A stretch of DNA of 64,000 bases from Kribbella sp. NBC_01245 (lineage in GTDB: Bacteria; Actinomycetota; Actinomycetes; Propionibacteriales; Kribbellaceae). The notes beneath the pieces are model-generated. The model was not told where the DNA came from, did not search any database, and saw only the letters and a list, made by a program, of their open reading frames with translations. Positions 1 through 64,000 of this stretch are shown piece by piece; the first letter of the stretch is position 1, and the number at the start of each line of letters is the position of its first letter. Made by a program: the position numbers and the translations under genes. The DNA lies in contig NZ_CP108487.1 of the NCBI RefSeq assembly GCF_036226525.1, positions 3,038,001 through 3,102,000 of the forward strand, read 5' to 3'.

Positions 1-1041
1 GGCGTTCGGCGCCTCGTCCTCGGTGTAGGCGTCGAGCAGGAAGGCCAGCACGTTGCGAGTCAGCCCGGCCGCGGGCTCGATCACGTACGGCGTCCAGCGC
101 TCGCCCTTCTCCTGGTCGAAGTACGACAGGTCGACGCCCGACTCCTTCGAGTGGGTCGACAGGTCGAAATCGGTCCGGTTCGCGATGCCCTCGAGCTCGC
201 CGAACTCCGAACCACCGAACTGGAACTTGTACTCGATGTCGACCGTGCGCTTCGAGTAGTGGCTGAGCTTCTCCTTCGGGTGCTCGTAATACCGAAGGTT
301 CTCCGCCTTGATGCCGAGGTCGAGGTACCAGTCCCAGCGCGCCTTCAGCCAGTACTCGTGCCAGTCCTCGTCGGTCCCGGGCGCGACGAAGAACTCCATC
401 TCCATCTGCTCGAACTCGCGGGTCCGGAAGATGAAGTTGCCCGGCGTGATCTCGTTGCGGAAGCTCTTGCCGACCTGGGCGATGCCGAACGGCGGCTTCT
501 TCCGGGCGGTGCCCATCACGTTCGCGAAGTTCACGAAGATGCCCTGCGCGGTCTCGGGCCGCAGGTAGTGCAGGCCTTCCTCCGACTCGACCGGACCCAG
601 GTACGTCTTCAGCAGACCGTTGAACATCTTCGGCTCGGTGAACGTGCCCTTGTTACCGCAGTTCGGGCAGGGCACGTCGGCCAGCTTCACCGTGGCCTCG
701 TCCTTGCCCTTGCGCGCGGCGAACTCCTCGCGCAAGTGGTCCTCACGGAAACGCTTGTGGCAGGACTGGCACTCGGTCAGCGGGTCGACGAACTCGGCGA
801 TGTGCCCACTGGCCACCCACACCTGACGCGGCAGGATGACCGAGGAGTCGAGCCCGACGATGTCGTCACGGCTGGTCACCATCGACCGCCACCACTGGCG
901 CCGGATGTTCTCCTTCAGCTCCACCCCGAGCGGTCCGTAGTCCCACGCCGACCGCGTGCCGCCGTAGATCTCGCCACAGGGGTAGACGAAACCCCGGCGT
1001 TTGCTCAGGCTGACAACGGCATCGACGGTATCCACGGGCAC
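1..1041 (-). CDS. glyS: glycyl-tRNA synthetase, class II (3' end beyond window)
   Basis: Charges tRNA-Gly with glycine in the cytoplasm. About 347 N-terminal residues are visible of a family length near 460; the C-terminal anticodon-binding domain lies beyond the left edge. Seen: N-terminal [14 protein letters not shown], zinc-type cysteine pairs ([15 protein letters not shown]), class II motif 2 (FRNEI with the downstream FEQMEMEFF) and the glycine-type FVNFANVM segment, which together identify the alpha2-type GlyRS. The GTG start at 1041 has GGAG about 7 nt upstream; an in-frame GTG at 1035 is less well placed. It ends the conserved uppS/zur/glyS neighbourhood. Confidence 0.95.
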
Positions 1042-1155
1042 TTTTCGACTCCAGAAGGTGGTACGGGCAAGAATCCAGGCTATCGGGCCGAGGTACCGGC
1101 CGTCACAATCGCCACCGTCACTGCTGCGATAACAAAGGCTTTGGTGTCTGCGAAG

Positions 1156-1455
1156 TCAGGAAGCGGCGGGGTCGAGCGGGTCGTAGGCAGTCGGTTCGTC
1201 GATCGCCAGCGACAACAGCGGCACCGCCGCCATCTTCACCTCGAACGGCGACAGAGCGCGGCGGTAACTGCCGATGTTCTCCCACTCCATCGACAGAGCC
1301 AGCAACTCCGGGTCATCGGCATTGCGACCGGTCCTGGCCGCGACAAAGCCCTTCTGCCGCGACAGCACCTCGACCGCCGTTTCCAGCCGGCCGATGAACT
1401 CGCCCTGCGCGCCCTCTTCGACCCGGAACCTAATCACCACGAACACGCCCGCCAC
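1156..1455 (-). CDS. antibiotic biosynthesis monooxygenase (ABM)-fold protein
   Basis: A 99-residue protein of the dimeric alpha/beta-barrel (ABM) class: opening beta strand FVVIRFRV, a helix rich in E and R, then a strand with LLALSMEWEN. Members are cofactor-free oxygenases, heme-degrading enzymes or simple stress proteins; no residue here decides between them. It follows glyS with the same orientation after a 114-bp gap, so it may be cotranscribed upstream of glyS. The substrate is unknown. Confidence 0.7.
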   Translation of the reverse strand: MAGVFVVIRFRVEEGAQGEFIGRLETAVEVLSRQKGFVAARTGRNADDPELLALSMEWENIGSYRRALSPFEVKMAAVPLLSLAIDEPTAYDPLDPAAS

Positions 1456-1513
1456 CCTACGGCGTCCCCCTCACCCACCGTCATCCCCCCGCTCCGACCA
1501 GCCGTGTCGCCCA

Positions 1514-1597
1514 TCATCGGACCCTTGTGACCCGGCGTGTCGGCACTCATCGGTCCTTTGTGACGCGGCGTGTCGGCACTCATCGGTCCCTTGTGAC
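1514..1597. repeat. 33-bp-period intergenic repeat, three units (locus A)
   Basis: Three copies of an 18-bp core (TCATCGGTCCCTTGTGAC with 1-2 differences) start at 1514, 1547 and 1580, exactly 33 bp apart. They are joined by 15-bp linkers of the type CCGGCGTGTCGGCAC. The same unit occurs at 18100-18150 and 32446-32528. The array lies between the ABM gene and the DUF6703-like gene. The function is unknown; it is not a CRISPR because the linkers are themselves repeated. Confidence 0.85.
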
Positions 1598-1630
1598 CAA
1601 GTTGTTGGATTGGCCTGGGAGGATGGCGGA

Positions 1631-1942
1631 ATGAGTAGTTCTCAGCCCACCGGGCCGGTCAGTCCCCTGCGGGCGCGGATCACCAAGGCCAGCTATCCGT
1701 TCATCGCCCGCCTGCACGCGATGCCGAAGCTGACGCTGCCGCTCGTCACGCTGCTGCTGGTCGTGATCGGGGCCTTCGCGCCCGTCGTCGCCGCCGTGCC
1801 CGCGCTGATCGTGCTCGCCGTCCTGCTGGCCTGGCTCGGCTTCCTTTCCTGGCCGGTCGTCGGCACGGGCAGCAAGGCCGTACGCGTCTTCGCCGTCCTG
1901 GTCATCGCCTTCTTCGCGATCTCCCGGATGGCCGGCAGCTAA
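1631..1942 (+). CDS. small membrane protein, DUF6703-like
   Basis: A 103-residue protein with a short basic N-terminus and two hydrophobic helices (around residues 34-75, rich in V/L/A, and 82-98), so probably a small integral membrane protein. The C-terminal stretch AVRVFAVLVIAFFAISRM is typical of a family found next to glyS-region genes in actinobacteria that I recall as DUF6703; the assignment is from memory. Start ATG 1631 follows GGATGGCGGA. The function is unknown. The AraC gene begins 12 bp downstream. Confidence 0.6.
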   Translation: MSSSQPTGPVSPLRARITKASYPFIARLHAMPKLTLPLVTLLLVVIGAFAPVVAAVPALIVLAVLLAWLGFLSWPVVGTGSKAVRVFAVLVIAFFAISRMAGS

Positions 1943-1954
1943 GGCTCAAGGCCG

Positions 1955-2389
1955 ATGGGCAGCGTCCCGTTGGAGCGTCACCTGCTCAAGGTGCGCGACC
2001 TGATGGACAGCTCGTACGCCGAACCGCTCGACGTCGCCGCCCTCGCTCGCAGCGCGGCCGTTTCCCCGGCGTACTTCAGTCGCAGCTTCAAACGGACGTT
2101 CGGCGAAACCCCACACCAGTACCTGATGAGCCGCCGGATGGAGCGGGCCAAGGCGTTGCTGCGCGCGGGCGAGCTATCCGTGACCGAGATCTGCCTGGCT
2201 GTCGGCTTCACCAGCCTCGGCTCGTTCAGCACCCAGTTCCGCCGGTTCGTCGGCATGAGCCCGAGCGCTTACCGCGAACAGGCCGGCACCTCGTGGGATC
2301 ACCAGCTGCCGTCCTGCTACATCAAGATGTGGACCCGTCCCGCCCAAAAGGCCGTGTTCGAGAAGCCCGCAACGCCACCCGCGCCCTAG
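1955..2389 (+). CDS. AraC-family transcriptional regulator (DNA-binding domain only)
   Basis: At 144 residues this has little beyond the AraC double helix-turn-helix: helix-turn-helix 1 around AALARSAAVSPAYFSRSFK and helix-turn-helix 2 around LSVTEICLAVGFTSLGSFS, ending with the family signature FRRFVGMSPSAYR. There is no sensor domain, so any ligand response would need a partner. The VOC/PhnB-like gene begins about 100 bp downstream on the same strand, a pairing common in actinobacteria, so the regulator probably controls or is cotranscribed with it. Confidence 0.85.
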   Translation: MGSVPLERHLLKVRDLMDSSYAEPLDVAALARSAAVSPAYFSRSFKRTFGETPHQYLMSRRMERAKALLRAGELSVTEICLAVGFTSLGSFSTQFRRFVGMSPSAYREQAGTSWDHQLPSCYIKMWTRPAQKAVFEKPATPPAP

Positions 2390-2489
2390 CCCTGGCGGCC
2401 CTCCGGCCCGGACCTGTTGACCGTGCCGGTCTGCGGGCGTATCGGTGGAAGTTAAGGCCAACGCACGACCTACTTTGCAGGAGGACACG

Positions 2490-2969
2490 ATGACCAAGTT
2501 GTTTCCCTGTCTGTGGTTCGACGGCAACGCCGAGGAGGCGGCCGACTTCTACGTGACGTTGCTGCCGGACAGTCACGTCGACAAGGTCTGGCGCACGCCG
2601 GCTGAGACACCGGCCGGGCCGGCGGGCATGGTGCTGACGGTCGACTTCACTCTCGCCGGCCAGCATTACCAGGGGCTCAACGGTGGCCCGGACTTCAAGT
2701 TCAACGAGGCGGTGTCGTTCGTCATCGGCTGCGACGACCAGGCCGAGGTCGATCGGCTGTGGGACGCGCTCACGGCGAACGGCGGCGAGCCCGGCCCGTG
2801 TGGCTGGGTCAAGGACCGCTTCGGCTTGTCGTGGCAGATCGTGCCGCGCCGGCTGGACGAGTTGCTCGATGATCCCGATCCCGAGCGTGCCCGGCGAGCG
2901 ATGGAGTCGATGCTCAAGATGGGCAAACTCGAAGTCGCCGAACTGGAGCGCGCCGCCGACGCAGCCTGA
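2490..2969 (+). CDS. VOC-superfamily (PhnB-like) protein
   Basis: A 159-residue protein with the PhnB / 3-demethylubiquinone-methyltransferase-like VOC fold: the opening KLFPCLWFDGNAEEAADFY, central FVIGCDDQAEVDRLWDAL and closing CGWVKDRFGLSWQIVP are hallmark segments. Such proteins bind small metabolites; most have no known reaction. The ATG at 2490 is preceded by AGGAGGACACG, a strong ribosome-binding site, which decides against the upstream in-frame GTG at 2445. It probably forms a unit with the AraC gene. Confidence 0.85.
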   Translation: MTKLFPCLWFDGNAEEAADFYVTLLPDSHVDKVWRTPAETPAGPAGMVLTVDFTLAGQHYQGLNGGPDFKFNEAVSFVIGCDDQAEVDRLWDALTANGGEPGPCGWVKDRFGLSWQIVPRRLDELLDDPDPERARRAMESMLKMGKLEVAELERAADAA

Positions 2970-2976
2970 CCACGTC

Positions 2977-3234
2977 TCATCGCTTTGAAGGCTGGTTCCG
3001 GCGGTGATCTCGGCGAGCTGCGAACAGCTGGTAAAGACCTCCCAGGAGCATGCCAATCCCGACGCCGACGATCGGGAATGCTGGTACGCCGTAAATTGAG
3101 ACGTCATTGATGGTCAGGACAACAGCCACGACGATCGTGACGGCGCCAGCAATGACGTTCTGCCAGCCTTGAGCCTTGCGACGGGCAATCTCGCTGCCCC
3201 TCTCAATCGGTCCACGAATCGTACTGGTCGGGAC
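2977..3234 (-). pseudogene. 5'-truncated small membrane protein gene (remnant)
   Basis: Between the VOC and hydrolase genes, the minus strand holds an 85-codon open stretch bounded by in-frame stops. It reads as a plausible membrane protein: a basic amphipathic segment (SEIARRKAQGWQNV), helix 1 (AGAVTIVVAVVLTI), a short loop, helix 2 (FPIVGVGIGMLLGGLYQLF) and a basic tail (ARRDHRRNQPSKR). No ATG, GTG or TTG occurs before codon 34 or so (a GTG inside helix 1), and GC content is visibly lower than in the neighbours. I read it as the 3' part of a gene that lost its start; a rare ATT start cannot be excluded. Confidence 0.45.
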
Positions 3235-3333
3235 CTACGTAACGGCTCCACCGCCAGAGGGCAGTTTTCGAGAAGCCGACGACGCTACTGCCGCCCTAGT
3301 GTCCTGAGCAGGAGACGACGACAGGGAGCAGAG

Positions 3334-4116
3334 ATGAGTACGACGACCTCGAAGGACGGCACCACCCTCGCGTACGACGTGACCGGCTCGGGCCCCGCGC
3401 TCGTCCTGGTGTCGGGCGCTTCGACCACACGCGCGTCGAATCAGGAGTACGCCGAGCAGTTGTCGGCCGATTTCACCGTCTACAACTACGACCGGCGCGG
3501 CCGCGGCGACAGCGATACCAAGAGCGACTTCACCGGGACCATCGCGGTCGAGCGCGAGTTCGAGGACCTCGACGCGATCATCGCCGAGGCCGGAGGCGCC
3601 GCCGCCGTACTCGGGTTCTCCTCCGGTGCCGTACTCGCGCTCAAAGCCACCGCGAACGGCGCCAAGGTCACGGATCTGGTGTTGTGGGAAACGCCGTTCT
3701 CGCTCGACGAAGGCGGTCCCGCGCGGCAAGCGACGTACGCGGCGGAGCTGCACGAGCACCTCGCCGCCGGCCGCAACGGTGATGCCGCCGCCCTTTTCAT
3801 GAACTTGGTCGGCCTGCCGCCCGAGATGATCGCGAACATCCGCAACTCGCCGATGTGGCCCGGCCTAGAAGCGGTCGCGCCTTCACTCGCGTACGACGCC
3901 GCGGCCATGGGCGACAGCCGCATCCCGGACGTTTCGGGTGTCACCGCGCGAACGCTGGTGCTCGACGGCGGCGCCAGCCCGGCCTTCCTGCAGGACGCGG
4001 CCACCGCGCTGACCAAGGCCCTGCCGAATGCCGAGCGAACCACCCTCGAAGGCCAGGACCACAGCGTATCGGCCAACGCGCTGGTGCCCGTCGTCCGGAA
4101 GTGGCTGGGCCGATGA
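3334..4116 (+). CDS. alpha/beta-fold hydrolase
   Basis: A 260-residue protein with the alpha/beta-hydrolase layout: beta strand ALVLVSGAST, the strand-turn VYNYDRRGRGDSD, nucleophile elbow GFSSG (Ser near residue 90), an acid in LVLDGG and a late histidine in GQDHSVS. The triad is therefore complete. ATG 3334 follows AGGGAGCAGAG. The stop overlaps the next gene's start (ATGA), so the two are translationally coupled. The substrate is not predictable from sequence. Confidence 0.9.
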   Translation: MSTTTSKDGTTLAYDVTGSGPALVLVSGASTTRASNQEYAEQLSADFTVYNYDRRGRGDSDTKSDFTGTIAVEREFEDLDAIIAEAGGAAAVLGFSSGAVLALKATANGAKVTDLVLWETPFSLDEGGPARQATYAAELHEHLAAGRNGDAAALFMNLVGLPPEMIANIRNSPMWPGLEAVAPSLAYDAAAMGDSRIPDVSGVTARTLVLDGGASPAFLQDAATALTKALPNAERTTLEGQDHSVSANALVPVVRKWLGR

Positions 4117-4529
4117 TCACCGGATACGGGCTGGTCTGCCTCTGGGTCTTCGACCAGGACGAGGCGTACGACTTCTACGTCGGCAAACTCGGTTTCGACG
4201 TCACCTTCCAGCAGGAGATGGACGGCGTCCGCTGGCTACTCGTCAACCCGCCGGGCGCTCCGGAGCTGCCGCTCGCCCTCAACGTGCCAGGCCCGCCGGT
4301 GATGGACGAGGAGACCGCCGCGGCCGTCCGGAAGCTCGTCTCGATCGGATATGCCGGCGGCCCGGGCGCGTTCAAGACCGACGACTGCTGGAAGTCGTAC
4401 GCCGAATTGAAGGCGCGAGGCGTCGAGTTCATCGGCGAACCCGAGGAGACGTTCTACGGGATCGATGTGGCGTTCCGCGATCCCTTCGGAAACCACTGGC
4501 GCCTCACCCAAGTCAAGCCGCGGGACTGA
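4113..4529 (+). CDS. VOC-family (glyoxalase/bleomycin-resistance-like) protein
   Basis: A 138-residue single-unit VOC protein: CLWVFDQDEAYDFYVGKLGF opens the first beta-alpha-beta unit and the end VAFRDPFGNHWRLTQ is the classical closing motif. Members bind or transform small molecules, often with a metal; a substrate cannot be named. It starts within the stop of the hydrolase gene, so the two proteins probably act in one pathway. Its 3' end overlaps the convergent TetR gene by 17 bp. Confidence 0.88.
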   Translation: MITGYGLVCLWVFDQDEAYDFYVGKLGFDVTFQQEMDGVRWLLVNPPGAPELPLALNVPGPPVMDEETAAAVRKLVSIGYAGGPGAFKTDDCWKSYAELKARGVEFIGEPEETFYGIDVAFRDPFGNHWRLTQVKPRD

Positions 4530-5064
4530 TCCCCAGCGTCGCGCAGGCGGCTTCGACGGCGGCGGCGCGGAGCTCGTCCGGGTCGGCGTCCTCGAACATC
4601 ACCGCGCAGTCGGACAGACCGCCGATCGCCACCATCAGCCGGGCCTGTTCGCGCAGATCGGGATCGGGCCCGGCGAGCAGGTTCGTGACCCGCATCCGCC
4701 AGGCGATGAAGCGGTTGACCAGGTCGTAGCGGGCCAGCACGCCGAAGTCCTGGACCACCAACTGGATCAGGCTGCGATGCCGGTAGAGCTCGTCGAAGTA
4801 CGAGTTCAGCAGCTCCCGCGGATCGACCGGCGCCTTCGCCTCGAGCGCGGTCGCGAAGGTCTCGATCTCCGCCAGGAACGGCTGGAAGAGGCTGCCGACC
4901 AGCTCGTCGCGCGACTTGAAGTGGTAGTACAACGCGGGTTTGGTCACGCCGAGGCGATCGGCGATCTGCTGCAGGCTCGTCTGCTCGACGCCCTGGGTCA
5001 CGAACAGCTCCAGCGCGACCGCCTGGATCCGCTGCTTCGTATCCCCCGACTTCGGCCTTGGCAT
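4513..5064 (-). CDS. TetR/AcrR-family repressor
   Basis: A 183-residue regulator: an N-terminal helix-turn-helix (RIQAVALELFVTQGVEQTSL, then IADRLGVTKPALYYHFKSRDEL) followed by a mainly helical ligand domain ending with a TetR C-terminal pattern. It is divergent from the FAD-monooxygenase gene, with two TTAAGTAA-type palindromes between them. The simplest reading is that it represses the monooxygenase and itself until a ligand, perhaps the oxygenase substrate, releases it. Confidence 0.92.
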   Translation of the reverse strand: MPRPKSGDTKQRIQAVALELFVTQGVEQTSLQQIADRLGVTKPALYYHFKSRDELVGSLFQPFLAEIETFATALEAKAPVDPRELLNSYFDELYRHRSLIQLVVQDFGVLARYDLVNRFIAWRMRVTNLLAGPDPDLREQARLMVAIGGLSDCAVMFEDADPDELRAAAVEAACATLGISPAA

Positions 5065-5082
5065 CTTCCGGACAATACCTGA

Positions 5083-5145
5083 CTTACCGTTAAGTAAGCC
5101 GTTGACACCGCCCTCGAAAGTTTGCTTACCTTCCGTTAAGTAAAC
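5083..5145. promoter_or_regulatory. two TetR-type operator sites in the divergent promoter
   Basis: Site 1 is CTTACCGTTAAGTAAG (5083-5098); site 2 (5124-5145) has the same CTTAC...CCGTTAAGTAA core. A TTGACA box for the rightward promoter lies at 5102-5107, between the sites, and site 2 covers the expected -10 region. The monooxygenase has AGGGGG at 5153-5158 before ATG 5164. Repression by the adjacent TetR protein is inferred. Confidence 0.6.
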
Positions 5146-5163
5146 AAAGTCTAGGGGGCAACG

Positions 5164-6387
5164 ATGACCACCGTTCTGATCTCAGGCGCGAGCGTGGCCG
5201 GGCCGGTGCTGGCGTACTGGCTGAAGCGCTACGGCTTCGAACCGACCGTGGTCGAACGCGCGCCCGCGTTGCGGCACAGCCTCGGCGGCCACGCGATCGA
5301 CCTCTTCGGCCCGGCGATGGACGTGATCGAGCGGATGGGCCTGCTCACCGACGTGTACGCCGCCCGGACGCGCACACAGTTCATGACGATGTACCGGCCG
5401 GGCCGCCGTCCGGTCAAGGCCGACCTGGATCGCGTGGTCGCGGGCATCTCCAGCCGGCACGTCGAGATCATGCGCGGCGAACTGACGAAACTCCTGTACG
5501 ACGCGTCGGCCGATGACGTCGAGTACGTCTTCGGCGACTCGATCGCCTCGCTGCACGACGACGGCCATGGGGTCGACGTGACCTTCGAGCAAGGCGAGCC
5601 CCGGCGGTTCGACCTGGTCATCGGCGCCGACGGCTTGCACTCGAACGTACGGCGCCTGGTCTTCGGACCGGAGGAGTCGTACCTGAAGTATCTCGGCGGC
5701 TACCTGGCGGTCTACACCGTGCCGAACTACCTCGGGCTGGACGGGCGGATGCTGATGCACCCCGCGATCGACAAGCTCGTCGGGACCTATGCGGTGCACC
5801 AGACCGGACAGGCGCGGGCGTTGTTCCTCTGGAGAAGGCCTGAGCAGTTCTCGTACGACTACCGCGACATTGATCAGCAGAAGGACCTACTGCGACAGGA
5901 GTTCGGCAGAGACGGCTGGGAGGTCCCGAACTTCATCAAGCACTTGGACGCGGCAGAGGACTTCTACTTCGACTCGATCAGCCAGATCACCTTGGACAGC
6001 TGGCACCGGGGACGAGTGGCTCTAGTCGGCGACGCCGGCTACTCCCCCGGACCGGCCGTTGGCGGCGGCACCAGCCTCGCAGCCGTCACGGCGTACGTCT
6101 TGGCGGGTGAACTGGCGACGTACGCCGATCCAGTGGCGGGCCTGCGCGCGTACGAGGACCGCGTGCGGGGATTCGTACTTCAGAACCGTCAGGTCGCTCC
6201 GAAGATGATGAAGGCGCTACTGCCGTCAAGCCCGGCAGGGGTTTGGGCGACGGTCCATGCGCTCAACCTGATCGCCAGAGTGCCTCTCGGACTTCAGAAG
6301 CTCGTGAGCCGCCAGGGCCTCGGATTCGCCAAAGCCCTCGACGCGATCACCATTACGGACTACAAAGCGGGTTACAAGGTCAGCTGA
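5164..6387 (+). CDS. FAD-dependent aromatic-type monooxygenase
   Basis: A 407-residue class A flavoprotein hydroxylase. Seen: dinucleotide-binding GASVAG (residues 8-13, in place of GxGxxG), the DG motif IGADGLHSNVRR (153-164) and the GD motif VALVGDAGYSPGP (285-297) that contacts the FAD ribose. The family uses NAD(P)H and O2 to hydroxylate aromatic or polyketide-like substrates, including TetX-like drug-inactivating enzymes. The divergent TetR gene and operator-like palindromes suggest induction by its substrate. Its 3' end overlaps the convergent pepN by 16 bp. Confidence 0.88.
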   Translation: MTTVLISGASVAGPVLAYWLKRYGFEPTVVERAPALRHSLGGHAIDLFGPAMDVIERMGLLTDVYAARTRTQFMTMYRPGRRPVKADLDRVVAGISSRHVEIMRGELTKLLYDASADDVEYVFGDSIASLHDDGHGVDVTFEQGEPRRFDLVIGADGLHSNVRRLVFGPEESYLKYLGGYLAVYTVPNYLGLDGRMLMHPAIDKLVGTYAVHQTGQARALFLWRRPEQFSYDYRDIDQQKDLLRQEFGRDGWEVPNFIKHLDAAEDFYFDSISQITLDSWHRGRVALVGDAGYSPGPAVGGGTSLAAVTAYVLAGELATYADPVAGLRAYEDRVRGFVLQNRQVAPKMMKALLPSSPAGVWATVHALNLIARVPLGLQKLVSRQGLGFAKALDAITITDYKAGYKVS

Positions 6388-8828
6388 GTCCGTACGACGA
6401 TTGCCCGGCGGAGGTCGTCCGCCAGGTCGGAGACGGCCCGGCGGATGCTCGGGTCGATCGTCGTATCGGCGATCAACCGGTCGGCCTGGTCGATCACCCG
6501 CTGATCGATCGCGAACTTGGGAAAGACCTTGGTCGTGGTGATGGAGAGCGCCACCCCGGCGCGGATCCCGGCCGTGCCCGCGATCTCGCTGAAGAACCGT
6601 TGCACGTAAGGCGCAGTGAGCTCGGCCTGACCCGGGTGCCAGAAGCCATCGCAGTTGGCGAACAGCTCGTTCACACCGATCGCGGGATCAGTCATGATCC
6701 GCGTCCAGGCCAGCTCCTTCGCCTGCACATCCGGCAACGCGGCCCGGCAACGCGCGGCCTGGGTAACCCCTTCGGTCGACTGGTCGCGGGCCAGTTCGGC
6801 GTCGATCTCGGTCGCGCCGAACACGCCCAGCCGGACCAGCTGTAGCACCAGCGACCAGCGCAGATCCGCGTCGACCTTCAGCCCCTCCGGGACCTCGCGG
6901 CCGTCAAGCCAACCCTGCAGCATCGACGCGTCATCGGTGGTCGTGATGACGCCCCGGGCGATCGCGAGTTGGAGGCTGCTGCCGGGTGGGGTCGACCCCA
7001 ACCTGGTGGTGAGGACTGTCGCGAGCTCGCCGCGATACGGCTCGTACGGCAGGTAGATGCCGCACACCCGAGTCTCCGCCCAGCGCAGCAATGAGCCGAC
7101 CGCGATATCGCTGTCCTCGTGCGGGATCGCCGCCAGCAGGACGCTGAACGCCTGCCGCGGATCGAGCTCCGCGTCGGCCGTAGCATCGCGAATGCTGTTC
7201 CAGATCACACCACGAGTGATACCGCTCTCGATCTTCGGCAGCACCTCGGTCAGATTGGCGAGGCTGGTCACGTCGAGGCGGATCTTGGCCCAAGTGTCAT
7301 CCCCCGCATCCGGTACGACGACCGCGTACGCCGGATCGAGGTCGACGTCGCCCCGCGAACCGTCGAGCCTTGCCCGAACCGACGTACCGCGGCCGGTCGC
7401 GTCGTACCCGCCGATCGTCAATTGATGCGGCCTATCGGCATCACCGCTTCGATGCAACGTGATGCCGGTCGCAGTGCGCTCGGCGCTGATCGTGTCGACG
7501 CCGGACGTGCGCAGCCATTGCGCCGACCACTCGGGCAGATCCTTGGCGCCGGCCTCGGTCAGCTTGCCGATGAACTCGCCCAGATCCGCGTTGCCGAACT
7601 CGTGCGCGTCGATGTGCGCGTTGACGCCCTTGAGGAACACCTCGTCGCCCAGGTAGGCCGCGAGTTGTTTGAGCACGGCCGCGCCCTTGGCGTACGAGAT
7701 CCCGTCGAAGTCGTCGAGCGAGGCGCGCGCGTCCTTGATCGCGTCAGCCGCGACCGGGTGGGTCGAGCTGCGCTGGTCGGCCTGCAGCCCCCACCACTTG
7801 CGGACGAAGGCGAAGTCCTCCCAATGGCCGGGATGATCCGTCACGTCGGTCGAGACCCGGTGGGCCATGTACTCCGCGAAGGACTCGTTCAGCCAGAGGT
7901 CGTTCCACCACCTCATCGTGACCGCGTCGCCGAACCACATGTGCGCCATCTCGTGTACGACGACCCGCGCGCGCGTGCTGCGCTCGGCCGTCGTGACCGC
8001 CGACCGGAAGACGAGGGTGTCCGCGAACGTCACACAGCCCGGGTTCTCCATCGCGCCGAGGTTGAAGTCGGGCACGAAGACCTGGTGGTACTCGCCGAAC
8101 GGGTAGCGATAGCCGAACAGCCGGTGGTACTCGTCGAAGGACTGCCGGGTGACCGTGAAGAGTTCGTCCGCGTCGCGATCGAGATACGGCGCGAGCGATT
8201 GCCGGCAGGCCAGACCCAGCGGAATCCCGTCATGCTCGGACCGGATCAGGTGGTACGGCCCGGCCACCACGGTCGCGAAGTACGTCGACAGGGGTTTCGT
8301 CTCGGCAAGCTCCCACTCGCCCGGGCCGACTCGCGTGGCGGCGCCGTTGCCGAGCACGATCCAGTCGTCCGGCGTCTTCACCCGCATCCGGTACGGCGCT
8401 TTGAGGTCCGGCTGGTCGAAACACGCGAAGTATCTCGGGGCGGACTCGAGCGAGGACATCCCGTAGAGGTAGACCCGGCCGTCCGCCGCGTCCACCGAGC
8501 GCTGCAGGCCTTCGCCGTCGAACGAGTAGGCCATTCGCGCCTCGACGACGAGGTCGTTCTCCGCCGCGAGCCCGGTGACCGGCAGCCGTCCGTCGTCCAG
8601 GCCGGTGACGTCGATCGGCTCGCCGTTGAGTGTCACCGCGAGCAACTCATCGGGCTTCACGTCGAGGAAGGTCTGCTCGCCCTGGATCGCCGTGAACCGG
8701 ATGCGGCTCGTGCTGCCAAACGTCCGGTCGTTCTCCTCCTGGCTCGAGAAGTCGAAGTCCAGTTGGTAGGAGCGGACGGTGATGACCCGAGCGCGGGTCC
8801 GGGCTTCTTCAACAGTGAGAGCAGGCAC
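6372..8828 (-). CDS. pepN: aminopeptidase N (M1 family)
   Basis: Cytoplasmic zinc aminopeptidase of 818 residues that trims N-terminal amino acids from peptides. Seen: substrate-anchoring GAMEN (258-262) and the zinc site HEMAH-x18-E (292-296 with Glu315 in NESF), giving complete catalysis; a long helical ERAP1-like C-terminal domain follows. There is no signal peptide. The length is close to the actinobacterial norm (about 850). It stands alone between the monooxygenase and a short hypothetical gene. Confidence 0.95.
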   Translation of the reverse strand: MPALTVEEARTRARVITVRSYQLDFDFSSQEENDRTFGSTSRIRFTAIQGEQTFLDVKPDELLAVTLNGEPIDVTGLDDGRLPVTGLAAENDLVVEARMAYSFDGEGLQRSVDAADGRVYLYGMSSLESAPRYFACFDQPDLKAPYRMRVKTPDDWIVLGNGAATRVGPGEWELAETKPLSTYFATVVAGPYHLIRSEHDGIPLGLACRQSLAPYLDRDADELFTVTRQSFDEYHRLFGYRYPFGEYHQVFVPDFNLGAMENPGCVTFADTLVFRSAVTTAERSTRARVVVHEMAHMWFGDAVTMRWWNDLWLNESFAEYMAHRVSTDVTDHPGHWEDFAFVRKWWGLQADQRSSTHPVAADAIKDARASLDDFDGISYAKGAAVLKQLAAYLGDEVFLKGVNAHIDAHEFGNADLGEFIGKLTEAGAKDLPEWSAQWLRTSGVDTISAERTATGITLHRSGDADRPHQLTIGGYDATGRGTSVRARLDGSRGDVDLDPAYAVVVPDAGDDTWAKIRLDVTSLANLTEVLPKIESGITRGVIWNSIRDATADAELDPRQAFSVLLAAIPHEDSDIAVGSLLRWAETRVCGIYLPYEPYRGELATVLTTRLGSTPPGSSLQLAIARGVITTTDDASMLQGWLDGREVPEGLKVDADLRWSLVLQLVRLGVFGATEIDAELARDQSTEGVTQAARCRAALPDVQAKELAWTRIMTDPAIGVNELFANCDGFWHPGQAELTAPYVQRFFSEIAGTAGIRAGVALSITTTKVFPKFAIDQRVIDQADRLIADTTIDPSIRRAVSDLADDLRRAIVVRTQLTL

Positions 8829-8851
8829 GCCTTCGACGCTACTTCGACGGC

Positions 8852-9352
8852 TCAGTGGGAGTGCTGTAGCGCGGCCACCAGCCTAGGGACCTGACTAGTG
8901 GCGTCAGCCGGGTTTCCACTGATCGGGACCAGCGGCAGCACCTGCTGGGAGAGTCCGGCGACCGGGTAGCCCAGGTCCACGAGGGCCGACTCCAGCGCAC
9001 CCACCAGGCGATCGGGCTGCCGCCAGGTGCCGAACCACCAGACGACGCGCTCGCGCCGCCTCGGATCCTCCGGCCCGAAAGTCCCGGCTGCGTCGATCTG
9101 GCTCCGCCGAGCGACCGGTCCCATGGCCGCGACGAAGGCCACCCCGTTCCAGGCCCAGACCGCGGTACGACCAGTGGTGAGCCGAGTATGGCCACCTAGC
9201 ATGGCCGCCAACTTCCACCCCGGTCGCACAGCCGTGATCGACCCGGCCTCGAACCGGTCGAACGGCACCACGTGGGGACGCAGGAACGGAGCGAACGACC
9301 CGATCAGCAGGAGCCGGTCACCAGTTGCCGAAGGGATGCTTGCCGCGCTCAA
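8852..9352 (-). CDS. hypothetical protein
   Basis: A 166-residue protein that I do not recognise. It has a mixed alpha/beta look: strand LLLIGSFAPFL, strands around RTAVWAWNGVAFVAAM, a basic turn DPRRRERVVWWFGTW and a final helix. No signal peptide, membrane segment or catalytic motif is visible. The proposed start is TTG (9352) and could be later. It lies 23 bp upstream of pepN on the same strand, so the two could be cotranscribed. Confidence 0.5.
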   Translation of the reverse strand: MSAASIPSATGDRLLLIGSFAPFLRPHVVPFDRFEAGSITAVRPGWKLAAMLGGHTRLTTGRTAVWAWNGVAFVAAMGPVARRSQIDAAGTFGPEDPRRRERVVWWFGTWRQPDRLVGALESALVDLGYPVAGLSQQVLPLVPISGNPADATSQVPRLVAALQHSH

Positions 9353-9391
9353 CCGAACAGTCCTCCTGCCGCATCTGCCATGTTCCCGACC

Positions 9392-9943
9392 CTACTTCGC
9401 CGGTAGGAGCATCAACTGGGTTGAGCGGGTCTCCACGATCGAGGCGGCGAGGGATTTGACCTCGGGGTGCTCGCCGGCCGTGGCGATGCTCTGCGCGACG
9501 ACGATGGACTGCTCGACGTGCTCGCGCAGGTTCCTGGCGAGGAGGCGGTCGAACGCCGCGCCTCTGGCGTTGCCGAGGGCAACGATCTCGGGCTCGGTCA
9601 TCATGCCGGGCATGTCGTGGCCGGCGTGCTGGTTCGCGGTCGGCGCCTTCGCCTTGGCGCGGAGTGCCTTGAGCCGGGTCAACTCGGCTCGACGGTCGTT
9701 CGCCGTACCGGCCGCGAGCTTTCGCAACTCGGGATCGACCGTGTGCCTGGCGGCCAACTCGAGGACCCGCAGGAGTTGCTCGTCCATCGGGATCATCAGC
9801 TGCAACCAGGCCAGGTCGGTCGGGTTGAACGCGCTATCGCTGACCACCGGCTGGTGCTGCTCGTGCCCGGCATGATCCGGCGGCGCTTTGATTCCACCGC
9901 AACCGGCCACGAGCAGCACCAGCAAGACGCTCAACCACTTCAT
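9392..9943 (-). CDS. DUF305 lipoprotein
   Basis: A 183-residue exported lipoprotein: signal KWLSVLLVLLVAGCGG with a clear lipobox (VAGC), a His-rich linker (DHAGHEQH), then a DUF305 four-helix domain with a second His/Met-rich stretch (HAGHDMPGMM). DUF305 proteins belong to the ferritin-like superfamily and often sit near copper genes; the H/M clusters here could bind copper. The ATG overlaps the stop of the DUF1996 gene (ATGA), so they are translationally coupled. Confidence 0.85.
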   Translation of the reverse strand: MKWLSVLLVLLVAGCGGIKAPPDHAGHEQHQPVVSDSAFNPTDLAWLQLMIPMDEQLLRVLELAARHTVDPELRKLAAGTANDRRAELTRLKALRAKAKAPTANQHAGHDMPGMMTEPEIVALGNARGAAFDRLLARNLREHVEQSIVVAQSIATAGEHPEVKSLAASIVETRSTQLMLLPAK

Positions 9944-11202
9944 GGGCGGCCGTTGGCTCCGCACTTGATGATCGGGCGGATGCAGTCGTTCACACGCCGG
10001 GCCATCTCCTCGACGGGCCACGCGTTGAAGAAGTCGCCGTGCATCGTGAAGCCACCACCGGACGCGAGCCGGAAGTTCGCCGGATCGCCATTCACCGGAT
10101 AACGCAGCACCTGACGCAGCTTCGGCACATGCACCGGATGCGTCGACGGGCAGCCGCCGTTGACCGGATACGACATATGACTCTTGTGATCGGCCGAGTC
10201 CAGGTCGCGCCCGTTCCAGCACTGCGGGAAATCGAGGTACGACTCGAGCATCGTGCCGGCCGGACAGTTGACGAAGTCGTGCCCCGATCCGACGTGACCC
10301 GCGTGCAGGCAGGACCACCGCGAGATGGTGTTGTCATTCGGACCGGCCGCCTTGGCATTCCCCGCCACGATCCGTAGGCCGAACGGCAACGGCTGGGTGG
10401 TCGCGATGACCTCATCCCGCACGCCTTCGCCGAGGTAGTAGAAGGTCGTCCCAGTCGGCTCGACCGGCTGGTTGTTCACGAACAAGGTCGGCACCCAGTA
10501 CGACGACTTGTCCTCGGCCGGGTTGCAGTTGGTCGGCGCGTTCTTGAGGGTGTCGATCGTGGTGTGCGCGTTCACCGTCGTGCTGCCGAAGAAGCTGTGC
10601 ATATGCGAGGCACCGGGCATTCCCGGGAAGACGATCGGATCATCCGGAAGCCGGTGACTGAACGGGCAATCCGCCAAGAACTCCGCCACCCGCACGATCG
10701 GACCACCGTCGGGCGTACCGCCGTACACCTGGAACTCCCACAGTGAGACGCCCCACTGGGTTGCACGCTCAGTGGCGAGTACGCGGACGTACCGGCCGTT
10801 GCCGTTGACCGTGACGGTTTGAGAGCCGCCAGGCCCGTCGTTGGTGGTGTGGATGGTGGTCCAGCTCTGAGCGTCGTTCGACGTCTGCAGCTGGAAGTCG
10901 CGCGCGTACGCCGCCTCCCAGCCGAGTTGGACCTTGGTGAACGCCTGTGGCGAGCCGAGGTCGATCTGCAACCACTGCGGATCACCGACGGCACTGGACC
11001 ACCTGGTGCCGCTGTTGCCGTCGACGGCCGCACTGGCCGGGAACGCGCCACTCTCGACCGTAGAGGCGAGAGCTGGACGCCCTTGTGAGAGCAGGGTTTC
11101 TGCCGCACTACTGGTCTGGCTAGTCGCTACAAGATAGGTGGTGAGCAGTGCAGCCAGCGCCACCGCGAGAGTTGTGATGCGGGCTAGAGGACGGGGTTCC
11201 AT
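9940..11202 (-). CDS. secreted discoidin (F5/8 type C) + DUF1996 protein
   Basis: A 420-residue secreted protein. After an N-terminal signal ending near SSAAE comes a discoidin/CBM32-like domain (about 35-160; PQWLQIDLG and GRYVRV are typical). A DUF1996 domain follows (about 170-415), seen from PGMPGASHMHSFFG, SSYWVPTLF and the Cys/His-rich C-terminal half. DUF1996 is common in fungi and actinobacterial secretomes; its activity is unknown. The discoidin module closely resembles the first one in the neighbouring GH16 enzyme, suggesting both bind the same polysaccharide. Confidence 0.88.
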   Translation of the reverse strand: MEPRPLARITTLAVALAALLTTYLVATSQTSSAAETLLSQGRPALASTVESGAFPASAAVDGNSGTRWSSAVGDPQWLQIDLGSPQAFTKVQLGWEAAYARDFQLQTSNDAQSWTTIHTTNDGPGGSQTVTVNGNGRYVRVLATERATQWGVSLWEFQVYGGTPDGGPIVRVAEFLADCPFSHRLPDDPIVFPGMPGASHMHSFFGSTTVNAHTTIDTLKNAPTNCNPAEDKSSYWVPTLFVNNQPVEPTGTTFYYLGEGVRDEVIATTQPLPFGLRIVAGNAKAAGPNDNTISRWSCLHAGHVGSGHDFVNCPAGTMLESYLDFPQCWNGRDLDSADHKSHMSYPVNGGCPSTHPVHVPKLRQVLRYPVNGDPANFRLASGGGFTMHGDFFNAWPVEEMARRVNDCIRPIIKCGANGRP

Positions 11203-11231
11203 GCGGGCTCCTAGGGGGCTAGGTGGAACCC

Positions 11232-11267
11232 GTGGGCCCGGCTGCTTCGATCAGCCACCGGGCCCAC
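11232..11267 (-). terminator. strong GC hairpin after the GH16 gene
   Basis: Perfect 10-bp arms GTGGGCCCGG (11232-11241) and CCGGGCCCAC (11258-11267) enclose a 16-nt loop. It lies in the 79-bp gap just downstream of the GH16 stop and upstream of the DUF1996 start, so it would separate the two transcription units. There is no obvious U-tract, as usual in high-GC actinobacteria. Confidence 0.6.
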
Positions 11268-11281
11268 AGGGGTACTGGGTG

Positions 11282-13033
11282 TTACTTGTAGACGCGGACG
11301 TAGTCGACGAGCATCCGCGCGGGGAACGGCGTACTGGCGTTGGGCGGGCCCGGCCAGTCACCACCGACCGCAAGGTTGAAGATGATGTAGAACGGGTGGT
11401 CGAAGACCCACGGACCACGAGTCGCCTCTACCTGGGCCTTGTCGATCGTGAAGACAGTGCGGCCGTCAAGCGTGTAGACGATGCCTTTGCTGTTCCAGGT
11501 CGCCGCCCAGGTGTGGAAGTCGTCGGAGAAGTCCGCGCCGTTGGGCAGCGTGTAGGACCCACCGATGCCGCCACCACCGTTGTACGCCGGGGCGTGCACG
11601 GTCGAGTACGCCGTCTTCACGTCCTTGCCGAGCACCTCGAGGATGTCGATCTCGCCGTTGTACGGCCACGGGCGTCCGGTCAGGAAGTCCGCACCCATCA
11701 TCCAGAAGGCGGGCCACAAGCCGGCGCCCTTCGGGATCTTCACGCGGGCCTCAATCTTGCCGTACGTGGTGTGGAACTTGTTGCCGGTGTTCATCCGGTG
11801 TGACGTGTACTGGCAGGTGCCGCTGCCGGTCAGCGGATCGATCGGACAAGTCGAACCGGGGGTGACCTCCTTGCGGGCCTCCATCACCAGGTTGCCGCCG
11901 CCGTCCATCGAGGCGTTGTTGTTGTTCGTGTAGTACTCGAGCTCGTTGTTCGGCCCGGTGCCCGGGTCGATCGTCCACTTGGCCGCGTCGGGCTTGGCGC
12001 CGGCCGGACCGTTGAACTCGTCACTCCACACCAGCGTCACCGGCGGGTCGGCCGGATCGGCGGGCGGCGTCGGCGGCGTGTTCGGTGCACCACCAGTGCC
12101 GTAGACGTCGAATGCCCACAGCGAATAGCCGTACGGCGTGTTGCGCTGCGTGCCGTACATCCGGACATAGCGGCCCGTGCCGGTGATGTTCAACGTCTCC
12201 TTGAACCCGGGCCCCGCGGTGGTGCCGTAGATGCGGCTCCAGTTCACGGCGTCGTTCGAGACCTGGATCTCGTACGACTTGGCGGACGCGGGATCCCACT
12301 GCAGCACGACCTTGTCGATCTGCGCGGTGGCACCGAGGTCGACGTAGATCCAGCCCGGGTCGACCCAGCCGGAGTCCGTCGCGGTGGCCCAGCGACTGGC
12401 GGGGTCAAGGTCGAACGCGCGTGCCGGGGTGCACTCCCAGCAGTTCGAGTCGTGCTGCTGGGTCGAGGCGACGCCGGTCTTGTTGTACGACAGCAGCTTG
12501 CTGCCCGGACCGGGGTCGGGATCGCCGCCGGTGGTGCCGAAGACCTTGAACTCCCAGAGCGAATATCCCCATTGGGTGGCGCGCTCCGTGCCGTACATCC
12601 GGACATAGCGACCGGATCCGGTGACGTTCAGGGTCTGCTCGCCACCCGCGCCGGTGGTGGTCGAGTAGATCGGCGTCCAGTCGCTGCCGTTGGACGAGGT
12701 CTGGACCTGGAAGGCGCGAGCAAACGCTCCCTCCCAGCTCAGCACGACCTGGTTGATGGTGGCCGACTGGCCGAGGTCGATCTGGATCCACTGGGGGTCC
12801 GCGAAGGCGCTCGACCAGCGGGTGCCAGGGTCGCCGTCGACTGCCGCGGCGGCGGTGAACACCGCGTTCTCGGTGGACGAGGCGGTGGCGGTTTTGCCTT
12901 GTGAGAGCAGGATGTCGGCCGCGCCGGCCGACTGTGGAACGGAGAAGAGGGCCGCGACCAGGCCGGCGGCGAGAGTGAACAGGATGCCCGCACGCAGACG
13001 TTCAGGGCGTGCGGGACTACGAGACGAACGCAT
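11282..13033 (-). CDS. secreted GH16 beta-glucanase with two discoidin domains
   Basis: A 583-residue secreted enzyme. Order: signal peptide ending near SAGAAD, discoidin domain 1 (about 40-175), discoidin domain 2 (about 185-320), a Pro-rich linker, and a C-terminal glycoside hydrolase family 16 domain (about 335-583). The catalytic signature GEIDILE (460-466) supplies nucleophile E461, D463 and acid/base E466; this non-bulged form fits laminarinase/beta-1,3-glucanase. The start at ATG 13033 has AGGAG about 6 nt upstream. The LacI gene is divergent and a palindrome overlaps the leader, so control by that repressor is likely. Confidence 0.93.
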   Translation of the reverse strand: MRSSRSPARPERLRAGILFTLAAGLVAALFSVPQSAGAADILLSQGKTATASSTENAVFTAAAAVDGDPGTRWSSAFADPQWIQIDLGQSATINQVVLSWEGAFARAFQVQTSSNGSDWTPIYSTTTGAGGEQTLNVTGSGRYVRMYGTERATQWGYSLWEFKVFGTTGGDPDPGPGSKLLSYNKTGVASTQQHDSNCWECTPARAFDLDPASRWATATDSGWVDPGWIYVDLGATAQIDKVVLQWDPASAKSYEIQVSNDAVNWSRIYGTTAGPGFKETLNITGTGRYVRMYGTQRNTPYGYSLWAFDVYGTGGAPNTPPTPPADPADPPVTLVWSDEFNGPAGAKPDAAKWTIDPGTGPNNELEYYTNNNNASMDGGGNLVMEARKEVTPGSTCPIDPLTGSGTCQYTSHRMNTGNKFHTTYGKIEARVKIPKGAGLWPAFWMMGADFLTGRPWPYNGEIDILEVLGKDVKTAYSTVHAPAYNGGGGIGGSYTLPNGADFSDDFHTWAATWNSKGIVYTLDGRTVFTIDKAQVEATRGPWVFDHPFYIIFNLAVGGDWPGPPNASTPFPARMLVDYVRVYK

Positions 13034-13067
13034 GGCATCTCCTGGTGGGCGGTGCGGAAAATAGCCG

Positions 13068-13079
13068 GGGAACGTTCCC
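13068..13079. promoter_or_regulatory. LacI-type operator upstream of GH16
   Basis: A perfect 12-bp palindrome, GGGAACGTTCCC, lies 35 bp upstream of the glucanase start codon, in the leader or promoter. It resembles the CebR-type operator (TGGGAGCGCTCCCA) of cello-oligosaccharide repressors and is matched by a second site at 13202-13215 next to the lacI gene. Confidence 0.7.
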
Positions 13080-13201
13080 TGAGGTGAGCGTGCTGGTCCC
13101 GTCACCCGGTGTCAAGACCTCGGCCGAAACCTGCTCGTAACTTGCGTTGGCGTTCAGAGCCGACCACTTGACGGTCGTACCCGTCAGGACCGATGCTCTT
13201 C

Positions 13202-13215
13202 GGGGAACGCTCCCC
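13202..13215. promoter_or_regulatory. LacI-type operator upstream of the regulator gene
   Basis: A palindromic GGGGAACGCTCCCC, 31 bp before the lacI GTG start, differs from the GH16 operator at one central base. Two near-identical palindromes about 134 bp apart in one divergent intergenic region suggest joint repression and autoregulation, possibly through a loop. Confidence 0.7.
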
Positions 13216-13246
13216 ATTGTTCGACTCGAGCCACGGAGGCCACGAC

Positions 13247-14239
13247 GTGAGACGGCCCACCCTGCATGCGGTCGCGGCCCGGGCCGGTGTCTCTAAGTCG
13301 AGCGTGTCCCGGGTGATCAACGGCGAGCCGACCGTCGCGCCGGAGATTCGCCAGATCGTGCTGCGGGCGGTGAACGAACTCGGCTATGTGCCGAACAGCG
13401 CGGCCCGCAACCTCGTCACCCAGCGGACCAACACGATAGCGATCATCGTCTCCGATCCCCCGGCCGGTCTCGTCTCGGATGACCCGATGTTCGCGATGGT
13501 CGTCCGCGCGGCGAGCCGGGCGCTGGAGGCGGCCGGCAAGCAGGTCGCGCTGGTGCTGGCCGGGTCGCCGGAGAGCCGGTTGCGCGTCGAGCAGTACGTC
13601 GCGGCCGGGCACGTCGATGGCGCGATGCTGGTCTCGATGGATGGCGCCGATCCGTTGCCGGCGATGCTGGCGCGGACGGGGATTCCGGTGGTGTCGCATG
13701 GCCGGTTGGCGAACGACCTGATGCCGTGGGTGGACAACGACAACGTCGGCGGCGCCACGCAAGCCGTACAGCACCTGCTCGAGCGTGGGCGGCAGCGGAT
13801 CGCGACGATCTCCGGGCCGTTGGATATGCCCGCGGCACAGGAACGGCTGGCGGCTTACCGAAATACGTTGAAGGACACCGGGCGTCGGTCGATCGTTGCC
13901 TTGGGCGACTTCACGCGGATCTCCGGCGCCGAGGCGATGCGCCAGCTCCTGGACGACGATCCGGATTTGGACGCGGTCTTCGCCGCGAACGACCTGATGG
14001 CGATCGGCGCGCTACGAACGCTTCGCGAGGCCGGCCGCCGTGTGCCCGACGACGTGGCCGTGGTCGGCTTCGACGATATCGAGGCGGCCTCCTACACGGC
14101 GCCTCCGTTGACGACCGTCCGCAGCCCGATGGGCGATCAGGCCACCCAAACGGTTCAGCTCCTCCTGAACCTCTTCAAGACCGGCACGGCCGACCCGGTC
14201 GTGCTCCCTACCGAGGTCATCATCCGCGAATCCACCTAG
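13247..14239 (+). CDS. LacI-family transcriptional repressor
   Basis: A 330-residue sugar-responsive repressor. The N-terminal LacI helix-turn-helix with hinge is clear (TLHAVAARAGVSKSSVSRV, NELGYVPNSAARNL), followed by a periplasmic-binding-protein-like sensor with the family end VVGFDDIEAASYTAPPLTTV. GTG 13247 is preceded by GGAGG with 7-nt spacing; longer in-frame versions overlap the operator and are unlikely. It probably represses the divergent GH16 gene and itself and responds to a beta-glucan breakdown product (inferred). Confidence 0.92.
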   Translation: MRRPTLHAVAARAGVSKSSVSRVINGEPTVAPEIRQIVLRAVNELGYVPNSAARNLVTQRTNTIAIIVSDPPAGLVSDDPMFAMVVRAASRALEAAGKQVALVLAGSPESRLRVEQYVAAGHVDGAMLVSMDGADPLPAMLARTGIPVVSHGRLANDLMPWVDNDNVGGATQAVQHLLERGRQRIATISGPLDMPAAQERLAAYRNTLKDTGRRSIVALGDFTRISGAEAMRQLLDDDPDLDAVFAANDLMAIGALRTLREAGRRVPDDVAVVGFDDIEAASYTAPPLTTVRSPMGDQATQTVQLLLNLFKTGTADPVVLPTEVIIREST

Positions 14240-14246
14240 CCGCCCG

Positions 14247-15620
14247 TCAACCGCGCGGGATGCCGCCGGCCCGCAGGATGAGGTCCCGTACGTCGGTGGG
14301 GGCGACCGCGGCACCCGCTTCCAGCAGCGCGGGGTCTGAGACGAGCAGTACGGGTCCGTCTTCGGGAGACGCGGGCAAAAGTCCATGGGACCCACGCACT
14401 ATCGACGGATCGACCGGTACGACCGACATCGCGTACCTCAGGCCGAGCTTCTTCTTCACCAGGTACGACGCCGCCCGTGGTTTGACGAATCTGTCCGCCG
14501 GATCGAAGAACAGCTCGGCCGGGTCATAGCCGGGCTTGCGATGGATCTCCACGCCGCGCGCGAAGTCCGGCGCGTTGGCGTCATCCAGCCAGTAGTAGTA
14601 CGTGAACCAGGCATCCCGTTCGGCCAGCGCCACCAACTCGCCCGCCCGCTCGTGGTCGAGGCCGAACCGTTCCTTGCCCTCGGCATCGAGCACCTCCCCC
14701 ACACCCGATAGCCCGCGAAGCAGGTCCGCCGCCTTCTCCACGTCGGCCGGATCCTGCACGTACACCTGGGCAACCTGATGATCCGCCACCGCGAACGCCC
14801 GCGACGCCCACGGATCGAGATACTCCATTCCGTCCTGGACGTACACCTCCAGCAGTCCCTCACGCCGGAGCAACCGATTGATGTCGATCGGACGCGACAC
14901 ATCCGTGATCCCGTATTCGGACAACACGATCACCGTCGCGCCCGCTCTGGTGGCATCGTCCAGCAACGGCCCGAGGACCGCGTCCAACTCCGCCGCCGCC
15001 TTCACCGCCTGCGCCGACGAAGCGCCGTACCGCTGCAGGTCATAGTCCAAATGCGGCACGTAGGTGAGCAGCAGATCGGGGTTGTCCTCGGCAAGGATTT
15101 GGCGCGACGCGGCAACGATCCACTGACTCGACCGGATACTTGCCGTCGGCCCCCAATAGTGGAACAGCGGGAAGTCCCCAAGACGAGACGTCAATCGGTC
15201 GTGCAGTTCCTTCGGCCGGGTGTAGCAATCCGGCGCCTTCCGCCCATCGGCGTAGTAGATCGGCCGAGGTGTCACCAGCAGATCCGTCTCGGCACCCATC
15301 GCATACCACCAGCAGACGTTCGCCACCTTGTACGACGGATTCGTCCGGCGCGCGATGTCCCAGACCTTCTCCCCCTGGACGAGTCGGTTGTGCTGGCGCC
15401 AGAGGAAGACCTCACCGAGATCGCGGAAGTACCATCCGTTCCCCACGATTCCGTGGTCACGCGGAACCAACCCGGTCAGGAAGGTCGCCTGCGCCGAACA
15501 CGTCACGGCCGGCAACACCGCACCCAACGCGCGAGTCTCGCCAACCCGGCGCAACCGCGGCATGTGCTCGAGCAGGCGAGGTGTCAACCCGACGACGTCG
15601 ATGACCACTACCTGGTTCAT
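14247..15620 (-). CDS. EboF-like phosphodiesterase / nucleotide pyrophosphatase family protein
   Basis: A 457-residue protein of the alkaline-phosphatase superfamily (type I phosphodiesterase/NPP branch). Seen: first metal Asp in VVVIDVVG, nucleophile Thr in PAVTCSAQATFLTG (near residue 40), the metal motif YVPHLDYDLQRYG and ADHQ late in the chain; the usual SDHGM is replaced by SEYGITD. No signal peptide. It is the last gene of the eight-gene operon and matches the position and family of EboF in ebo clusters. A natural substrate could be a phospho-linked head group (inferred). ATGA overlap with the preceding gene. Confidence 0.8.
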   Translation of the reverse strand: MNQVVVIDVVGLTPRLLEHMPRLRRVGETRALGAVLPAVTCSAQATFLTGLVPRDHGIVGNGWYFRDLGEVFLWRQHNRLVQGEKVWDIARRTNPSYKVANVCWWYAMGAETDLLVTPRPIYYADGRKAPDCYTRPKELHDRLTSRLGDFPLFHYWGPTASIRSSQWIVAASRQILAEDNPDLLLTYVPHLDYDLQRYGASSAQAVKAAAELDAVLGPLLDDATRAGATVIVLSEYGITDVSRPIDINRLLRREGLLEVYVQDGMEYLDPWASRAFAVADHQVAQVYVQDPADVEKAADLLRGLSGVGEVLDAEGKERFGLDHERAGELVALAERDAWFTYYYWLDDANAPDFARGVEIHRKPGYDPAELFFDPADRFVKPRAASYLVKKKLGLRYAMSVVPVDPSIVRGSHGLLPASPEDGPVLLVSDPALLEAGAAVAPTDVRDLILRAGGIPRG

Positions 15621-16777
15621 GCGACGACCTCCAGTCCGAGCGAGACCAGGCGGTCGCGCAACCAGCTGAGCTCACCGGCGATACCAGCGGCCAGTTCCTC
15701 GACGTCGCGCGGCCGCTGCGCCTTCGGCAACACCGACCAGGTGTACGTCTCCGACTCGAGGTGATGCGTGCGCGGCGTTGCCCCACCGACGAGCTCTCGC
15801 AACGACGCGTCCAGCACGTCGGTGGTGCTACGCAGCGGCGCAAGTGGTTCCGCATGAACCGGCACATGGAAGTGCACCCGCCAGGCCTCGTCCACCGGCA
15901 ACTCCGCCGCGAGCGACAAGTCGTCCACACCCTCCAGGCCGGCCGATCGCGTCTGATGCAGGAACTTCGGCTCCGCGAACTCCGCCAGCAACGCGCGGCT
16001 CGCGGGATCGCCTGGATCGTCGATCTGCAAGGCCGCCGAGACCTGGCTCTTCACCACTGGCACTCCCGCCGCGGCAAGCCCGCGAAAGGCGTCCGCCGGG
16101 TCCTCGAACTGGACCGCGAGATGACACGTGTCAACGCACACCCCGATCCGCGCCCGCGCCGCCGCGCCGTACGGGCTGAGCCAGTCGGCGGCCTGCGCGA
16201 CGGTCTCGACGATGCACCCGGGCTCGGGTTCGAGCGCGACCCGGATCCGCCGGCCGGTACGTTCCTCCAGCCGCGCGAGATCGTTGCCCAGGGCACCGAT
16301 TGCCGTACGTGCGAGGGCGTCCCGGTCGCCGTACCAAGGGGTGCGCCAACCGAGCGGCAGCGTCGAGATCGAGCCGTACGACGCGTCCGCGGGCAGGAGT
16401 TGTGCGAGCACCTCGGCCAGTCGGCGGGTGTATTCCAGTCGCTCGGGCTGGGACCAGTCCGGCAGGTAGACCTTCTTGCCGACGACCTCGTCGTGGAAAC
16501 CGGCGTACGGGAAACCGTTCAGGGTGACGACCTCGAGCCCGTTCCGGTCGAGCGCCGCGCGGAGCCTCGTGAGGGCCTCGGGGGACGAGGCGAGTTGGGC
16601 CGCGAGGGCGTGTGCCAGCCAGAGGCCGACGCCGAGAACCGGTACGTCGAGGCGTTTGCGGACGAGCGCGGCACAACCGTCGAGCTGTGCGATCACTCCG
16701 TCGAGGTCTTCGGCGGGATGCACGTTGGTGCAGTAGGCGAGATGCACGATCGACCCGTCCGGGTGGCGGAACCTCAC
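15617..16777 (-). CDS. EboE-like TIM-barrel (xylose-isomerase fold) protein
   Basis: A 386-residue protein that opens with HLAYCTNVHPAEDLDGVIAQ, the characteristic start of the EboE family, and continues as an AP-endonuclease-2/xylose-isomerase TIM barrel. Candidate metal ligands include EPEPGC, VCVDTCHLAVQFED and HFHVPVH. EboE is annotated as a metabolite-traffic protein because it sits in clusters needed to move a pigment precursor out of cyanobacterial cells; no reaction is proven. The GTG start 16777 overlaps the upstream stop (GTGA). Confidence 0.8.
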   Translation of the reverse strand: MRFRHPDGSIVHLAYCTNVHPAEDLDGVIAQLDGCAALVRKRLDVPVLGVGLWLAHALAAQLASSPEALTRLRAALDRNGLEVVTLNGFPYAGFHDEVVGKKVYLPDWSQPERLEYTRRLAEVLAQLLPADASYGSISTLPLGWRTPWYGDRDALARTAIGALGNDLARLEERTGRRIRVALEPEPGCIVETVAQAADWLSPYGAAARARIGVCVDTCHLAVQFEDPADAFRGLAAAGVPVVKSQVSAALQIDDPGDPASRALLAEFAEPKFLHQTRSAGLEGVDDLSLAAELPVDEAWRVHFHVPVHAEPLAPLRSTTDVLDASLRELVGGATPRTHHLESETYTWSVLPKAQRPRDVEELAAGIAGELSWLRDRLVSLGLEVVA

Positions 16778-17628
16778 GGCCGCGCTCCGCGCAGAATCGA
16801 GTTCCCCGCGAACGTGGCGTCGCCGTCTGGTTGAGAGCCGAGTTCGAGGCGTCCGGATTGGGCGTAGAAGTCGACCGGGTTCTGCCAGAGCACCCGGTCG
16901 ACGTCCGCGGCGGTGAACCCGGCCGCGAGCATCGCCTCGCCGGTCCGGTAGGTCAGCAGGGGATCGGACTTTCCCCAGTCCGCGGCGGAGTTGACCAGCA
17001 TCCGCTCGGTGCCGAACGTCCGCAGGATCGCCACCATCCGATCCGGGTCCATCTTGGTATCGGGATAGATCGAAAACCCAAGCCAGCAACCGGAATCGGC
17101 GACCTCTTTGACCGTCACCTCGTTCAGGTGATCGACGAGGACCATGGCCGGATCAAGCCCTGACTCCCGTACGACGGCCAGGGTTCGCGTGGTGCCGACG
17201 GCCTTGTCGCGGTGTGGGGTGTGCACGAGGACGGGCAGTTCGAAGCGTTTGGCCAGTTCGAGTTGGGCCGCGAAGACCTCGTCCTCCGCCGGCGTCATCG
17301 AGTCGTACCCGACCTCCCCGACCGCGACGACTCCGTCCTTCGCCAGGTAACGCGGCAGCACGTCGAGTACCTCCCGGCAGCGCGGATCGTTCGCCTCCTT
17401 CGGGTTGAGCGCGATCGTGCAGTGGTGGGCGATGCCGAACTGCGAGGCGCGGAACGGCTCCCAACCGATCAGCGCGTCGAAGTAGTCGACGAACGAGCCG
17501 ACACTCGTGCGCGGTTGTCCCAGCCAGAACGACGGCTCCACCAGCGCGCGAACGCCGTGCGCGAACATCGCCGCGTAGTCGTCGGTGGTGCGCGAGGTCA
17601 TATGGATATGCGGGTCGAAGATGCGCAT
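16774..17628 (-). CDS. EboB-like TatD-family metal hydrolase
   Basis: A 284-residue amidohydrolase-fold protein. Metal-site motifs: FDPHIHM at the N-terminus (residues 4-10), GEVGYDS, LVHTPH, LVDHLNE and NSAADWG, matching the TatD arrangement. In ebo clusters this place is held by EboB. TatD proteins are nucleases or hydrolases, but the ebo members' substrate is unknown. It is translationally coupled on both sides (TGATG overlap with eboA upstream, GTGA with eboE downstream). Confidence 0.82.
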   Translation of the reverse strand: MRIFDPHIHMTSRTTDDYAAMFAHGVRALVEPSFWLGQPRTSVGSFVDYFDALIGWEPFRASQFGIAHHCTIALNPKEANDPRCREVLDVLPRYLAKDGVVAVGEVGYDSMTPAEDEVFAAQLELAKRFELPVLVHTPHRDKAVGTTRTLAVVRESGLDPAMVLVDHLNEVTVKEVADSGCWLGFSIYPDTKMDPDRMVAILRTFGTERMLVNSAADWGKSDPLLTYRTGEAMLAAGFTAADVDRVLWQNPVDFYAQSGRLELGSQPDGDATFAGNSILRGARP

Positions 17629-18356
17629 CAGGCCGTCCTCAGATAGGGCTGCAGGTCAGCCGGAACGTCCCGTCCGGCCGCCGTTCGCTCAGCGGCGAAA
17701 TCAGTCATCATCCGGATGAGCTCATCATCCGAACGTGCGGGCAAACCGTCCACGGCACTCAGCGGCACCCCGGCGAAGACGCACTTCAGCACCGCCTGCC
17801 GAAACCCCGCCGCCTCGAGATACCGCGTCGCGTACGGCCCCAGCGCCGCCGCGAGCAACCGCTGGTCGTTCGTCCGAATCGCGTCCGCCACCAACGGCAC
17901 ACCCCGATCGCCCAGCGCCTCCGCGACCTCCCGAACCCCCAACGCCTTCAAAACCGCCCGCTTCTCCCCCGCATCCCCATACCGATAAACCCCGCCCAAG
18001 GCCGCCACGAACTCGTCCCCGCTCAACACCCCCACCAACCCCGCCACCAACACTCCCCGCGCCACCTCATCCACCCCCCACCCCGCCACCAGATTCCGTT
18101 CATCGGGCCCTTGTGACACGGCGTGTTGCGCTTCATCGGACCCTTCTGACCAACTGGTCCGCTCGCCGTTAGATCCGGTGGGAGCGTGCAGCGGACCTCG
18201 GCCGACCTTGCGCCCGACGGCTGGGAAGGCGGCCGCGAGTAACTCCGGCCGTCCCCGCTGCGCCGCGAGCCACGCGGACTCCGGGAGCATCGCACTCAAG
18301 TACCGAGCCGTGAGCACGAACGCCCCCGGCCGCTCGCCAGAACTCCAGGCCGTCAT
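17628..18356 (-). CDS. EboA-domain protein carrying an in-frame repeat insertion
   Basis: A 242-residue helical protein of the EboA family, whose function is unknown. The conserved part runs from WGVDEVARGVLVAGL to the C-terminus, with the motif GGVYRYGDAGEKRAVLKAL and a late CVFAGVPLSAVDGL. Between the N-terminal part (MLPESAWLAAQRGRPELLAA) and this region, about 30 residues (GSNGERTSW...SQGPDERN) are encoded by the 33-bp repeat at 18100-18150 and its flank. The frame stays open, so a product could still be made with an extra loop. ATG 18356 overlaps the upstream stop (ATGA). Confidence 0.78.
   Translation of the reverse strand: MTAWSSGERPGAFVLTARYLSAMLPESAWLAAQRGRPELLAAAFPAVGRKVGRGPLHAPTGSNGERTSWSEGSDEAQHAVSQGPDERNLVAGWGVDEVARGVLVAGLVGVLSGDEFVAALGGVYRYGDAGEKRAVLKALGVREVAEALGDRGVPLVADAIRTNDQRLLAAALGPYATRYLEAAGFRQAVLKCVFAGVPLSAVDGLPARSDDELIRMMTDFAAERTAAGRDVPADLQPYLRTA
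18100..18150. repeat. 33-bp-period repeat, two units, inside eboA (locus B)
   Basis: Two 18-bp cores (TCATCGGGCCCTTGTGAC at 18100-18117 and a close variant at 18133-18150) are spaced 33 bp apart, with the linker ACGGCGTGTTGCGCT. The unit is the same as the intergenic loci at 1514-1597 and 32446-32528. Because 33 is a multiple of three, the array does not shift the eboA frame. Confidence 0.85.
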
Positions 18357-19243
18357 GAAGCGGCCGCGCGGAGGAAGTCGATGGATTGCTGGGCGACGAC
18401 CGGCGCCGCATGCGAGTGCCTGGGCAGTTCGACCGCGACCAGACCGGCATACCCGGCGTCCCGCAGGGCGCGCAGAACGGGCGGGAAGTCGACTTCGCCG
18501 GTGCCGAATTCCAGGTGCTCGTGTACGCCGCGGCGCATGTCGTCGATCTGGACGTTGACCAGGTACGGCGCTGCCAACGCGACGCATTCGGATGGCGGCA
18601 TCATCTCGTTGCAGCGCAGATGACCGATATCCAGCGTCAGTCCGAGCGGTTGGACCTCGGCTTGGAGCTTGAGGTATCCCGCGAGATCGTCGACGAGCAT
18701 GCCCGGTTCGGGCTCGAAGCCGAGCGGGACCTGCCGCGCCTCGGCGTACGTCGCGATCTCGGCGCATCCCGCGACCAATCGCGACCAGCCGACGTCGGGT
18801 GAGACGCCGGGCGGGAGCGTGCCTGACCAGAACGAGACCGCTTCCGCACCGAGTACCGCCGCGATGTCGACAGCCCTTTGCAGCAAGGCGATCCGCCGTT
18901 CGGCGCCATCCGTATGCAGCAGCGTCGGCTCGTGCTTGCGCCTCGGGTCCAGGACGTAGCGCCCGCCGGTCTCGATCACGACGGCCAGGTCGTACCGCGC
19001 GAGCACTCGCGCCACCTCCGCCGTACGGGCGGGCAGGTCCGGGCCGAACGGGTCGAGGTGGTTGTGGTCGAGCGTGAGCGCCACCCCGACGTATCCGAGC
19101 TCCGCGATCACGGCGAGCGCCTCGGACAGCCGGTGGTTGGCGAATCCGTTGGTGCCATAACCGAATCGCAAGGACGTGCCCTCCGACTCCCCAGGTCCGG
19201 CTTCAGCGGGCGACTCCACCGGTCCGGCTTCGGCGGCCGTCAT
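18353..19243 (-). CDS. sugar phosphate isomerase/epimerase-like TIM barrel (operon gene 4)
   Basis: A 296-residue xylose-isomerase-like TIM barrel: opening LRFGYGTNGFANHRLSEAL, metal or substrate residues in ALTLDHNHLDPF, GFEPEPGML, LTLDIGHLRCNE and VAVELPRHSH. An acidic, Pro/Glu-rich N-terminal tail of about 22 residues precedes the fold. The EPEPG motif is shared with the EboE-like neighbour, so the two probably handle related substrates. ATG 19243 overlaps the UbiA stop (ATGA). The reaction is unknown. Confidence 0.82.
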   Translation of the reverse strand: MTAAEAGPVESPAEAGPGESEGTSLRFGYGTNGFANHRLSEALAVIAELGYVGVALTLDHNHLDPFGPDLPARTAEVARVLARYDLAVVIETGGRYVLDPRRKHEPTLLHTDGAERRIALLQRAVDIAAVLGAEAVSFWSGTLPPGVSPDVGWSRLVAGCAEIATYAEARQVPLGFEPEPGMLVDDLAGYLKLQAEVQPLGLTLDIGHLRCNEMMPPSECVALAAPYLVNVQIDDMRRGVHEHLEFGTGEVDFPPVLRALRDAGYAGLVAVELPRHSHAAPVVAQQSIDFLRAAAS

Positions 19244-20145
19244 GTCGGCGAGATCTTCCGCGCCAATGCCCGGGCCAACGGCAAGGCCGCGACCAGGCCC
19301 AGTCCGACTCGGGACGCGCCGTTGCGGGCGCACCACGCGGCCTGCAACGGGACCAGCCCGTGGATTCCCGATGCGACGGCCATTCGGATGTTCAGACCAT
19401 CCGGTTGCTGGGCGGCAGTCCACTGCGCCGGTCCGACCGCTCGCGCGAACAACCCGGCGAGTCCAGCGGCGATCAGGCCATCGCGAAGTCCGGCGCCGCC
19501 GAGACCGGTCACCCCGCGCAAACCGGGAGTGCCGCGTAGGCCGGTCGCGGCAGGTAGGGCGGTGGCGGCGGTGATCAGGGAGGTAGCGGCCAGGGCGGTT
19601 CGCGCGGGGTGTGGCGTACCGCCGTGGACTTCGTTGCGGGACATCAGGGTTACGCCGAGGATGTGGGTGCCGACGACTAGGGCCGGGGCCCAGGCTCGCC
19701 TTCGGGACGAACCCGCTCCGACCAGTACGTCGAGGGAGCGGGCGGTGGCCATGAGGAAGGGACCGGCCGGGGTGTTCTTGCCGCCGAGGTCGTAGGCCCA
19801 GGCCGTGGCGGCGAGAGCGGTTGACGTACGGAAGGTCGCCGAGCCTCCGGCCGCGCGCGCCAGGCCCAGGCCGGCGGCGGTGAGGCCACTCGCCAGTACG
19901 AGCGCGACACTGGCCGATACGCGGCCGGAGGGGATCGGGCGGTCGGGGCGTTCGATCGCGTCGACGTCGCGATCAGCCCAGTCGTTCAGGGCCATGCCGG
20001 CCCAGTAGATGCAGACCGAGGACGCCGCCAGCCCGATCACCCGGCCGGCCCGAAGGTTGCCCGAGGCAACGGCACCCGCCAGCACATCCCCAGGCACGGT
20101 CAATGCCGCCGGCGCCCGAACCAATTCCGCAAGCACCCGGATCAT
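19240..20145 (-). CDS. UbiA-family prenyltransferase (EboC-like, SCO3242 family)
   Basis: A 301-residue integral membrane prenyltransferase. The first Asp-rich motif is NDWADRDVDAIERPDRPIP (from residue 54) and the second is YDLGGKNTPAGPFLMATARS. Several hydrophobic helices fit the UbiA fold. It transfers a prenyl group from a diphosphate donor to an acceptor inside the membrane; here the acceptor may be the cyclitol made by the upstream cyclase (inference). It corresponds to EboC. Its ATG lies in a duplicated copy of the preceding gene's 3' end. Confidence 0.87.
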   Translation of the reverse strand: MIRVLAELVRAPAALTVPGDVLAGAVASGNLRAGRVIGLAASSVCIYWAGMALNDWADRDVDAIERPDRPIPSGRVSASVALVLASGLTAAGLGLARAAGGSATFRTSTALAATAWAYDLGGKNTPAGPFLMATARSLDVLVGAGSSRRRAWAPALVVGTHILGVTLMSRNEVHGGTPHPARTALAATSLITAATALPAATGLRGTPGLRGVTGLGGAGLRDGLIAAGLAGLFARAVGPAQWTAAQQPDGLNIRMAVASGIHGLVPLQAAWCARNGASRVGLGLVAALPLARALARKISPT

Positions 20146-20235
20146 GGTCGGGTCCAGGTCACGAAGACGCGCGCCATGGTCGCGTCCATCCGACGCGATG
20201 CGCGGGTCATGGGTGGGTCCAGGTGACGAGGGTGT
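20142..20235. repeat. short tandem duplication between INO1-like and UbiA genes
   Basis: About 27 bp around 20143-20170 (TCATGGTCGGGTCCAGGTCA...) recur with a few changes at 20208-20235, a 65-bp offset. Both copies carry ATGA on the minus strand: one is the INO1-like stop, the other the UbiA start. The simplest history is an ancestral ATGA overlap of the two genes split by a 65-bp duplication, explaining the only real gap in the operon. Confidence 0.65.
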
Positions 20236-21340
20236 CGTATTGGCGGGCTAGGGAGTGTTCGCGGGAGCCGAGGGGGTCTTTGAAGAAGAAGCCGAGGAAC
20301 GGCATTGGGCCGGTGTGGGCGCGTTCTAGGGCTAGGCCGGAGAGGCGGGCGAGGTCTAGGACGAGCGGTGCCGCTAGGGCTGAATCGCAGCCTTGCCAGG
20401 TGAATTGCAGGGTCATGCGGGTGCCGAGGAAACCTGAGAAGGCGATGTGGTCCCAGGCCGTCTTCCAGTCGCCCATCGGCGGTACGTAGTCGATGTGTAC
20501 TTCGCCGGCGATGTCGGGGCCGAGCAGATCCGCGACGACCTTCTCCTTGGTGAGGCTCTTCGATCGCGCCGCGTCGGGGTCGGCCAGGGTGGCGCCGTCG
20601 CCGCCGCCTAGCAGGTTGGTGCCGGACCACGCATGCACCTGCAAGGCACGCGCGGCGAACATTGGCGCGAGTACGCTCTTCACCAGGGTCTCGCCGGTCT
20701 TCGCGTCCTGTCCGCCGTACGGTAGGCCGCGCTCGATCGCCCATTGCTGTACGGCGGGGAGGCGGATCGAGTTCGACGGCGTGAAGTCCACGAACGCGGC
20801 ACCGGCTTCGAAGGCGGCCAGCGCGGCGACGGAACTTGCCGGCAGCAACGATTCACCATCGCTCAAGCAACTACGCAAGGCAGCGAGATCGTGGTGAGCG
20901 GGATGGGCGGGGCAGGGTGGTTCGGTGGATGCGACGTTGATCGCGACCACTCGCGCCAGTTGGTGTCGCTCGGCGAACGCGCGGATGTCTGTCGCCATCA
21001 AGCCAACCTGCTCAAGCTGGCATGAGGCTGACGGGAGGAGCACCAGATCGTGCTCGATGTCGAGGTCGACTAGAGCCGGGATGCCGGCTGGGATGACGCC
21101 GCCTTCCACCAGACGTTCGAGCTGCTTGGCCAAAGGCGTGTCGACCACATCGTGACCACCGAAGACCAGACCGTCGATCGGCACCAGGCCCGCGTCGGCG
21201 AAATCCGGCAACTCCGTCACCACGCCAACTGGAGGAAGGCCGTGGCGCAAGGCGGCCGCGCCAGCGATCGTCGTACTCCCGACTGAACCTCTAGCCCCGA
21301 ACAGCCAAACCCCCAAGCGACTACCAGGCACGGCTGCCAC
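20207..21340 (-). CDS. inositol-3-phosphate-synthase-family cyclase (ebo-cluster type)
   Basis: A 377-residue protein of the myo-inositol-1-phosphate synthase family, which cyclises glucose 6-phosphate with NAD. Seen: N-terminal Rossmann motif LFGARGSVGSTT, NVASTE, FTPSNSIRLP, the catalytic-core GGQDAKTGETLVKSVLAPMF and NLLGGGDG. It differs clearly from the standard actinobacterial Ino1 used for mycothiol and phosphatidylinositol, so it is probably a pathway-specific paralogue. In other ebo clusters this place is taken by the sugar-phosphate cyclase-like EboD (3-dehydroquinate synthase family). Confidence 0.82.
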   Translation of the reverse strand: MAAVPGSRLGVWLFGARGSVGSTTIAGAAALRHGLPPVGVVTELPDFADAGLVPIDGLVFGGHDVVDTPLAKQLERLVEGGVIPAGIPALVDLDIEHDLVLLPSASCQLEQVGLMATDIRAFAERHQLARVVAINVASTEPPCPAHPAHHDLAALRSCLSDGESLLPASSVAALAAFEAGAAFVDFTPSNSIRLPAVQQWAIERGLPYGGQDAKTGETLVKSVLAPMFAARALQVHAWSGTNLLGGGDGATLADPDAARSKSLTKEKVVADLLGPDIAGEVHIDYVPPMGDWKTAWDHIAFSGFLGTRMTLQFTWQGCDSALAAPLVLDLARLSGLALERAHTGPMPFLGFFFKDPLGSREHSLARQYDTLVTWTHP

Positions 21341-21345
21341 GGCCG

Positions 21346-22293
21346 TCAGCCCCGCAACTCGCGGATCGCGCGATAGCTGCGCGCGGCCGGACCAAAAGAC
21401 CCGGGCGGATCGGGCAACGAGCCGGGGGCGTTGTCCTGCTCCCAGATGCCGTGGTGCATCCCTCGCGCCTGCAAGGACTTGAGGAAACTACGGAACGGCA
21501 GATCTCCCGCACCGAACTCCACGATGTCGTAGCCGTTCGGGTTGGCCGGGTTGGCGTTGCCGTCCTTGAGATGGAACAACGGGTACCGATGCGGCTGCGC
21601 CTTCACGTAGTCGATCGGCTCGAACCCGGGAAACCGGTGCTTTCCGACGTACGCCCAGTAGATGTCCATTTCCAGGTACACGTACCGGCGATCGGTCTCA
21701 GCCAGCAGTACGTCGTACAGGCGAACAGAGGGATCGTCGGCGGCGAAGCCGAACTCGTCGGAGTGGTTGTGGTGGTACCACTTCAGGCATCTCGCCGCCG
21801 CGGCCTGGCCGAACCGGTTGAACTCCGCGGCAGCCTCCCGATACCCGGCGACCGTTCTCTTGTCCGCAGTGACCGGCTCGTTGGCCGTGCCGATGTACGG
21901 CGTCCCGAGGATCTCGGCCCGATCCAGTTCGAGTTCGAGATTCGCGCGGAACGCCGAGAGGCCGACGTGGCTGCCGACCGCGCGCAGACCGTTGTCGTCG
22001 AGCAGCCGGCGGATCTCTGGCACAGTGATCGGACCGACCGAGCCCTGGCCGTACCCGGCGAACTCGACCTCGCAATAGCCGATCCGCGAGAGCTCCTCGA
22101 ACACCCGGCGAAAACCGATCCGGGCCACCTGGTCCCGGATCGAGTAGAGCTGGATGCCGGTCTTACCCGCCGGAATCAGTGGCCCACCAGCGGCCGAGGC
22201 GACCGGTGTGTCGAGGGCGCCGGACAGAGTGCTCGCACTGACCGCGACCGTCGCACCCGAGGCGACCGTGCGGAGGAAGGCGCGTCTATTCAT
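21346..22293 (-). CDS. Tat-exported sugar phosphate isomerase/epimerase-like TIM barrel (operon gene 1)
   Basis: A 315-residue protein with a twin-arginine signal (MNRRAFLRTVASGATVAV, cleavage near VASAAGG) and a xylose-isomerase-like barrel: GIQLYSIRDQV, EVEFAGYGQ, WYHHNHSDEFG, YLEMDIYWAYV and LFHLKDGNAN provide candidate metal ligands (E, D, H, D). It is first in the operon and the only member predicted to be exported folded, which implies that part of the pathway, or a substrate, lies outside the membrane. The next gene starts 5 bp after its stop. Confidence 0.85.
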   Translation of the reverse strand: MNRRAFLRTVASGATVAVSASTLSGALDTPVASAAGGPLIPAGKTGIQLYSIRDQVARIGFRRVFEELSRIGYCEVEFAGYGQGSVGPITVPEIRRLLDDNGLRAVGSHVGLSAFRANLELELDRAEILGTPYIGTANEPVTADKRTVAGYREAAAEFNRFGQAAAARCLKWYHHNHSDEFGFAADDPSVRLYDVLLAETDRRYVYLEMDIYWAYVGKHRFPGFEPIDYVKAQPHRYPLFHLKDGNANPANPNGYDIVEFGAGDLPFRSFLKSLQARGMHHGIWEQDNAPGSLPDPPGSFGPAARSYRAIRELRG

Positions 22294-22386
22294 GAGTGAC
22301 TCCCGAGACCTGGGGCGGAGGATCCGGATTCATCGGAACTCTAAGACCAGGACCATCGAGAATGTAAGGTCTTGACGGCAGCACGT

Positions 22387-22409
22387 AGTCGGTCTATTAC
22401 GCACCGACT
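22387..22409 (-). terminator. hairpin downstream of yibE/F-like gene
   Basis: Arms AGTCGGT (22387-22393) and ACCGACT (22403-22409) enclose a 9-nt loop, 12 bp beyond the stop of the minus-strand YibE/F gene. It may end that transcript before the ebo-like operon promoter, which must lie in 22294-22386. The stem is only 7 bp, so this is tentative. Confidence 0.4.
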
Positions 22410-22420
22410 GCGCCCAAATT

Positions 22421-23701
22421 TCAGTCGACGTGCTCGATTTCGTCAGACCTAAGTTGAGGCGAGCGGCGAGCGACGGCCATCGCGGCGAGGGCTGTGGTCA
22501 GAGGGACGGCGGCGATGATGCCCAGGCTGCCGACCAGACCTCGGATCACCTCGACGGCCACCTGTTCGGTCGAAACCGCGTAGGAGGCCGGGACAGAGCC
22601 CAGCGCAAACGTCATCATCAGCGGCAGCGAGGCGCCTGCGTAGGCCAGTACGAGCGTGTTGACCACCGATGCCACGTGCGCCCGGCCGATCCGCAGGCCG
22701 GCGCTCAGCAGGGACCAGCGAGAGGCGTTCGGGTTGGCGGCCGAGAGCTCCCAGACGGCGGTTACCTGGGTGACGGTGACATCGTCCAGCACACCCAGCG
22801 TTCCAATCACGATTCCCGCGGCGACAAGGCCGACAAGATCGACCTGGTTCGCGAACTGGAAGATCGTGCCGGCGTCTGCCGACAGCCCCGTCACACTCGA
22901 TCCACGCACGAAGATCGAACCGACAAGCGCGGTTAGGCCGAGAGAGCCGATCGTGCCGATGAGAGCGATCGAGGTGTGGGCGTTCACGCCATGGGTCATA
23001 TAGAGCGCAGCGACCATGATCACCACACCACCGACGACGGCGACCAGTACCGGATCGCTGCCTCGCAGGATCGCCGGCAAGACGAACTTCAGCAGCAGTA
23101 CGCCGGAGAGCGCCAGCGCCAGCAGCGCGGCGACGCCCTTCCACCGCGACAGCGCGACAACGGCGACCGCGAAGATCGCGGCGAGGAGCAGCAGCGGCGC
23201 GTTCCGGTCGTTGTCTACGAAGCTGTAGCGATCAGTGACTGGCGCCTTCGGATCGACGCTCAGCATCACCTTGTTCCCCACCTCGACCCGCGGCGCGCTC
23301 TGTCCCTTGGCGATCTCCGCGGGCACTACCTGGCCGATGTCGGCCTTGATCTTGGCCTCGGTGATACGGACCGTTGCCTCATCGCAGTCAGCCGGGGTCT
23401 CGGCGCACGGCTTGATCGACAACACGACGCCGCGCGCTTGGTCGTTCTCGATCGCGCCGACCTTGACGTCGCCGGTGGGCCAGAGGATGACCATCGCGAC
23501 CAGCGCGGCCGCGATCATCGGGATCAGCAGACCGATCACGCCGAGGCGAACGCGGCGCGCCACGATGGCATCGGCGTCCACCACAGAGGTATCGACTGCT
23601 GACTCTCCGTGACCATGACCGTGGCCATGACCGTGCTCGGGCACCTCGATCCGCCCTGGTTTGCGGTCCGCGCGCCGTCGGCCGGCGTGCCGTCTCACCA
23701 T
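22421..23701 (-). CDS. YibE/F-family multipass membrane protein with His-rich N-terminus
   Basis: A 426-residue membrane protein. The N-terminus has a run of HGHGHGHGHG, then a first transmembrane helix (VIGLLIPMIAAALVAMVIL), an extracytoplasmic domain (about 75-165), and about seven C-terminal helices with the YibE/F core (GVLDDVTVTQ). The family has no proven function. The His cluster and the two Zur boxes shared with znuA suggest a role in zinc handling (inference). The start is near-certain only to within a few codons. Confidence 0.82.
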   Translation of the reverse strand: MVRRHAGRRRADRKPGRIEVPEHGHGHGHGHGESAVDTSVVDADAIVARRVRLGVIGLLIPMIAAALVAMVILWPTGDVKVGAIENDQARGVVLSIKPCAETPADCDEATVRITEAKIKADIGQVVPAEIAKGQSAPRVEVGNKVMLSVDPKAPVTDRYSFVDNDRNAPLLLLAAIFAVAVVALSRWKGVAALLALALSGVLLLKFVLPAILRGSDPVLVAVVGGVVIMVAALYMTHGVNAHTSIALIGTIGSLGLTALVGSIFVRGSSVTGLSADAGTIFQFANQVDLVGLVAAGIVIGTLGVLDDVTVTQVTAVWELSAANPNASRWSLLSAGLRIGRAHVASVVNTLVLAYAGASLPLMMTFALGSVPASYAVSTEQVAVEVIRGLVGSLGIIAAVPLTTALAAMAVARRSPQLRSDEIEHVD

Positions 23702-23717
23702 CCGTAACTCCCTGTTT

Positions 23718-23753
23718 TGACAATCATTGCCAGGTAAATGAAAATGATTGTCA
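23718..23753. promoter_or_regulatory. two Zur boxes between yibE/F and znuA
   Basis: TGACAATCATTGCCA (23718-23732) and TGAAAATGATTGTCA (23739-23753) both fit the 7-1-7 actinobacterial Zur consensus TGAAAATGATTTTCA; the second differs at one base. They lie 6 bp apart, overlap the proposed znuA start codons and are 16 bp from the yibE/F start, so zinc-loaded Zur would block both directions. Confidence 0.85.
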
Positions 23754-24715
23754 TGAGATCTCGTTCCTTCGCCGTTTCCGGCGCCGTCCTCGCCGTTACC
23801 GCCCTAGCCTCCGTCACTCTCGCAGGCTGCGGCGACTCGGGGACGGACACCCCCGCCGCCGGCGGTGACAAGCTCGATGTGGTCGCTTCGTTCTATCCGT
23901 TGCAGTTCGTCGCCCAGCAGGTGGGTGGCGACAACGTGAGGGTGGAGACCCTGACCGCGCCGGGCGTCGAGCCGCACGACCTCGAGCTGACGCCGAAGCA
24001 GGTCGGCACGCTGGCCGCGGCGAAGGTGGTGCTGTTCGAGAAGGGCCTGCAGCCGGCCGTCGACGAGGCCGTCGAGCAGAACGCGAAAGAGGCCGGCTTC
24101 GACGTATCGGCCCCGGCCAAGCTGGAGGCGACCGGCGCCGAGTTCGAGCACGAGGAAGAGGCAGGGCACGAGGAGGAAGCCGGGCACGCGGACGAGCTCG
24201 ACCCGCACTTCTGGCTCGACCCGAACAAGCTGGCCGATGTCGCCGACGCGGTCGCGGCCAGGCTGGCTGAGAAGGACAGCGCGAACGCCGACGGTTACAA
24301 GCAGCGCGCCGCGACCCTGCGCGCCGAGCTGACCAAGCTCGACGGCGAGTTCACGGCCGGTCTGAAGAACTGCCAGCGAAAGGCATTCGTGACCAGCCAC
24401 GAGGCCTTCGCGTACCTCGCGAAGCGGTACGGTCTGGAGATGGTCGGTATCGCGGGCTTCACCCCCGACGCCGAGCCCACCCCCGCCCGGATCAAGGAGG
24501 TGCAGGACATCGTCCGCAAGGAGAAGGTGACCACGATCTTCTACGAAGAGCTGGTCAGCCCGAAGGTCGCGCAGTCGATCGCGACCGACCTCAAGGTGAA
24601 GACGGCGGTGCTGAGCCCGATCGAGGGCCTGTCCGACGCCAACTCCACCGAGGACTACTTCTCCCTGATGCGCGAGAACCTGCAGGAGCTTCGGAAGGCG
24701 AACGACTGCACGTGA
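23753..24715 (+). CDS. znuA: zinc ABC transporter substrate-binding lipoprotein
   Basis: A 320-residue cluster A-1 binding lipoprotein: signal with lipobox LAGCG, strand VVASFYPLQFVAQQVGGDNV, VEPHDLELTPKQ, an acidic/His-rich loop (EHEEEAGHEEEAGHADE) followed by DPHFWLDP, and TSHEAFAYLAKRYGL. Metal ligands are the histidines of PHD, PHFW and SHEA plus a late Asp or Glu. The His loop is typical of zinc binders. ATGs at 23738 and 23744 are in frame, but the Zur box covers them, so 23753 is preferred. Confidence 0.92.
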   Translation: MRSRSFAVSGAVLAVTALASVTLAGCGDSGTDTPAAGGDKLDVVASFYPLQFVAQQVGGDNVRVETLTAPGVEPHDLELTPKQVGTLAAAKVVLFEKGLQPAVDEAVEQNAKEAGFDVSAPAKLEATGAEFEHEEEAGHEEEAGHADELDPHFWLDPNKLADVADAVAARLAEKDSANADGYKQRAATLRAELTKLDGEFTAGLKNCQRKAFVTSHEAFAYLAKRYGLEMVGIAGFTPDAEPTPARIKEVQDIVRKEKVTTIFYEELVSPKVAQSIATDLKVKTAVLSPIEGLSDANSTEDYFSLMRENLQELRKANDCT

Positions 24716-25479
24716 CAGTTGACTCCCCCATCATCAATGCCGCCGTCCGGGTCACCGATCTTTCGGTCGACCTGGGCGGCCGTCCGGTCTTGCGCGGTAT
24801 CGACCTGGAGATCCGGACCGGCGAAGTCGTCGTCGTGCTCGGGACGAACGGCTCCGGCAAGTCGACCCTGATCCGGACGATGGTGGGCCTGCTACCGGCC
24901 GCCCGCGGCCAGGTCGCTTTGTTCGGTACGCCGGTGCCCAAGTTCCGCAAATGGGAGCGCGTCGGCTACGTGCCGCAGCGGATCACTGCCGCGAGCGGCG
25001 TACCGGCAACCGTGCAGGAGGTCGTCTCGTCCGGACGGCTCTCGCGGCGCAAGCTCTTCCGCCCGCTCAGCGCCGCCGACAAGGCCGCGATCGACGACGC
25101 GCTCGAGGTCGTCGGTATGGCCGATCACCGCAAGGAAGGCGTGGCCGATCTGTCCGGCGGCCAGCAGCAACGCGTGCTGATCGCCCGGGCCCTCGCGTCC
25201 GATCCCGAACTGCTGATCCTCGACGAGCCCACGGCCGGCGTCGACCTGGCCAGCCAGGGCGTCTTCACCGCCGCGATCCGCGAACGCGTCGCCCGCGGTA
25301 CGACGGTGGTGCTGGTCAGCCACGACCTCGGCCCGATGGACACCCTGGTCGATCGCTCGGTGGTGCTGCGCCGCGGCCGCGTGGTGTACGACGGCGCGCC
25401 GACCGGATCCGAGACCCACGCCCACGTCCATGCCCACCACGGACCGGGGCCTGAAGAGCCGGGATGGCTGCCGTCATGA
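24712..25479 (+). CDS. znuC: zinc ABC transporter ATP-binding protein
   Basis: A 255-residue ABC ATPase: Walker A GTNGSGKST, signature LSGGQQQRVLIARAL, Walker B LLILDEPTAGVD and switch His in LVSHD; the tail is His-rich (HAHVHAHHG). It powers zinc uptake with ZnuA and ZnuB at the membrane. The GTG start overlaps the znuA stop (GTGA), so translation is coupled. Confidence 0.94.
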   Translation: MTVDSPIINAAVRVTDLSVDLGGRPVLRGIDLEIRTGEVVVVLGTNGSGKSTLIRTMVGLLPAARGQVALFGTPVPKFRKWERVGYVPQRITAASGVPATVQEVVSSGRLSRRKLFRPLSAADKAAIDDALEVVGMADHRKEGVADLSGGQQQRVLIARALASDPELLILDEPTAGVDLASQGVFTAAIRERVARGTTVVLVSHDLGPMDTLVDRSVVLRRGRVVYDGAPTGSETHAHVHAHHGPGPEEPGWLPS

Positions 25480-26480
25480 CCTTGTTCGAGCTGGAATTCA
25501 TGCAGCGGGCGCTGATCGCCGGGTTCCTGACCGGCCTGGCCGCTCCCGCGATCGGCACCTACTTGGTGCAGCGCAGGCTCTCGCTGATGGGCGACGGGAT
25601 CGGCCATATCGCCATCACCGGTGTCGCCCTCGGCCTGCTCACCGGTACGGCGCCCGTGCTGACCGCCATCATCGTCGCCATCGCCGGCGCCACCGCGATC
25701 GAATTCGTCCGGGCCCGCGGCAAGGCCAGTGGTGACGTGGCGTTGGCCCTGCTGTTCTACGGCGGTATCGCGGGTGGTGTGCTGCTGATCGGTCTCGCCG
25801 GACAAGGCGCCGCCACCCTCAACACGTACCTCTTCGGCTCCCTGACGACGGTCTCCGCCAGCGATTTGTGGGTCGTCGTCGGCCTGGCCGTCACGGTCCT
25901 CGTTGTCGCCGTCGGGTTGTCCCCGCAGCTGTTCGCGGTCTGCCAGGACGAGGAGTTCGCCCGCGTCACCGGGCTGCGCGTACAACTGCTGAACGTCCTG
26001 ATCGCGGTGATGGCCGCCGTGACCGTGACGGTCGCGATGCGTACGGTCGGCCTCTTGCTGGTGAGCGCGTTGATGGTCGTACCGGTGGCGACGGCCCAGC
26101 AGCTGACGCGGTCCTTCCGCAGTACGTTCGCGACGGCGTGCGCTTTGGGTGTGACCGCGTGTCTGGCGGGCATCATCACGTCGTACCACGCGGACGTCGC
26201 GCCCGGCGCCACCATCGTCGTACTGGCCCTGGCCGGGTTCATCGTCGCGGCGACCGCCGGCACGCTGATCCGCCGGCGCCGGGGTGCGGTGGCACCGCTC
26301 GCGGACGACGAACCGGAGGTGTCGGTGCCGGAGCCCGCGCCGCACGTGGTCAGCGCCACCCACGGCCACGGACACGACCGGGACTGCGGGCATCCCGCGA
26401 TCGAGCACGGCGATCACGTTGACTATGTGCACGACGGCCACTTGCACGCGGCCCACGGAGACCATTGGGACGAGCACTAG
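25476..26480 (+). CDS. znuB: zinc ABC transporter permease
   Basis: A 334-residue ABC-3 family permease with about eight membrane helices (residues 10-270) and the coupling motif near GDGIGHIAITGVALG. The cytoplasmic C-terminal tail is strikingly His/Asp-rich (GHGHDRDCGH, HGDHVDYVHDGHLH) and could buffer or sense zinc. The ATG at 25476 overlaps the znuC stop (ATGA); an ATG four codons earlier is possible. It completes the Zur-controlled znuACB operon. Confidence 0.93.
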   Translation: MTLFELEFMQRALIAGFLTGLAAPAIGTYLVQRRLSLMGDGIGHIAITGVALGLLTGTAPVLTAIIVAIAGATAIEFVRARGKASGDVALALLFYGGIAGGVLLIGLAGQGAATLNTYLFGSLTTVSASDLWVVVGLAVTVLVVAVGLSPQLFAVCQDEEFARVTGLRVQLLNVLIAVMAAVTVTVAMRTVGLLLVSALMVVPVATAQQLTRSFRSTFATACALGVTACLAGIITSYHADVAPGATIVVLALAGFIVAATAGTLIRRRRGAVAPLADDEPEVSVPEPAPHVVSATHGHGHDRDCGHPAIEHGDHVDYVHDGHLHAAHGDHWDEH

Positions 26481-26553
26481 CCGGGCTCGATAGTTGGCGA
26501 ATTGCTCACTTCTGAGAGACTGGCGGGTAGCAATCAAGATGTCAGGAGGAACG

Positions 26554-26949
26554 GTGGCCATCGGAACACGCTCGACCCGCCAGCGCGCGGCGGTCGCGAC
26601 CGTGCTCGAGACGCTCGACGATTTCCGCACCGCGCAGGAGATCCACCAGGAGCTGCGCACTGCCGGGCAGGCCGTCGGTCTGACCACCGTCTACCGCACG
26701 CTGCAGGCCCTCGCGGACTCGAGCGAGGTCGACGTGCTTCGCACCGCGGACGGCGAAACGGCGTACCGGCGCTGCTCGAAGGGGCATCACCACCACCTGG
26801 TCTGCCGCAACTGCGGCCGCACGGTGGAGGTCGAAGGGCCCGCCGTCGAGCGCTGGGCCGACAAGGTCGCCGGTGAGCACGGGTACTCCGACATCAGTCA
26901 CACGCTGGAGATCTTCGGCACCTGCGCCGAATGCCAGAAGCTCAGCTGA
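26554..26949 (+). CDS. zur: zinc uptake regulator, Fur family
   Basis: A 131-residue Fur-family repressor: winged helix (RSTRQRAAVATVL to TVYRTLQALADSSEVDVL), then the dimer domain with HHHHLVCRNCGRTVEV and GTCAECQ, the two CxxC pairs of the structural zinc site. The GTG at 26554 follows AGGAGG; longer starts are possible. It sits next to znuACB and the Zur boxes, and near glyS/uppS as in mycobacteria, supporting Zur rather than Fur. It overlaps the convergent MBL gene by 8 bp. Confidence 0.92.
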   Translation: MAIGTRSTRQRAAVATVLETLDDFRTAQEIHQELRTAGQAVGLTTVYRTLQALADSSEVDVLRTADGETAYRRCSKGHHHHLVCRNCGRTVEVEGPAVERWADKVAGEHGYSDISHTLEIFGTCAECQKLS

Positions 26950-27538
26950 CGTTTTCCCGCTCGGCCTCGATGGTGGTCGTGTCGCCGTGACCGGTGTGTA
27001 CGACGGTCTCGCCGGGAAGCGTCAATAGGCGCTCGCGGATCGACGCGAGAATGGTCGGCTTGTCGCTGTACGAACGACCCGTCGCGCCCGGTCCACCGTG
27101 GAACAACGTGTCGCCGGTGAAGACGTGCCCTTCGGCGTACAGGCTGGTGCTGCCCGGCGAATGACCCGGCGTATGGATCGCCGTCAGCGTCGTACCGGCG
27201 ATCTCGAACGTCGTACCGTCGTCGAGCTGGTGATCAGGGTTGGTGCCGGGGTATTCGGCGTGCCAGAGCATCTGGTCGGCCGGGTTCATCCAGATCGGGG
27301 CGTTGGTCGCGTCCCGGAGCGCGGTCGCCGCGTTGATGTGGTCGTTGTGGCCGTGGGTGAGGATGATCGCGATTGTTCGCCGGCCGGCGATCGCCTCGAC
27401 GATTTTGGTGGCGTCGTGGGCGGCGTCGATGACGATGAGCTCTTCGTCATCGCCGATGAGCCAGACGTTGTTGTCGACGTCCCAGGTGCCGCCGTCGAGG
27501 CTGAACGTGCCGTTGGTGACCACTCGTTGGATTTGCAT
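26942..27538 (-). CDS. MBL-fold metallohydrolase paired with mycothiol formaldehyde dehydrogenase
   Basis: A 198-residue metallo-beta-lactamase-fold hydrolase with the complete zinc set THGHNDH, HTPGHSPGST, FTGDTLF and VVHTGHGD, close to glyoxalase II-like thioesterases. It directly follows the S-(hydroxymethyl)mycothiol dehydrogenase gene with no gap. It may therefore hydrolyse S-formylmycothiol, the product of that enzyme, regenerating mycothiol and formate (inference from context and fold). Confidence 0.88.
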   Translation of the reverse strand: MQIQRVVTNGTFSLDGGTWDVDNNVWLIGDDEELIVIDAAHDATKIVEAIAGRRTIAIILTHGHNDHINAATALRDATNAPIWMNPADQMLWHAEYPGTNPDHQLDDGTTFEIAGTTLTAIHTPGHSPGSTSLYAEGHVFTGDTLFHGGPGATGRSYSDKPTILASIRERLLTLPGETVVHTGHGDTTTIEAERENVS

Positions 27539-28624
27539 TTAGAAGAGCACCACCGAGCGGAGTACGTCGCCGCGATGCATCTTGCCGAACGCCTCTTCCA
27601 CCTGGTCGAGCGCGATCGTCTCGGAGACGAAGGCGTCGAGCGGCAGCCGGCCCTGCAAGTGCAGATCGATCAGCATCGGGAAATCGCGGCTCGGCAGACA
27701 GTCGCCGTACCAGCTCGACTTGAGCGAACCGCCTCGGCCGAAGAAGTCGAGCAACGGCATCTCCAGGCGCATCTCGGGAGTCGGTACGCCGACGAGCACA
27801 ACCGTGCCGGCCAAGTCCCGCGCGTAGAAGGCCTGCTTCCACGTCTCGGGCCGGCCGACGGCGTCGATCACCACGTCCGCCCCGAAGCCGTCCGTCAACG
27901 CCTGCACCGCCTCGACCACGCCCTCGCCGGTCGTGTGGATCGTGTGGGTGGCGCCGAGTTCCTTGGCGACGGCGAGCTTTCGTTCGTCGACGTCGATCGC
28001 GATGATGCGGGCGGCCCCGGCGAGGCGCGCGCCGACCACGGCCGCCGTACCGACGCCGCCGCAACCGATGACCGCGACGGAATCACCGCGGCCGACATTC
28101 CCGGTGTTGACAGCGGCCCCGATCCCGGCCATCACGCCACACCCGAGCAGTCCCGCCACCTCGGGCTTGACCGCCGGATCGACCTTGGTGCATTGCCCGG
28201 CCGCGACCAGCGTCTTCTCGGCGAAGGCGCCGATGCCGAGGGCGGGCGACAACTCGGTACCGTCGGCGAGCGTCATCTTCTGCTCGGCGTTGAACGTGCT
28301 GAAGCAATACCAGGGGCGTCCGCGCAGGCACGCCCGGCAGTTGCCGCAGACCGCCCGCCAGTTCAGTACGACGAAATCGCCGGGCGCGATCGCGGTCACG
28401 CCCTCGCCGACCGCCTCGACGATCCCGGCCGCCTCGTGCCCGAGCAGGAACGGGAAGTCGTCGTTGATACCGCCCTCCCGATAATGCAGGTCGGTATGGC
28501 ACACCCCGCACGCCTGAACCTGCACCACCGCCTCCCCCGGCCCAGGCGCCGGCACCATGATCTCCTCGATCGTCACCGCCGCCCCACGCGCCCGAGCGAC
28601 CACACCTCGCACAATTTGGCTCAC
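27539..28624 (-). CDS. mscR: S-(hydroxymethyl)mycothiol dehydrogenase
   Basis: A 361-residue zinc alcohol dehydrogenase of the class III/mycothiol type. Seen: catalytic-zinc region [14 protein letters not shown] and GHEAAG, the structural-zinc loop [18 protein letters not shown]-binding [10 protein letters not shown] and the family-specific [12 protein letters not shown]. It oxidises the formaldehyde-mycothiol adduct and can also reduce S-nitrosomycothiol. The GTG start at 28624 gives [11 protein letters not shown], the usual N-terminus. It marks a mycothiol-producing actinobacterium. Confidence 0.92.
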
Positions 28625-28815
28625 CCTCGCGAGGCTAGCCCTCCCCCGCTTTCCCCCGCCGCCCCGCGCGTGTCCCCCTGCCGCGTCGCCCCCGCTCCGC
28701 ACGGCGACGGAAGGCGGGCCGGACGAGTAGGCGGTGGGCGTGTCCACCGGTTGGGGGACAGGTGGTCATCCGGATGGCGCCTGTGCGGGGAAGCGCCGGG
28801 CGGGAGGGTTAAGGC

Positions 28816-29700
28816 ATGACCGACAACGACTTCGCCGTGCGGGCCAGTGGGCTCGTCAAGCGCTATCCGGACAAGGTCGCCGTGGACGGCGTCGACCTGG
28901 ACATTCACCGGGGTGAGGTTTTCGCCCTGCTCGGCCCGAACGGTGCCGGGAAGACCACCACTACAGAGATCCTGGAGGGGTATCGCCGTCGGGACGCGGG
29001 CGAGGTCAGCGTGCTCGGCACGGACCCGCAGCATGGCGATCGGCGTTGGCGCAGCCGCCTCGGCATCGTCGCCCAGTCGTCGCGGGATGAAGCCGAGGCG
29101 TCCGTGGCCGAGTTGATCCACCACTACGCCGGGTATTACCCGAACCCGCGTGATCCCGACGAGGTGATCGCGTCGGTGGGGCTCGAGGAGAAGCGGAAGA
29201 CGCGTACGCGCAAGCTCTCCGGGGGCCAGCGCCGCCGGTTGGACGTCGCCCTCGGCGTCATCGGCAATCCCGAACTGCTCTTCCTCGACGAGCCAACGAC
29301 GGGTTTCGATCCCGAGGCGCGTCGCCAGTTCTGGGGGTTGATCGAGGCGCTTCGCACGGGTGGTACGACGATCCTGCTGACCACGCATTACCTCGACGAG
29401 GCGGAGCACCTGGCCGATCGGGTCGGCGTGATCGCCGGCGGCAAGATGATCGAGCTCGGTACGCCGGAGACCCTCGGCGGTCGGGGCGCACGGGTCGCGC
29501 GGGTCCGCTGGCTGGACGCGGACGGCGCGCACGAGATCCGTACCGATAACCCGACGGCCGAGGTCGCCAGGTTGATGACGCGGTTCGACGGGGAGATCCC
29601 CGAGCTGTCGATCCACCGGCCGAGCCTGGAAGACATCTACCTCGACCTGATCGGTATCAACGCCGCCGCCACCGAGCTGGAAACCGGAGTGTCCGCATGA
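28816..29700 (+). CDS. ABC-2 type exporter ATP-binding protein
   Basis: A 294-residue ATPase: Walker A GPNGAGKTTT, signature LSGGQRRRLDVALG, Walker B LLFLDEPTTGFD and switch LTTHYLDEAEHLADR, the DrrA-like exporter type. The C-terminal extension ends in SLEDIYLDLIG, typical of this family. Its stop overlaps the permease start (ATGA). With the following permease and two-component system it probably forms an exporter sensed and controlled by its own histidine kinase. Confidence 0.93.
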   Translation: MTDNDFAVRASGLVKRYPDKVAVDGVDLDIHRGEVFALLGPNGAGKTTTTEILEGYRRRDAGEVSVLGTDPQHGDRRWRSRLGIVAQSSRDEAEASVAELIHHYAGYYPNPRDPDEVIASVGLEEKRKTRTRKLSGGQRRRLDVALGVIGNPELLFLDEPTTGFDPEARRQFWGLIEALRTGGTTILLTTHYLDEAEHLADRVGVIAGGKMIELGTPETLGGRGARVARVRWLDADGAHEIRTDNPTAEVARLMTRFDGEIPELSIHRPSLEDIYLDLIGINAAATELETGVSA

Positions 29701-30527
29701 CCACGTTCGTCGCCACCACCAAACCGTTGCCCTCGGCCCTCAAAGTCGGACTTTCGCGAACCAGGCTTGAAGTAAAGCAGTTCTTCCGGGAGAAGGAGCA
29801 GTTGATCTTCACCTTCTTCTTCCCGATCATCTTCCTCGGTATTTTCTCGGCCGTCTTCAGCAGTTCGGACTTCTTCGACGGCAAGGTCACCGCCGCGACG
29901 TACTTCACGCCGGGAATGATTGCCTCCGGCATCTTCTTGACCAGCTTCCAATCGCTGGCCATCACGATCGCGATGGAACGCGACGAGGCGCTGCTGAAAC
30001 GGCTCCGCGGTACGCCGATGTCACCGCAGTCGTACTTCATCGGCAAGATCGGGCTGGTCCTGGTCACGTCGATCGCGCAGTTCGCCCTGCTGTTGGTGAT
30101 CGCGGGCCTGTTCCTCGGCGTCGACCTGCCGACCGCGCCGGCGAAGTGGCTGAACTTCCTCTGGATCTTCCTGCTCGGTACGGCGTCCGGCTCGGTCCTC
30201 GGTATCGCGTACTCCGTTCTGCCGAAGTCCGGCAAGTCCGCGTCGGCCGTCGTCACACCAGTGGTCCTGGTGCTTCAGTTCATCTCCGGCGTCTACTTCG
30301 TCTACAACGCGCTGCCGGAGTGGATGCGCACGATCGCCGAGTTCTTCCCGCTGAAGTGGCTGGCGCAGGGTATGCGCTCGGTCTTCCTGCCGGACGGCTT
30401 CGAGGTCAACGAGGTCAGCGGTTCCTGGCAGCTCGGCACGGGCGCCATCGTGCTGACCGCGTGGCTGGTGGTCGGACTGGTGCTCTGCCAGCGGTTCCTC
30501 CGCTGGACCCGTGACGACTCGGTCTAG
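29697..30527 (+). CDS. ABC-2 type transporter permease
   Basis: A 276-residue permease with six predicted membrane helices; the first is FTFFFPIIFLGIFSAVF. The cytoplasmic motif ERDEALLKRLRGTPMSP is the classical ABC-2 conserved loop (ER-x-x-G-T-P). Together with the preceding ATPase it would export a drug, lipid or peptide; the cargo is not predictable. Confidence 0.92.
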   Translation: MTTFVATTKPLPSALKVGLSRTRLEVKQFFREKEQLIFTFFFPIIFLGIFSAVFSSSDFFDGKVTAATYFTPGMIASGIFLTSFQSLAITIAMERDEALLKRLRGTPMSPQSYFIGKIGLVLVTSIAQFALLLVIAGLFLGVDLPTAPAKWLNFLWIFLLGTASGSVLGIAYSVLPKSGKSASAVVTPVVLVLQFISGVYFVYNALPEWMRTIAEFFPLKWLAQGMRSVFLPDGFEVNEVSGSWQLGTGAIVLTAWLVVGLVLCQRFLRWTRDDSV

Positions 30528-30572
30528 TGGCAGGCGTGCACTGAGATGGGGTGGCAGAGGAAGATAAGGCCC

Positions 30573-31790
30573 ATGGATGGTTTGCGGCACGACCATGAGC
30601 AGGATGTCTGGGTGAAGTCGATGACCGCCTGGCACATCGTGTTCTGGGTGCTGCTGTTGACGACCATTGTCCTGTCCTTCCTGACCGAGCTGAGCAGCAC
30701 CCGGCGGATCGCGTTCATCGCGGCACTGGTGGCGATGGCGGTCGCGCACTACTTCATCGGGCAGCCGGCCTCGCTCTCCCGTCGCCCCGTCCCATCGCAC
30801 GTCTACCGGATCCTGCTGATCGTCCTGATCACGTTCACGGTGCTGATCTACCCGCAATCGGTCTTCCTGCTGTTCATCATTTCCCCGCAGATCTGGCTGC
30901 TCAGCGAGAAGACCAGCGAGGGCATCGCGTACAGCGTCGTCCTGCTGATCACCGTCGGCACGGCCCAGATCGGCGCCCGCGGCTTCAGCTGGGAAGGCTT
31001 CCGCGAGACGGTGCCGTGGCTGACGATCAGCCTGGTCGCCAGCATCATGCTCGGCCTCTGGATCGAGCGAGTGATCAATCAGAGCGAGCAACGAGCCGAG
31101 CTCATCCTCGAGCTGGAAGCCACCCGCGACAAGCTGGCCGAGGCGCACCACACCGCCGGGGTGATGGCCGAGCGCGAGCGGATGGCGCGCGAGATCCACG
31201 ACACTCTGGCCCAGGGCATGACCAGCATCGTGATGCTCTCGCAGGCGGCCCAAGTCGAACTCAAACGCGGCGACACCGAACCGGCCAACGGCCGGCTCGC
31301 CGCCATCGAGGACACCGCCCGCGAGAATCTCGCTGAGGCGCGAGCCCTGGTCGCGGCGTTCACTCCGGTCGCGTTGTCCGGGGCGAACCTCACCGAGGCG
31401 CTGCAACGACTCGCTGAACGCTTCGCCGCGGAGACCGGGGTCGACGTACAGGTCGAGCTCGATCTCGCCGATGACCAGATCGCCGGGCTGCCGCAGGGCC
31501 AGCAGGTGGTGTTGCTGCGGGCGGCGCAGGAGTCGCTCGCGAATATCCGTAAGCATGCCGGTGCCACGCGGGTGCGAATCACGCTGGGCATCTCGGCGGA
31601 TGGCGTACGCATCGAGATCCGGGATGACGGCCTCGGGTTCGTGCCGGACGAGCCCGCGCCCGGGTTCGGGTTGGCCGCGATGCGGGGGCGCGTCGAGGAG
31701 TCGGGCGGTACCGTCCAGGTCGAGAGCGCGCCTGGGCAGGGCACTCGGGTCGAGGTTCTCATCCCTACCAGCGCTTTGGAGGTTCGATGA
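30573..31790 (+). CDS. sensor histidine kinase (NarL/DesK type)
   Basis: A 405-residue kinase: five or six membrane helices in the first 160 residues, a short coiled segment, HisKA_3 dimerisation domain with phospho-acceptor His in MAREIHDTLAQGMTS, and an HATPase domain with N box (LLRAAQESLANIRKHA), IRDDGLGF and the GFGLAAMRGR G box. The start at ATG 30573 is uncertain; 30546 is also in frame. It is coupled to the response regulator (ATGA) and follows the ABC exporter by 45 bp. Confidence 0.92.
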   Translation: MDGLRHDHEQDVWVKSMTAWHIVFWVLLLTTIVLSFLTELSSTRRIAFIAALVAMAVAHYFIGQPASLSRRPVPSHVYRILLIVLITFTVLIYPQSVFLLFIISPQIWLLSEKTSEGIAYSVVLLITVGTAQIGARGFSWEGFRETVPWLTISLVASIMLGLWIERVINQSEQRAELILELEATRDKLAEAHHTAGVMAERERMAREIHDTLAQGMTSIVMLSQAAQVELKRGDTEPANGRLAAIEDTARENLAEARALVAAFTPVALSGANLTEALQRLAERFAAETGVDVQVELDLADDQIAGLPQGQQVVLLRAAQESLANIRKHAGATRVRITLGISADGVRIEIRDDGLGFVPDEPAPGFGLAAMRGRVEESGGTVQVESAPGQGTRVEVLIPTSALEVR

Positions 31791-32428
31791 ACGTGCGGGT
31801 GGTTGTCGTGGATGATCACCCGGTGGTGCGTTCCGGCCTGATCGGCATGCTCGGCGTCACCGACGACATCGAGGTGGTCGGCGAGGCGGGCGACGGCGAG
31901 GAAGCACTCGCCGTGGTCGAGAACACCCGGCCGGACGTCGTACTGATGGACCTGCGCATGCCGCGCCGCGACGGCGTCTCCGCGACCGGCGCGATCGTGA
32001 CGGGATACCCGGCGACCAAGGTGCTCGTGCTGACGACGTACGACACCGACGCGGACATCCTGCACGCGGTCGAGGCCGGCGCAACGGGCTACCTGCTCAA
32101 AGACACGCCGCATGCCGAGCTGCTCGACGGCATTCGCGCGGCGGCCCGGGGTGAGACCGTGCTCGCGCCTCCGGTGGCGGCCAAACTGATGTCCCGCATG
32201 CGTACGCCGGTCTCAACCGCGGCAGCGCCTTCGCCACGAGAGCTGGAGGTCCTCGCGGCCGTCGCGCGGGGGCTTAGTAATGCGGAGATCGGGCGCGAGT
32301 TGTTCATCGGCGAGGCGACGGTCAAAACCCACCTCCAACGCCTCTTCGCCAAACTAGACGTAGACGACCGAACCCGAGCCGTAACCACCGCCATCGAACG
32401 CGGCCTCCTCCCCTCCCCCCGCCGCTAA
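31787..32428 (+). CDS. LuxR/NarL-family response regulator
   Basis: A 213-residue regulator: receiver domain with VVVVDDHPVV, phospho-acceptor Asp in DVVLMDLRMP, Thr in LVLTTYD and Lys in YLLKD, then a LuxR helix-turn-helix with LEVLAAVARGLSNAEIG and ATVKTHLQRLFAKL. It partners the kinase just upstream; the likely target is the ABC exporter operon. Confidence 0.93.
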   Translation: MNVRVVVVDDHPVVRSGLIGMLGVTDDIEVVGEAGDGEEALAVVENTRPDVVLMDLRMPRRDGVSATGAIVTGYPATKVLVLTTYDTDADILHAVEAGATGYLLKDTPHAELLDGIRAAARGETVLAPPVAAKLMSRMRTPVSTAAAPSPRELEVLAAVARGLSNAEIGRELFIGEATVKTHLQRLFAKLDVDDRTRAVTTAIERGLLPSPRR

Positions 32429-32445
32429 CCGCTTCTCTTTTGCAT

Positions 32446-32528
32446 TCATCGGTCCCTTGTGACCAACCCCCGGCGCGTCATCGGGCCCTCGTGACGCGGC
32501 GTGTTGCCGATCATCGGTCCCTTGTGAC
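32446..32528. repeat. 33-bp-period repeat, three units (locus C)
   Basis: Cores of the TCATCGGTCCCTTGTGAC type start at 32446, 32478 and 32511 (spacings 32 and 33 bp), with linkers again containing CGGCGTGTTG. The array occupies the gap between the convergent response-regulator and uppS genes and is followed 14 bp later by a long perfect inverted repeat. Both elements begin with TTTGCATTCAT. Confidence 0.85.
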
Positions 32529-32542
32529 CACGCGCGCCGTTC

Positions 32543-32638
32543 CTTTGCATTCATTCGTCGGAATCCGCCCTCTGGCCGCGGCTGACCCGCGCGGGTCAGC
32601 AGACGGGTGAGGGCGGATTCCGACGAATGAATGCAAAG
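32543..32638. repeat. 96-bp perfect inverted repeat with inner palindrome
   Basis: Thirty-bp perfect arms lie at 32543-32572 and 32609-32638 (starting CTTTGCATTCATTCGTCGG). A second perfect 20-bp palindrome (GCTGACCCGC / GCGGGTCAGC, 32581-32600) sits in the middle. A diverged copy of the arms occurs at 62967-63060. It lies between convergent genes, so it could end transcription from both sides, but the arm length and recurrence suggest a MITE- or REP-like element. Confidence 0.85.
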
Positions 32639-32645
32639 TGGTGGG

Positions 32646-33455
32646 TCAGGCCTTTGCTCCGCCGTAGCGGCGGTCGCGCTGGGCGTAGATCTCGATCGCC
32701 CGCCAGAGATCACGCCGATCGAAATCCGGCCAAAGCGTGTCGAGGAAGACCATCTCGGCGTACGCCAACTGCCAGACCAGGAAGTTCGACGTACGCTGCT
32801 CCCCCGACGACCGGACGAACAGATCCACCTCGGGAATCTCCGGGTGATACAGGTACTTCGCGACCGTCTGCTCGGTGATGCGATTCGGGTTCAACTTGCC
32901 CGCGGCAACGTCTGCCGCGATGTCCTGCACCGCGTCCGCGATCTCGGCCCGGCCGCCGTAGTTCACGCAGAACTGCAGCGTGATCACGTCGTTGTCCTTG
33001 GTCCGCTCCTGCGCGTCCTCCAGCTCGGAGATGACGCTCTTCCACAGCCGCGGCCGCCGTCCCGACCAGACCACCCGCACGCCCATCGCGTCCAGCTCGT
33101 CGCGCCGGCGATGGATCACGTCGCGGTTGAACCCCATCAGGAACCGGACCTCGTCGGGCGACCGGGACCAGTTCTCGGTGGAGAACGCGTAGGCCGAGAT
33201 CGTCTTCACGCCGATCTCGATACCGCCCTTGATCACGTCGAGCAGCGAGGCCTCGCCCATCTTGTGACCCTCGGTACGCGGCAACCCGCGCGACTTGGCC
33301 CAGCGCCCGTTGCCGTCCATCACGATCGCCACGTGCTTCGGCACCAGCTCCGCGGGAATCTCCGGCGGCCGCGCGCCCGACGGATGCGGATCAGGCGCCA
33401 CGAAATCCCGCCGACCAACCGTTTCCCCACCACGCCGCCGCGTCAACCGAGCCAT
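32646..33455 (-). CDS. uppS: isoprenyl transferase (undecaprenyl diphosphate synthase type)
   Basis: A 269-residue cis-prenyltransferase that extends allylic diphosphates to the polyprenyl carrier used in cell-wall synthesis. Seen: catalytic [14 protein letters not shown] (Asp near 47), [17 protein letters not shown], and the C-terminal pyrophosphate region [16 protein letters not shown] plus WPDF. Start choice is uncertain between ATG 33455, ATG 33473 and GTG 33485, because no strong ribosome-binding site is visible. It keeps its actinobacterial position near recO, now separated from it by vapBC. Confidence 0.93.
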
Positions 33456-33552
33456 CCCCGAAGTCTGCCTCATCCCCAACCCCACTTATCCACAGGCCCT
33501 CAGCAGCCACCGCCCCAACCTGAAAGAATTACGACCCTCGCCAACAACGGAA

Positions 33553-33589
33553 CGGAGATATACGCTTGGGGACTATCGATATATACGGA
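33553..33589. promoter_or_regulatory. AT-rich vapBC promoter/operator region
   Basis: An AT-rich patch unlike its surroundings holds two similar motifs, GGAGATATACG (33554-33564) and ATATATACGGAGG (33579-33591), and the palindrome TATCGATA (33574-33581). It lies just before the antitoxin start, where VapB-VapC complexes normally bind to autoregulate. The GGAGG also serves as the antitoxin's ribosome-binding site. Confidence 0.45.
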
Positions 33590-33598
33590 GGCGAGTCG

Positions 33599-33805
33599 AT
33601 GACCAAGACGCTGATCGACATCGACGACAACCTGCTCGCCCAGGCGACATCCGCACTGGGCACTCGGACGAAGAAGGACACCGTGAACGAGGCATTGGCG
33701 AGAGTCGTCCGGATCGCCGCGTTCGAGAGCGCGGTGGAGTTCGCTCGCGAAGGCGGGTTCGACGATGCGCTGAATCCGGAAGTGATGAAAGGCGCATGGC
33801 GCTAG
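33599..33805 (+). CDS. vapB: type II antitoxin, VapB family
   Basis: A 68-residue protein with a ribbon-helix-helix start (TKTLIDIDDNLLAQATSALG, then KDTVNEALARVV) and a C-terminal acidic/aromatic tail that would wrap the toxin. It would bind DNA and neutralise the adjacent PIN-domain RNase. ATG 33599 has GGAGG upstream. The stop overlaps the toxin start by 10 bp, ensuring coupled translation. Confidence 0.87.
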   Translation: MTKTLIDIDDNLLAQATSALGTRTKKDTVNEALARVVRIAAFESAVEFAREGGFDDALNPEVMKGAWR

Positions 33806-34215
33806 CGCAATACCTGATCGACAAGAGTGCCCTGACGCGACTTGCTTCGCAGGCCGTGACTCAGGCGCTCACACCGCTCGTCCGCGCCGGGCTGACCGCG
33901 ACGGCCGGCATCGTCGCGCTCGAGATGCTCTACAGCGCCCGACGGGTGGCAGAGCACGACCGGATTCGCGCCGATCTTCGGGCGCACGAGTGGCTCCACG
34001 CCATCGACGAGGACTTCAGCCGCGCCATCGACGTACAGCGCGAGCTCTGCACCACCGGCCGTCACCGGGCGGTGTCGCTTCCCGACCTGCTGGTCGCCGC
34101 CATTGCCGAACGGCACAACGTGACCGTGCTGCACTACGACGCCGACTTCGACCTCATCGCCGACGTCACCGGCCAGCCGACCAGGTGGGTCGTGCCGCGC
34201 GGGAGTGTGGCTTAA
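33796..34215 (+). CDS. vapC: type II toxin, VapC PIN-domain ribonuclease
   Basis: A 139-residue PIN-domain protein. The acidic site is intact: D9 (YLIDKS), E43 (VALEML), D97 ([11 protein letters not shown]) and D115/D117 (HYDADFD). Such toxins cleave tRNA or rRNA with Mg or Mn when free of VapB. It overlaps vapB upstream, and its end overlaps recO by 4 bp on the opposite strand, showing a tight insertion between uppS and recO. Confidence 0.9.
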
Positions 34216-34946
34216 GGGGTTAGGTCTAAGTGGGGGAGGGAGCGGAGTTGGCGGTCTAGATGCCAGGCTACGAAGGCGGAGACGAGGCCGGCGGCTTCGC
34301 GGCGGGATCTTGGTTCGGCGGCTTCGGCGACGGGCCAGTCGCCGGTGAGCAGGGCGGCCAGGAGGCGGACGGTGCCGGGGGCGGGCATGGCGGAGGCCGG
34401 GGGGCGGCAGTTCGCACAGACCATGCCGCCGGCGGCCGGGTTGAACGCGCGGTGCGGCCCCACGTCACCACACTTGGCGCAGTCGTCGAACGAGGGCGCA
34501 TAACCCGAGATCGCCAGCGAGCGCAGCAGGAACGAGTCGAGCACCAGCCCGGGCTCGCGCTCCCCCATCGACAACACGCGGAGGGCTCCCGCGAGCAAAA
34601 GGTGCTGCTGGGTGGCGGGCTCTTTCTCCTCGACGACCAGCCGATCAGCCGTTTCGAGCAGCACCGTGCCGGCCGTATACCGCGCGTAATCGCCGACGAT
34701 GCGTTCGCCGTACGCCCCGATGATGACGGCCTGCGTGATGACGTCGAGCGTGCGGCCGGTGGCGAGCTGAAGATCCACGTGCATGAACGGTTCGAGCCGG
34801 GCGCCGAACCGCGACGACGTCCGCCGCACGCCTTTCACGACCGCGCGGATCTTGCCGTGCGACCGGGTCAGCAGCGTGGCGATCCGGTCGGCTTCGCCCA
34901 GTTTCTGGGTTCGAAGCACGACGGCTTCGTCACGGTAGAGCGGCAC
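34212..34946 (-). CDS. recO: DNA repair protein RecO
   Basis: A 244-residue protein of the RecFOR pathway that helps load RecA on SSB-coated DNA. The N-terminal OB-fold begins with [20 protein letters not shown]; a zinc-finger-like CAKCG...CANC motif lies near residues 150-175, then a helical C-terminus. Length matches the family. It neighbours uppS as in many actinobacteria. Confidence 0.94.
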
Positions 34947-34958
34947 CCATTCAGTCTC

Positions 34959-35795
34959 TCACCCCGCGTCGACATTCTTCAGATAAGCCGCCAGGCTCAA
35001 CGGCGGACGACCGGTCAGGGCCGCCACATCACCCGTCACGGCCGCGACCTCGCCACTCGCGATCTGGGCGTACGACGTGACCCAGCCGGCCACCTCCCAC
35101 GAGGGCGCGCCATACCGCTCGCGCGACCGGTACGCCTCGTCCAGCGTCTCGGCCTGATACGTGATCGGACGACCCCACGCCTCGGAGAGCAACCTCGCCA
35201 CGTCGGTCATGGTCAACGCCTCGGGCCCGGTCAGGTCGTACGTCCGCCCCTCGTGCCCGTCACTCGTCAGCACCCGCGCGGCCGCCTCCGCCACGTCGGC
35301 CCGGGCCACCGCGCCGACCCGGCCATCGCCGGCCGGTCCACGGATGACGTCGTCCTCGCCGACCATCGCCGGCAGGAAATCCAGGTAAAGGCTGTCGCGC
35401 AAGAACGTGAACCCGATCCCGCTCGCGCGCAGGTGCTGCTCCGTATGCCAGTGGTCGCGGGCGAGCGTGAAGGTGGCACACGCCGCGGCATTCAGGAACG
35501 ACGTGTAGACGATGCGCCGTACGCCGGCCGCGACCGCCGCGTCGATCGTGGCCGTGTGCAGCGCGACGCGGTCGGCCGATTCGGCGGCACTCACCAGCAG
35601 CAAGGTCTCGACGCCGTCCAGCGCGTTGAGCAGCGCGTGATGATCGCCGTACGACGCTTCAGCCGTCTCCGCGCCGGGCAGTTCCGGCGCCCGCGACGGG
35701 TCGCGAACCACCAGCCGCTGGGGAATTCCCTCAGCCGCCAGCAGCCGGGCCACTCGGCCTCCGACCAGCCCGGTGGCGCCGGTGACGCCGATCAC
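34959..35795 (-). CDS. NmrA/SDR-type NAD(P)-binding protein
   Basis: A 278-residue atypical short-chain dehydrogenase: N-terminal [17 protein letters not shown] nucleotide-binding motif, then the NmrA-like central portion ([21 protein letters not shown]) and [20 protein letters not shown]. There is no clear YxxxK pair, as in quinone-sensing NmrA/QOR2-like proteins. The GTG start at 35795 overlaps the aldo/keto reductase stop (GTGA), so the pair is cotranslated. The substrate is unknown. Confidence 0.87.
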
Positions 35796-36781
35796 CGCTC
35801 CACCAACCCCATCGCGCCCTCGGCATACCGGTCGCCCGCGACGCCGTCGGCCGGGAAGGCCTGCTCCAGCGCGGCCAGGTCGGCCTCGGTCAGGACGACG
35901 TCCACGGCGCCGAGGTTCTCCGCGAGGTACTTGCGCCGCTTGGTGCCCGGGATCGGCGCCACGTCGTTGCCCTGGGCAAGCAACCAGGCGAGCGCGAGCT
36001 GGCTGGCGGTGACACCCTTCGCCTCGGCCAGTTCGCGCACCTTGTCGACCAGGTCGAGGTTGCGCTGGAAGTTCGCGCCGGTGAAGCGGGGCAGATTCCG
36101 GCGCATGTCGTCCGGCTCGAAGTCGTCCGGCGTCCGGAGCTGGCCGGTCAGGAAGCCGCGGCCGAGCGGGCTGAACGGGACGAACCCGACGCCGAGCTCG
36201 CGCAGCGTCGGTAGCACCGCGGTCTCGGGATCGCGGGTCCACAGCGACCATTCGCTCTGCACGGCGCTGATCGGGTGCACCGCGTGCGCCGCCCGCACGG
36301 TGGCGCCGTTCACCTCGGACAGCCCCAGGTAACGGACCTTGCCCGCCTTGACCTGCTCGGCCATCGCGCCAACCGTCTCCTCGATCGGGACGGCCGGGTC
36401 CTTGCGATGGAGGTACCAGAGATCCACGTGGTCGACGCCGAGCCTTCGCAGGGACGCGTCGAGCGCCTCGCGCGCGTACTCCGGCGAGCCGTCCACCGCC
36501 GTCGGCATCCCGCCGGCGCGATCGCCCCACTGCAGGCCGAACTTGGTCGCGAGCACCACCTCGTCCCGGCGCCCGGCGAGCGCGCGGCCGACGAGCGACT
36601 CGTTCTCGCCGGAGCCGTAAACGTCCGCGGTGTCGATGAAGGTGCAGCCCGCGTCGATCGCGGCGTGCAGGGTGGCGATGGACTCGTCTTCGTCGGTCTG
36701 CACGCCGTACGACTGCGACATGCCCATGCAGCCGAGGCCGAGACTGGAAACCGTCAGTTCTCCGAGCTGGGATTCACGCAT
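35792..36781 (-). CDS. aldo/keto reductase
   Basis: A 329-residue NADPH-dependent oxidoreductase with a TIM barrel: [27 protein letters not shown] (catalytic Asp/Tyr), LATKFG (Lys), DLWYLHRKD (His) and the C-terminal [20 protein letters not shown] cofactor site. This matches the AKR13-like group common in actinobacteria. It heads a two-gene unit with the NmrA-like protein and is divergent from the ABC permease gene. Confidence 0.92.
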
Positions 36782-36967
36782 GCTCCGAACCTACCGGCCG
36801 GGTATCGCCGGGGTCCGGGAGGGCAGGTTTACGAGCTCGAATACTGATTGGGCAACAACTTCGCATCGGTACGACGACGGTGCGCGGGTCTGCCCGTAAG
36901 TATCTGGCGGCAGCGCCCCGGCGGATCGTAAGTTGCGGCACATGCGCGCGCAAAGTGGGGGGTCCCG

Positions 36968-39900
36968 GTGTTTCTGAGGCATGCGCTGCGGTATCGGTGG
37001 TGGCAGACCTGTGTGCTCGCGGGCGTGAGCCTGCTGATCGGGACGTGTGCCGCCTTTGCACCCTGGTTCGCCCGGTCCGTCGAGCAGACCGTCGTCACCG
37101 AGATGCTGACCGTCCAGCGATTGCAGGCCGCCTGGCAACTAGAAGGCCGGCCGCCGCCCAGTTTCGAAGGTCCCAAGGAGGCCGTCCCACCCGAGCAACT
37201 CTCCGAGCTCATCCCGGCCGATGTGCTGCCGCTGCTCGAACCACCCGTCCACGGCCTGCGAGCCGACATCAGCTGGGATCCGACGAACGGCGGTCTCGGC
37301 GCCCGCGCACGGCTGGCGTGGCGCGACGATCTCTGCGCGCATCTCGACCTGGTGCAAGGCCGATGCCCGAAGGCTGCGAACGAAGTCGCGCTGTCGGTGA
37401 CCGACGTGACGAACTTCTCCGCGAAGCCCGGGATGACGCTGAAGGCCACTGCGACCGAGTACGCCGGTGGTGGCACGCTCAAGGTCGTCGGCATCTACCG
37501 GCCGAAGGATGAGCGCGAGCCTTACTGGTTCGGCGTCACCCCGACCGGCCACTCCGTCGTACGCGAGGACAAGCCGTCGAACTCGGACTTCGTGCTGACC
37601 GATCGCGCGACGTTCAGCCAGAACAAGACCTGGGGCCAGTTCAGTACGTCGGACACGGCGCCTGTCCCGGGCACGGTACGGCTCGACGATCTCCCCCGGC
37701 TCAAAGAGGTCAGTAGTCAGTTTGAGATGGCAGGGGCCGAGCACAACCACGTGGTCAGCAACTTCACCGCACTACCGGCGCTGGCGGACTCGTTGGCGGC
37801 CGAGCGTCGTCAGGCCACCACGATCATCCCGCTGGTCATGGTGCAAGTTGCGCTGTTCGGGGTCGTCGTACTGGCTCTCGCGCTCTCTGCCGTGGTGGAC
37901 CAGCGTCGGCCGGAGCTGGCGATCTCACGACTTAGAGGCCTCCGGCAAGGGCAGACGGGCTCGATGTTGGCCCTAGAACTTGCAGGTCCTGTAGTGGCCG
38001 GGATGCTCGGCGGCGTTGCGGCCGGGTTTGGCCTACTACTGCTGGTTAGAGCCACTTGGCTTGACGGTGGAGCGCCCATTGAGTTGCCGTGGACCGTGCC
38101 GGCTGCACTCGCTGCTGCGATCTTGGCCGGGCTCAGCGTGGTGGTGTGGACGGTGCAGTCGGTAGTTCGCCAGCCGATCTCCACGCTGCTACGACGGATC
38201 GTGCCTCGCCGTCGCGGCCGTACGCTCGGCGTGATCGACCTGTCCGTCATAGTGCTCGCATCCGCCGGGTTGGTGGCAGCACTCACTGGTGATGGCCGTG
38301 GCCCGCTGCCGATCCTCACACCGACGCTGCTCGCCTTGGCAGTTGGTCTCGCCTTTGCGCACCTGCTGTTGCCGCTAGCCGCCAGAGTCAGCCGTCGTTC
38401 GATGACGAATGGCAGGCTCGGTCTGGCGCTTGGTGCGCTCCAGGTCGCCAGACGTCCCGCAGTCACTCGGATCGTCGCCATCGTGGCTGTGGCGAGTGCG
38501 CTTGTCTGCTTTGCGGGACAGGCCGCATTCGTTGCCGGGGACAACCGGGACCTGCGGGCGGGCTACGAGACTGGGGCGGAGGCGGTGCTGGACCTGGGTT
38601 CACCGAATCTGGCCAAGCTGGACAAGGCTCTGGCAACGGTTGATCCCGAGCGCAAGTGGATGACGCCGGTCCTGCTGGGCGTGCCGGCCTCGCAGGACGC
38701 GCTGACCACCATGATGGTCGAGCTCGACAGCTTCCGCCGGATCGCCTACCGCGGCGACCGGATCACCGACGAGGCCGGCTATCAGCAGATCAAGGCACCC
38801 GCCAATCAGGGTGTGCTGGTGAAGGGCTCGCGGCTGAGGCTTACCGTGACGCCGTCTGCGATGTCGGCGGCACGCATGGCGACGGTCGACGGCACGCCTC
38901 CCCCGCCGCTGGAGCAGGCCAAGCCGCTGCGGATCGAGGCGACGATCGTCGCTGCGGACGGCGGTCGCTATGTGATGCAGCTCGGCTCGGTGCCGCTCAA
39001 GGCGGGTCGGCCGGTCCAGCTGTCGGCCCCGATGGGCTGCGAACGCGGTTGCCGGCTGTTGCGACTCGGCATCTCGCGTCAACTCGGTGACGTGGCCGGG
39101 CTCGAGGGCGTGGTGACGATCAGCAACGTGTCCTCTGACGGGCAGCAGGTGGTCGATCTCGGCAGCGGCGGCGACTGGAAGCCGTTGCTCGAGACGATCC
39201 AGGAGGAGACGATCGCCGGCCAGGACGCGGCGGACGGTCTGAGTCTCGCCTTCACCAACCACGGCAGCGCTCTCGGCGTACAGCACGTCTCGGTCCCGGT
39301 CGCGGTGCCCGCGCTGGTGACGTCGGACTTCCCGTTCACGGAGTCGTCGACCGCGCCCGGGATCGACGGCATGGCTATGCCGCTGGTCTCGGTGCCGCCT
39401 GCGCTCGCGCCTATCCCGCGTTTGCTGCGTTCTACGGCGCTGGTCGACCTCACCACGGTACGGCGGCTGGGCGGTTCGCCGGACACGACGGTGTTGTCGT
39501 CGTACCTCTGGCTCAACGCGGACGGCCTCGCGCATCTCGACGAGATCCTCGCGGGTCTGCGGTCGGCCGGGCTCACGCCTACCGTGATCGACCGGCTCAG
39601 CGATCGGACCGCCACGTACGCGCGCTCCGCCAGCGCCCTCGCTTTGCAGCTGACGCCGGTCGTCGGTATCGCCGGGTGGTCGCTGGCGATCATCGTGCTG
39701 CTGCTGATGGTCGTGACGTCGTGGCGGTCCCGTGCCCAGGATTACGCCAGCCTGCGAATCGCGGGCGTACCTGCGGCGGTGACGGCTCGCGCGGCTCGGT
39801 GGGAACAGACCGGGCCGGTGGCGCTCGCCGTACTGCTCGGGTCTTTCTGCGGTGTGGCGGGCGCGAAGATCGCCTTGCCGTTGATACCGCTGTTCGCGGA

Positions 39901-40063
39901 GACCACGACGCCTTCGCCGGTACCACTCGATCTCGGGCTCAACGAAGGGGTCGCGATCGGTCTCTGGCTGGCTGGAACCGTGGTCCTCACCGTCACCACC
40001 TTGTTGCTCGGTACGGCGGTCAGCCGGCGAGCGACTTACCCGCGGATCCGGGAGGAACTGTGA
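36968..40063 (+). CDS. FtsX/MacB-like ABC transporter permease (large)
   Basis: A 1031-residue permease with an N-terminal helix, a large extracytoplasmic region (about 45-270), a first FtsX block of four or so helices around 280-420, more helices near 430-520, a second extracytoplasmic region (about 525-890) and a final FtsX block near 895-1025. Proteins like this use mechanotransmission to move lipoproteins, peptides or drugs rather than import solutes. GTG 36968 starts the chain. Two ATPase genes follow, the first coupled by a GTGA overlap. Confidence 0.88.
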   Translation: MFLRHALRYRWWQTCVLAGVSLLIGTCAAFAPWFARSVEQTVVTEMLTVQRLQAAWQLEGRPPPSFEGPKEAVPPEQLSELIPADVLPLLEPPVHGLRADISWDPTNGGLGARARLAWRDDLCAHLDLVQGRCPKAANEVALSVTDVTNFSAKPGMTLKATATEYAGGGTLKVVGIYRPKDEREPYWFGVTPTGHSVVREDKPSNSDFVLTDRATFSQNKTWGQFSTSDTAPVPGTVRLDDLPRLKEVSSQFEMAGAEHNHVVSNFTALPALADSLAAERRQATTIIPLVMVQVALFGVVVLALALSAVVDQRRPELAISRLRGLRQGQTGSMLALELAGPVVAGMLGGVAAGFGLLLLVRATWLDGGAPIELPWTVPAALAAAILAGLSVVVWTVQSVVRQPISTLLRRIVPRRRGRTLGVIDLSVIVLASAGLVAALTGDGRGPLPILTPTLLALAVGLAFAHLLLPLAARVSRRSMTNGRLGLALGALQVARRPAVTRIVAIVAVASALVCFAGQAAFVAGDNRDLRAGYETGAEAVLDLGSPNLAKLDKALATVDPERKWMTPVLLGVPASQDALTTMMVELDSFRRIAYRGDRITDEAGYQQIKAPANQGVLVKGSRLRLTVTPSAMSAARMATVDGTPPPPLEQAKPLRIEATIVAADGGRYVMQLGSVPLKAGRPVQLSAPMGCERGCRLLRLGISRQLGDVAGLEGVVTISNVSSDGQQVVDLGSGGDWKPLLETIQEETIAGQDAADGLSLAFTNHGSALGVQHVSVPVAVPALVTSDFPFTESSTAPGIDGMAMPLVSVPPALAPIPRLLRSTALVDLTTVRRLGGSPDTTVLSSYLWLNADGLAHLDEILAGLRSAGLTPTVIDRLSDRTATYARSASALALQLTPVVGIAGWSLAIIVLLLMVVTSWRSRAQDYASLRIAGVPAAVTARAARWEQTGPVALAVLLGSFCGVAGAKIALPLIPLFAETTTPSPVPLDLGLNEGVAIGLWLAGTVVLTVTTLLLGTAVSRRATYPRIREEL

Positions 40064-41088
40064 CCGGGTTGGCCGTCACCACGCATGGGCTAGTGCACAT
40101 CTATCGCAGCGACGGGCATGACGTGGCCGCGCTGTCGGGTATCGGTATCGCCATTCGTCCGGGTGAACTCGTTGGTCTGCTCGGGCCGTCCGGCGCGGGG
40201 AAGTCGACGTTGCTGCAGCTGTGTGGCGGGCTGATCCAGCCAAGCGCCGGACGGTTGCGGATCGGCGAGCACGATGTCGCGAAGATGTCCGGGCCCGAGT
40301 TGGACCGCATGCGCGCGAGCGACGTCGGCATCGTGATCCAGGGCGCCGGGCGCAACCTCGTGCCTTACCTGACACCAGAGGACAACGTCCGCTTCGCCCA
40401 ACGCGCCGCCCACGCGATCCTCCCCCGCCGCACCCGAGGCGCCGCCACCGAGGCCGCTGACCGGACCACTGGTGGCACGACTGATGGCACCGCTCGTGGG
40501 ACCGCCGGGCGCACCGCTGGTGGGACCGCCGGGCGCACCGCTGGTGGGACCGCCGGGCGCACCGCTGGTGGCACCGCCGGTGACACTGCTGGTGGCACCG
40601 CTAGTGGGCGCGACCTGCCCGCACCGCGGGACGTACTCGCGTTGGTCGGCCTGGCCGATCACGCGCGAACGCCGCTGGGCAGGCTGACGCCAGGCCAGGT
40701 ACAACTCGCAGCCGTTGCCGTAGGCATCGCCACCTTCCCGGGATTGCTACTCGCCGACGAACCAACCAGCCAACTCGACCACCGAGCCCGCGACGAGGTG
40801 GTCGAAGCCATCCGCACGGTCAACGCCCAAACCGGCATGACCGTGCTCCTGATCACGCACGACCCGGACGTCGCCGCCGTACTCCCGCGCACAATCACCA
40901 TCCGAGACGGCCGCATCGCCTCCGAAGGCCGCTCCGGCGAGGAGTTCGCCGTAGTCGCGACTGACGGCTCTCTACCACTCCCGCCGCACGTCGCCGACCG
41001 CCTCCCACCCGGCACGCTCCTACGCGTCACCATCACAGACGGCGAAGTCCGCCTAACCCCCGCCGACGACACCGAGCCCACGCAATGA
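40060..41088 (+). CDS. ABC ATPase with repetitive insert and degenerate signature
   Basis: A 342-residue ATPase. Walker A GPSGAGKST and Walker B LLLADEPTSQLD are intact, but the signature is LTPGQVQLAAVAVG instead of LSGGQ. Between the Q-loop (IVIQGAGRN) and that point sits a low-complexity Gly/Thr/Ala insert (about residues 138-185) encoded by a 24-bp minisatellite. Paired with the second, canonical ATPase downstream, it may be the non-catalytic half of a heterodimer. Start GTG overlaps the permease stop. Confidence 0.85.
   Translation: MTGLAVTTHGLVHIYRSDGHDVAALSGIGIAIRPGELVGLLGPSGAGKSTLLQLCGGLIQPSAGRLRIGEHDVAKMSGPELDRMRASDVGIVIQGAGRNLVPYLTPEDNVRFAQRAAHAILPRRTRGAATEAADRTTGGTTDGTARGTAGRTAGGTAGRTAGGTAGRTAGGTAGDTAGGTASGRDLPAPRDVLALVGLADHARTPLGRLTPGQVQLAAVAVGIATFPGLLLADEPTSQLDHRARDEVVEAIRTVNAQTGMTVLLITHDPDVAAVLPRTITIRDGRIASEGRSGEEFAVVATDGSLPLPPHVADRLPPGTLLRVTITDGEVRLTPADDTEPTQ
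40480..40612 (+). repeat. coding minisatellite, 24-bp unit
   Basis: Roughly five copies of a 24-bp unit (GCACCGCTGGTGGGACCGCC plus four bases), perfect in the middle and diverged at the ends. They encode alternating GTAGRTAG octapeptides within the ABC ATPase. Unit length keeps the frame, so copy number could vary without breaking the gene. Confidence 0.85.
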
Positions 41089-41134
41089 CCGCCGCACACA
41101 CCCCGACCCCGCGGCACAACACCGAGGAGCGGTC

Positions 41135-41848
41135 ATGATCTCCGTGCGCAATCTGACGGTGCGGTACGACGCGGTGGTCGCCGTGGCGGAGGTCAGCCTC
41201 GACCTGCCGGCCGGCGTCTTCCTCGCGGTCAGTGGACCGTCCGGCGCCGGCAAGAGCTCGCTGCTGTGGGCCATCGCCGGCGCGACTGCTCCGACTTCGG
41301 GCACGGTCGAGCTCGACGGCACACCCGTGACAAGCCGTCCCGAAGCCGCCGCGAGTGGCGTCGTACTGATCCCGCAGGGCAACGGCCTCGCCCGAGTCCT
41401 CACCGCTCGCGAGAACCTGGCCATTCCGTTGCTCTCGGCCCCCGAACTCGGCCAAGTCCTGCGCCGCGCACGTGGTGACGCCGACGAGGAGGACCGCGAG
41501 GAACGCGAAGAGTCCCTGCGCCAGGTCGACGGCATTGTCGACCAGGCCCTCACCGATGTCGGTCTCGAGGACAGCGGCAATCACCTGGTCGAGGAGCTAT
41601 CGGGTGGCGAGCAGCAACGAGTTGCCGTTGCCCGCGGCCTGGCCCAGCGCGGCCGGGTGATCCTGGCGGACGAGTCCACCAGCGAACTCGACGGCGCCAA
41701 CCGCGAGCGCGTACTCACCCTGCTCCGCCGCGAGGCACACCGCGGCGCAGCAGTACTCATCGCGACCCACGACCCGACTGTCGCCGACGCAGCCGACGCC
41801 CACGCCTCCATGGACGAAGGCCACCTAACCTGGCAACGCCGCCTCTAG
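41135..41848 (+). CDS. MacB/LolD-like ABC transporter ATP-binding protein
   Basis: A 237-residue ATPase with canonical motifs: Walker A GPSGAGKSS, signature LSGGEQQRVAVARG, Walker B VILADESTSELD (Ser for Pro) and switch His in IATHDP. An acidic stretch (RRARGDADEEDREEREES) is inserted in the helical domain. It would energise the large permease together with the upstream degenerate ATPase. Confidence 0.92.
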   Translation: MISVRNLTVRYDAVVAVAEVSLDLPAGVFLAVSGPSGAGKSSLLWAIAGATAPTSGTVELDGTPVTSRPEAAASGVVLIPQGNGLARVLTARENLAIPLLSAPELGQVLRRARGDADEEDREEREESLRQVDGIVDQALTDVGLEDSGNHLVEELSGGEQQRVAVARGLAQRGRVILADESTSELDGANRERVLTLLRREAHRGAAVLIATHDPTVADAADAHASMDEGHLTWQRRL

Positions 41849-42035
41849 CGCCGGACGCCTCGGAAGTCAGCTCGCCAACGCTCTTTGCCGCCGCCCAGCG
41901 TCGTACGGCGGCACGCGACGAAAGCGCCGAGACCTCCGCCCGCCACACGCCGAACCGCCTTCGCGTGCGCGTACGTCGTACAGCCGAACTCGGGCTGCAC
42001 GGTGAATCTGTGGCGCCTAAAGCGCCCTACGTGGG

Positions 42036-42380
42036 CTAGCCAAACAGCGGCCTCGGGTCGAAGAAGACCCGGATCGCGCTGATCCGACCGTCGATGACCT
42101 TGAACCAACCCGAGGTCGGCAGTGTCGCGCCTTCGGTGTTGAGGTCGTAGATGACGCACGCGTCCTCACCGTCGGCGAACGCGTGCCGCCGATCGGCCGA
42201 TTTCACGATCTTGACCAGTCCCTCGAGACCTTTCAGGCAATCCGCTATCCCCTCGGCCGTGCCAAGAGGTCCGACGAACGTCACGTCGTCATGCAACAAG
42301 GTCCGGGTGGTATCGAGATCACCCGAAGTCCACGAATCCACATATCGAATGGCGACAGACCTCGCGTCTGTATCCACCAT
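42036..42380 (-). CDS. SnoaL-like / NTF2-fold protein
   Basis: A 114-residue cone-shaped NTF2-fold protein: helix RSVAIRYVDSWTSGDLDTTR, then LLHDDVTFVGPLGTAEG and a terminal beta sheet with GWFKVIDGRISAIRVFFDP. Such proteins are cyclases, isomerases or simple binding proteins; the active-site residues here do not identify a substrate. It stands alone. The 187 bp between it and the ABC operon hold no gene I can support. Confidence 0.8.
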   Translation of the reverse strand: MVDTDARSVAIRYVDSWTSGDLDTTRTLLHDDVTFVGPLGTAEGIADCLKGLEGLVKIVKSADRRHAFADGEDACVIYDLNTEGATLPTSGWFKVIDGRISAIRVFFDPRPLFG

Positions 42381-42506
42381 GAGCGCCTCCGATCGCTTTA
42401 CCTGCTTGAGTTTGCAGGAACAACGCTAGCTACCGGCACCGACAGTTTTTGATTCGAAACCAGCAGATGCGACACGACCCGCATCTCGACGCCAGAGCGC
42501 GGCCGA

Positions 42507-42547
42507 GCCCCCAGCGCGACACCTCATGAGGCGCGAACGTCGGGGGC
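42507..42547 (-). terminator. candidate leuA terminator
   Basis: GCCCCC (42507-42512) pairs with GGGGGC (42542-42547), and the enclosed sequence carries the perfect palindrome CCTCATGAGG (42522-42531). It lies 30 bp past the leuA stop on the minus strand. The remaining gap of about 125 bp up to the SnoaL-like gene shows no other feature. Confidence 0.45.
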
Positions 42548-42577
42548 CCGGACTAAATAACGAACTAACGAGCAGTG

Positions 42578-44377
<1,800 letters not shown>

Positions 44378-44393
<16 letters not shown>

Positions 44394-44422
44394 CAACGAA
44401 GGAGGAGAACGTGGCGCCGCAT
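44378..44422 (-). CDS. leuA leader peptide (attenuator)
   Basis: A 14-codon reading frame 82 bp upstream of leuA encodes MRRHVLLLRCRGEA, with three consecutive leucine codons (CTC CTC CTT). When charged tRNA-Leu is scarce, a ribosome stalled there would leave the downstream arm free and favour leuA expression. The frame overlaps the attenuator hairpin. An in-frame GTG four codons earlier could be the start. The call rests on the Leu run, position and hairpin together. Confidence 0.7.
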
Positions 44423-44554
44423 GATGCCAGCCACTCTAGGCCTGTCCTATCTCGATCCGAAAACCGGGTGTCCATTTGTCAAGACAGGCTCATCTTAACA
44501 CTCGGTCACGCTCTGTTCGCGCTGCGTGAATTCGTTGCCTTCAAGCGTGCTTGA

Positions 44555-45100
<546 letters not shown>

Positions 45101-45106
45101 CGGCGC

Positions 45107-46078
45107 TCACCCCGCGGGGTCGACCAACACCGCGATCGCTTCACGAACTCCCAACGGTGTGGCCGGCCCAACCGCCGTCAACGGCTGCTCAATGCTCTGC
45201 CAAGCGCCACCATCAACCCGATACCTGACCTTGTACGTCGTAGTCACCGTCACGCCAAGCCGCTGCGCCTTCCGCAAGTACTTATGCGTAACGTCCTTCG
45301 CCGGATACGGCCGCCCCGCCGACTTGGTCGTCAGACTCTCCCCATCACCAAATTTCCAGAAATAACTGGTCGGACGCCCCTCAACATCAACCTTGAACCC
45401 CAACAACACCATCCCGTACTTCGTCCAGTCATCCCCACTGGTCGAAAACACAGTCTCCGCATTAACCAACGTCCTCCCCGCCGGCTGCACCACCACCCGC
45501 TTCTTAGCCGCCCGCTCGTTCCTAACTGCGTTGTAGACGTCTACCCAGGTAAGCACCCGCGCGGGAACCACCCTCGGAGGGAGTTCGCCTGGGCGGTGGC
45601 ATTCATAGCCCACATGAAGCCAGCGACCTAAAGCCAGATAGGCCGGCGGACCGGATCTTGTTCGGCGCCAGACATTGAAATACCACTGGCGGTCCGCGGC
45701 AGGCGTTGTCGGCTCATTGCAGGTATCGCTGCCGCGAGAACACATGATTGTGGCAGCGGGAACTTGGCCCAATCTGTCGGGCGGATCGGACACGCATGCG
45801 GAGACCAGCCGAGTTTCAACAATCAACGCGGGCAAGGTTCGATCTGAAATACTCTTGCCCGGTCCGCCCTGCTTGCCCTTTTCACGCTCACGTTGCTTGC
45901 GTTTGATCTCAGCAGAAAGCTCAGCGAGATCACTGGATCCATCTCCCGTCACGGTGCCCGTTGGGCTCGGCGTAGGTGATGCAGCAGCGGCCACGGCTGC
46001 GCCGACATCGAGAGCGATAACCAGAGCAGTGGCCACGCCCAACGCCGTTCCCACCTTGGCCAGACTGATCCCGGTCAT
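45107..46078 (-). CDS. secreted protein with PKD-like domain
   Basis: A 323-residue exported protein: signal-like N-terminus (ISLAKVGTALGVATALVIAL), a Ser/Thr/Pro-rich linker, a charged coiled stretch (ELSAEIKRKQREREKGKQ), a Cys-containing middle domain, and a C-terminal PKD-like beta domain recognisable from YFWKFGDGESLTT and THKYL. The stop of the preceding DUF6318 gene overlaps its start (ATGA), so the two exported proteins are made together. The function is unknown. Confidence 0.7.
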   Translation of the reverse strand: MTGISLAKVGTALGVATALVIALDVGAAVAAAASPTPSPTGTVTGDGSSDLAELSAEIKRKQREREKGKQGGPGKSISDRTLPALIVETRLVSACVSDPPDRLGQVPAATIMCSRGSDTCNEPTTPAADRQWYFNVWRRTRSGPPAYLALGRWLHVGYECHRPGELPPRVVPARVLTWVDVYNAVRNERAAKKRVVVQPAGRTLVNAETVFSTSGDDWTKYGMVLLGFKVDVEGRPTSYFWKFGDGESLTTKSAGRPYPAKDVTHKYLRKAQRLGVTVTTTYKVRYRVDGGAWQSIEQPLTAVGPATPLGVREAIAVLVDPAG

Positions 46079-46677
46079 ATGCCCTCCTTGAGGACCGTCG
46101 TACTGGCCGTGTCGACCCTCCAGGCCCCTTGCACGTAGGTCACGTTGATCGAGTAATCGACCAGTGCAGACTTCTGCCCTTGAGGCTGTGCACCCGCCTT
46201 TGCGATCTTCAAAGCGCGTGGCAGGTACACCCGGAATCCGGCTGCGCCGGTGCCTTCCGCAGCGTTGACATGCAGGAGACCAAAGTCGCGCAATTCAAGA
46301 CTGAGATCGCCCTCGTACCTACCTCCGGCTGCATAGACATTCCGGTATACGCCGGCGATGCCAAGGCACCATTCGCACGTCGGGCGGCTCAACGCCAGGT
46401 ATGGAGACGAATTGCCGGTCGCATGAGCGTATGACTCGAGCTCAAGCCAATGGCGGGCGAAGGCTTGTAGGCCGGCTTTGGATTTGGCCTTGGCGGCGGG
46501 CGGCATGGCGGGTGGCTGGGGGGTCGGCGACGAGGTGGGCGTGGCGGTGGGGGTGGTTGGGGGTGGGGTGATGGTTGAGCCGGGTGGGTTTTCGGTGCAG
46601 GCCGTGGTCGCCGCGAGTAGCAGGAGGGCGCAGGTGGTGGTGATGGTGGTGATGGTGGTGGTGCGGTAGTTCGGCAA
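46075..46677 (-). CDS. DUF6318-like lipoprotein
   Basis: A 200-residue lipoprotein: signal with lipobox AATTAC, a long Pro/Thr linker (residues 32-60), then an NTF2-like domain starting LQAFARHWLELESYAHATGN and including RPTCEWCLGI. Known as DUF6318 in actinobacteria, often next to PKD-type secreted proteins as here. Probably anchored outside the membrane. The function is unknown. Confidence 0.75.
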   Translation of the reverse strand: MPNYRTTTITTITTTCALLLLAATTACTENPPGSTITPPPTTPTATPTSSPTPQPPAMPPAAKAKSKAGLQAFARHWLELESYAHATGNSSPYLALSRPTCEWCLGIAGVYRNVYAAGGRYEGDLSLELRDFGLLHVNAAEGTGAAGFRVYLPRALKIAKAGAQPQGQKSALVDYSINVTYVQGAWRVDTASTTVLKEGI

Positions 46678-46836
46678 GGCGACCCCCGTTACGGAACGAA
46701 CACGATCGGCGACTCTTAGAAAAGGGTGCCATATCGGTGGAGCTGGGGCATCCGGGCTGGAGAGGGCTGTGGATAACTGCCGACGGGCGGGCAGCCGCGG
46801 CGGATGGCGGGCAGTTGGCGGCCGGCGGATGGCACG

Positions 46837-46940
46837 CAGGCGGTGGCGGTGGCGGATGACAGGCGGGCGGTGGCGGTGGCGGATGACAGGCGGGCGGTGG
46901 CGGTGGCGGATGGCAGGCGGGCGGTGGCGGGTGGCGGGGT
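46837..46940. repeat. GC-rich minisatellite, 27-bp unit
   Basis: Three to four copies of a 27-bp unit containing GGCGGTGGCGGTGGCGGATG fill much of the 319-bp gap between the DUF6318 and GNAT genes. The rest of the gap is G-rich low-complexity sequence. The minus strand reads as Pro/His-rich repeats, but no gene is supported there. Confidence 0.75.
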
Positions 46941-46996
46941 GGATGGGGCGGGGTAAATGGGGTGCGTGGGGTGGGTGGGGGGAGGAGGGTGGGGGT

Positions 46997-47992
46997 GTGG
47001 AGATTTTTAGGGTGGGTGCGGCGGATGGGGTGGGGTGCCGGGAGGCTGTGGGGGTGATTGAGGCGGCTACTCGTGTAGATGCGCCCGAGGTGATCGTGGA
47101 TACGGCTGAGACGTATGCGGGGCGGTTGCGGCATGGGTGGGATGGGGATCCGCCGCACGCATTTCTGGGCCGGGTTGATGGGGTTGCGGTTGGCGTGTTG
47201 ACGATCGATACGCCGACCTACGACAACCGGGATGTGGCGTGGTTTGAGGTGGAGGTTCATCCGGACTACCGAGGGCGTGGGATCGGTAGTGAGTTGATGG
47301 AGTTCGGGTTCAAGCAGGCCGCGGAGCGGGGGCGTACGTCGCTGGGGTTCACGCAATGGGATCTGCCCAAGGCGGACGCCTTCGCGAAGAAGCACGGGTT
47401 CGAGGCCAAAAGCGTAGAGGTCAATCGTCGTCAGGACTTGGCGAACGTTGATTGGCCGACGGTCGAGCGGCTGTACGCCGAGGCGGTCGAGGCGTCGAAG
47501 GAATACGAGTTGCTGAGGCTTAGCGATGACTTGCCCGAGGAGATGCTCGAGGCCATGACAGCGCTGACCGCGTCGATCAATGACGCGCCGACGGATGATC
47601 TGGATATCGAGGACGAGGTGTTCACGCCGGAGCGGCTTCGGGCGTTCGAGGTGGCGCAGAAGGGCAGGGACCAGCGGATTCATCGGGTGATCGCTCGCCA
47701 TAAGAACACTGGTGCGCTCGCGGGTCATTCGACCGTGATGGTCGAGCACGGGCGGCCGCATATCGCGTGGCAGGCCGATACCGCCGTCGATCGGGCCCAT
47801 CGTGGGCACCGGCTCGGCGTGCTGGTCAAGATCGGCATGCTCCGCTGGTTACGCGAAGTGGCGCCGGCGGTCGAGCTGGTCGATACCTGGAACGCCGAGT
47901 CCAACGCCCACATGATCGGCGTCAACGACCAGATCGGCTATCGCGTGATCGCCCGCGCCATCGACTACCAACGTCCCGCGGACGCGAAGTAG
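46997..47992 (+). CDS. double-GNAT acetyltransferase
   Basis: A 331-residue protein with two GNAT folds. The first has the acetyl-CoA loop VHPDYRGRGIGSELMEFG (about residues 91-108); the second has AVDRAHRGHRLGVLVKIGML in the C-terminal half and ends with NDQIGYRVIARAI. Tandem GNAT enzymes of this size occur in mycothiol synthase-like and aminoglycoside-type groups, but the substrate here is unclear. The GTG start at 46997 was chosen because everything upstream is minisatellite sequence. Confidence 0.85.
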   Translation: MEIFRVGAADGVGCREAVGVIEAATRVDAPEVIVDTAETYAGRLRHGWDGDPPHAFLGRVDGVAVGVLTIDTPTYDNRDVAWFEVEVHPDYRGRGIGSELMEFGFKQAAERGRTSLGFTQWDLPKADAFAKKHGFEAKSVEVNRRQDLANVDWPTVERLYAEAVEASKEYELLRLSDDLPEEMLEAMTALTASINDAPTDDLDIEDEVFTPERLRAFEVAQKGRDQRIHRVIARHKNTGALAGHSTVMVEHGRPHIAWQADTAVDRAHRGHRLGVLVKIGMLRWLREVAPAVELVDTWNAESNAHMIGVNDQIGYRVIARAIDYQRPADAK

Positions 47993-48032
47993 CCAAGGAA
48001 AGCACGTCGTCGTACGAGCGACCGGCAGTCTC

Positions 48033-48073
48033 CGCGAAGTGCCCTGTTACGACCTAACAGAGGGCACTTCGCG
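48033..48073. terminator. bidirectional terminator between GNAT and era
   Basis: Long hairpin: CGCGAAGTGCCC (48033-48044) pairs with GGGCACTTCGCG (48062-48073), and the inner TGTTA/TAACA (48045-48049 with 48055-48059) extends the stem. It lies between convergent genes, 41 bp after one stop and 17 bp before the other. Confidence 0.75.
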
Positions 48074-48089
48074 AAAGAATAGAACGACC

Positions 48090-49016
48090 TCAGAAGCCGA
48101 GTTTGCGCAGACCCTTGGCGTCGGTTTGCCAGTTCTTGGCGATCTTGACGTGGAGGTCGAGGTAGACCGGCGTCCCGAGCAATGCCTCGATCTGGGTCCG
48201 GGCCCGGGCGCCGACGTCGGCCAGCCGGGATCCCTTATGCCCGATGATGATCCCCTTCTGGCTGTCCCGCTCGAGGTACAAACTCGCGTAGACATCCAGC
48301 AACGGCTTGTCCTCGGGACGGCCTTCGCGCAGGTTCATCTCCTCGACCAGTACGGCGATCGAGTGCGGCAGCTCATCCCGCACACCCTCGAGCGCCGCCT
48401 CGCGGATCAACTCCGCGACCAACGTCTCCTCGGGCTCGTCCGTGATCTCGCCGTCCGGATACAACGGCATCCCCACCGGCAAGAACTTCGCCAGCTCATC
48501 CGAAACCAGGTCAACCTGGAACCCACTAGTCGCCGAAACCGGGATCACCGCGGCCCACTCAATACCAACAGCCTCGCCCAGCTTGGCGATCTCCGTGAGG
48601 TGCTCGGCCATCCGCTCGGGCGACACCAGGTCCGCCTTGGTGGCCAGCGCGACCTTCGGCGTACGGGCGACCTTCGCCGCCTCGCTGACCAGGAAGCGAT
48701 CGCCCGGACCGATCTTGTCGCTGGCCGGCAAGCAGATGCCGATCACGTCGACCTCGGCCCAGGTGGTCTTGACGATGTCGTTCAGCCGTTCGCCCAGCAA
48801 CGTGCGCGGCTTGTGCAGACCAGGGGTGTCGACCAGGATCAGCTGGGCGTCCTGCTTGTGCACGATGCCGCGGACGGCGTGGCGGGTGGTCTGCGGCTTC
48901 GACGAGGTGATCACGATCTTGCGACCGACCAGCGCGTTCGTCAGGGTCGACTTGCCCGCGTTCGGCCGGCCGACGAAACAGGCGAATCCACTGCGGAACT
49001 CAGGTGTGGATGACAT
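48090..49016 (-). CDS. era: GTPase Era
   Basis: A 308-residue GTPase needed for 16S rRNA maturation and 30S assembly. G1 GRPNAGKST, G2 KPQTTRHAVRG, G3 DTPGLHKP, G4 TKADLV, then the C-terminal KH domain (GIIIGHKGSRLADVG) that binds the 3' end of 16S rRNA. ATG 49016 follows GGAGAGG and overlaps the end of the cytidine-deaminase-like gene, as usual in the ybeY-corC-era order. Confidence 0.96.
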   Translation of the reverse strand: MSSTPEFRSGFACFVGRPNAGKSTLTNALVGRKIVITSSKPQTTRHAVRGIVHKQDAQLILVDTPGLHKPRTLLGERLNDIVKTTWAEVDVIGICLPASDKIGPGDRFLVSEAAKVARTPKVALATKADLVSPERMAEHLTEIAKLGEAVGIEWAAVIPVSATSGFQVDLVSDELAKFLPVGMPLYPDGEITDEPEETLVAELIREAALEGVRDELPHSIAVLVEEMNLREGRPEDKPLLDVYASLYLERDSQKGIIIGHKGSRLADVGARARTQIEALLGTPVYLDLHVKIAKNWQTDAKGLRKLGF

Positions 49017-49338
49017 CAAGAACCTCTCCGTTGCCATCGGCAACAACAACCGGCAGGGCCGCGCCGGCAAAATGCCGCACTACCTCAACATCAACCACGA
49101 CCGAGGAAGCCGGAACAACCACGGCCGCGGCCTCCAACCCCTTCACCCCAGAGGCAAGCGCCATCGCGACAGCGAGCTGCAAAGCGGAGAGCTGAACCGT
49201 ACCGAGATCGACCGTGCAGGCCGAGTACGTCCGCCCGTCCGTGTCGCGAACGGCCGCGCCCTCGAGCGCGCGCGTCCGGGCCCGGCTGGCCCGGGCGAGG
49301 GTGACGAGCTTGGCGTCTTCGGCAGGTACTTCCAACAC
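49000..49338 (-). CDS. cytidine-deaminase-fold protein lacking the zinc motif
   Basis: A 112-residue protein with the cytidine-deaminase-like arrangement (LVTLARASRARTRALEGAAV, GRTYSACTVDLG), but the catalytic H/C-A-E and C-x-x-C motifs are absent: the equivalent position reads QLSALQLAVAMALASG. Such degenerate proteins sit between corC and era in many actinobacteria, so it is conserved but probably not a deaminase. GTG start at 49338. Its stop overlaps the Era start. Confidence 0.75.
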   Translation of the reverse strand: MLEVPAEDAKLVTLARASRARTRALEGAAVRDTDGRTYSACTVDLGTVQLSALQLAVAMALASGVKGLEAAAVVVPASSVVVDVEVVRHFAGAALPVVVADGNGEVLDVIHT

Positions 49339-49346
49339 ACGGTTCC

Positions 49347-50654
49347 TTAGGGATGAGGCGCAGCGGAGGTGAACTCGGCGGGCTCGGTTTCGGTGAGCCT
49401 GCGGACCAGCACCGTACCAATCTGGTTGCGCCGGCCCGAGGGCCGCTCCGCGGTGAGGGACAACCCCTCGATCTCGACCTCGGCACCGGGGATCGGCACC
49501 TTGCCCAGCAGCTTGGCCATCAGGCCGCCGACGGTGTCGACGTCGTCATCGTCCAGCGGTACGCCGAACAGCTCGCCCAGTTCGTCGATCGGATAGCGGC
49601 TGGAGACTCGGTACGCCCCGTCGGCAAGCGCCTGCGCGGCGTCCGGCGCCTCGTCGTACTCGTCGGTGATCTCGCCGACGATCTCCTCCAGGATGTCCTC
49701 GATCGTGACCAGCCCGGCGGTGCCGCCGTACTCGTCGACCACGATCGCGACGTGCATCCGGGCGGCCTGCATCTCCCGGAGCAGCTCGTCGACCGGTTTC
49801 GAGTCCGGGATGAACATGCACGGCCGCATCACCGACTCGACTCGCTCGGTCGACTCGGCCTGGGCGTTGTCGTAGACGCGGCGCATCACGTCCTTGAGGT
49901 AGATCACGCCGACGATGTCGTCGAGCGACTCCCCGATCACCGGGATCCGGGAGTAGCCGCTGCGCAACGCGAGAGACGTCAGCTGGCGGAGCTTCTTGTG
50001 CCGCTCGATGAAGACCATGTCCGTACGCGGCACCATCACCTCGCGGGCGATCGTGTCACCGAGCTCGAACACCGAGTGGATCATCCGGCGCTCGTCGGAC
50101 TCGATCACCGACGACTTCTCGGCCAGATCGACCAGCGCGCGCAATTCGGCCTCGGTCGCGAACGGGCCTTCGGCGTACCCCTTGCCCGGGGTGAGCGCGT
50201 TACCCAGCATGATCAGCAGTTTCGGCAAGGGCCCGAGCACCGAGGTGATCGCCATGATCGGCCCGGCCGACAGAATCGCGAACCGGTCCGAGTGCTGCCG
50301 GCCCAGGGTCCGCGGGGCGACACCGATGATCACGTACGACACCAGCACCATCACGGCGGCGGTGACGAGAATGTGCTGCCAGGTCACCGCGAGCACTTCG
50401 GATAGCGCCTGCGTGACCAGCACGATGGCGGTGATCTCGAAGATCAACCGGAACAACAGCAGACTGTTCAGGTAGCGCGGTGCGTCCTCCAGCAGCGTCG
50501 CCAGCCGGATCGCGCGGGTGTTGCCCAGCTCGACCTGCTCATTGGCCCGGACTTTCGAGTACGACGAGACGGCCGCCTCGGCACCGGCGATGAGCCCGGC
50601 CAGCAGGACGAGTACAGCGGCGACGATCAGCAGGGCGCCGTCATCCCAGGTCAT
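49347..50654 (-). CDS. CNNM/CorC-type transporter (hemolysin family)
   Basis: A 435-residue membrane protein: DUF21/CNNM domain of about four helices (residues 5-170), two CBS domains (about 195-325, with PRTDMVFIERH and VDEYGGTAGLVTIEDILEE) and a C-terminal CorC_HlyC domain (YRVSSRYPIDELGELFGV). The family moves or senses Mg2+/Co2+ and is regulated by adenine nucleotides at the CBS pair. Its start overlaps the ybeY stop by one base. Confidence 0.93.
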   Translation of the reverse strand: MTWDDGALLIVAAVLVLLAGLIAGAEAAVSSYSKVRANEQVELGNTRAIRLATLLEDAPRYLNSLLLFRLIFEITAIVLVTQALSEVLAVTWQHILVTAAVMVLVSYVIIGVAPRTLGRQHSDRFAILSAGPIMAITSVLGPLPKLLIMLGNALTPGKGYAEGPFATEAELRALVDLAEKSSVIESDERRMIHSVFELGDTIAREVMVPRTDMVFIERHKKLRQLTSLALRSGYSRIPVIGESLDDIVGVIYLKDVMRRVYDNAQAESTERVESVMRPCMFIPDSKPVDELLREMQAARMHVAIVVDEYGGTAGLVTIEDILEEIVGEITDEYDEAPDAAQALADGAYRVSSRYPIDELGELFGVPLDDDDVDTVGGLMAKLLGKVPIPGAEVEIEGLSLTAERPSGRRNQIGTVLVRRLTETEPAEFTSAAPHP

Positions 50655-51127
50655 TAGTTATCGGCTTTCCCCGGGGCTCGCCAGGCCTCGAGCAGACGCC
50701 CCTGGATGTCCCACATCTCGGCCTTCTCGGCCGGCTCGGCATGGTCATAGCCGAGCAGATGCAGGATGCCGTGCACCGTGAGCAGTTCCAGCTCGGCCCA
50801 CGTACCGTGCCCGGCCTTCGCGCCCTGAGCGGCCGCCACGGTCGGGCAGAGAGCGATATCGCCCAGATGCCCGAGCGGCTGGTCGCCCTCGATCGCGTCC
50901 TCCGCGCCCGGGCGCAGCTCGTCCATCGGCCACGACATCACGTCCGTCGGGCCCGGCAGGTCGAGGAACTCCACGTGGTAGCGCGCCATCGTGTCCTCGT
51001 CGACCAGTTTGATCGAGAGCTCGCACTCCGGGTGCATCCGGAGCGCGTCCATCACGAAGCGGCTGAGCTGCATCAGTCCGTTGACGTCGACATCGACGCC
51101 GGACTCGTTGTTTACCTCGACGTTCAC
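50654..51127 (-). CDS. ybeY: endoribonuclease YbeY
   Basis: A 157-residue zinc metalloprotein for 16S rRNA 3' maturation and ribosome quality control. Signature HGILHLLGYDH (three His ligands) is intact and preceded by LGDIALCP; DVMSWPMDE matches the family DVLSFP. GTG start at 51127. It lies between phoH and corC in the standard order. Confidence 0.95.
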   Translation of the reverse strand: MNVEVNNESGVDVDVNGLMQLSRFVMDALRMHPECELSIKLVDEDTMARYHVEFLDLPGPTDVMSWPMDELRPGAEDAIEGDQPLGHLGDIALCPTVAAAQGAKAGHGTWAELELLTVHGILHLLGYDHAEPAEKAEMWDIQGRLLEAWRAPGKADN

Positions 51128-51167
51128 GCCCTTAAACCTACCGAACCCCGAGAGCCGTCAGAACCAC

Positions 51168-52112
51168 TCACGCCCGCGGCTCGCCGGTGCTCTCGAAGTC
51201 CTCGTACGCCGCGACGATCCGGCCGACCAGCTTGTGCCGAACGACGTCATGCGCGGTGAGCCGGCAGAAGGTCAGATCCTGCACGCCCTCGAGGATGTTC
51301 TGGACGACGCGCAGACCCGAGTTCGTCCCGGTCGGAAGGTCGACCTGGGTGATGTCACCGGTGACGACCATCTTCGAGCCGAAGCCGAGCCGGGTGAGGA
51401 ACATCTTCATCTGCTCGGGCGAGGTGTTCTGGGCCTCGTCGAGAATGATGTAGGCGTCGTTCAGCGTGCGGCCGCGCATGTACGCCAGCGGCGCGATCTC
51501 GATCGTGCCGGCCGTCATCAGCCGCGGGATCGACTCCGGGTCGAGCATGTCGTGCAGCGCGTCGTACAACGGGCGCAGGTACGGGTCGATCTTCTCCGAC
51601 AGGGTGCCGGGCAGGAAGCCGAGCCGCTCACCGGCCTCGACGGCGGGCCGGGTCAGGATGATGCGGTTGACCTCTTTGGCCTGCAGCGCCTGCACGGCCT
51701 TGGCGACGGCCAGGTAGGTCTTACCGGTACCGGCGGGGCCGATACCGAAGACGATGGTGTTCTTGTCGATCGCGTCGACGTAGCGCTTCTGGTTCAGCGT
51801 CTTGGGCCGGATCGTCCGGCCGCGGCTGGACAGGATGTTCTGCGTCAGGACGTCGGCGGGGCTCTCGCTGGTGGCCGCCCTGATCATGGCGATACTGCGC
51901 TCGACGGAGTCCCCGTTCAGGCCCTGGCCGATCCGCACCACCGCGACCAGCTCGTCGAACAGGCGCTCGACCAGCGCCAGCTCGGCCGGCTCACCGGACA
52001 TGGTGATCTCGTTACCGCGGACCAGGATGTCCGCGTCGAAGTCCTTCTCGATGATCCGGAGGAACTCGTCCCCGGCTCCGAGCAGGGAGACCATGTCGAT
52101 ACTGTTCGGCAC
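51168..52112 (-). CDS. PhoH-family ATPase
   Basis: A 314-residue protein with an N-terminal KH-like region ([19 protein letters not shown]) and a PhoH helicase-like ATPase domain: Walker [13 protein letters not shown], Walker [10 protein letters not shown] and [11 protein letters not shown]. It is probably an RNA-binding ATPase acting with YbeY. The GTG at 52112 is the only canonical start; AGGAGG further upstream would fit a CTG start about 30 codons earlier, so the N-terminus is uncertain. Confidence 0.92.
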
Positions 52113-52376
52113 GACGATCTTGTGGGATGCCTTGGTTGCGCCCTGAGCGCGCGCCGCATCGGTACCACTCCGCGACGGCTCGATACTGCGTGGCCTGGAC
52201 AGCCTGTGCCTCCTGCATTCCGGGATCGTCTTGCTTCCCCATGCTAGCCGTCACCGCCAATGTGCATCACCCTGTTAAATTCCACCCGGCATCAGTTTCG
52301 TATCGACTGTCAACCAGATCGGCTCCAGGCGCGTCTAGCCCGTGTGACCCGGCCTGCGGTGGTGTACGAAGAAACC

Positions 52377-52883
52377 GTGGCATCTGAGTCCTGGAACGCC
52401 GAAGAGGCGCTGACCGCTGTCTACAGCGCTCACTACTCTTCGCTGGTCCGGCTTGGTGCCCTACTGCTGCGTGACAGCGGTTCGGCCGAGGAGATCGTGC
52501 AGGACGCGTTCGTGGCGATGCACGGCCGGTGGAACCGGCTGCGCGACCCCGACAAGGCCCTCGCGTATCTCCGCACCACCGTGGTCAACAGGTGCCGCTC
52601 CCGGCAGCGTCACCTGGTCGTGGTCGACAAGCACATGCCGAAAACCCTGCCGGACGAGCCGAGCGCCGAACACGCCGCGATGGCGACGGCGACGACCGAC
52701 ACGGTGATCGCGGCCATGCGAACCCTGCCGGAGAAACAACGCACGGTGATGGTGTTGCGGTATTACGGTGAGCTGTCGGAGGCGGAGATCGCCGAGACGA
52801 TGGGCATCAGCCGGGGAGCGGTCAAGAGTCACGCATCGCGGGCGACGAAGTCGCTGCGCCTCGTTCTGGAGCAGGTGAGATGA
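52377..52883 (+). CDS. SigE-family ECF RNA polymerase sigma factor
   Basis: A 168-residue ECF sigma factor: region 2 (YSAHYSSLVRLGALLLRDSG, AEEIVQDAFVAMHGRW, LAYLRTTVVNRCRS) and region 4 (AMRTLPEKQRTVMVLRYYGE, LSEAEIAETMGISRGAVKSH). GTG 52377 was chosen; the 264-bp divergent gap to phoH carries its promoter. The following gene starts in its stop (ATGA) and likely encodes its membrane partner. Confidence 0.9.
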   Translation: MASESWNAEEALTAVYSAHYSSLVRLGALLLRDSGSAEEIVQDAFVAMHGRWNRLRDPDKALAYLRTTVVNRCRSRQRHLVVVDKHMPKTLPDEPSAEHAAMATATTDTVIAAMRTLPEKQRTVMVLRYYGELSEAEIAETMGISRGAVKSHASRATKSLRLVLEQVR

Positions 52884-54013
52884 CCGAGCCGCGCAATGAA
52901 TTCGATGATCTGATGCGGCGTGCGCTGCGGGCCGAGGCCGACCAGGTCCAGCCCAGCGACGACGGCTTGCACGAGATCCGGGAGCGGATCGCGCGCGAGT
53001 CCCGCCCGACGCTCGCGAGCCGGGCCACGCGCCGGCCCTGGCTGCTCACCGCGGGAGGTGCCGTGCTCGGTACCGCCGCCGCGATCGGCCTGTTCACCGT
53101 GCTGGTCAACCGGCCGGGCCCCGATCTGGACGCCTCCGGGCCCGAATCGGCCACCTCGTCGTCGCCCAGCCCCGAAACCCGCGTCAACCCGACGACCCCG
53201 GCCGTCACGCCCGCCCCATCGACTGGTCCGACAGTCGCGCCGCCGACGAAGAGCGGGCCCCAGCCGACGGCCGTCCCCAAGCAGCGGGTCGAGCCGATCG
53301 CGACCCGCGCCGTTCCGGTCTATTGGCTCGGCGACACAGTAGGCGTGACGAGGGCCGGGCCCCGGCTGTACCGCACGTTCGTACCGATCAAGGGCCGGCC
53401 AGCCTATGAGGCCGTCGTGACGATGACGCAGACCCAGCCCGACGACCCGGACTACAGCTCGCCATGGCTGGGCGCGAAGCCGAATCAGGTGCTGATCTCG
53501 GACGGCCTCACCACGGTCGACTTCGGCACCCTGCCGGAGGCCAACCTCGACACCCAGGGCGCGACGATCGCGTTGCAACAGCTGGTCTACACCGTCCAGG
53601 GCACCCTGCAGAACCAGGATCCGGTCCGCATCACCCTCAACGGGAAGCTCGTGCGGACGGTATTCGGCACCGGCGACGCCGCACAGCCGATCCGCCGGGC
53701 GCCGATGCTCGAGGCCCAGGCGCTCGTTTGGATCAACAGTCCGTTGAACGGCGCCAAGGTCGCCTCGCCGGTGAAGGTCAGCGGTGTGGCCGCGGCGTTC
53801 GAGGCGACGGTCAGCTGGCAGGTGATCGACCTCAAGTCCCGCCTCGTGGCCCGTTCCGGCTTCACGAACTCGGCCGAGGGCCAGGTCCATTCGGCCTACG
53901 CGTTCACCGTCGACCTGCCGGCCGGGGAGTACGAGCTGGTCGTCTACCAGGCGTCCGGCGAGGACGGCAGCATCACGAACTCCGACACCAAGACGATCAG
54001 CGTCAGCCCGTAA
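52880..54013 (+). CDS. membrane-anchored GerMN/Gmad2-domain protein (putative anti-sigma partner)
   Basis: A 377-residue single-pass protein: about 50 cytoplasmic residues, one helix (LTAGGAVLGTAAAIGLFTVL), a Ser/Thr/Pro linker (about 78-135), a GerMN domain (about 140-255, VPVYWLGD to RTVFG) and a Gmad2 immunoglobulin-like domain (about 270-377, INSPLNGAKVASPVKVSG). The layout and the coupling to the ECF sigma gene suggest a sensor that holds the sigma factor; the cytoplasmic tail shows no canonical zinc anti-sigma motif. It overlaps convergent rsmE by 11 bp. Confidence 0.82.
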   Translation: MTEPRNEFDDLMRRALRAEADQVQPSDDGLHEIRERIARESRPTLASRATRRPWLLTAGGAVLGTAAAIGLFTVLVNRPGPDLDASGPESATSSSPSPETRVNPTTPAVTPAPSTGPTVAPPTKSGPQPTAVPKQRVEPIATRAVPVYWLGDTVGVTRAGPRLYRTFVPIKGRPAYEAVVTMTQTQPDDPDYSSPWLGAKPNQVLISDGLTTVDFGTLPEANLDTQGATIALQQLVYTVQGTLQNQDPVRITLNGKLVRTVFGTGDAAQPIRRAPMLEAQALVWINSPLNGAKVASPVKVSGVAAAFEATVSWQVIDLKSRLVARSGFTNSAEGQVHSAYAFTVDLPAGEYELVVYQASGEDGSITNSDTKTISVSP

Positions 54014-54728
54014 GCCAGCGCGATCGGGCCAGCAGTGCGGACGCGGCCGCCACCCCAGCGGTCGACGTACGCAGAACGGTGTCGCCCAGCAACACCGGCT
54101 CCACGCCGAACGCCTCCAACTCCGCAGGCGCGATCCCGCCTTCAGGCCCGACCACGACAACCACATCACCAGCAGCCGGTACGTCGAGCGTGGCCAGCCG
54201 CAAAGACGCCTCTTCATGCAGTACGGCGGCAAGCGCGGCGCCTCGCACCAGCGCGGCCACGTCGGCGGTCGACGCCAGGTCGGCCACCTCGCAGAACCAC
54301 GCCCGGCGCGACTGCTTGCTCGCCTCGAACGCCCACGCGCGCCATTTCGCCAGCGTCTTCGCCGTGCGCTCGGGATTCGCCCGGAACTGACTGCGCTCCG
54401 CGTTCCACGGGACGACCAGATCGACCCCGACCTCGGTCAGCATCTCGACCGCGAGCTCGGCCCGCTCCCCCTTCGGCACAGCCTGTACGACGACCAGCCG
54501 CGGCGCGGGCGCCGGCACCGTCGTACGGGCCTCGACCGAGACCACCAGACCAGCAGCCTTCGACGCGGAGACCACCGGGCCTTCGGCGACGGCACCACGC
54601 CCGTCGGTCAGCCGGACGCGCTCGCCCGCCGCGATCCGCCGTACCACGGCCGCGTGATGCCCTTCGCTGCCGCCTAACGTCAGCTGCTCGCCGGACAGGT
54701 CGTCCAGGTGGAATACCGCGAGGCCCAT
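54003..54728 (-). CDS. rsmE: 16S rRNA (uracil(1498)-N(3))-methyltransferase
   Basis: A 241-residue SPOUT-class methyltransferase: N-terminal PUA-like part with EGHHAAVVRRIAAGERV, and the knot domain with VVVVGPEGGIAPAELEAFG and LGDTVLRTSTAGVAA for SAM binding. It methylates U1498 near the decoding centre. It follows dnaJ with a 3-bp gap, the usual hrcA-dnaJ-rsmE order. Confidence 0.95.
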   Translation of the reverse strand: MGLAVFHLDDLSGEQLTLGGSEGHHAAVVRRIAAGERVRLTDGRGAVAEGPVVSASKAAGLVVSVEARTTVPAPAPRLVVVQAVPKGERAELAVEMLTEVGVDLVVPWNAERSQFRANPERTAKTLAKWRAWAFEASKQSRRAWFCEVADLASTADVAALVRGAALAAVLHEEASLRLATLDVPAAGDVVVVVGPEGGIAPAELEAFGVEPVLLGDTVLRTSTAGVAAASALLARSRWLTG

Positions 54729-54731
54729 GCG

Positions 54732-55871
54732 TCAGTGTGAGCCGAAGGCGTCGCGCAACCGGCCGAAGACACCCTTGTGCGCGGCCTGGACCTGCCCGAG
54801 CGGGTGCTCCTCGCCACGGGCCTCGGCGAGTTTGCGCAGCAGGTCGGACTGCGCGTCGTCGAGTTTGGTCGGGGTCTCGACCAGCACCTGCACGATCAGG
54901 TCACCCCGGCCGGCATGCCGCAGGCGCGGAACGCCACGAGCCGTCAGGGTGATCGCCGTGCCGGACTGGGTGCCGGCCTTGATCTCGAGCGGGGTCGGCT
55001 CGCCCTCCAGCGTGGGCAGGTCGATCTGCGTGCCGAGGGCGGCCGCGGTCATCGGCAGCGTCACCGTGCAGTGCAGGTCATCGCCGTGCCGGGTGAAGAT
55101 CTCGTGCTGCTCGACCTCGATCTCGACGTACAGATCGCCAGCCGGGCCGCCGCCGGGGCCGACCTCGCCCTGGCCGGACAGTTGCACCCGGGTGCCGGAG
55201 TCGACGCCACCGGGGATCTTGACCGTGACGGAACGACGCGAGCGGACGCGGCCGTCGCCGGCACACTCGACACACGGGTTCGGGATGGTGGTGCCGAAGC
55301 CGCGGCAGTTCGGGCAGGGGCGCATGGTCCGCACCTCGCCGAGGAACGAGCGCTGCGTGTGCGTCACCTCGCCGCGGCCGTGGCAGATCTCGCAGGTGAC
55401 CGGCTTGGATCCGGCCTCGGCCCCCGAACCGGAACAGGTCGGGCAGACCACCGCGGTGTCGATCTTCAGCTCGCGGGTGGTGCCGAAGGCCGCCTCGGCG
55501 AGGTCGATCCGCAGCGGGATCAGCGCGTCCTGGCCCCGCCGGGTGCGCGGACGCGGGCCGCGCGCACCGGCGCCACCGCCCTGACCGAAGAACGCGTCCA
55601 TGATGTCGGTGAACGTGAACGCCTGGCCGAAACCGCCGCCCGCGCCGCCACCACTGCTGAGCGGGTCACCACCGAGGTCGTAGACCTGCCGCTTCTGCGG
55701 GTCGCTGAGCACCTGGAAGGCGCGGCCGATCTCCTGGAACTTGTCGTGCGCGTCCTCGGAGTCGTTCACATCGGGGTGGTACTGCCGGGCCAGCTTGCGG
55801 TACGCCTTCTTGATGTCCTCGGCGGAAGCGTCCCGGCTGACGCCGAGGACCGCGTAGTAATCGCTGCTCAT
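54732..55871 (-). CDS. dnaJ: chaperone protein DnaJ (DnaJ2 type)
   Basis: A 379-residue class I J-protein: J domain with YHPDVND, G/F-rich linker ([12 protein letters not shown]), four zinc-finger repeats ([32 protein letters not shown]) and two beta-sandwich client domains. It stimulates DnaK and binds unfolded proteins. The start ATG 55871 gives [14 protein letters not shown]; the ribosome-binding site (AGGAG) is unusually close. It is cotranscribed with hrcA under CIRCE. Confidence 0.95.
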
Positions 55872-55890
55872 ACTCCTGTTTCCAAGATGG

Positions 55891-56910
55891 TCATGAGTCG
55901 GCCAGGATCTGGCTGACATACCGGGCGACGGCTCGCACCGCTCCCATCGTGCTCGGATAGTCCATATGCGTCGGCCCGACGATGCCGAGGGTGGCCAGGG
56001 TCTCCGACCGGGAGCCGTACCCGGCCGCGATCACCGAGGTGGTGGCGAGCTCCTCATACGGGTTCTCGTGGCCGATTCGGACCGTCAGGGTCTGCGGGTG
56101 AGTCGCCTCGCCCAGTAGTTTGAGCAGGATCACGTGCTCCTCGAGCGCCTCGAGCACGGGTTTCACGTTCCGCTCGAAGTCGTCGCCGTACCGGGTCAGG
56201 TTGGCCGCGCCACCGACCGCGATGCGCTGCTCGCCCTCGACCGTGAACGCCTCCATCAGCGAGGTCACGATCGCGGCCACCAGCGGCCGGTCGGCGGGCA
56301 GGAAGCTGTCCGGCACCCCTGCGAGCGTGGTCGCGGCGTCGGTCAGGCGCTGGCCGGTGAGGGCCGCGTTGAGCCTGCCGCGCAGGTCGGCGACGAGCTG
56401 CTCGGCGACGTCCTCGTGCAGCTCGACGATGCGCTGCTCGACCCGGCCGGTGCTCGTGATCAGCACCAGCAGCAGCCGGCGCGGAGTCATCGTCACCACC
56501 TCGATGTGGCGAACGCTCGACCGGGTCAGCGTCGGATACTGCACGATGGCGACCTGGCGGGTGATCTGCGCGAGCAGCCGCACGGTTCGCCGTACGACGT
56601 CGTCCAGATCCACGGCACCGGCGAGGAAGGTGGTGATCGCCTTCTTCTCGGCGCCGGACAGCGTCTTGACCGTGCTCAGCTTGTCCACGAACAGCCGGTA
56701 GCCCGCGTCGGTCGGGATCCGCCCGGCGCTGGTGTGCGGCTGGGTGATGTAACCCTCTTCCTCCAGCGCGGCCATGTCGTTACGGACAGTGGCCGGGGAG
56801 ACACCGAGGTTGTGCCGGTCGACGAGGGTCTTGGAGCCGACCGGTTCGTGAGTGGCCACATAGTCCTCGACGATGGCCCGGAGCACGTCCAGCTTGCGTT
56901 CGTCCAGCAC
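55891..56910 (-). CDS. hrcA: heat-inducible transcription repressor HrcA
   Basis: A 339-residue repressor of the class I heat-shock genes: N-terminal winged helix ([53 protein letters not shown]), then the HrcA dimer/GAF-like domains ending [17 protein letters not shown]. GroEL is needed for its activity. GTG start at 56910, 22 bp from the CIRCE operator, so the gene is autoregulated. Confidence 0.95.
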
Positions 56911-56931
56911 GCGCCTGCACCACCTCTCGTC

Positions 56932-56958
56932 TTGGCACTCCCGAGTTATGAGTGCCAG
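56932..56958. promoter_or_regulatory. CIRCE operator
   Basis: TTGGCACTC-N9-GAGTGCCAG matches the CIRCE consensus TTAGCACTC-N9-GAGTGCTAA with one change per arm, compensated so that the arms still pair. It lies immediately upstream of hrcA and is the binding site for HrcA. Confidence 0.92.
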
Positions 56959-56995
56959 TCTACCGAGCCACCAACGTCCTCTGCGCCTCTGGCCG

Positions 56996-58090
56996 TCAGG
57001 CTGTGTCCGGGGTCGCATCCAGCGGTACGGCGGCCGGCCGCGCCACGGTGCTGCCCACCTCGACGGTCTGATCGCGCTCGGCGGCTTCGAGCAGCGACTC
57101 CATCACGTCGAGCACGTGGAACGCCAGCGATCCGCTCGCGCGGTGCTCCGTCCCGGTGCGGATCGCGCGGGCCATATCGGCTACTCCTACCCCGCGACCG
57201 GCGCCCGCATACCCACCGGCAACGTCTAGCGCCTGCCAGTCGCCCGTCTTGGGACTCCAGAGCTCGACCTGGCCGTCGAAGTTGTTCGGGTCGGGCACGG
57301 ACAAGGTGCCGGCCGTGCCGAACACCTCGATCCGGGGCATCCGGCTGGCCCACACGTCGAAGCTCATCAGCACCGTGCTCAACGCGCCCGAGGTGTGCTC
57401 GACGATGCCGGTCAGATGCGTCGGGATGTCCACGCCGAACGTCGTTCCCGCTCGCGGCCCGGAGTGGATCGTCCGCTCCGCGTGCGCCCTACTCGCTCGG
57501 GCCGTCACGCGAGCGACCGGCCCGAGCAGGGTCACCAGGGCCGTCAGGTAGTACGGGCCCATGTCGAGCAGCGGCCCTCCCCCGGCCTGGTAGTAGAACT
57601 CGGGCGCGGGATGCCACCGCTCATGCCCGGCCGTGACGAACGACGCCGTCGCGGCCGTCGGCACCCCGATATCGCCGCGATCCAGCGCCGCCCGCGCGGT
57701 CTGAACGCCCGTACCGAGAACGGTGTCCGGCGCGCACCCGACCCGCACTCCGCGCGCCTTTGCAGCGGCCAGCACTGGCTCGGCCTCGGTACGACGTACG
57801 GCCAGCGGCTTTTCGCCGTACACGTGCTTGCCGGCCTCGATCGCCGCCAGCGCGACCGACGCGTGCGCTGCCGGAATCGTCAGGTTGAGCACCACGTCGA
57901 CGTCGGGATCTTTGAGTAAGTCGTCCGACGTCAAGGCGCGGACGTTCTCCCGTTTGGCAGCCACTTCCACCGCGCGATCGAGGTCCAGGTCCGCGACCGC
58001 GACCACCTCGACACCGGGCAGTACGGCGAGGTGGTCCAGGTAGGTGCCGCTGATGACGCCGGTGCCGATGATGCCGACGCGGGCGTTCAC
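56996..58090 (-). CDS. Gfo/Idh/MocA-family oxidoreductase
   Basis: A 364-residue NAD(P)-dependent sugar oxidoreductase: Rossmann motif [19 protein letters not shown] (Lys of the EKP motif), a C-terminal alpha/beta domain with [19 protein letters not shown] (Asp/His-type site) and [12 protein letters not shown]. Its GTG start overlaps the ThuA stop (GTGA), so it acts with the ThuA protein, probably in catabolism of a sugar derivative. The divergent MBL gene lies beyond ThuA. Confidence 0.9.
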
Positions 58091-58731
58091 CGGCTCGCCC
58101 ACAGCAGGCCTCGCTCGATCATCGTGCGGACCTCGGGCACGTCCAGGTCCTCCAGGCTGTGCCCGGGAGTGCAGACGAAGATGCGGCCCTCGCCCCAGGT
58201 GCGGGTCCAGACCGCGGGCATGGTCGCGCCCTCGATCCACGGGTAGTCCGGGTGACCGCGGAAGGTGGTGGTGGCCAGCACGTTGTTGGTCGGGTCGGCG
58301 TGCACGTAGTACTGCTCGGTGTGCAGGTCGAAATGCGTCAGTCCCTCGACGATCGGGTGATCCGCGACGATCTGGATCTCGTGGTCGACGAACCCGCCGG
58401 GGTGCGAGATGAACTGGCCGCCGGTGATGAACTGGTAGTCGGTGTTGTCGCGGAACGAGTCCACGATGCCGCCGTGCCAACCGGCGAATCCGGTGCCGCC
58501 CCGGATCGCGGTCTCGAGGCCCTTGCACTGCTCGGCGGTGATCTCGCCCATGCTGATGCACTGCAGCACCAGATCGGTGCCGGCCAGGTCGAGATAGGCG
58601 TCCAGGTCGTCGGTCACCTCGACGGCGAACCCGTTCTCCTTCAGGTACGGCGTGAACAGCTCGGTCGCTTCCTGCGGCTTGTGCCCTGGCCAACCGCCCC
58701 AGACCACGAGGGCTCGTCGTTCTGCGGTCAC
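58087..58731 (-). CDS. ThuA-domain protein
   Basis: A 214-residue class-I-glutamine-amidotransferase-like protein of the ThuA family: RALVVWGGWPGHKPQEA, FAGWHGG, QFISHPGG and WTRTWGEGRIFVCTPGHSLEDL are hallmarks. ThuA proteins act in trehalose-type sugar or glycoside breakdown beside Gfo/Idh oxidoreductases, as here. GTG 58731 has GAGGA about 8 nt upstream; longer starts run into the divergent promoter. Confidence 0.88.
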   Translation of the reverse strand: MTAERRALVVWGGWPGHKPQEATELFTPYLKENGFAVEVTDDLDAYLDLAGTDLVLQCISMGEITAEQCKGLETAIRGGTGFAGWHGGIVDSFRDNTDYQFITGGQFISHPGGFVDHEIQIVADHPIVEGLTHFDLHTEQYYVHADPTNNVLATTTFRGHPDYPWIEGATMPAVWTRTWGEGRIFVCTPGHSLEDLDVPEVRTMIERGLLWASR

Positions 58732-58829
58732 GTGATTTGTCCTCACAGAGATCGGATGAGTCCACCCGACCCTAGGTGTCCACTTGACCGCCTTCAAGGG
58801 GTATCCCACGGGCCGGTTAGGCTCCTTGG

Positions 58830-59708
58830 GTGACTGCGAACTGGACCGAGCTGGGCGACCGTTGCTGGGTCCGCCGTTATCCCGAGTGGGACCTGAACAT
58901 CGGCGTCGTGGCGGGGTCGGCCGGCGTGCTGGTGATCGACACCCACGCGACCGTGTCCTACGCGACCTCGTTGCTGGACGACGTACGGCAACTCGTGCCT
59001 GGGTCCGAGGTTCGTTGGGCGGTCAACACGCACGCGCATTTCGACCACACCTTCGGCAACTCCGTCTTCGCGGACGCGGGCGTCACCGTCATCTCGCAGG
59101 AGAACGCGGCGGCCCAACTGCTCGAGCGCGGGCCTTTGCTGCAGCAGCGGTACGTCGAGAACCCGGGCGTCGACCCGGATTTCCCGACGATCCCGGCCGA
59201 CGTCATCGCCGAGATCGCCGTTGCTCCGGTGGTCGCGGCGAGTGAGACGTTCGCGGTCGCCAAGGTGATCGACCTCGGCGACCGGCGGGTGGAGTTGTTG
59301 CACCTGGGCAACGGTCATACCGACGGCGACATCGTCGTACTGGTGCCGGACGCGGACGTCATCTTCACGGGTGACCTGGTCGAGTCGTCGGGCCCACCGT
59401 CGTACGGCGACGACTGTTATCCGCTCGACTGGCCGGACACGCTCGACCGGATCGTCGGGTTGCTGACGGCAACGACCCGGGTGGTGCCGGGGCACGGGCC
59501 GGTCGTCGACGCCGAATTCGTCCGCGACCAGGGTGGCGAGATCGGCTCGGTGGCGAACAACATCTCCGGCCTCCACCACAACGGGGCGACGCTCGACTAC
59601 GCCTTGCGGCACGACGAATGGCCTTATCCGACGGCGCAACTGGCCGACGCGGTCCGGCGTGGTTACGAGCAGCTCGGCGGGGTCCGGCGCACGCTGCCGA
59701 TGGCGTGA
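58830..59708 (+). CDS. MBL-fold metallohydrolase
   Basis: A 292-residue metallo-beta-lactamase-fold enzyme: zinc motif NTHAHFDHTFG, HLGNGHTDGDIV, FTGDLVESSGPP and VVPGHGPV. It resembles the quorum-quenching lactonase and B-class lactamase-like group without matching either exactly. GTG 58830 was chosen. It is divergent from the ThuA/Gfo pair; the substrate is unknown. Confidence 0.9.
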   Translation: MTANWTELGDRCWVRRYPEWDLNIGVVAGSAGVLVIDTHATVSYATSLLDDVRQLVPGSEVRWAVNTHAHFDHTFGNSVFADAGVTVISQENAAAQLLERGPLLQQRYVENPGVDPDFPTIPADVIAEIAVAPVVAASETFAVAKVIDLGDRRVELLHLGNGHTDGDIVVLVPDADVIFTGDLVESSGPPSYGDDCYPLDWPDTLDRIVGLLTATTRVVPGHGPVVDAEFVRDQGGEIGSVANNISGLHHNGATLDYALRHDEWPYPTAQLADAVRRGYEQLGGVRRTLPMA

Positions 59709-59789
59709 TTGGGCAACGGTTGACGAACAACCGAGTCTGAATGTTGCCGAGCTCTGCCCACGCCGGGGGCGAGCCCCTATGGTTCCCGC

Positions 59790-60323
59790 ATGACCGAAAC
59801 TCCTGAGGGCCCGACGCCGCCGTCCAGCCCGGAAACACCGCAAGACACGGCCGGCCCGAAGCAGCCCGGTCCCACCACTCCGGAGTCTCAGCCGCCGCCT
59901 GCGCCCAGTTACCAGGCTCCCGCTCCGGGCCCGCAGGCGCCGGGGTACCAGCCCGGTAACCAGGCCGGTCCCGGTTACCAGCCGCCGGCCGCCGTCCCGC
60001 TGCGCCCCGACGAGGAGCGCACCTGGGGGTTGCTCGCGCATATCGGCACGCTCGTGCTCGGCTTCATCGCCCCGCTGGTCGTCCTGCTGGTCCAGGGCGA
60101 GAGGTCCGCCAAGGTGCGCGAGCACTCGGTCGAGTCGCTGAACTTCCAGATCACGGCCTTCATCGGCTACGTCGTCTCGTGGGTTCTCACCTTCATCTTC
60201 ATCGGCTTCATCACCTGGTTCCTGGTCTGGGTGGCCGCAGTCGTGTTCGCCATCATCGCGACCATCGCGGCGAGCAAGGGCGAGGCGTACAAGTACCCGT
60301 TCGCGCTGCGTTTGGTGAAGTAG
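59790..60323 (+). CDS. DUF4870-domain membrane protein
   Basis: A 177-residue membrane protein: a Pro/Gln-rich disordered N-terminus (residues 1-70), then the DUF4870 core with EERTWGLLAHIGTLVLGFI, helix APLVVLLVQG, the conserved KVREHSVESLNFQ and a long helix pair (SWVLTFIFIGFITWFLVWVA). The function is unknown. Its stop codon TAG takes its last base from the first base of the adjacent inverted-repeat element. Confidence 0.87.
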   Translation: MTETPEGPTPPSSPETPQDTAGPKQPGPTTPESQPPPAPSYQAPAPGPQAPGYQPGNQAGPGYQPPAAVPLRPDEERTWGLLAHIGTLVLGFIAPLVVLLVQGERSAKVREHSVESLNFQITAFIGYVVSWVLTFIFIGFITWFLVWVAAVVFAIIATIAASKGEAYKYPFALRLVK

Positions 60324-60484
60324 TGTCCCGTAAAGGATGTGGCTTGACCGATGGTGGTGGTCAGGTGCGTGCATCGCTAGGCGGAGAAGCTGCCTCGATG
60401 CTCTTTATCGTGGCTGCTTCTCCAACGACGCGAGGTGCGTGCCTGGGCGCCGCCAGCGGTTGAGCCACATCCTTTACGGGACAC
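60323..60484. mobile_element. 162-bp MITE-like element with 22-bp terminal inverted repeats
   Basis: Perfect 22-bp inverted repeats lie at 60323-60344 and 60463-60484 (outer ends GTGTCCCGTAAAGG...CCTTTACGGGACAC). The 118-bp interior has no gene but holds further partial complementarity. No clear target duplication is visible. Its left edge forms the end of the DUF4870 stop codon and its right edge is 77 bp from the NCS1 gene. It fits a non-autonomous element mobilised by a transposase elsewhere. Confidence 0.7.
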
Positions 60485-60561
60485 ATCGCCGGTTATTCGT
60501 TGACACGCGCGCGTCTCGTACCTCAGGTTGGTCCAAACCGACCGGCGGACGAGGTGGCGCG

Positions 60562-62103
60562 ATGACATCCACGGCAGCATCTCCAGAGCAGATCACGCAT
60601 CCGGACGGCCGGGTCGAACTATCCGATCCGGCCGTACTGGCGGACAGCCGCTACGGCAACGCCGAGCTGGCCCCGACGCGTTTACCCGAGCGCCACTGGA
60701 CGACGTACAACTATGCGGCCCTGTGGATGGGGATGGCGCACAACATCCCGTCGTACCTGCTGGCCGCGGGTTTGGTTGCCATCGGCATGAACTGGCTGCA
60801 GGCCTTTCTCACCATCACCCTCGGCAACCTGATCGTGCTCGTACCACTGCTGCTCAACAGCCATGCCGGCACGAAGTACGGCATCCCCTTCCCGGTCTTC
60901 GCGCGGGCCTTCTACGGCGTCCGCGGGGCGAACTTCCCGGCACTGCTGCGGGCCTTCATCGCCTGTGGCTGGTTCGGCATCCAGACCTGGGTCGGCGGTC
61001 AGGCGATCTTCGTCATCGTCGGCAAACTGGCCGGTGACAGCTGGACGGGTGCCGGTGCGGTCGGCGGTTATCCGTGGACGCTTTGGCTGAGCTTCGCGTT
61101 CTTCTGGGTGCTCCAGATGGTGCTGATCTGGCGGGGTATCGAGGGTTTGCGGCGCTTCGAGAATTGGGCCGCGCCGCTGGTCACCGTGGCGTTCCTCGCG
61201 CTGATGATCTGGGTGCTGGTCAAGGCCGGCGGTTTCGGCCCGATCCTGTCGCAGCCCTCGCAGCTCGGCTGGGACGCCGACTTCTGGAAGATCTTCGCGC
61301 CGTCGCTGATGGGCATGATCGCCTTCTGGGCAACGCTTTCGCTGAACATGCCCGACTTCACCCGGTTCGGGCAGGGACAACGCCAGCAGGCCATCGGCCA
61401 GATCATCGGCCTGCCTACCACGATGTCGTTCATCGCGCTCGTCTCGATCGTCACCACCTCCGGCACCGTGGTGATCTACGGCGAGGCCATCTGGGACCCG
61501 GTCGAACTCGCGCGCCGGTTCGACAGCCCGGTCGTGGTCGTGATCGGTCTGGTGATGGCGATCCTCGCGACCATGTCCTGCAACGTCGCGGCCAACGTGG
61601 TCAGTCCGTCGTACGACTTCTCCAACGCCTTGCCGCGCTGGCTGAACTTCCGCACCGCGGGTCTGCTCACCGGCGTGATCGGCATCCTGATCCAGCCCTG
61701 GCGGTTGATCTCGGACCCGGAGATCTACATCTTCGTTTGGCTCTCCTTCTACGGTGGCGTGCTCGCGTCGGTGGCCGGCGTCCTGATCGCGGGCTACTGG
61801 TTCATCGCCCGCACCGAGCTGCATCTCGCTGACCTCTACCAGGTTGGCGGCCGCTACTGGTTCTCCTCCGGCTGGAACTGGCGCGCGGTCGTCGCCACGT
61901 TCGCCGGCGCCGTACTGGCCGTCGGTGGCGCCTACTCCAACCCGGGCGGCGGCCCGTTCCCCGCGGACGGGTTGATCCCGTTCCTGAAGCCGCTGTACGA
62001 CTACTCGTGGCTGGTCGGTCTGGCCGTCGGGTTCGTGGTCTTCCTTGCTCTCTCAAGGACTGGGCGGTTGGGCGCGCGTCAACGCTCTGCTGTGGTTCGT
62101 TGA
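60562..62103 (+). CDS. NCS1-family nucleobase:cation symporter
   Basis: A 513-residue permease with 12 predicted helices. It starts with an NCS1 N-terminal tail (RYGNAELAPTRLPERHWTTYNYAALWMGM), and helices 1 and 6 carry the substrate-site patterns of the cytosine/allantoin/hydantoin group (GMAHNIPSYLLAAGL; LSLNMPDFTRFG; SCNVAANVVSPSYDFSNALP). It imports purine, pyrimidine, allantoin or hydantoin with a cation; the exact substrate is not clear. ATG 60562 has GAGG upstream. Confidence 0.92.
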   Translation: MTSTAASPEQITHPDGRVELSDPAVLADSRYGNAELAPTRLPERHWTTYNYAALWMGMAHNIPSYLLAAGLVAIGMNWLQAFLTITLGNLIVLVPLLLNSHAGTKYGIPFPVFARAFYGVRGANFPALLRAFIACGWFGIQTWVGGQAIFVIVGKLAGDSWTGAGAVGGYPWTLWLSFAFFWVLQMVLIWRGIEGLRRFENWAAPLVTVAFLALMIWVLVKAGGFGPILSQPSQLGWDADFWKIFAPSLMGMIAFWATLSLNMPDFTRFGQGQRQQAIGQIIGLPTTMSFIALVSIVTTSGTVVIYGEAIWDPVELARRFDSPVVVVIGLVMAILATMSCNVAANVVSPSYDFSNALPRWLNFRTAGLLTGVIGILIQPWRLISDPEIYIFVWLSFYGGVLASVAGVLIAGYWFIARTELHLADLYQVGGRYWFSSGWNWRAVVATFAGAVLAVGGAYSNPGGGPFPADGLIPFLKPLYDYSWLVGLAVGFVVFLALSRTGRLGARQRSAVVR

Positions 62104-62119
62104 TGGTTACGGTAGTGCG

Positions 62120-62950
62120 GTGACCGATCGCTATGGCTCAGACGTCCTCGCGGGTGACTGGAACAAACCGAAGAACGGCCGCACGGTCGACCTCGAGATC
62201 TCCAAAGGACTCGTCGTCGAGGAACCGTCCTCCGGCTTCGTCGGCGCGGTGGTCCGTTGGGAACACGGCGTCGTCGATCTCGAAGACCGGCACGGCCAGG
62301 TGCGGACGTACCCACTCGGCCCCGGCTTCTGGGTGGACGGCAAGCCCGTTGCTCTGAAGGCTCCCGCCAAGGCCGGCCCGGTCGCCCCTAGCCGTACGGC
62401 GTCTGGGTCCGTGGCCGTATCGGGTGTGAAGGCGCGAGTGGCGCGAGCAGGGCGGATCTACGTCGAAGGCCGTCACGACGCGGAACTGGTGGAGAAGGTC
62501 TGGGGCGACGACCTCCGCATCGAGGGCGTCGTCGTCGAATACCTCGAAGGCATCGACGACCTCCCGTCGATCGTCTCATCGTTCGATCCTGGGCCTGGCC
62601 GTCATCTGGGGGTGCTGGTCGACCATCTGGTGCCCGGGTCGAAGGAGTCGAAGATCGCGGCCCAGGTGACCGGGGACCACGTGCTGGTCGTCGGCCACCC
62701 GTTCATCGACATCTGGGAAGCGGTCAAACCGTCATCCCTTGGCATCGCCGCCTGGCCGAAAATCCCGCACGGCCAATCCTGGAAACACGGCATCCTCGAA
62801 ACCTTCGGCTGGCCGTCTACCACCCAAGCGGACGTGGCGGCCGCCTGGAAACACATCCTCGGCAAGGTCACCACCTACGCCGACCTAGAACCAGCCCTCC
62901 TAGGCCGCGTCGAAGAACTAATAGACTTCGTCACCACAACCCCGGAATAA
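62120..62950 (+). CDS. DUF3097-family protein
   Basis: A 276-residue protein of an actinobacterial family of unknown function: DRYGSDVLAGDWNKPKNGRT start, a beta-rich N-terminal part, then a TOPRIM-like segment (AGRIYVEGRHDAELVEKVWG, GVLVDHLVPGSKESKIA, VLVVGHPFIDIWEAVKPS) that may bind metal or nucleic acid. GTG 62120 was chosen. It is 16 bp downstream of the permease gene. Confidence 0.85.
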   Translation: MTDRYGSDVLAGDWNKPKNGRTVDLEISKGLVVEEPSSGFVGAVVRWEHGVVDLEDRHGQVRTYPLGPGFWVDGKPVALKAPAKAGPVAPSRTASGSVAVSGVKARVARAGRIYVEGRHDAELVEKVWGDDLRIEGVVVEYLEGIDDLPSIVSSFDPGPGRHLGVLVDHLVPGSKESKIAAQVTGDHVLVVGHPFIDIWEAVKPSSLGIAAWPKIPHGQSWKHGILETFGWPSTTQADVAAAWKHILGKVTTYADLEPALLGRVEELIDFVTTTPE

Positions 62951-62966
62951 CCCCGCCCCTCCCTTC

Positions 62967-63060
62967 TTTGCGTTGATTCGTCTGCATCCGCTCGCCCTTT
63001 CCCGCGGCGAGTCGATTGGTCACCGGCGCGGGCGGGCGGATTCGGACGAATCAACGCTAA
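62967..63060. repeat. inverted repeat, second copy of the 32543 family
   Basis: Thirty-bp arms at 62967-62996 and 63031-63060 pair with four mismatches; they share TTTGCRTTSATTCGTC...ATCCGC with the perfect copy at 32543-32638. The element follows the DUF3097 stop by 16 bp and precedes the IS30 copy. The loop differs completely between the copies. Confidence 0.8.
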
Positions 63061-63103
63061 TCGCCTGCGAGGTATGGACTTCTACTCCGGGCTTTTGGTG
63101 GGC

Positions 63104-63182
63104 ACCCGTCCCCCTGAGTTCTTCCGAATTGTCAGGCCGGTCCGGGCCGCGTCAAAGGCAGCGGGCTATCAGGGGGACGGGT
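63104..63182. repeat. inverted repeat in the region upstream of the transposase
   Basis: ACCCGTCCCCCTGA (63104-63117) and its exact complement (63169-63182) flank 51 bp. This lies 139 bp upstream of the IS30-type transposase start and may belong to the left part of that element or to an unrelated hairpin. The true IS end could not be fixed because the right end is outside the window. The remaining sequence to 63320 shows no gene. Confidence 0.5.
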
Positions 63183-63320
63183 GAAGTCTGACCGGGTGGG
63201 GTGGTCGCCTGGCGCTGAGGCCTTCGGGCAAGCGAGGGCTAGCGATCGCGAACGTGGGTTACCACCCCGCCCATGGCGGGTTCACGTGGTTGTTGCAACA
63301 CCTCGATTTGAGGAGTTGTG

Positions 63321-64000
63321 ATGGTTATGTCGTTTGTGGAGGACAACGAGCGTCACGGTGCTGCCTTGTTGCGGCTGGTGGATTCGGGGGTCGGGGTAGC
63401 GGCTGCGTGTGAGTCGTTGGGGATCGGGCGTGGTCGTGGCTATGAGATCTTGCGGGCTCGTGGCCGTGGTTCGCGTCCGCGCACGGTGATCACTGATGCG
63501 TTGCGGGAGCAGGTCATCGCGGTGTTCAAGGAATCGGGGAACATCACTGGCGCGGGTTCGGCCTGCGGGTTGAGGCATGACACTGCCCGGCGGATCCTTG
63601 TCGTGGCCGGGCTGGTTCCCGCGGTGCGGGCCGTGAAACGCAAGACCCAGGCCAGGGTCCGCCTCGAGGAGTTGCTGGAGGCGGGCTGGTCCATCACGCG
63701 CGCAGCCAAGGAGGTGGGCGTGCATCCGGGTACTGCGCGGGACTGGCATCACGGGGTCCGCAGGGTGGGCAACACGCGGGTCTATCCCGATGGGCGGGTC
63801 GTGGACTACGGCACCACAACCCGATACTCCACTTCCATGACCCCATCAGCTGACGCGGTGATCAGCGACCGTTACCTGTGCCTGGACCAGCGGCTGGCGA
63901 TCGCCGATGGGCGGGTCAACAAACTCACCTTGACCGCGATCGCGGCCGGCATCGGCAAGGACAAGTCCACAGTCTCTCGTGAGATCCGCGCCCACAGTGT
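63321..64000 (+). CDS. IS30-family transposase (3' end beyond window)
   Basis: An open frame runs from ATG 63321 (AGGAG 5 nt upstream) to the window edge, at least 226 codons. Two N-terminal helix-turn-helix regions are visible (AAACESLGIGRGRGYEIL; WSITRAAKEVGVHPGTARDW), then DRYLCLDQRLAIADG and the IS30 motif LTAIAAGIGKDKSTVSREI. The catalytic DDE domain should follow outside. It is an intact element as far as it can be seen. Confidence 0.85.
   Translation, partial: MVMSFVEDNERHGAALLRLVDSGVGVAAACESLGIGRGRGYEILRARGRGSRPRTVITDALREQVIAVFKESGNITGAGSACGLRHDTARRILVVAGLVPAVRAVKRKTQARVRLEELLEAGWSITRAAKEVGVHPGTARDWHHGVRRVGNTRVYPDGRVVDYGTTTRYSTSMTPSADAVISDRYLCLDQRLAIADGRVNKLTLTAIAAGIGKDKSTVSREIRAHS

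Follow-up and report, generated by a model that had tools for sequence, protein, structure and literature searches.

The 64,000-nucleotide stretch of Kribbella sp. NBC_01245 DNA analysed here (the window) contains an ebo-type operon in which a cyclase of the inositol phosphate synthase (MIPS) family stands where EboD stands in other ebo-type clusters, as the original prediction had proposed; the cyclase is of archaeal type. The best reading of this ebo variant is that it makes a prenylated inositol-derived lipid. Scytonemin export and nematode resistance both depend on ebo clusters, which are widespread among microbes. A prenyl (isoprenoid)-cyclitol product was already put forward in 2016 for EboD-type clusters; a MIPS version of ebo was not found in the open-access literature searched.

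A conserved seven-gene ebo-type operon

Eight minus-strand genes had been described between 14247 and 22293, and all are located at that span and on that strand. In order of transcription, they are:

21346..22293, minus strand: Tat-type TIM barrel (Tat-TIM), accessory; Tat signal RRAFLR (identified by eye) and xylose-isomerase-like TIM barrel (PF01261, 35.6 bits)
20207..21340, minus strand: MIPS-family cyclase, archaeal type, GTG start (PF07994, 147.8 bits; PF01658, 116 bits)
19240..20145, minus strand: UbiA-superfamily prenyltransferase, SCO3242 family, EboC-like (NF045897, 348.6 bits, cut-off 260)
18353..19243, minus strand: TIM2, xylose-isomerase-like TIM barrel (PF01261, 133 bits)
17628..18356, minus strand: EboA-domain protein, helical repeat (NF035938, 154 bits, cut-off 50)
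16774..17628, minus strand: TatD-like metal-dependent hydrolase in the EboB position (PF01026, 53 bits)
15617..16777, minus strand: EboE, xylose-isomerase-like TIM barrel, GTG start (NF035939, 431.9 bits, cut-off 250)
14247..15620, minus strand: EboF-like protein, NPP/phosphonoacetate-hydrolase fold (PF01663, 206.4 bits)

The domain calls are NAD_binding_5 plus Inos-1-P_synth for MIPS, AP_endonuc_2 for Tat-TIM and TIM2, TatD_DNase and Phosphodiest. The five junctions from UbiA to EboF overlap by 4, 4, 1, 4 and 4 bases; Tat-TIM and MIPS are 5 bases apart, and the 61-base gap between MIPS and UbiA contains no tandem repeat detectable by TRF.

The conserved unit comprises seven genes: MIPS, UbiA, TIM2, EboA, TatD/EboB, EboE and EboF. 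All seven are present in the fetched stretch at 74 of 94 actinobacterial loci of at least 10 kb, 75 of which come from 80 loci fetched with MIPS, the top matches among at least 494 relatives (L040, L049, L059, L063 and L064 were dropped as shorter than 10 kb), and the order MIPS-UbiA-TIM2-EboA-TatD-EboE-EboF is kept over many genera. The predicted eight-gene operon thus stands as a seven-gene core, with Tat-TIM as an accessory rather than a regular member: a homologue of at least 250 bits occurs at 23 of the 94 loci, in variable position. It abuts MIPS in the window, lies just upstream of MIPS in L029 and L031 and downstream of EboF in L021–L025, and among Kribbella-type loci with enough flanking sequence is found in L038 only, ~4 kb upstream.

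Of the six genes eboA–F, the operon has EboA, EboB, EboE and EboF, and lacks an EboC equivalog and EboD. It shares with the ebo/EDB clusters, as described (PMC5133447, PMC6282210), the EboA domain, a TatD-like EboB, an EboC-like UbiA, EboE and tight spacing; altered EboF ligand positions are also common to both cluster types. It differs in having MIPS and TIM2 for EboD, a UbiA of the SCO3242 subfamily, and the order MIPS-C-TIM2-A-B-E-F.

MIPS replaces EboD

Because 75 of the 94 loci were fetched with MIPS itself, so that MIPS is present among those relatives by construction, the unbiased cyclase figure is the one from loci seeded with EboE (14 of 296 genomes, and 48 plasmid records; among the latter, 10 of the 16 from outside the actinobacteria and 5 of the 32 from actinobacteria were read). 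Three comparisons bear on the exchange. First, MIPS of this type occurs in 13 of 15 EboE-seeded actinobacterial loci and EboD in none, whereas nine of the ten non-actinobacterial clusters read carry EboD and the tenth, from Gemmatirosa, carries MIPS. Second, no ebo cluster of this layout also holds a true EboD at any of the 94 actinobacterial loci (75 of them from the top 80 among at least 494 relatives). Third, an EboD encoded elsewhere in the genome is rejected: across 14 actinobacterial genomes with the cluster, the best EboD-profile match per genome scores 142–197 bits and nothing exceeds 197 bits (a full-length cyclase of genome G150), compared with 485–740 bits for nine EboD-type loci with a similar four-row EboD profile. 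Scores of 142–197 bits fit AroB-type enzymes. MIPS and EboD are mutually exclusive in the loci examined.

The Gemmatirosa cluster places MIPS and TIM2 beside EboE, EboF and TatD proteins that group with EboD-type rows in unrooted trees (haloarchaea were left out, the TatD bootstrap is unsettled and EboF was treated with a quick tree only); the EboE, TatD and EboF profiles may themselves contain EboD-type seeds. MIPS here accompanies a backbone akin to that of EboD-type clusters, a mixing of cyclase and backbone. A 126-residue stretch before its TatD was considered as an EboG fusion and rejected, as it has no similarity. The Gemmatirosa MIPS matched 64 plasmid records, and 11 further regions were read, a weaker haloarchaeal match, Halorussus, being left out; a MIPS-UbiA-TatD-EboF version is present in three of five haloarchaeal loci read.

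Although both enzymes had been regarded as sugar-phosphate cyclases, their family assignments differ, PF07994/PF01658 for MIPS and PF01761 for EboD, and the swap is a replacement by an unrelated enzyme. The product of MIPS is a C6 ring that retains its phosphate. For EboD, the substrate proposed in PMC5133447 is the C7 sugar sedoheptulose 7-phosphate, with loss of the phosphate. A common product of both cluster types, which the original prediction drew from the swap, therefore does not simply follow. The exchange does predict that MIPS and TIM2 together can stand in for EboD. A natural swap to a ring enzyme with a well-understood reaction provides a handle on the ebo ring, and exchanges in other microbes ease the search for the ebo product.

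MIPS comes with the extra TIM barrel TIM2, which had not previously been linked to the swap. TIM2 is not present in the EboD-type loci read, it pairs with MIPS in four loci that have no UbiA, and its Glu, Asp and His columns are conserved (85 rows); by this distribution it appears to be the partner of MIPS.

The operon-encoded proteins

The operon MIPS is distinct from housekeeping Ino1. Against TIGR03450 (mycothiol-type INO1) it scores 38 bits, far from the equivalog cut-off of 638, while a second, canonical Ino1, encoded elsewhere in the same genome, scores 697.6 bits. Thirteen of 14 genomes carrying the cluster have two MIPS genes. The operon MIPS as sole Ino1 is therefore ruled out, except in genome G268, where it is the only MIPS-family gene. 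Membership in the family was assigned from the PF07994 and PF01658 domains together with the catalytic residues; the Lys, Asn and two Asp that we take to be catalytic, aided by mutant structure entries among the matches, are invariant in 99 of 99 MIPS rows. The best solved match, with these residues in common, is the archaeal MIPS of A. fulgidus (1u1i, 202 bits), for which, to our knowledge, membership in a prenyltransferase operon has not been described. A further solved relative, 6k96, forms a five-membered-ring product, so the product of the operon MIPS cannot be assumed.

The UbiA protein exceeds the cut-off of the SCO3242 family (NF045897), and the EboC model NF035940 comes second at 141.1 bits, below its cut-off of 250. 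The first Asp-rich motif, NDxxDxxxD, is kept (N54, D55, D58 and D62, conserved in 97% or more of 90 rows). In place of what we take to be the usual second Asp-rich motif of UbiA prenyltransferases, the position aligned by eye is mostly (S/A)(R/K)xE in both MIPS and EboD cluster types, and E172 is conserved. In Thermomonospora L043 the cluster is present and no SCO3242-type UbiA was found, the best match being 26.9 bits; the UbiA profile has far more seeds than the four-row EboC profile, and scores of the two are not strictly comparable. SCO3242 and SCO3243 of S. coelicolor are known here only from the database family name and from their listing with the CDA cluster, SCO3243 as a myo-inositol phosphate synthase (PMC3610822). 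By that name and listing S. coelicolor should carry the MIPS variant, and would be a tractable host.

The EboF fold is that of NPP-type phosphodiesterases (Foldseek E 1.4e-20 to Xac NPP) and is similar to phosphonoacetate hydrolase, which bears out the predicted EboF-like phosphodiesterase as a fold label only: the metal ligands H, D and H, aligned to phosphonoacetate hydrolase, are replaced by Q196, E235 and Y236. E235 and Y236 occur in 88 of 88 EboF rows, none of which has the ligands of the NPP-type two-metal site, Q196 occurs in at least 97%, and position D8 holds an Asp in 52 of 88. The EboF proteins of nine EboD-type clusters have the same E235-Y236 signature. This ligand loss cautions against treating EboF as an ordinary phosphodiesterase.

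The EboA-domain protein scores 74.1 bits against the EboA_family model NF035937 (cut-off 320). Its AlphaFold model (pLDDT 86.5) is all helical, and against HEAT-repeat proteins the best VIA-align Z is 9.7, with rmsd 3.8 over 163 residues and no Foldseek E below 0.001. The TatD-like hydrolase has conserved His, Glu and Asp columns (101 rows) and is detected in MIPS-type and EboD-type loci by a single profile, whose seed may hold both.

Neighbouring genes

Isoprenoid-supply genes lie in 10 of the 94 loci and sugar-processing proteins (GSDH, ThuA or 3-keto-disaccharide hydrolase) in 48 of 94, compared with 0 of 20 control stretches in each case, the controls being drawn from only five genomes. 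These neighbours point to prenylation and to a role outside the cytoplasm. No GSDH/ThuA gene lies near the operon in the window. Sugar-type ABC binding proteins (17/94) and Gfo/Idh/MocA enzymes (20/94) also occur. Neighbours vary by genus (loci without a genus label each counted as their own group), whereas the seven-gene core remains linked.

Proposed function and alternatives

From the gene content, linkage, active-site conservation and neighbours, all observed directly, we infer each reaction, the product and its role as follows. MIPS would convert glucose 6-phosphate to inositol phosphate, whose ring TIM2, EboE and the TatD-like hydrolase may reshape; UbiA, using a prenyl diphosphate, would attach a prenyl chain. 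EboA may be a helical scaffold; EboF, lacking the usual two-metal site, may bind a phosphorylated intermediate or act on it. The product would be a membrane-bound prenylated cyclitol-derived lipid serving a process at the membrane's outer face, much as the Nostoc ebo cluster does for the scytonemin monomer. We hold with moderate confidence that this seven-gene operon makes such a lipid, with archaeal-type MIPS and TIM2 performing the cyclitol step. This reading draws on the contrast between MIPS and EboD clusters (13/15 and 9/10), with no EboD-level match in 14 genomes; on a separate canonical Ino1 and a complete MIPS active site (99/99); on the Gemmatirosa mix, the haloarchaeal versions (3/5) and the four MIPS-TIM2 loci without UbiA; and on the isoprenoid-supply genes (10/94 vs 0/20). 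It draws further on Ubi-297, an EboC-type enzyme like the window UbiA, though described from EboD-type clusters, which farnesylates ring acceptors in vitro (PMC9235831). The outer-face link draws on the GSDH/ThuA neighbours (48/94 vs 0/20). Against the prenylated cyclitol lipid stand several observations: Ubi-297 left phenols and catechols unprenylated (PMC9235831); L043 lacks an SCO3242-type UbiA; isoprenoid genes are missing from 84 of 94 loci, and the window has no GSDH/ThuA gene nearby; G268 has the operon MIPS only; 6k96 is a five-membered-ring relative; and in the Nostoc study eboD itself was not among the genes deleted (PMC6282210).

The GSDH/ThuA neighbours also raise an unlikely alternative, in which the cyclitol is dehydrated to a hydroquinone-like aromatic ring and prenylated, giving an electron carrier or cofactor, rather than an export carrier, for extracytoplasmic oxidases and sugar dehydrogenases. 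Besides the GSDH/ThuA counts, a GSDH protein with a C-terminal plastocyanin-type copper domain follows the Natronococcus cluster, one EboD-type cluster among nine, Salipiger L120, has a PQQ dehydrogenase next to it, ScyD/E-like proteins occur at 9 of 94 loci, and multicopper oxidases occur on three Streptomyces plasmids. Aromatic rings serve as prenyl acceptors for Ubi-297, the EboC-type enzyme that has been characterised, and in the BE-40644 pathway ring dehydration is reported before farnesylation (PMC5133447). That pathway resembles the proposal in its sequence of sugar-phosphate cyclase, ring dehydration and UbiA-superfamily farnesylation, but its cyclase is a C7 enzyme of the DHQS type and its UbiA enzyme is not EboC. 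However, no dehydratase activity is on record for any Ebo protein, Ubi-297 did not accept phenols and catechols, retention of the monomer in the Nostoc cytoplasm fits transport better, and many loci, including the window, are without such neighbours. Comparably doubtful is the wider proposal that the whole ebo family makes an as yet unrecognised class of shikimate-independent prenylated redox lipid with a sugar-derived ring, EboD and MIPS plus TIM2 being two unrelated modules that feed one downstream enzyme set; if true, this class would act in actinobacteria and haloarchaea as electron carrier for, or cofactor of, oxidases and sugar dehydrogenases outside the cytoplasm, and many other bacteria would have its EboD form.

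It is improbable that UbiA instead forms an archaeal-style ether lipid by linking the prenyl group to an inositol phosphate hydroxyl, as DGGGP synthase does on glycerol phosphate. MIPS is archaeal-type, haloarchaea have the clusters, EboC is placed near DGGGP synthases in PMC6282210, and the three solved matches of UbiA include DGGGP synthase, which at 24.5 bits ranks below chlorophyll synthase (29.4 bits); yet these sequence scores are weak, the EboC-type Ubi-297 prenylated a quinoline ring, and the ring-modifying enzymes are hard to place. Similarly improbable is a sugar-utilisation operon, or a set of tailoring genes of an adjoining natural-product cluster: the ABC binding proteins, the Gfo/Idh/MocA enzymes and the CDA listing of SCO3242 and SCO3243 (PMC3610822) point that way, but MIPS and a prenyltransferase fit catabolism poorly, and the core persists while its neighbours differ by genus. 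Least probable is that MIPS merely supplies inositol phosphate for phosphatidylinositol and mycothiol, its place in the operon being due to chance, since the canonical Ino1, the paired MIPS genes, the gene order kept over many genera and the exclusivity with EboD all argue otherwise, even with a complete MIPS active site and with G268, where ordinary inositol may also come from the operon MIPS.

MIPS-type ebo operons

Within the 8.68 Mb single-contig genome, of which the window spans 3,038,001–3,102,000, eight minus-strand genes fill window positions 14247–22293, as the original prediction described for a MIPS-carrying ebo-like operon. Successive genes from UbiA to EboF overlap by 1–4 bases, and gaps of 61 and 5 bases separate MIPS from UbiA and the Tat-type TIM barrel from MIPS, respectively. 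The UbiA family is already named at NCBI ("SCO3242 family prenyltransferase" in NCBIfam), the MIPS is annotated as inositol-3-phosphate synthase, and the product of 15617–16777 carries the NCBIfam name "metabolite traffic protein EboE". By eye, the last 21 bases of the 61-base MIPS/UbiA spacer (region 20145–20224) resemble the end of the MIPS gene (18/21 identical), which would fit a short duplication that opened a former ATGA overlap; no repeat in this spacer was reported by TRF. A LacI-like regulator (13193–14239), also noted by eye, is convergent with the operon end.

Searches of an open-access library turned up no publication on a MIPS version of ebo, and the operon is judged a novel form of an established but unexplained system. 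An isoprenoid cyclitol was put forward for ebo clusters by Yurchenko et al. 2016 (PMC5133447), and another report lists SCO3242 and SCO3243 with the CDA cluster (PMC3610822).

The substitution of MIPS for EboD is real. First, among 15 EboE-seeded loci (the window and L019–L032), 13 contain MIPS in EboD's stead, as proposed, and none contains EboD. Of the two exceptions, L020 comes from a genome with a second, MIPS-carrying locus, and L032 is a broken cluster with two MIPS-family genes elsewhere in its genome. The L020 cluster has a flavin amine-oxidase-like gene (11915–13333) upstream of UbiA; the MIPS-type cluster in this genome is L021. Second, an EboD profile built from eight EboDs scores at most 197 bits, mostly ~150, across 14 cluster-bearing actinobacterial genomes; such matches fit AroB, and a true EboD alongside the MIPS, which would have refuted the proposal, is not seen. 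Third, the operon cyclase is not the only Ino1 of its genome: a separate canonical Ino1 (TIGR03450, 697.6 bits; cut-off 638) is 29% identical to it over 199 residues. Two MIPS genes are present in 13 of the 14 genomes, and G268 has the operon MIPS only; its locus, L019, holds the sole MIPS-family match. The prenylated cyclitol lipid suggested as the common product is plausible and testable, not proven.

Conservation was assessed in 94 actinobacterial loci of at least 10 kb: 14 found through EboE in 296 genomes of the phylum, 75 of 80 found through MIPS (the best 80 of at least 494, most of the closest being from Kribbella, which suggests a Kribbella-like host), and five plasmid loci. All seven core genes lie within the fetched stretch in 74. 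The 20 incomplete loci include some truncated by contig or locus ends, those of Planotetraspora and Sphaerisporangium, where a long open frame separates TatD from EboE, and four from Herbidospora with UbiA, TIM2 and EboF encoded elsewhere in the genome. At L030, L050 and L105, a single open frame spans both TIM2 and EboA, and such hybrids in Actinobacteria are noted by Yurchenko et al. (PMC5133447). Because the Tat-type TIM barrel reaches at least 250 bits in only 23 of the 94 loci, and at differing positions, it is regarded as accessory.

Apparent repeated exchange of the cyclase module

Outside the Actinobacteria, 10 of 16 EboE-bearing plasmid records were examined, and nine contain EboD without MIPS. 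The tenth, from Gemmatirosa kalamazoonensis (Gemmatimonadota), contains MIPS and TIM2 (43% and 52% identical to those of the window) and no EboD; a search limited to its 1.04 Mb plasmid found no DHQ-synthase domain. In unrooted trees of 37 rows (27 actinobacterial, nine EboD-type), all three Gemmatirosa proteins stand apart from the actinobacterial rows: EboE and EboF cluster with the EboD-type rows, and TatD groups with the two of these from Deinococcus. Each tree requires two cyclase changes, and single-change trees make up 0/200 bootstraps for EboE and 0/200 for TatD, the latter bootstrap not being settled. When only strongly supported branches are counted, two changes are unavoidable for TatD and for EboF (a quick tree), and only one for EboE. 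The placement of the Gemmatirosa proteins thus indicates, on tree evidence, at least one mixing of cyclase and backbone, through exchange or recombination.

The five haloarchaeal plasmid loci examined encode MIPS proteins 44–50% identical to that of Gemmatirosa. Three (Halobaculum, Halocatena, Natronococcus) have MIPS, EboF, TatD, UbiA and two TIM2-like barrels, with EboA absent (L156, L157, L171), and the two Halomarina loci have MIPS alone. No EboE exceeded the cut-off in the two haloarchaeal records searched. The two haloarchaeal UbiA proteins compared reach 180–186 bits against the SCO3242-type profile versus 93–99 against that for EboC, built from far fewer seeds. Loci from Hymenobacter, Roseomonas and two Methylobacterium (L159, L160, L161, L170) pair MIPS with a TIM2 relative (272–351 bits) without UbiA; both annotated loci among them also have YcaO and Gfo/Idh/MocA genes, and the four probably represent another, unexplained, inositol-type pathway. 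Two more bacterial loci with a MIPS, L162 and L169, lack TIM2. Given the recurrent pairing, also without UbiA, MIPS plus TIM2 looks like a portable cyclitol module occupying EboD's place. MIPS retains the substrate phosphate. EboD-type cyclases, in contrast, were proposed to expel it (PMC5133447), and TIM2 may thus be what renders the two modules equivalent.

Predicted enzyme activities

The best solved-structure match of the operon MIPS is the A. fulgidus enzyme (202 bits); the M. tuberculosis-type enzyme 1gr0 is distant (41 bits). Equivalents of A. fulgidus K274, K278, K306, K367 and N255, and two aspartates, D248 and D319, are invariant in 99/99 aligned sequences, including those of the window and Gemmatirosa. 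These residues are presumably catalytic, with which point-mutant structure entries agree, and the operon MIPS looks CATALYTICALLY complete in this alignment. Its product should not be assumed, since the MIPS relative 6k96 forms a five-membered ring.

The operon UbiA retains NDxxDxxxD. At the expected position of the second Asp motif, both cluster types mostly have (S/A)(R/K)xE, and Y(D/N)xxxK is common to most rows of both, which fits one UbiA subfamily. Genes of the MEP pathway and/or a polyprenyl diphosphate synthase occur in 10 of the 94 loci and in none of 20 control stretches (20 kb each, drawn from five of these genomes).

Isoprenoid-supply genes at MIPS-type loci
L062 (Nonomuraea typhae): IspD, polyprenyl diphosphate synthase, IspH, IspG, DXS
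L074 (S. acidiscabies): IspH, IspG, DXS, polyprenyl diphosphate synthase
L089 (Actinacidiphila bryophytorum): DXS, IspG, IspH-synthase fusion
L111: DXS alone
L019, L026, L031, L099, L101, L104: polyprenyl diphosphate synthase alone

The EboC-type enzyme Ubi-297 farnesylated 6 of 14 aromatic acceptors, quinolines best, and not phenols or catechols (PMC9235831).

The fold of EboF is that of the NPP family (Foldseek E 1.4e-20), with T40, D192 and H412 retained. In the alignment to phosphonoacetate hydrolase, Q196, E235 and Y236 replace its His, Asp and His metal ligands, so ligands conserved in the NPP family are missing in both cluster types. E235 and Y236 occur in 88/88 EboF sequences, MIPS-type and EboD-type alike, Q196 in at least 97%, and position 8 is Asp in 52/88. 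Outside this set, the SEYG motif also occurs in Halocatena EboF, and the S(E/D)(Y/H)G pattern has no match in that of Halobaculum. A normal two-metal mechanism seems unlikely on these residues, and EboF (window 14247–15620 and other loci) may act as a binding protein or as an enzyme of non-canonical type; in PMC5133447 it is taken to hydrolyze a substrate that contains phosphate. The predicted EboA structure is helical and HEAT-like, with no confident structural match.

Neighboring genes and proposed site of action

GSDH, ThuA or 3-keto-disaccharide-hydrolase proteins accompany 48 of the 94 loci (25/48 genera or single-locus groups) and none of the 20 control stretches. Across the window's whole genome, ThuA and GSDH give 6 and 9 match rows, respectively; the one closest to the operon, a ThuA, lies at window 58096–58716, so the window operon lacks such a neighbor. 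A TIM barrel and a GSDH-type sugar dehydrogenase (L171, 11562–14225) with a C-terminal plastocyanin-type copper domain come next after the Natronococcus cluster. ScyD/E-like proteins occur at 9/94 loci; on the Streptomyces plasmids L118, L126 and L127, ScyD/ScyE-like proteins and multicopper oxidases adjoin the MIPS-type cluster, reminiscent of the scytonemin locus. The Nostoc ebo analysis (PMC6282210) did not cover eboD. Together, these sugar-dehydrogenase, ThuA, copper-domain, ScyD/E-like and multicopper-oxidase neighbors point to action at the outer face of the membrane, via a carrier or redox lipid. In L047, the TatD–EboE interval of the operon holds a 1939-residue open frame (14157–19973) with ThuA, GSDH, PKD and CBM6 domains in a domain scan of that locus; similarly long gaps occur in L045, L070, L073, L082 and L088.
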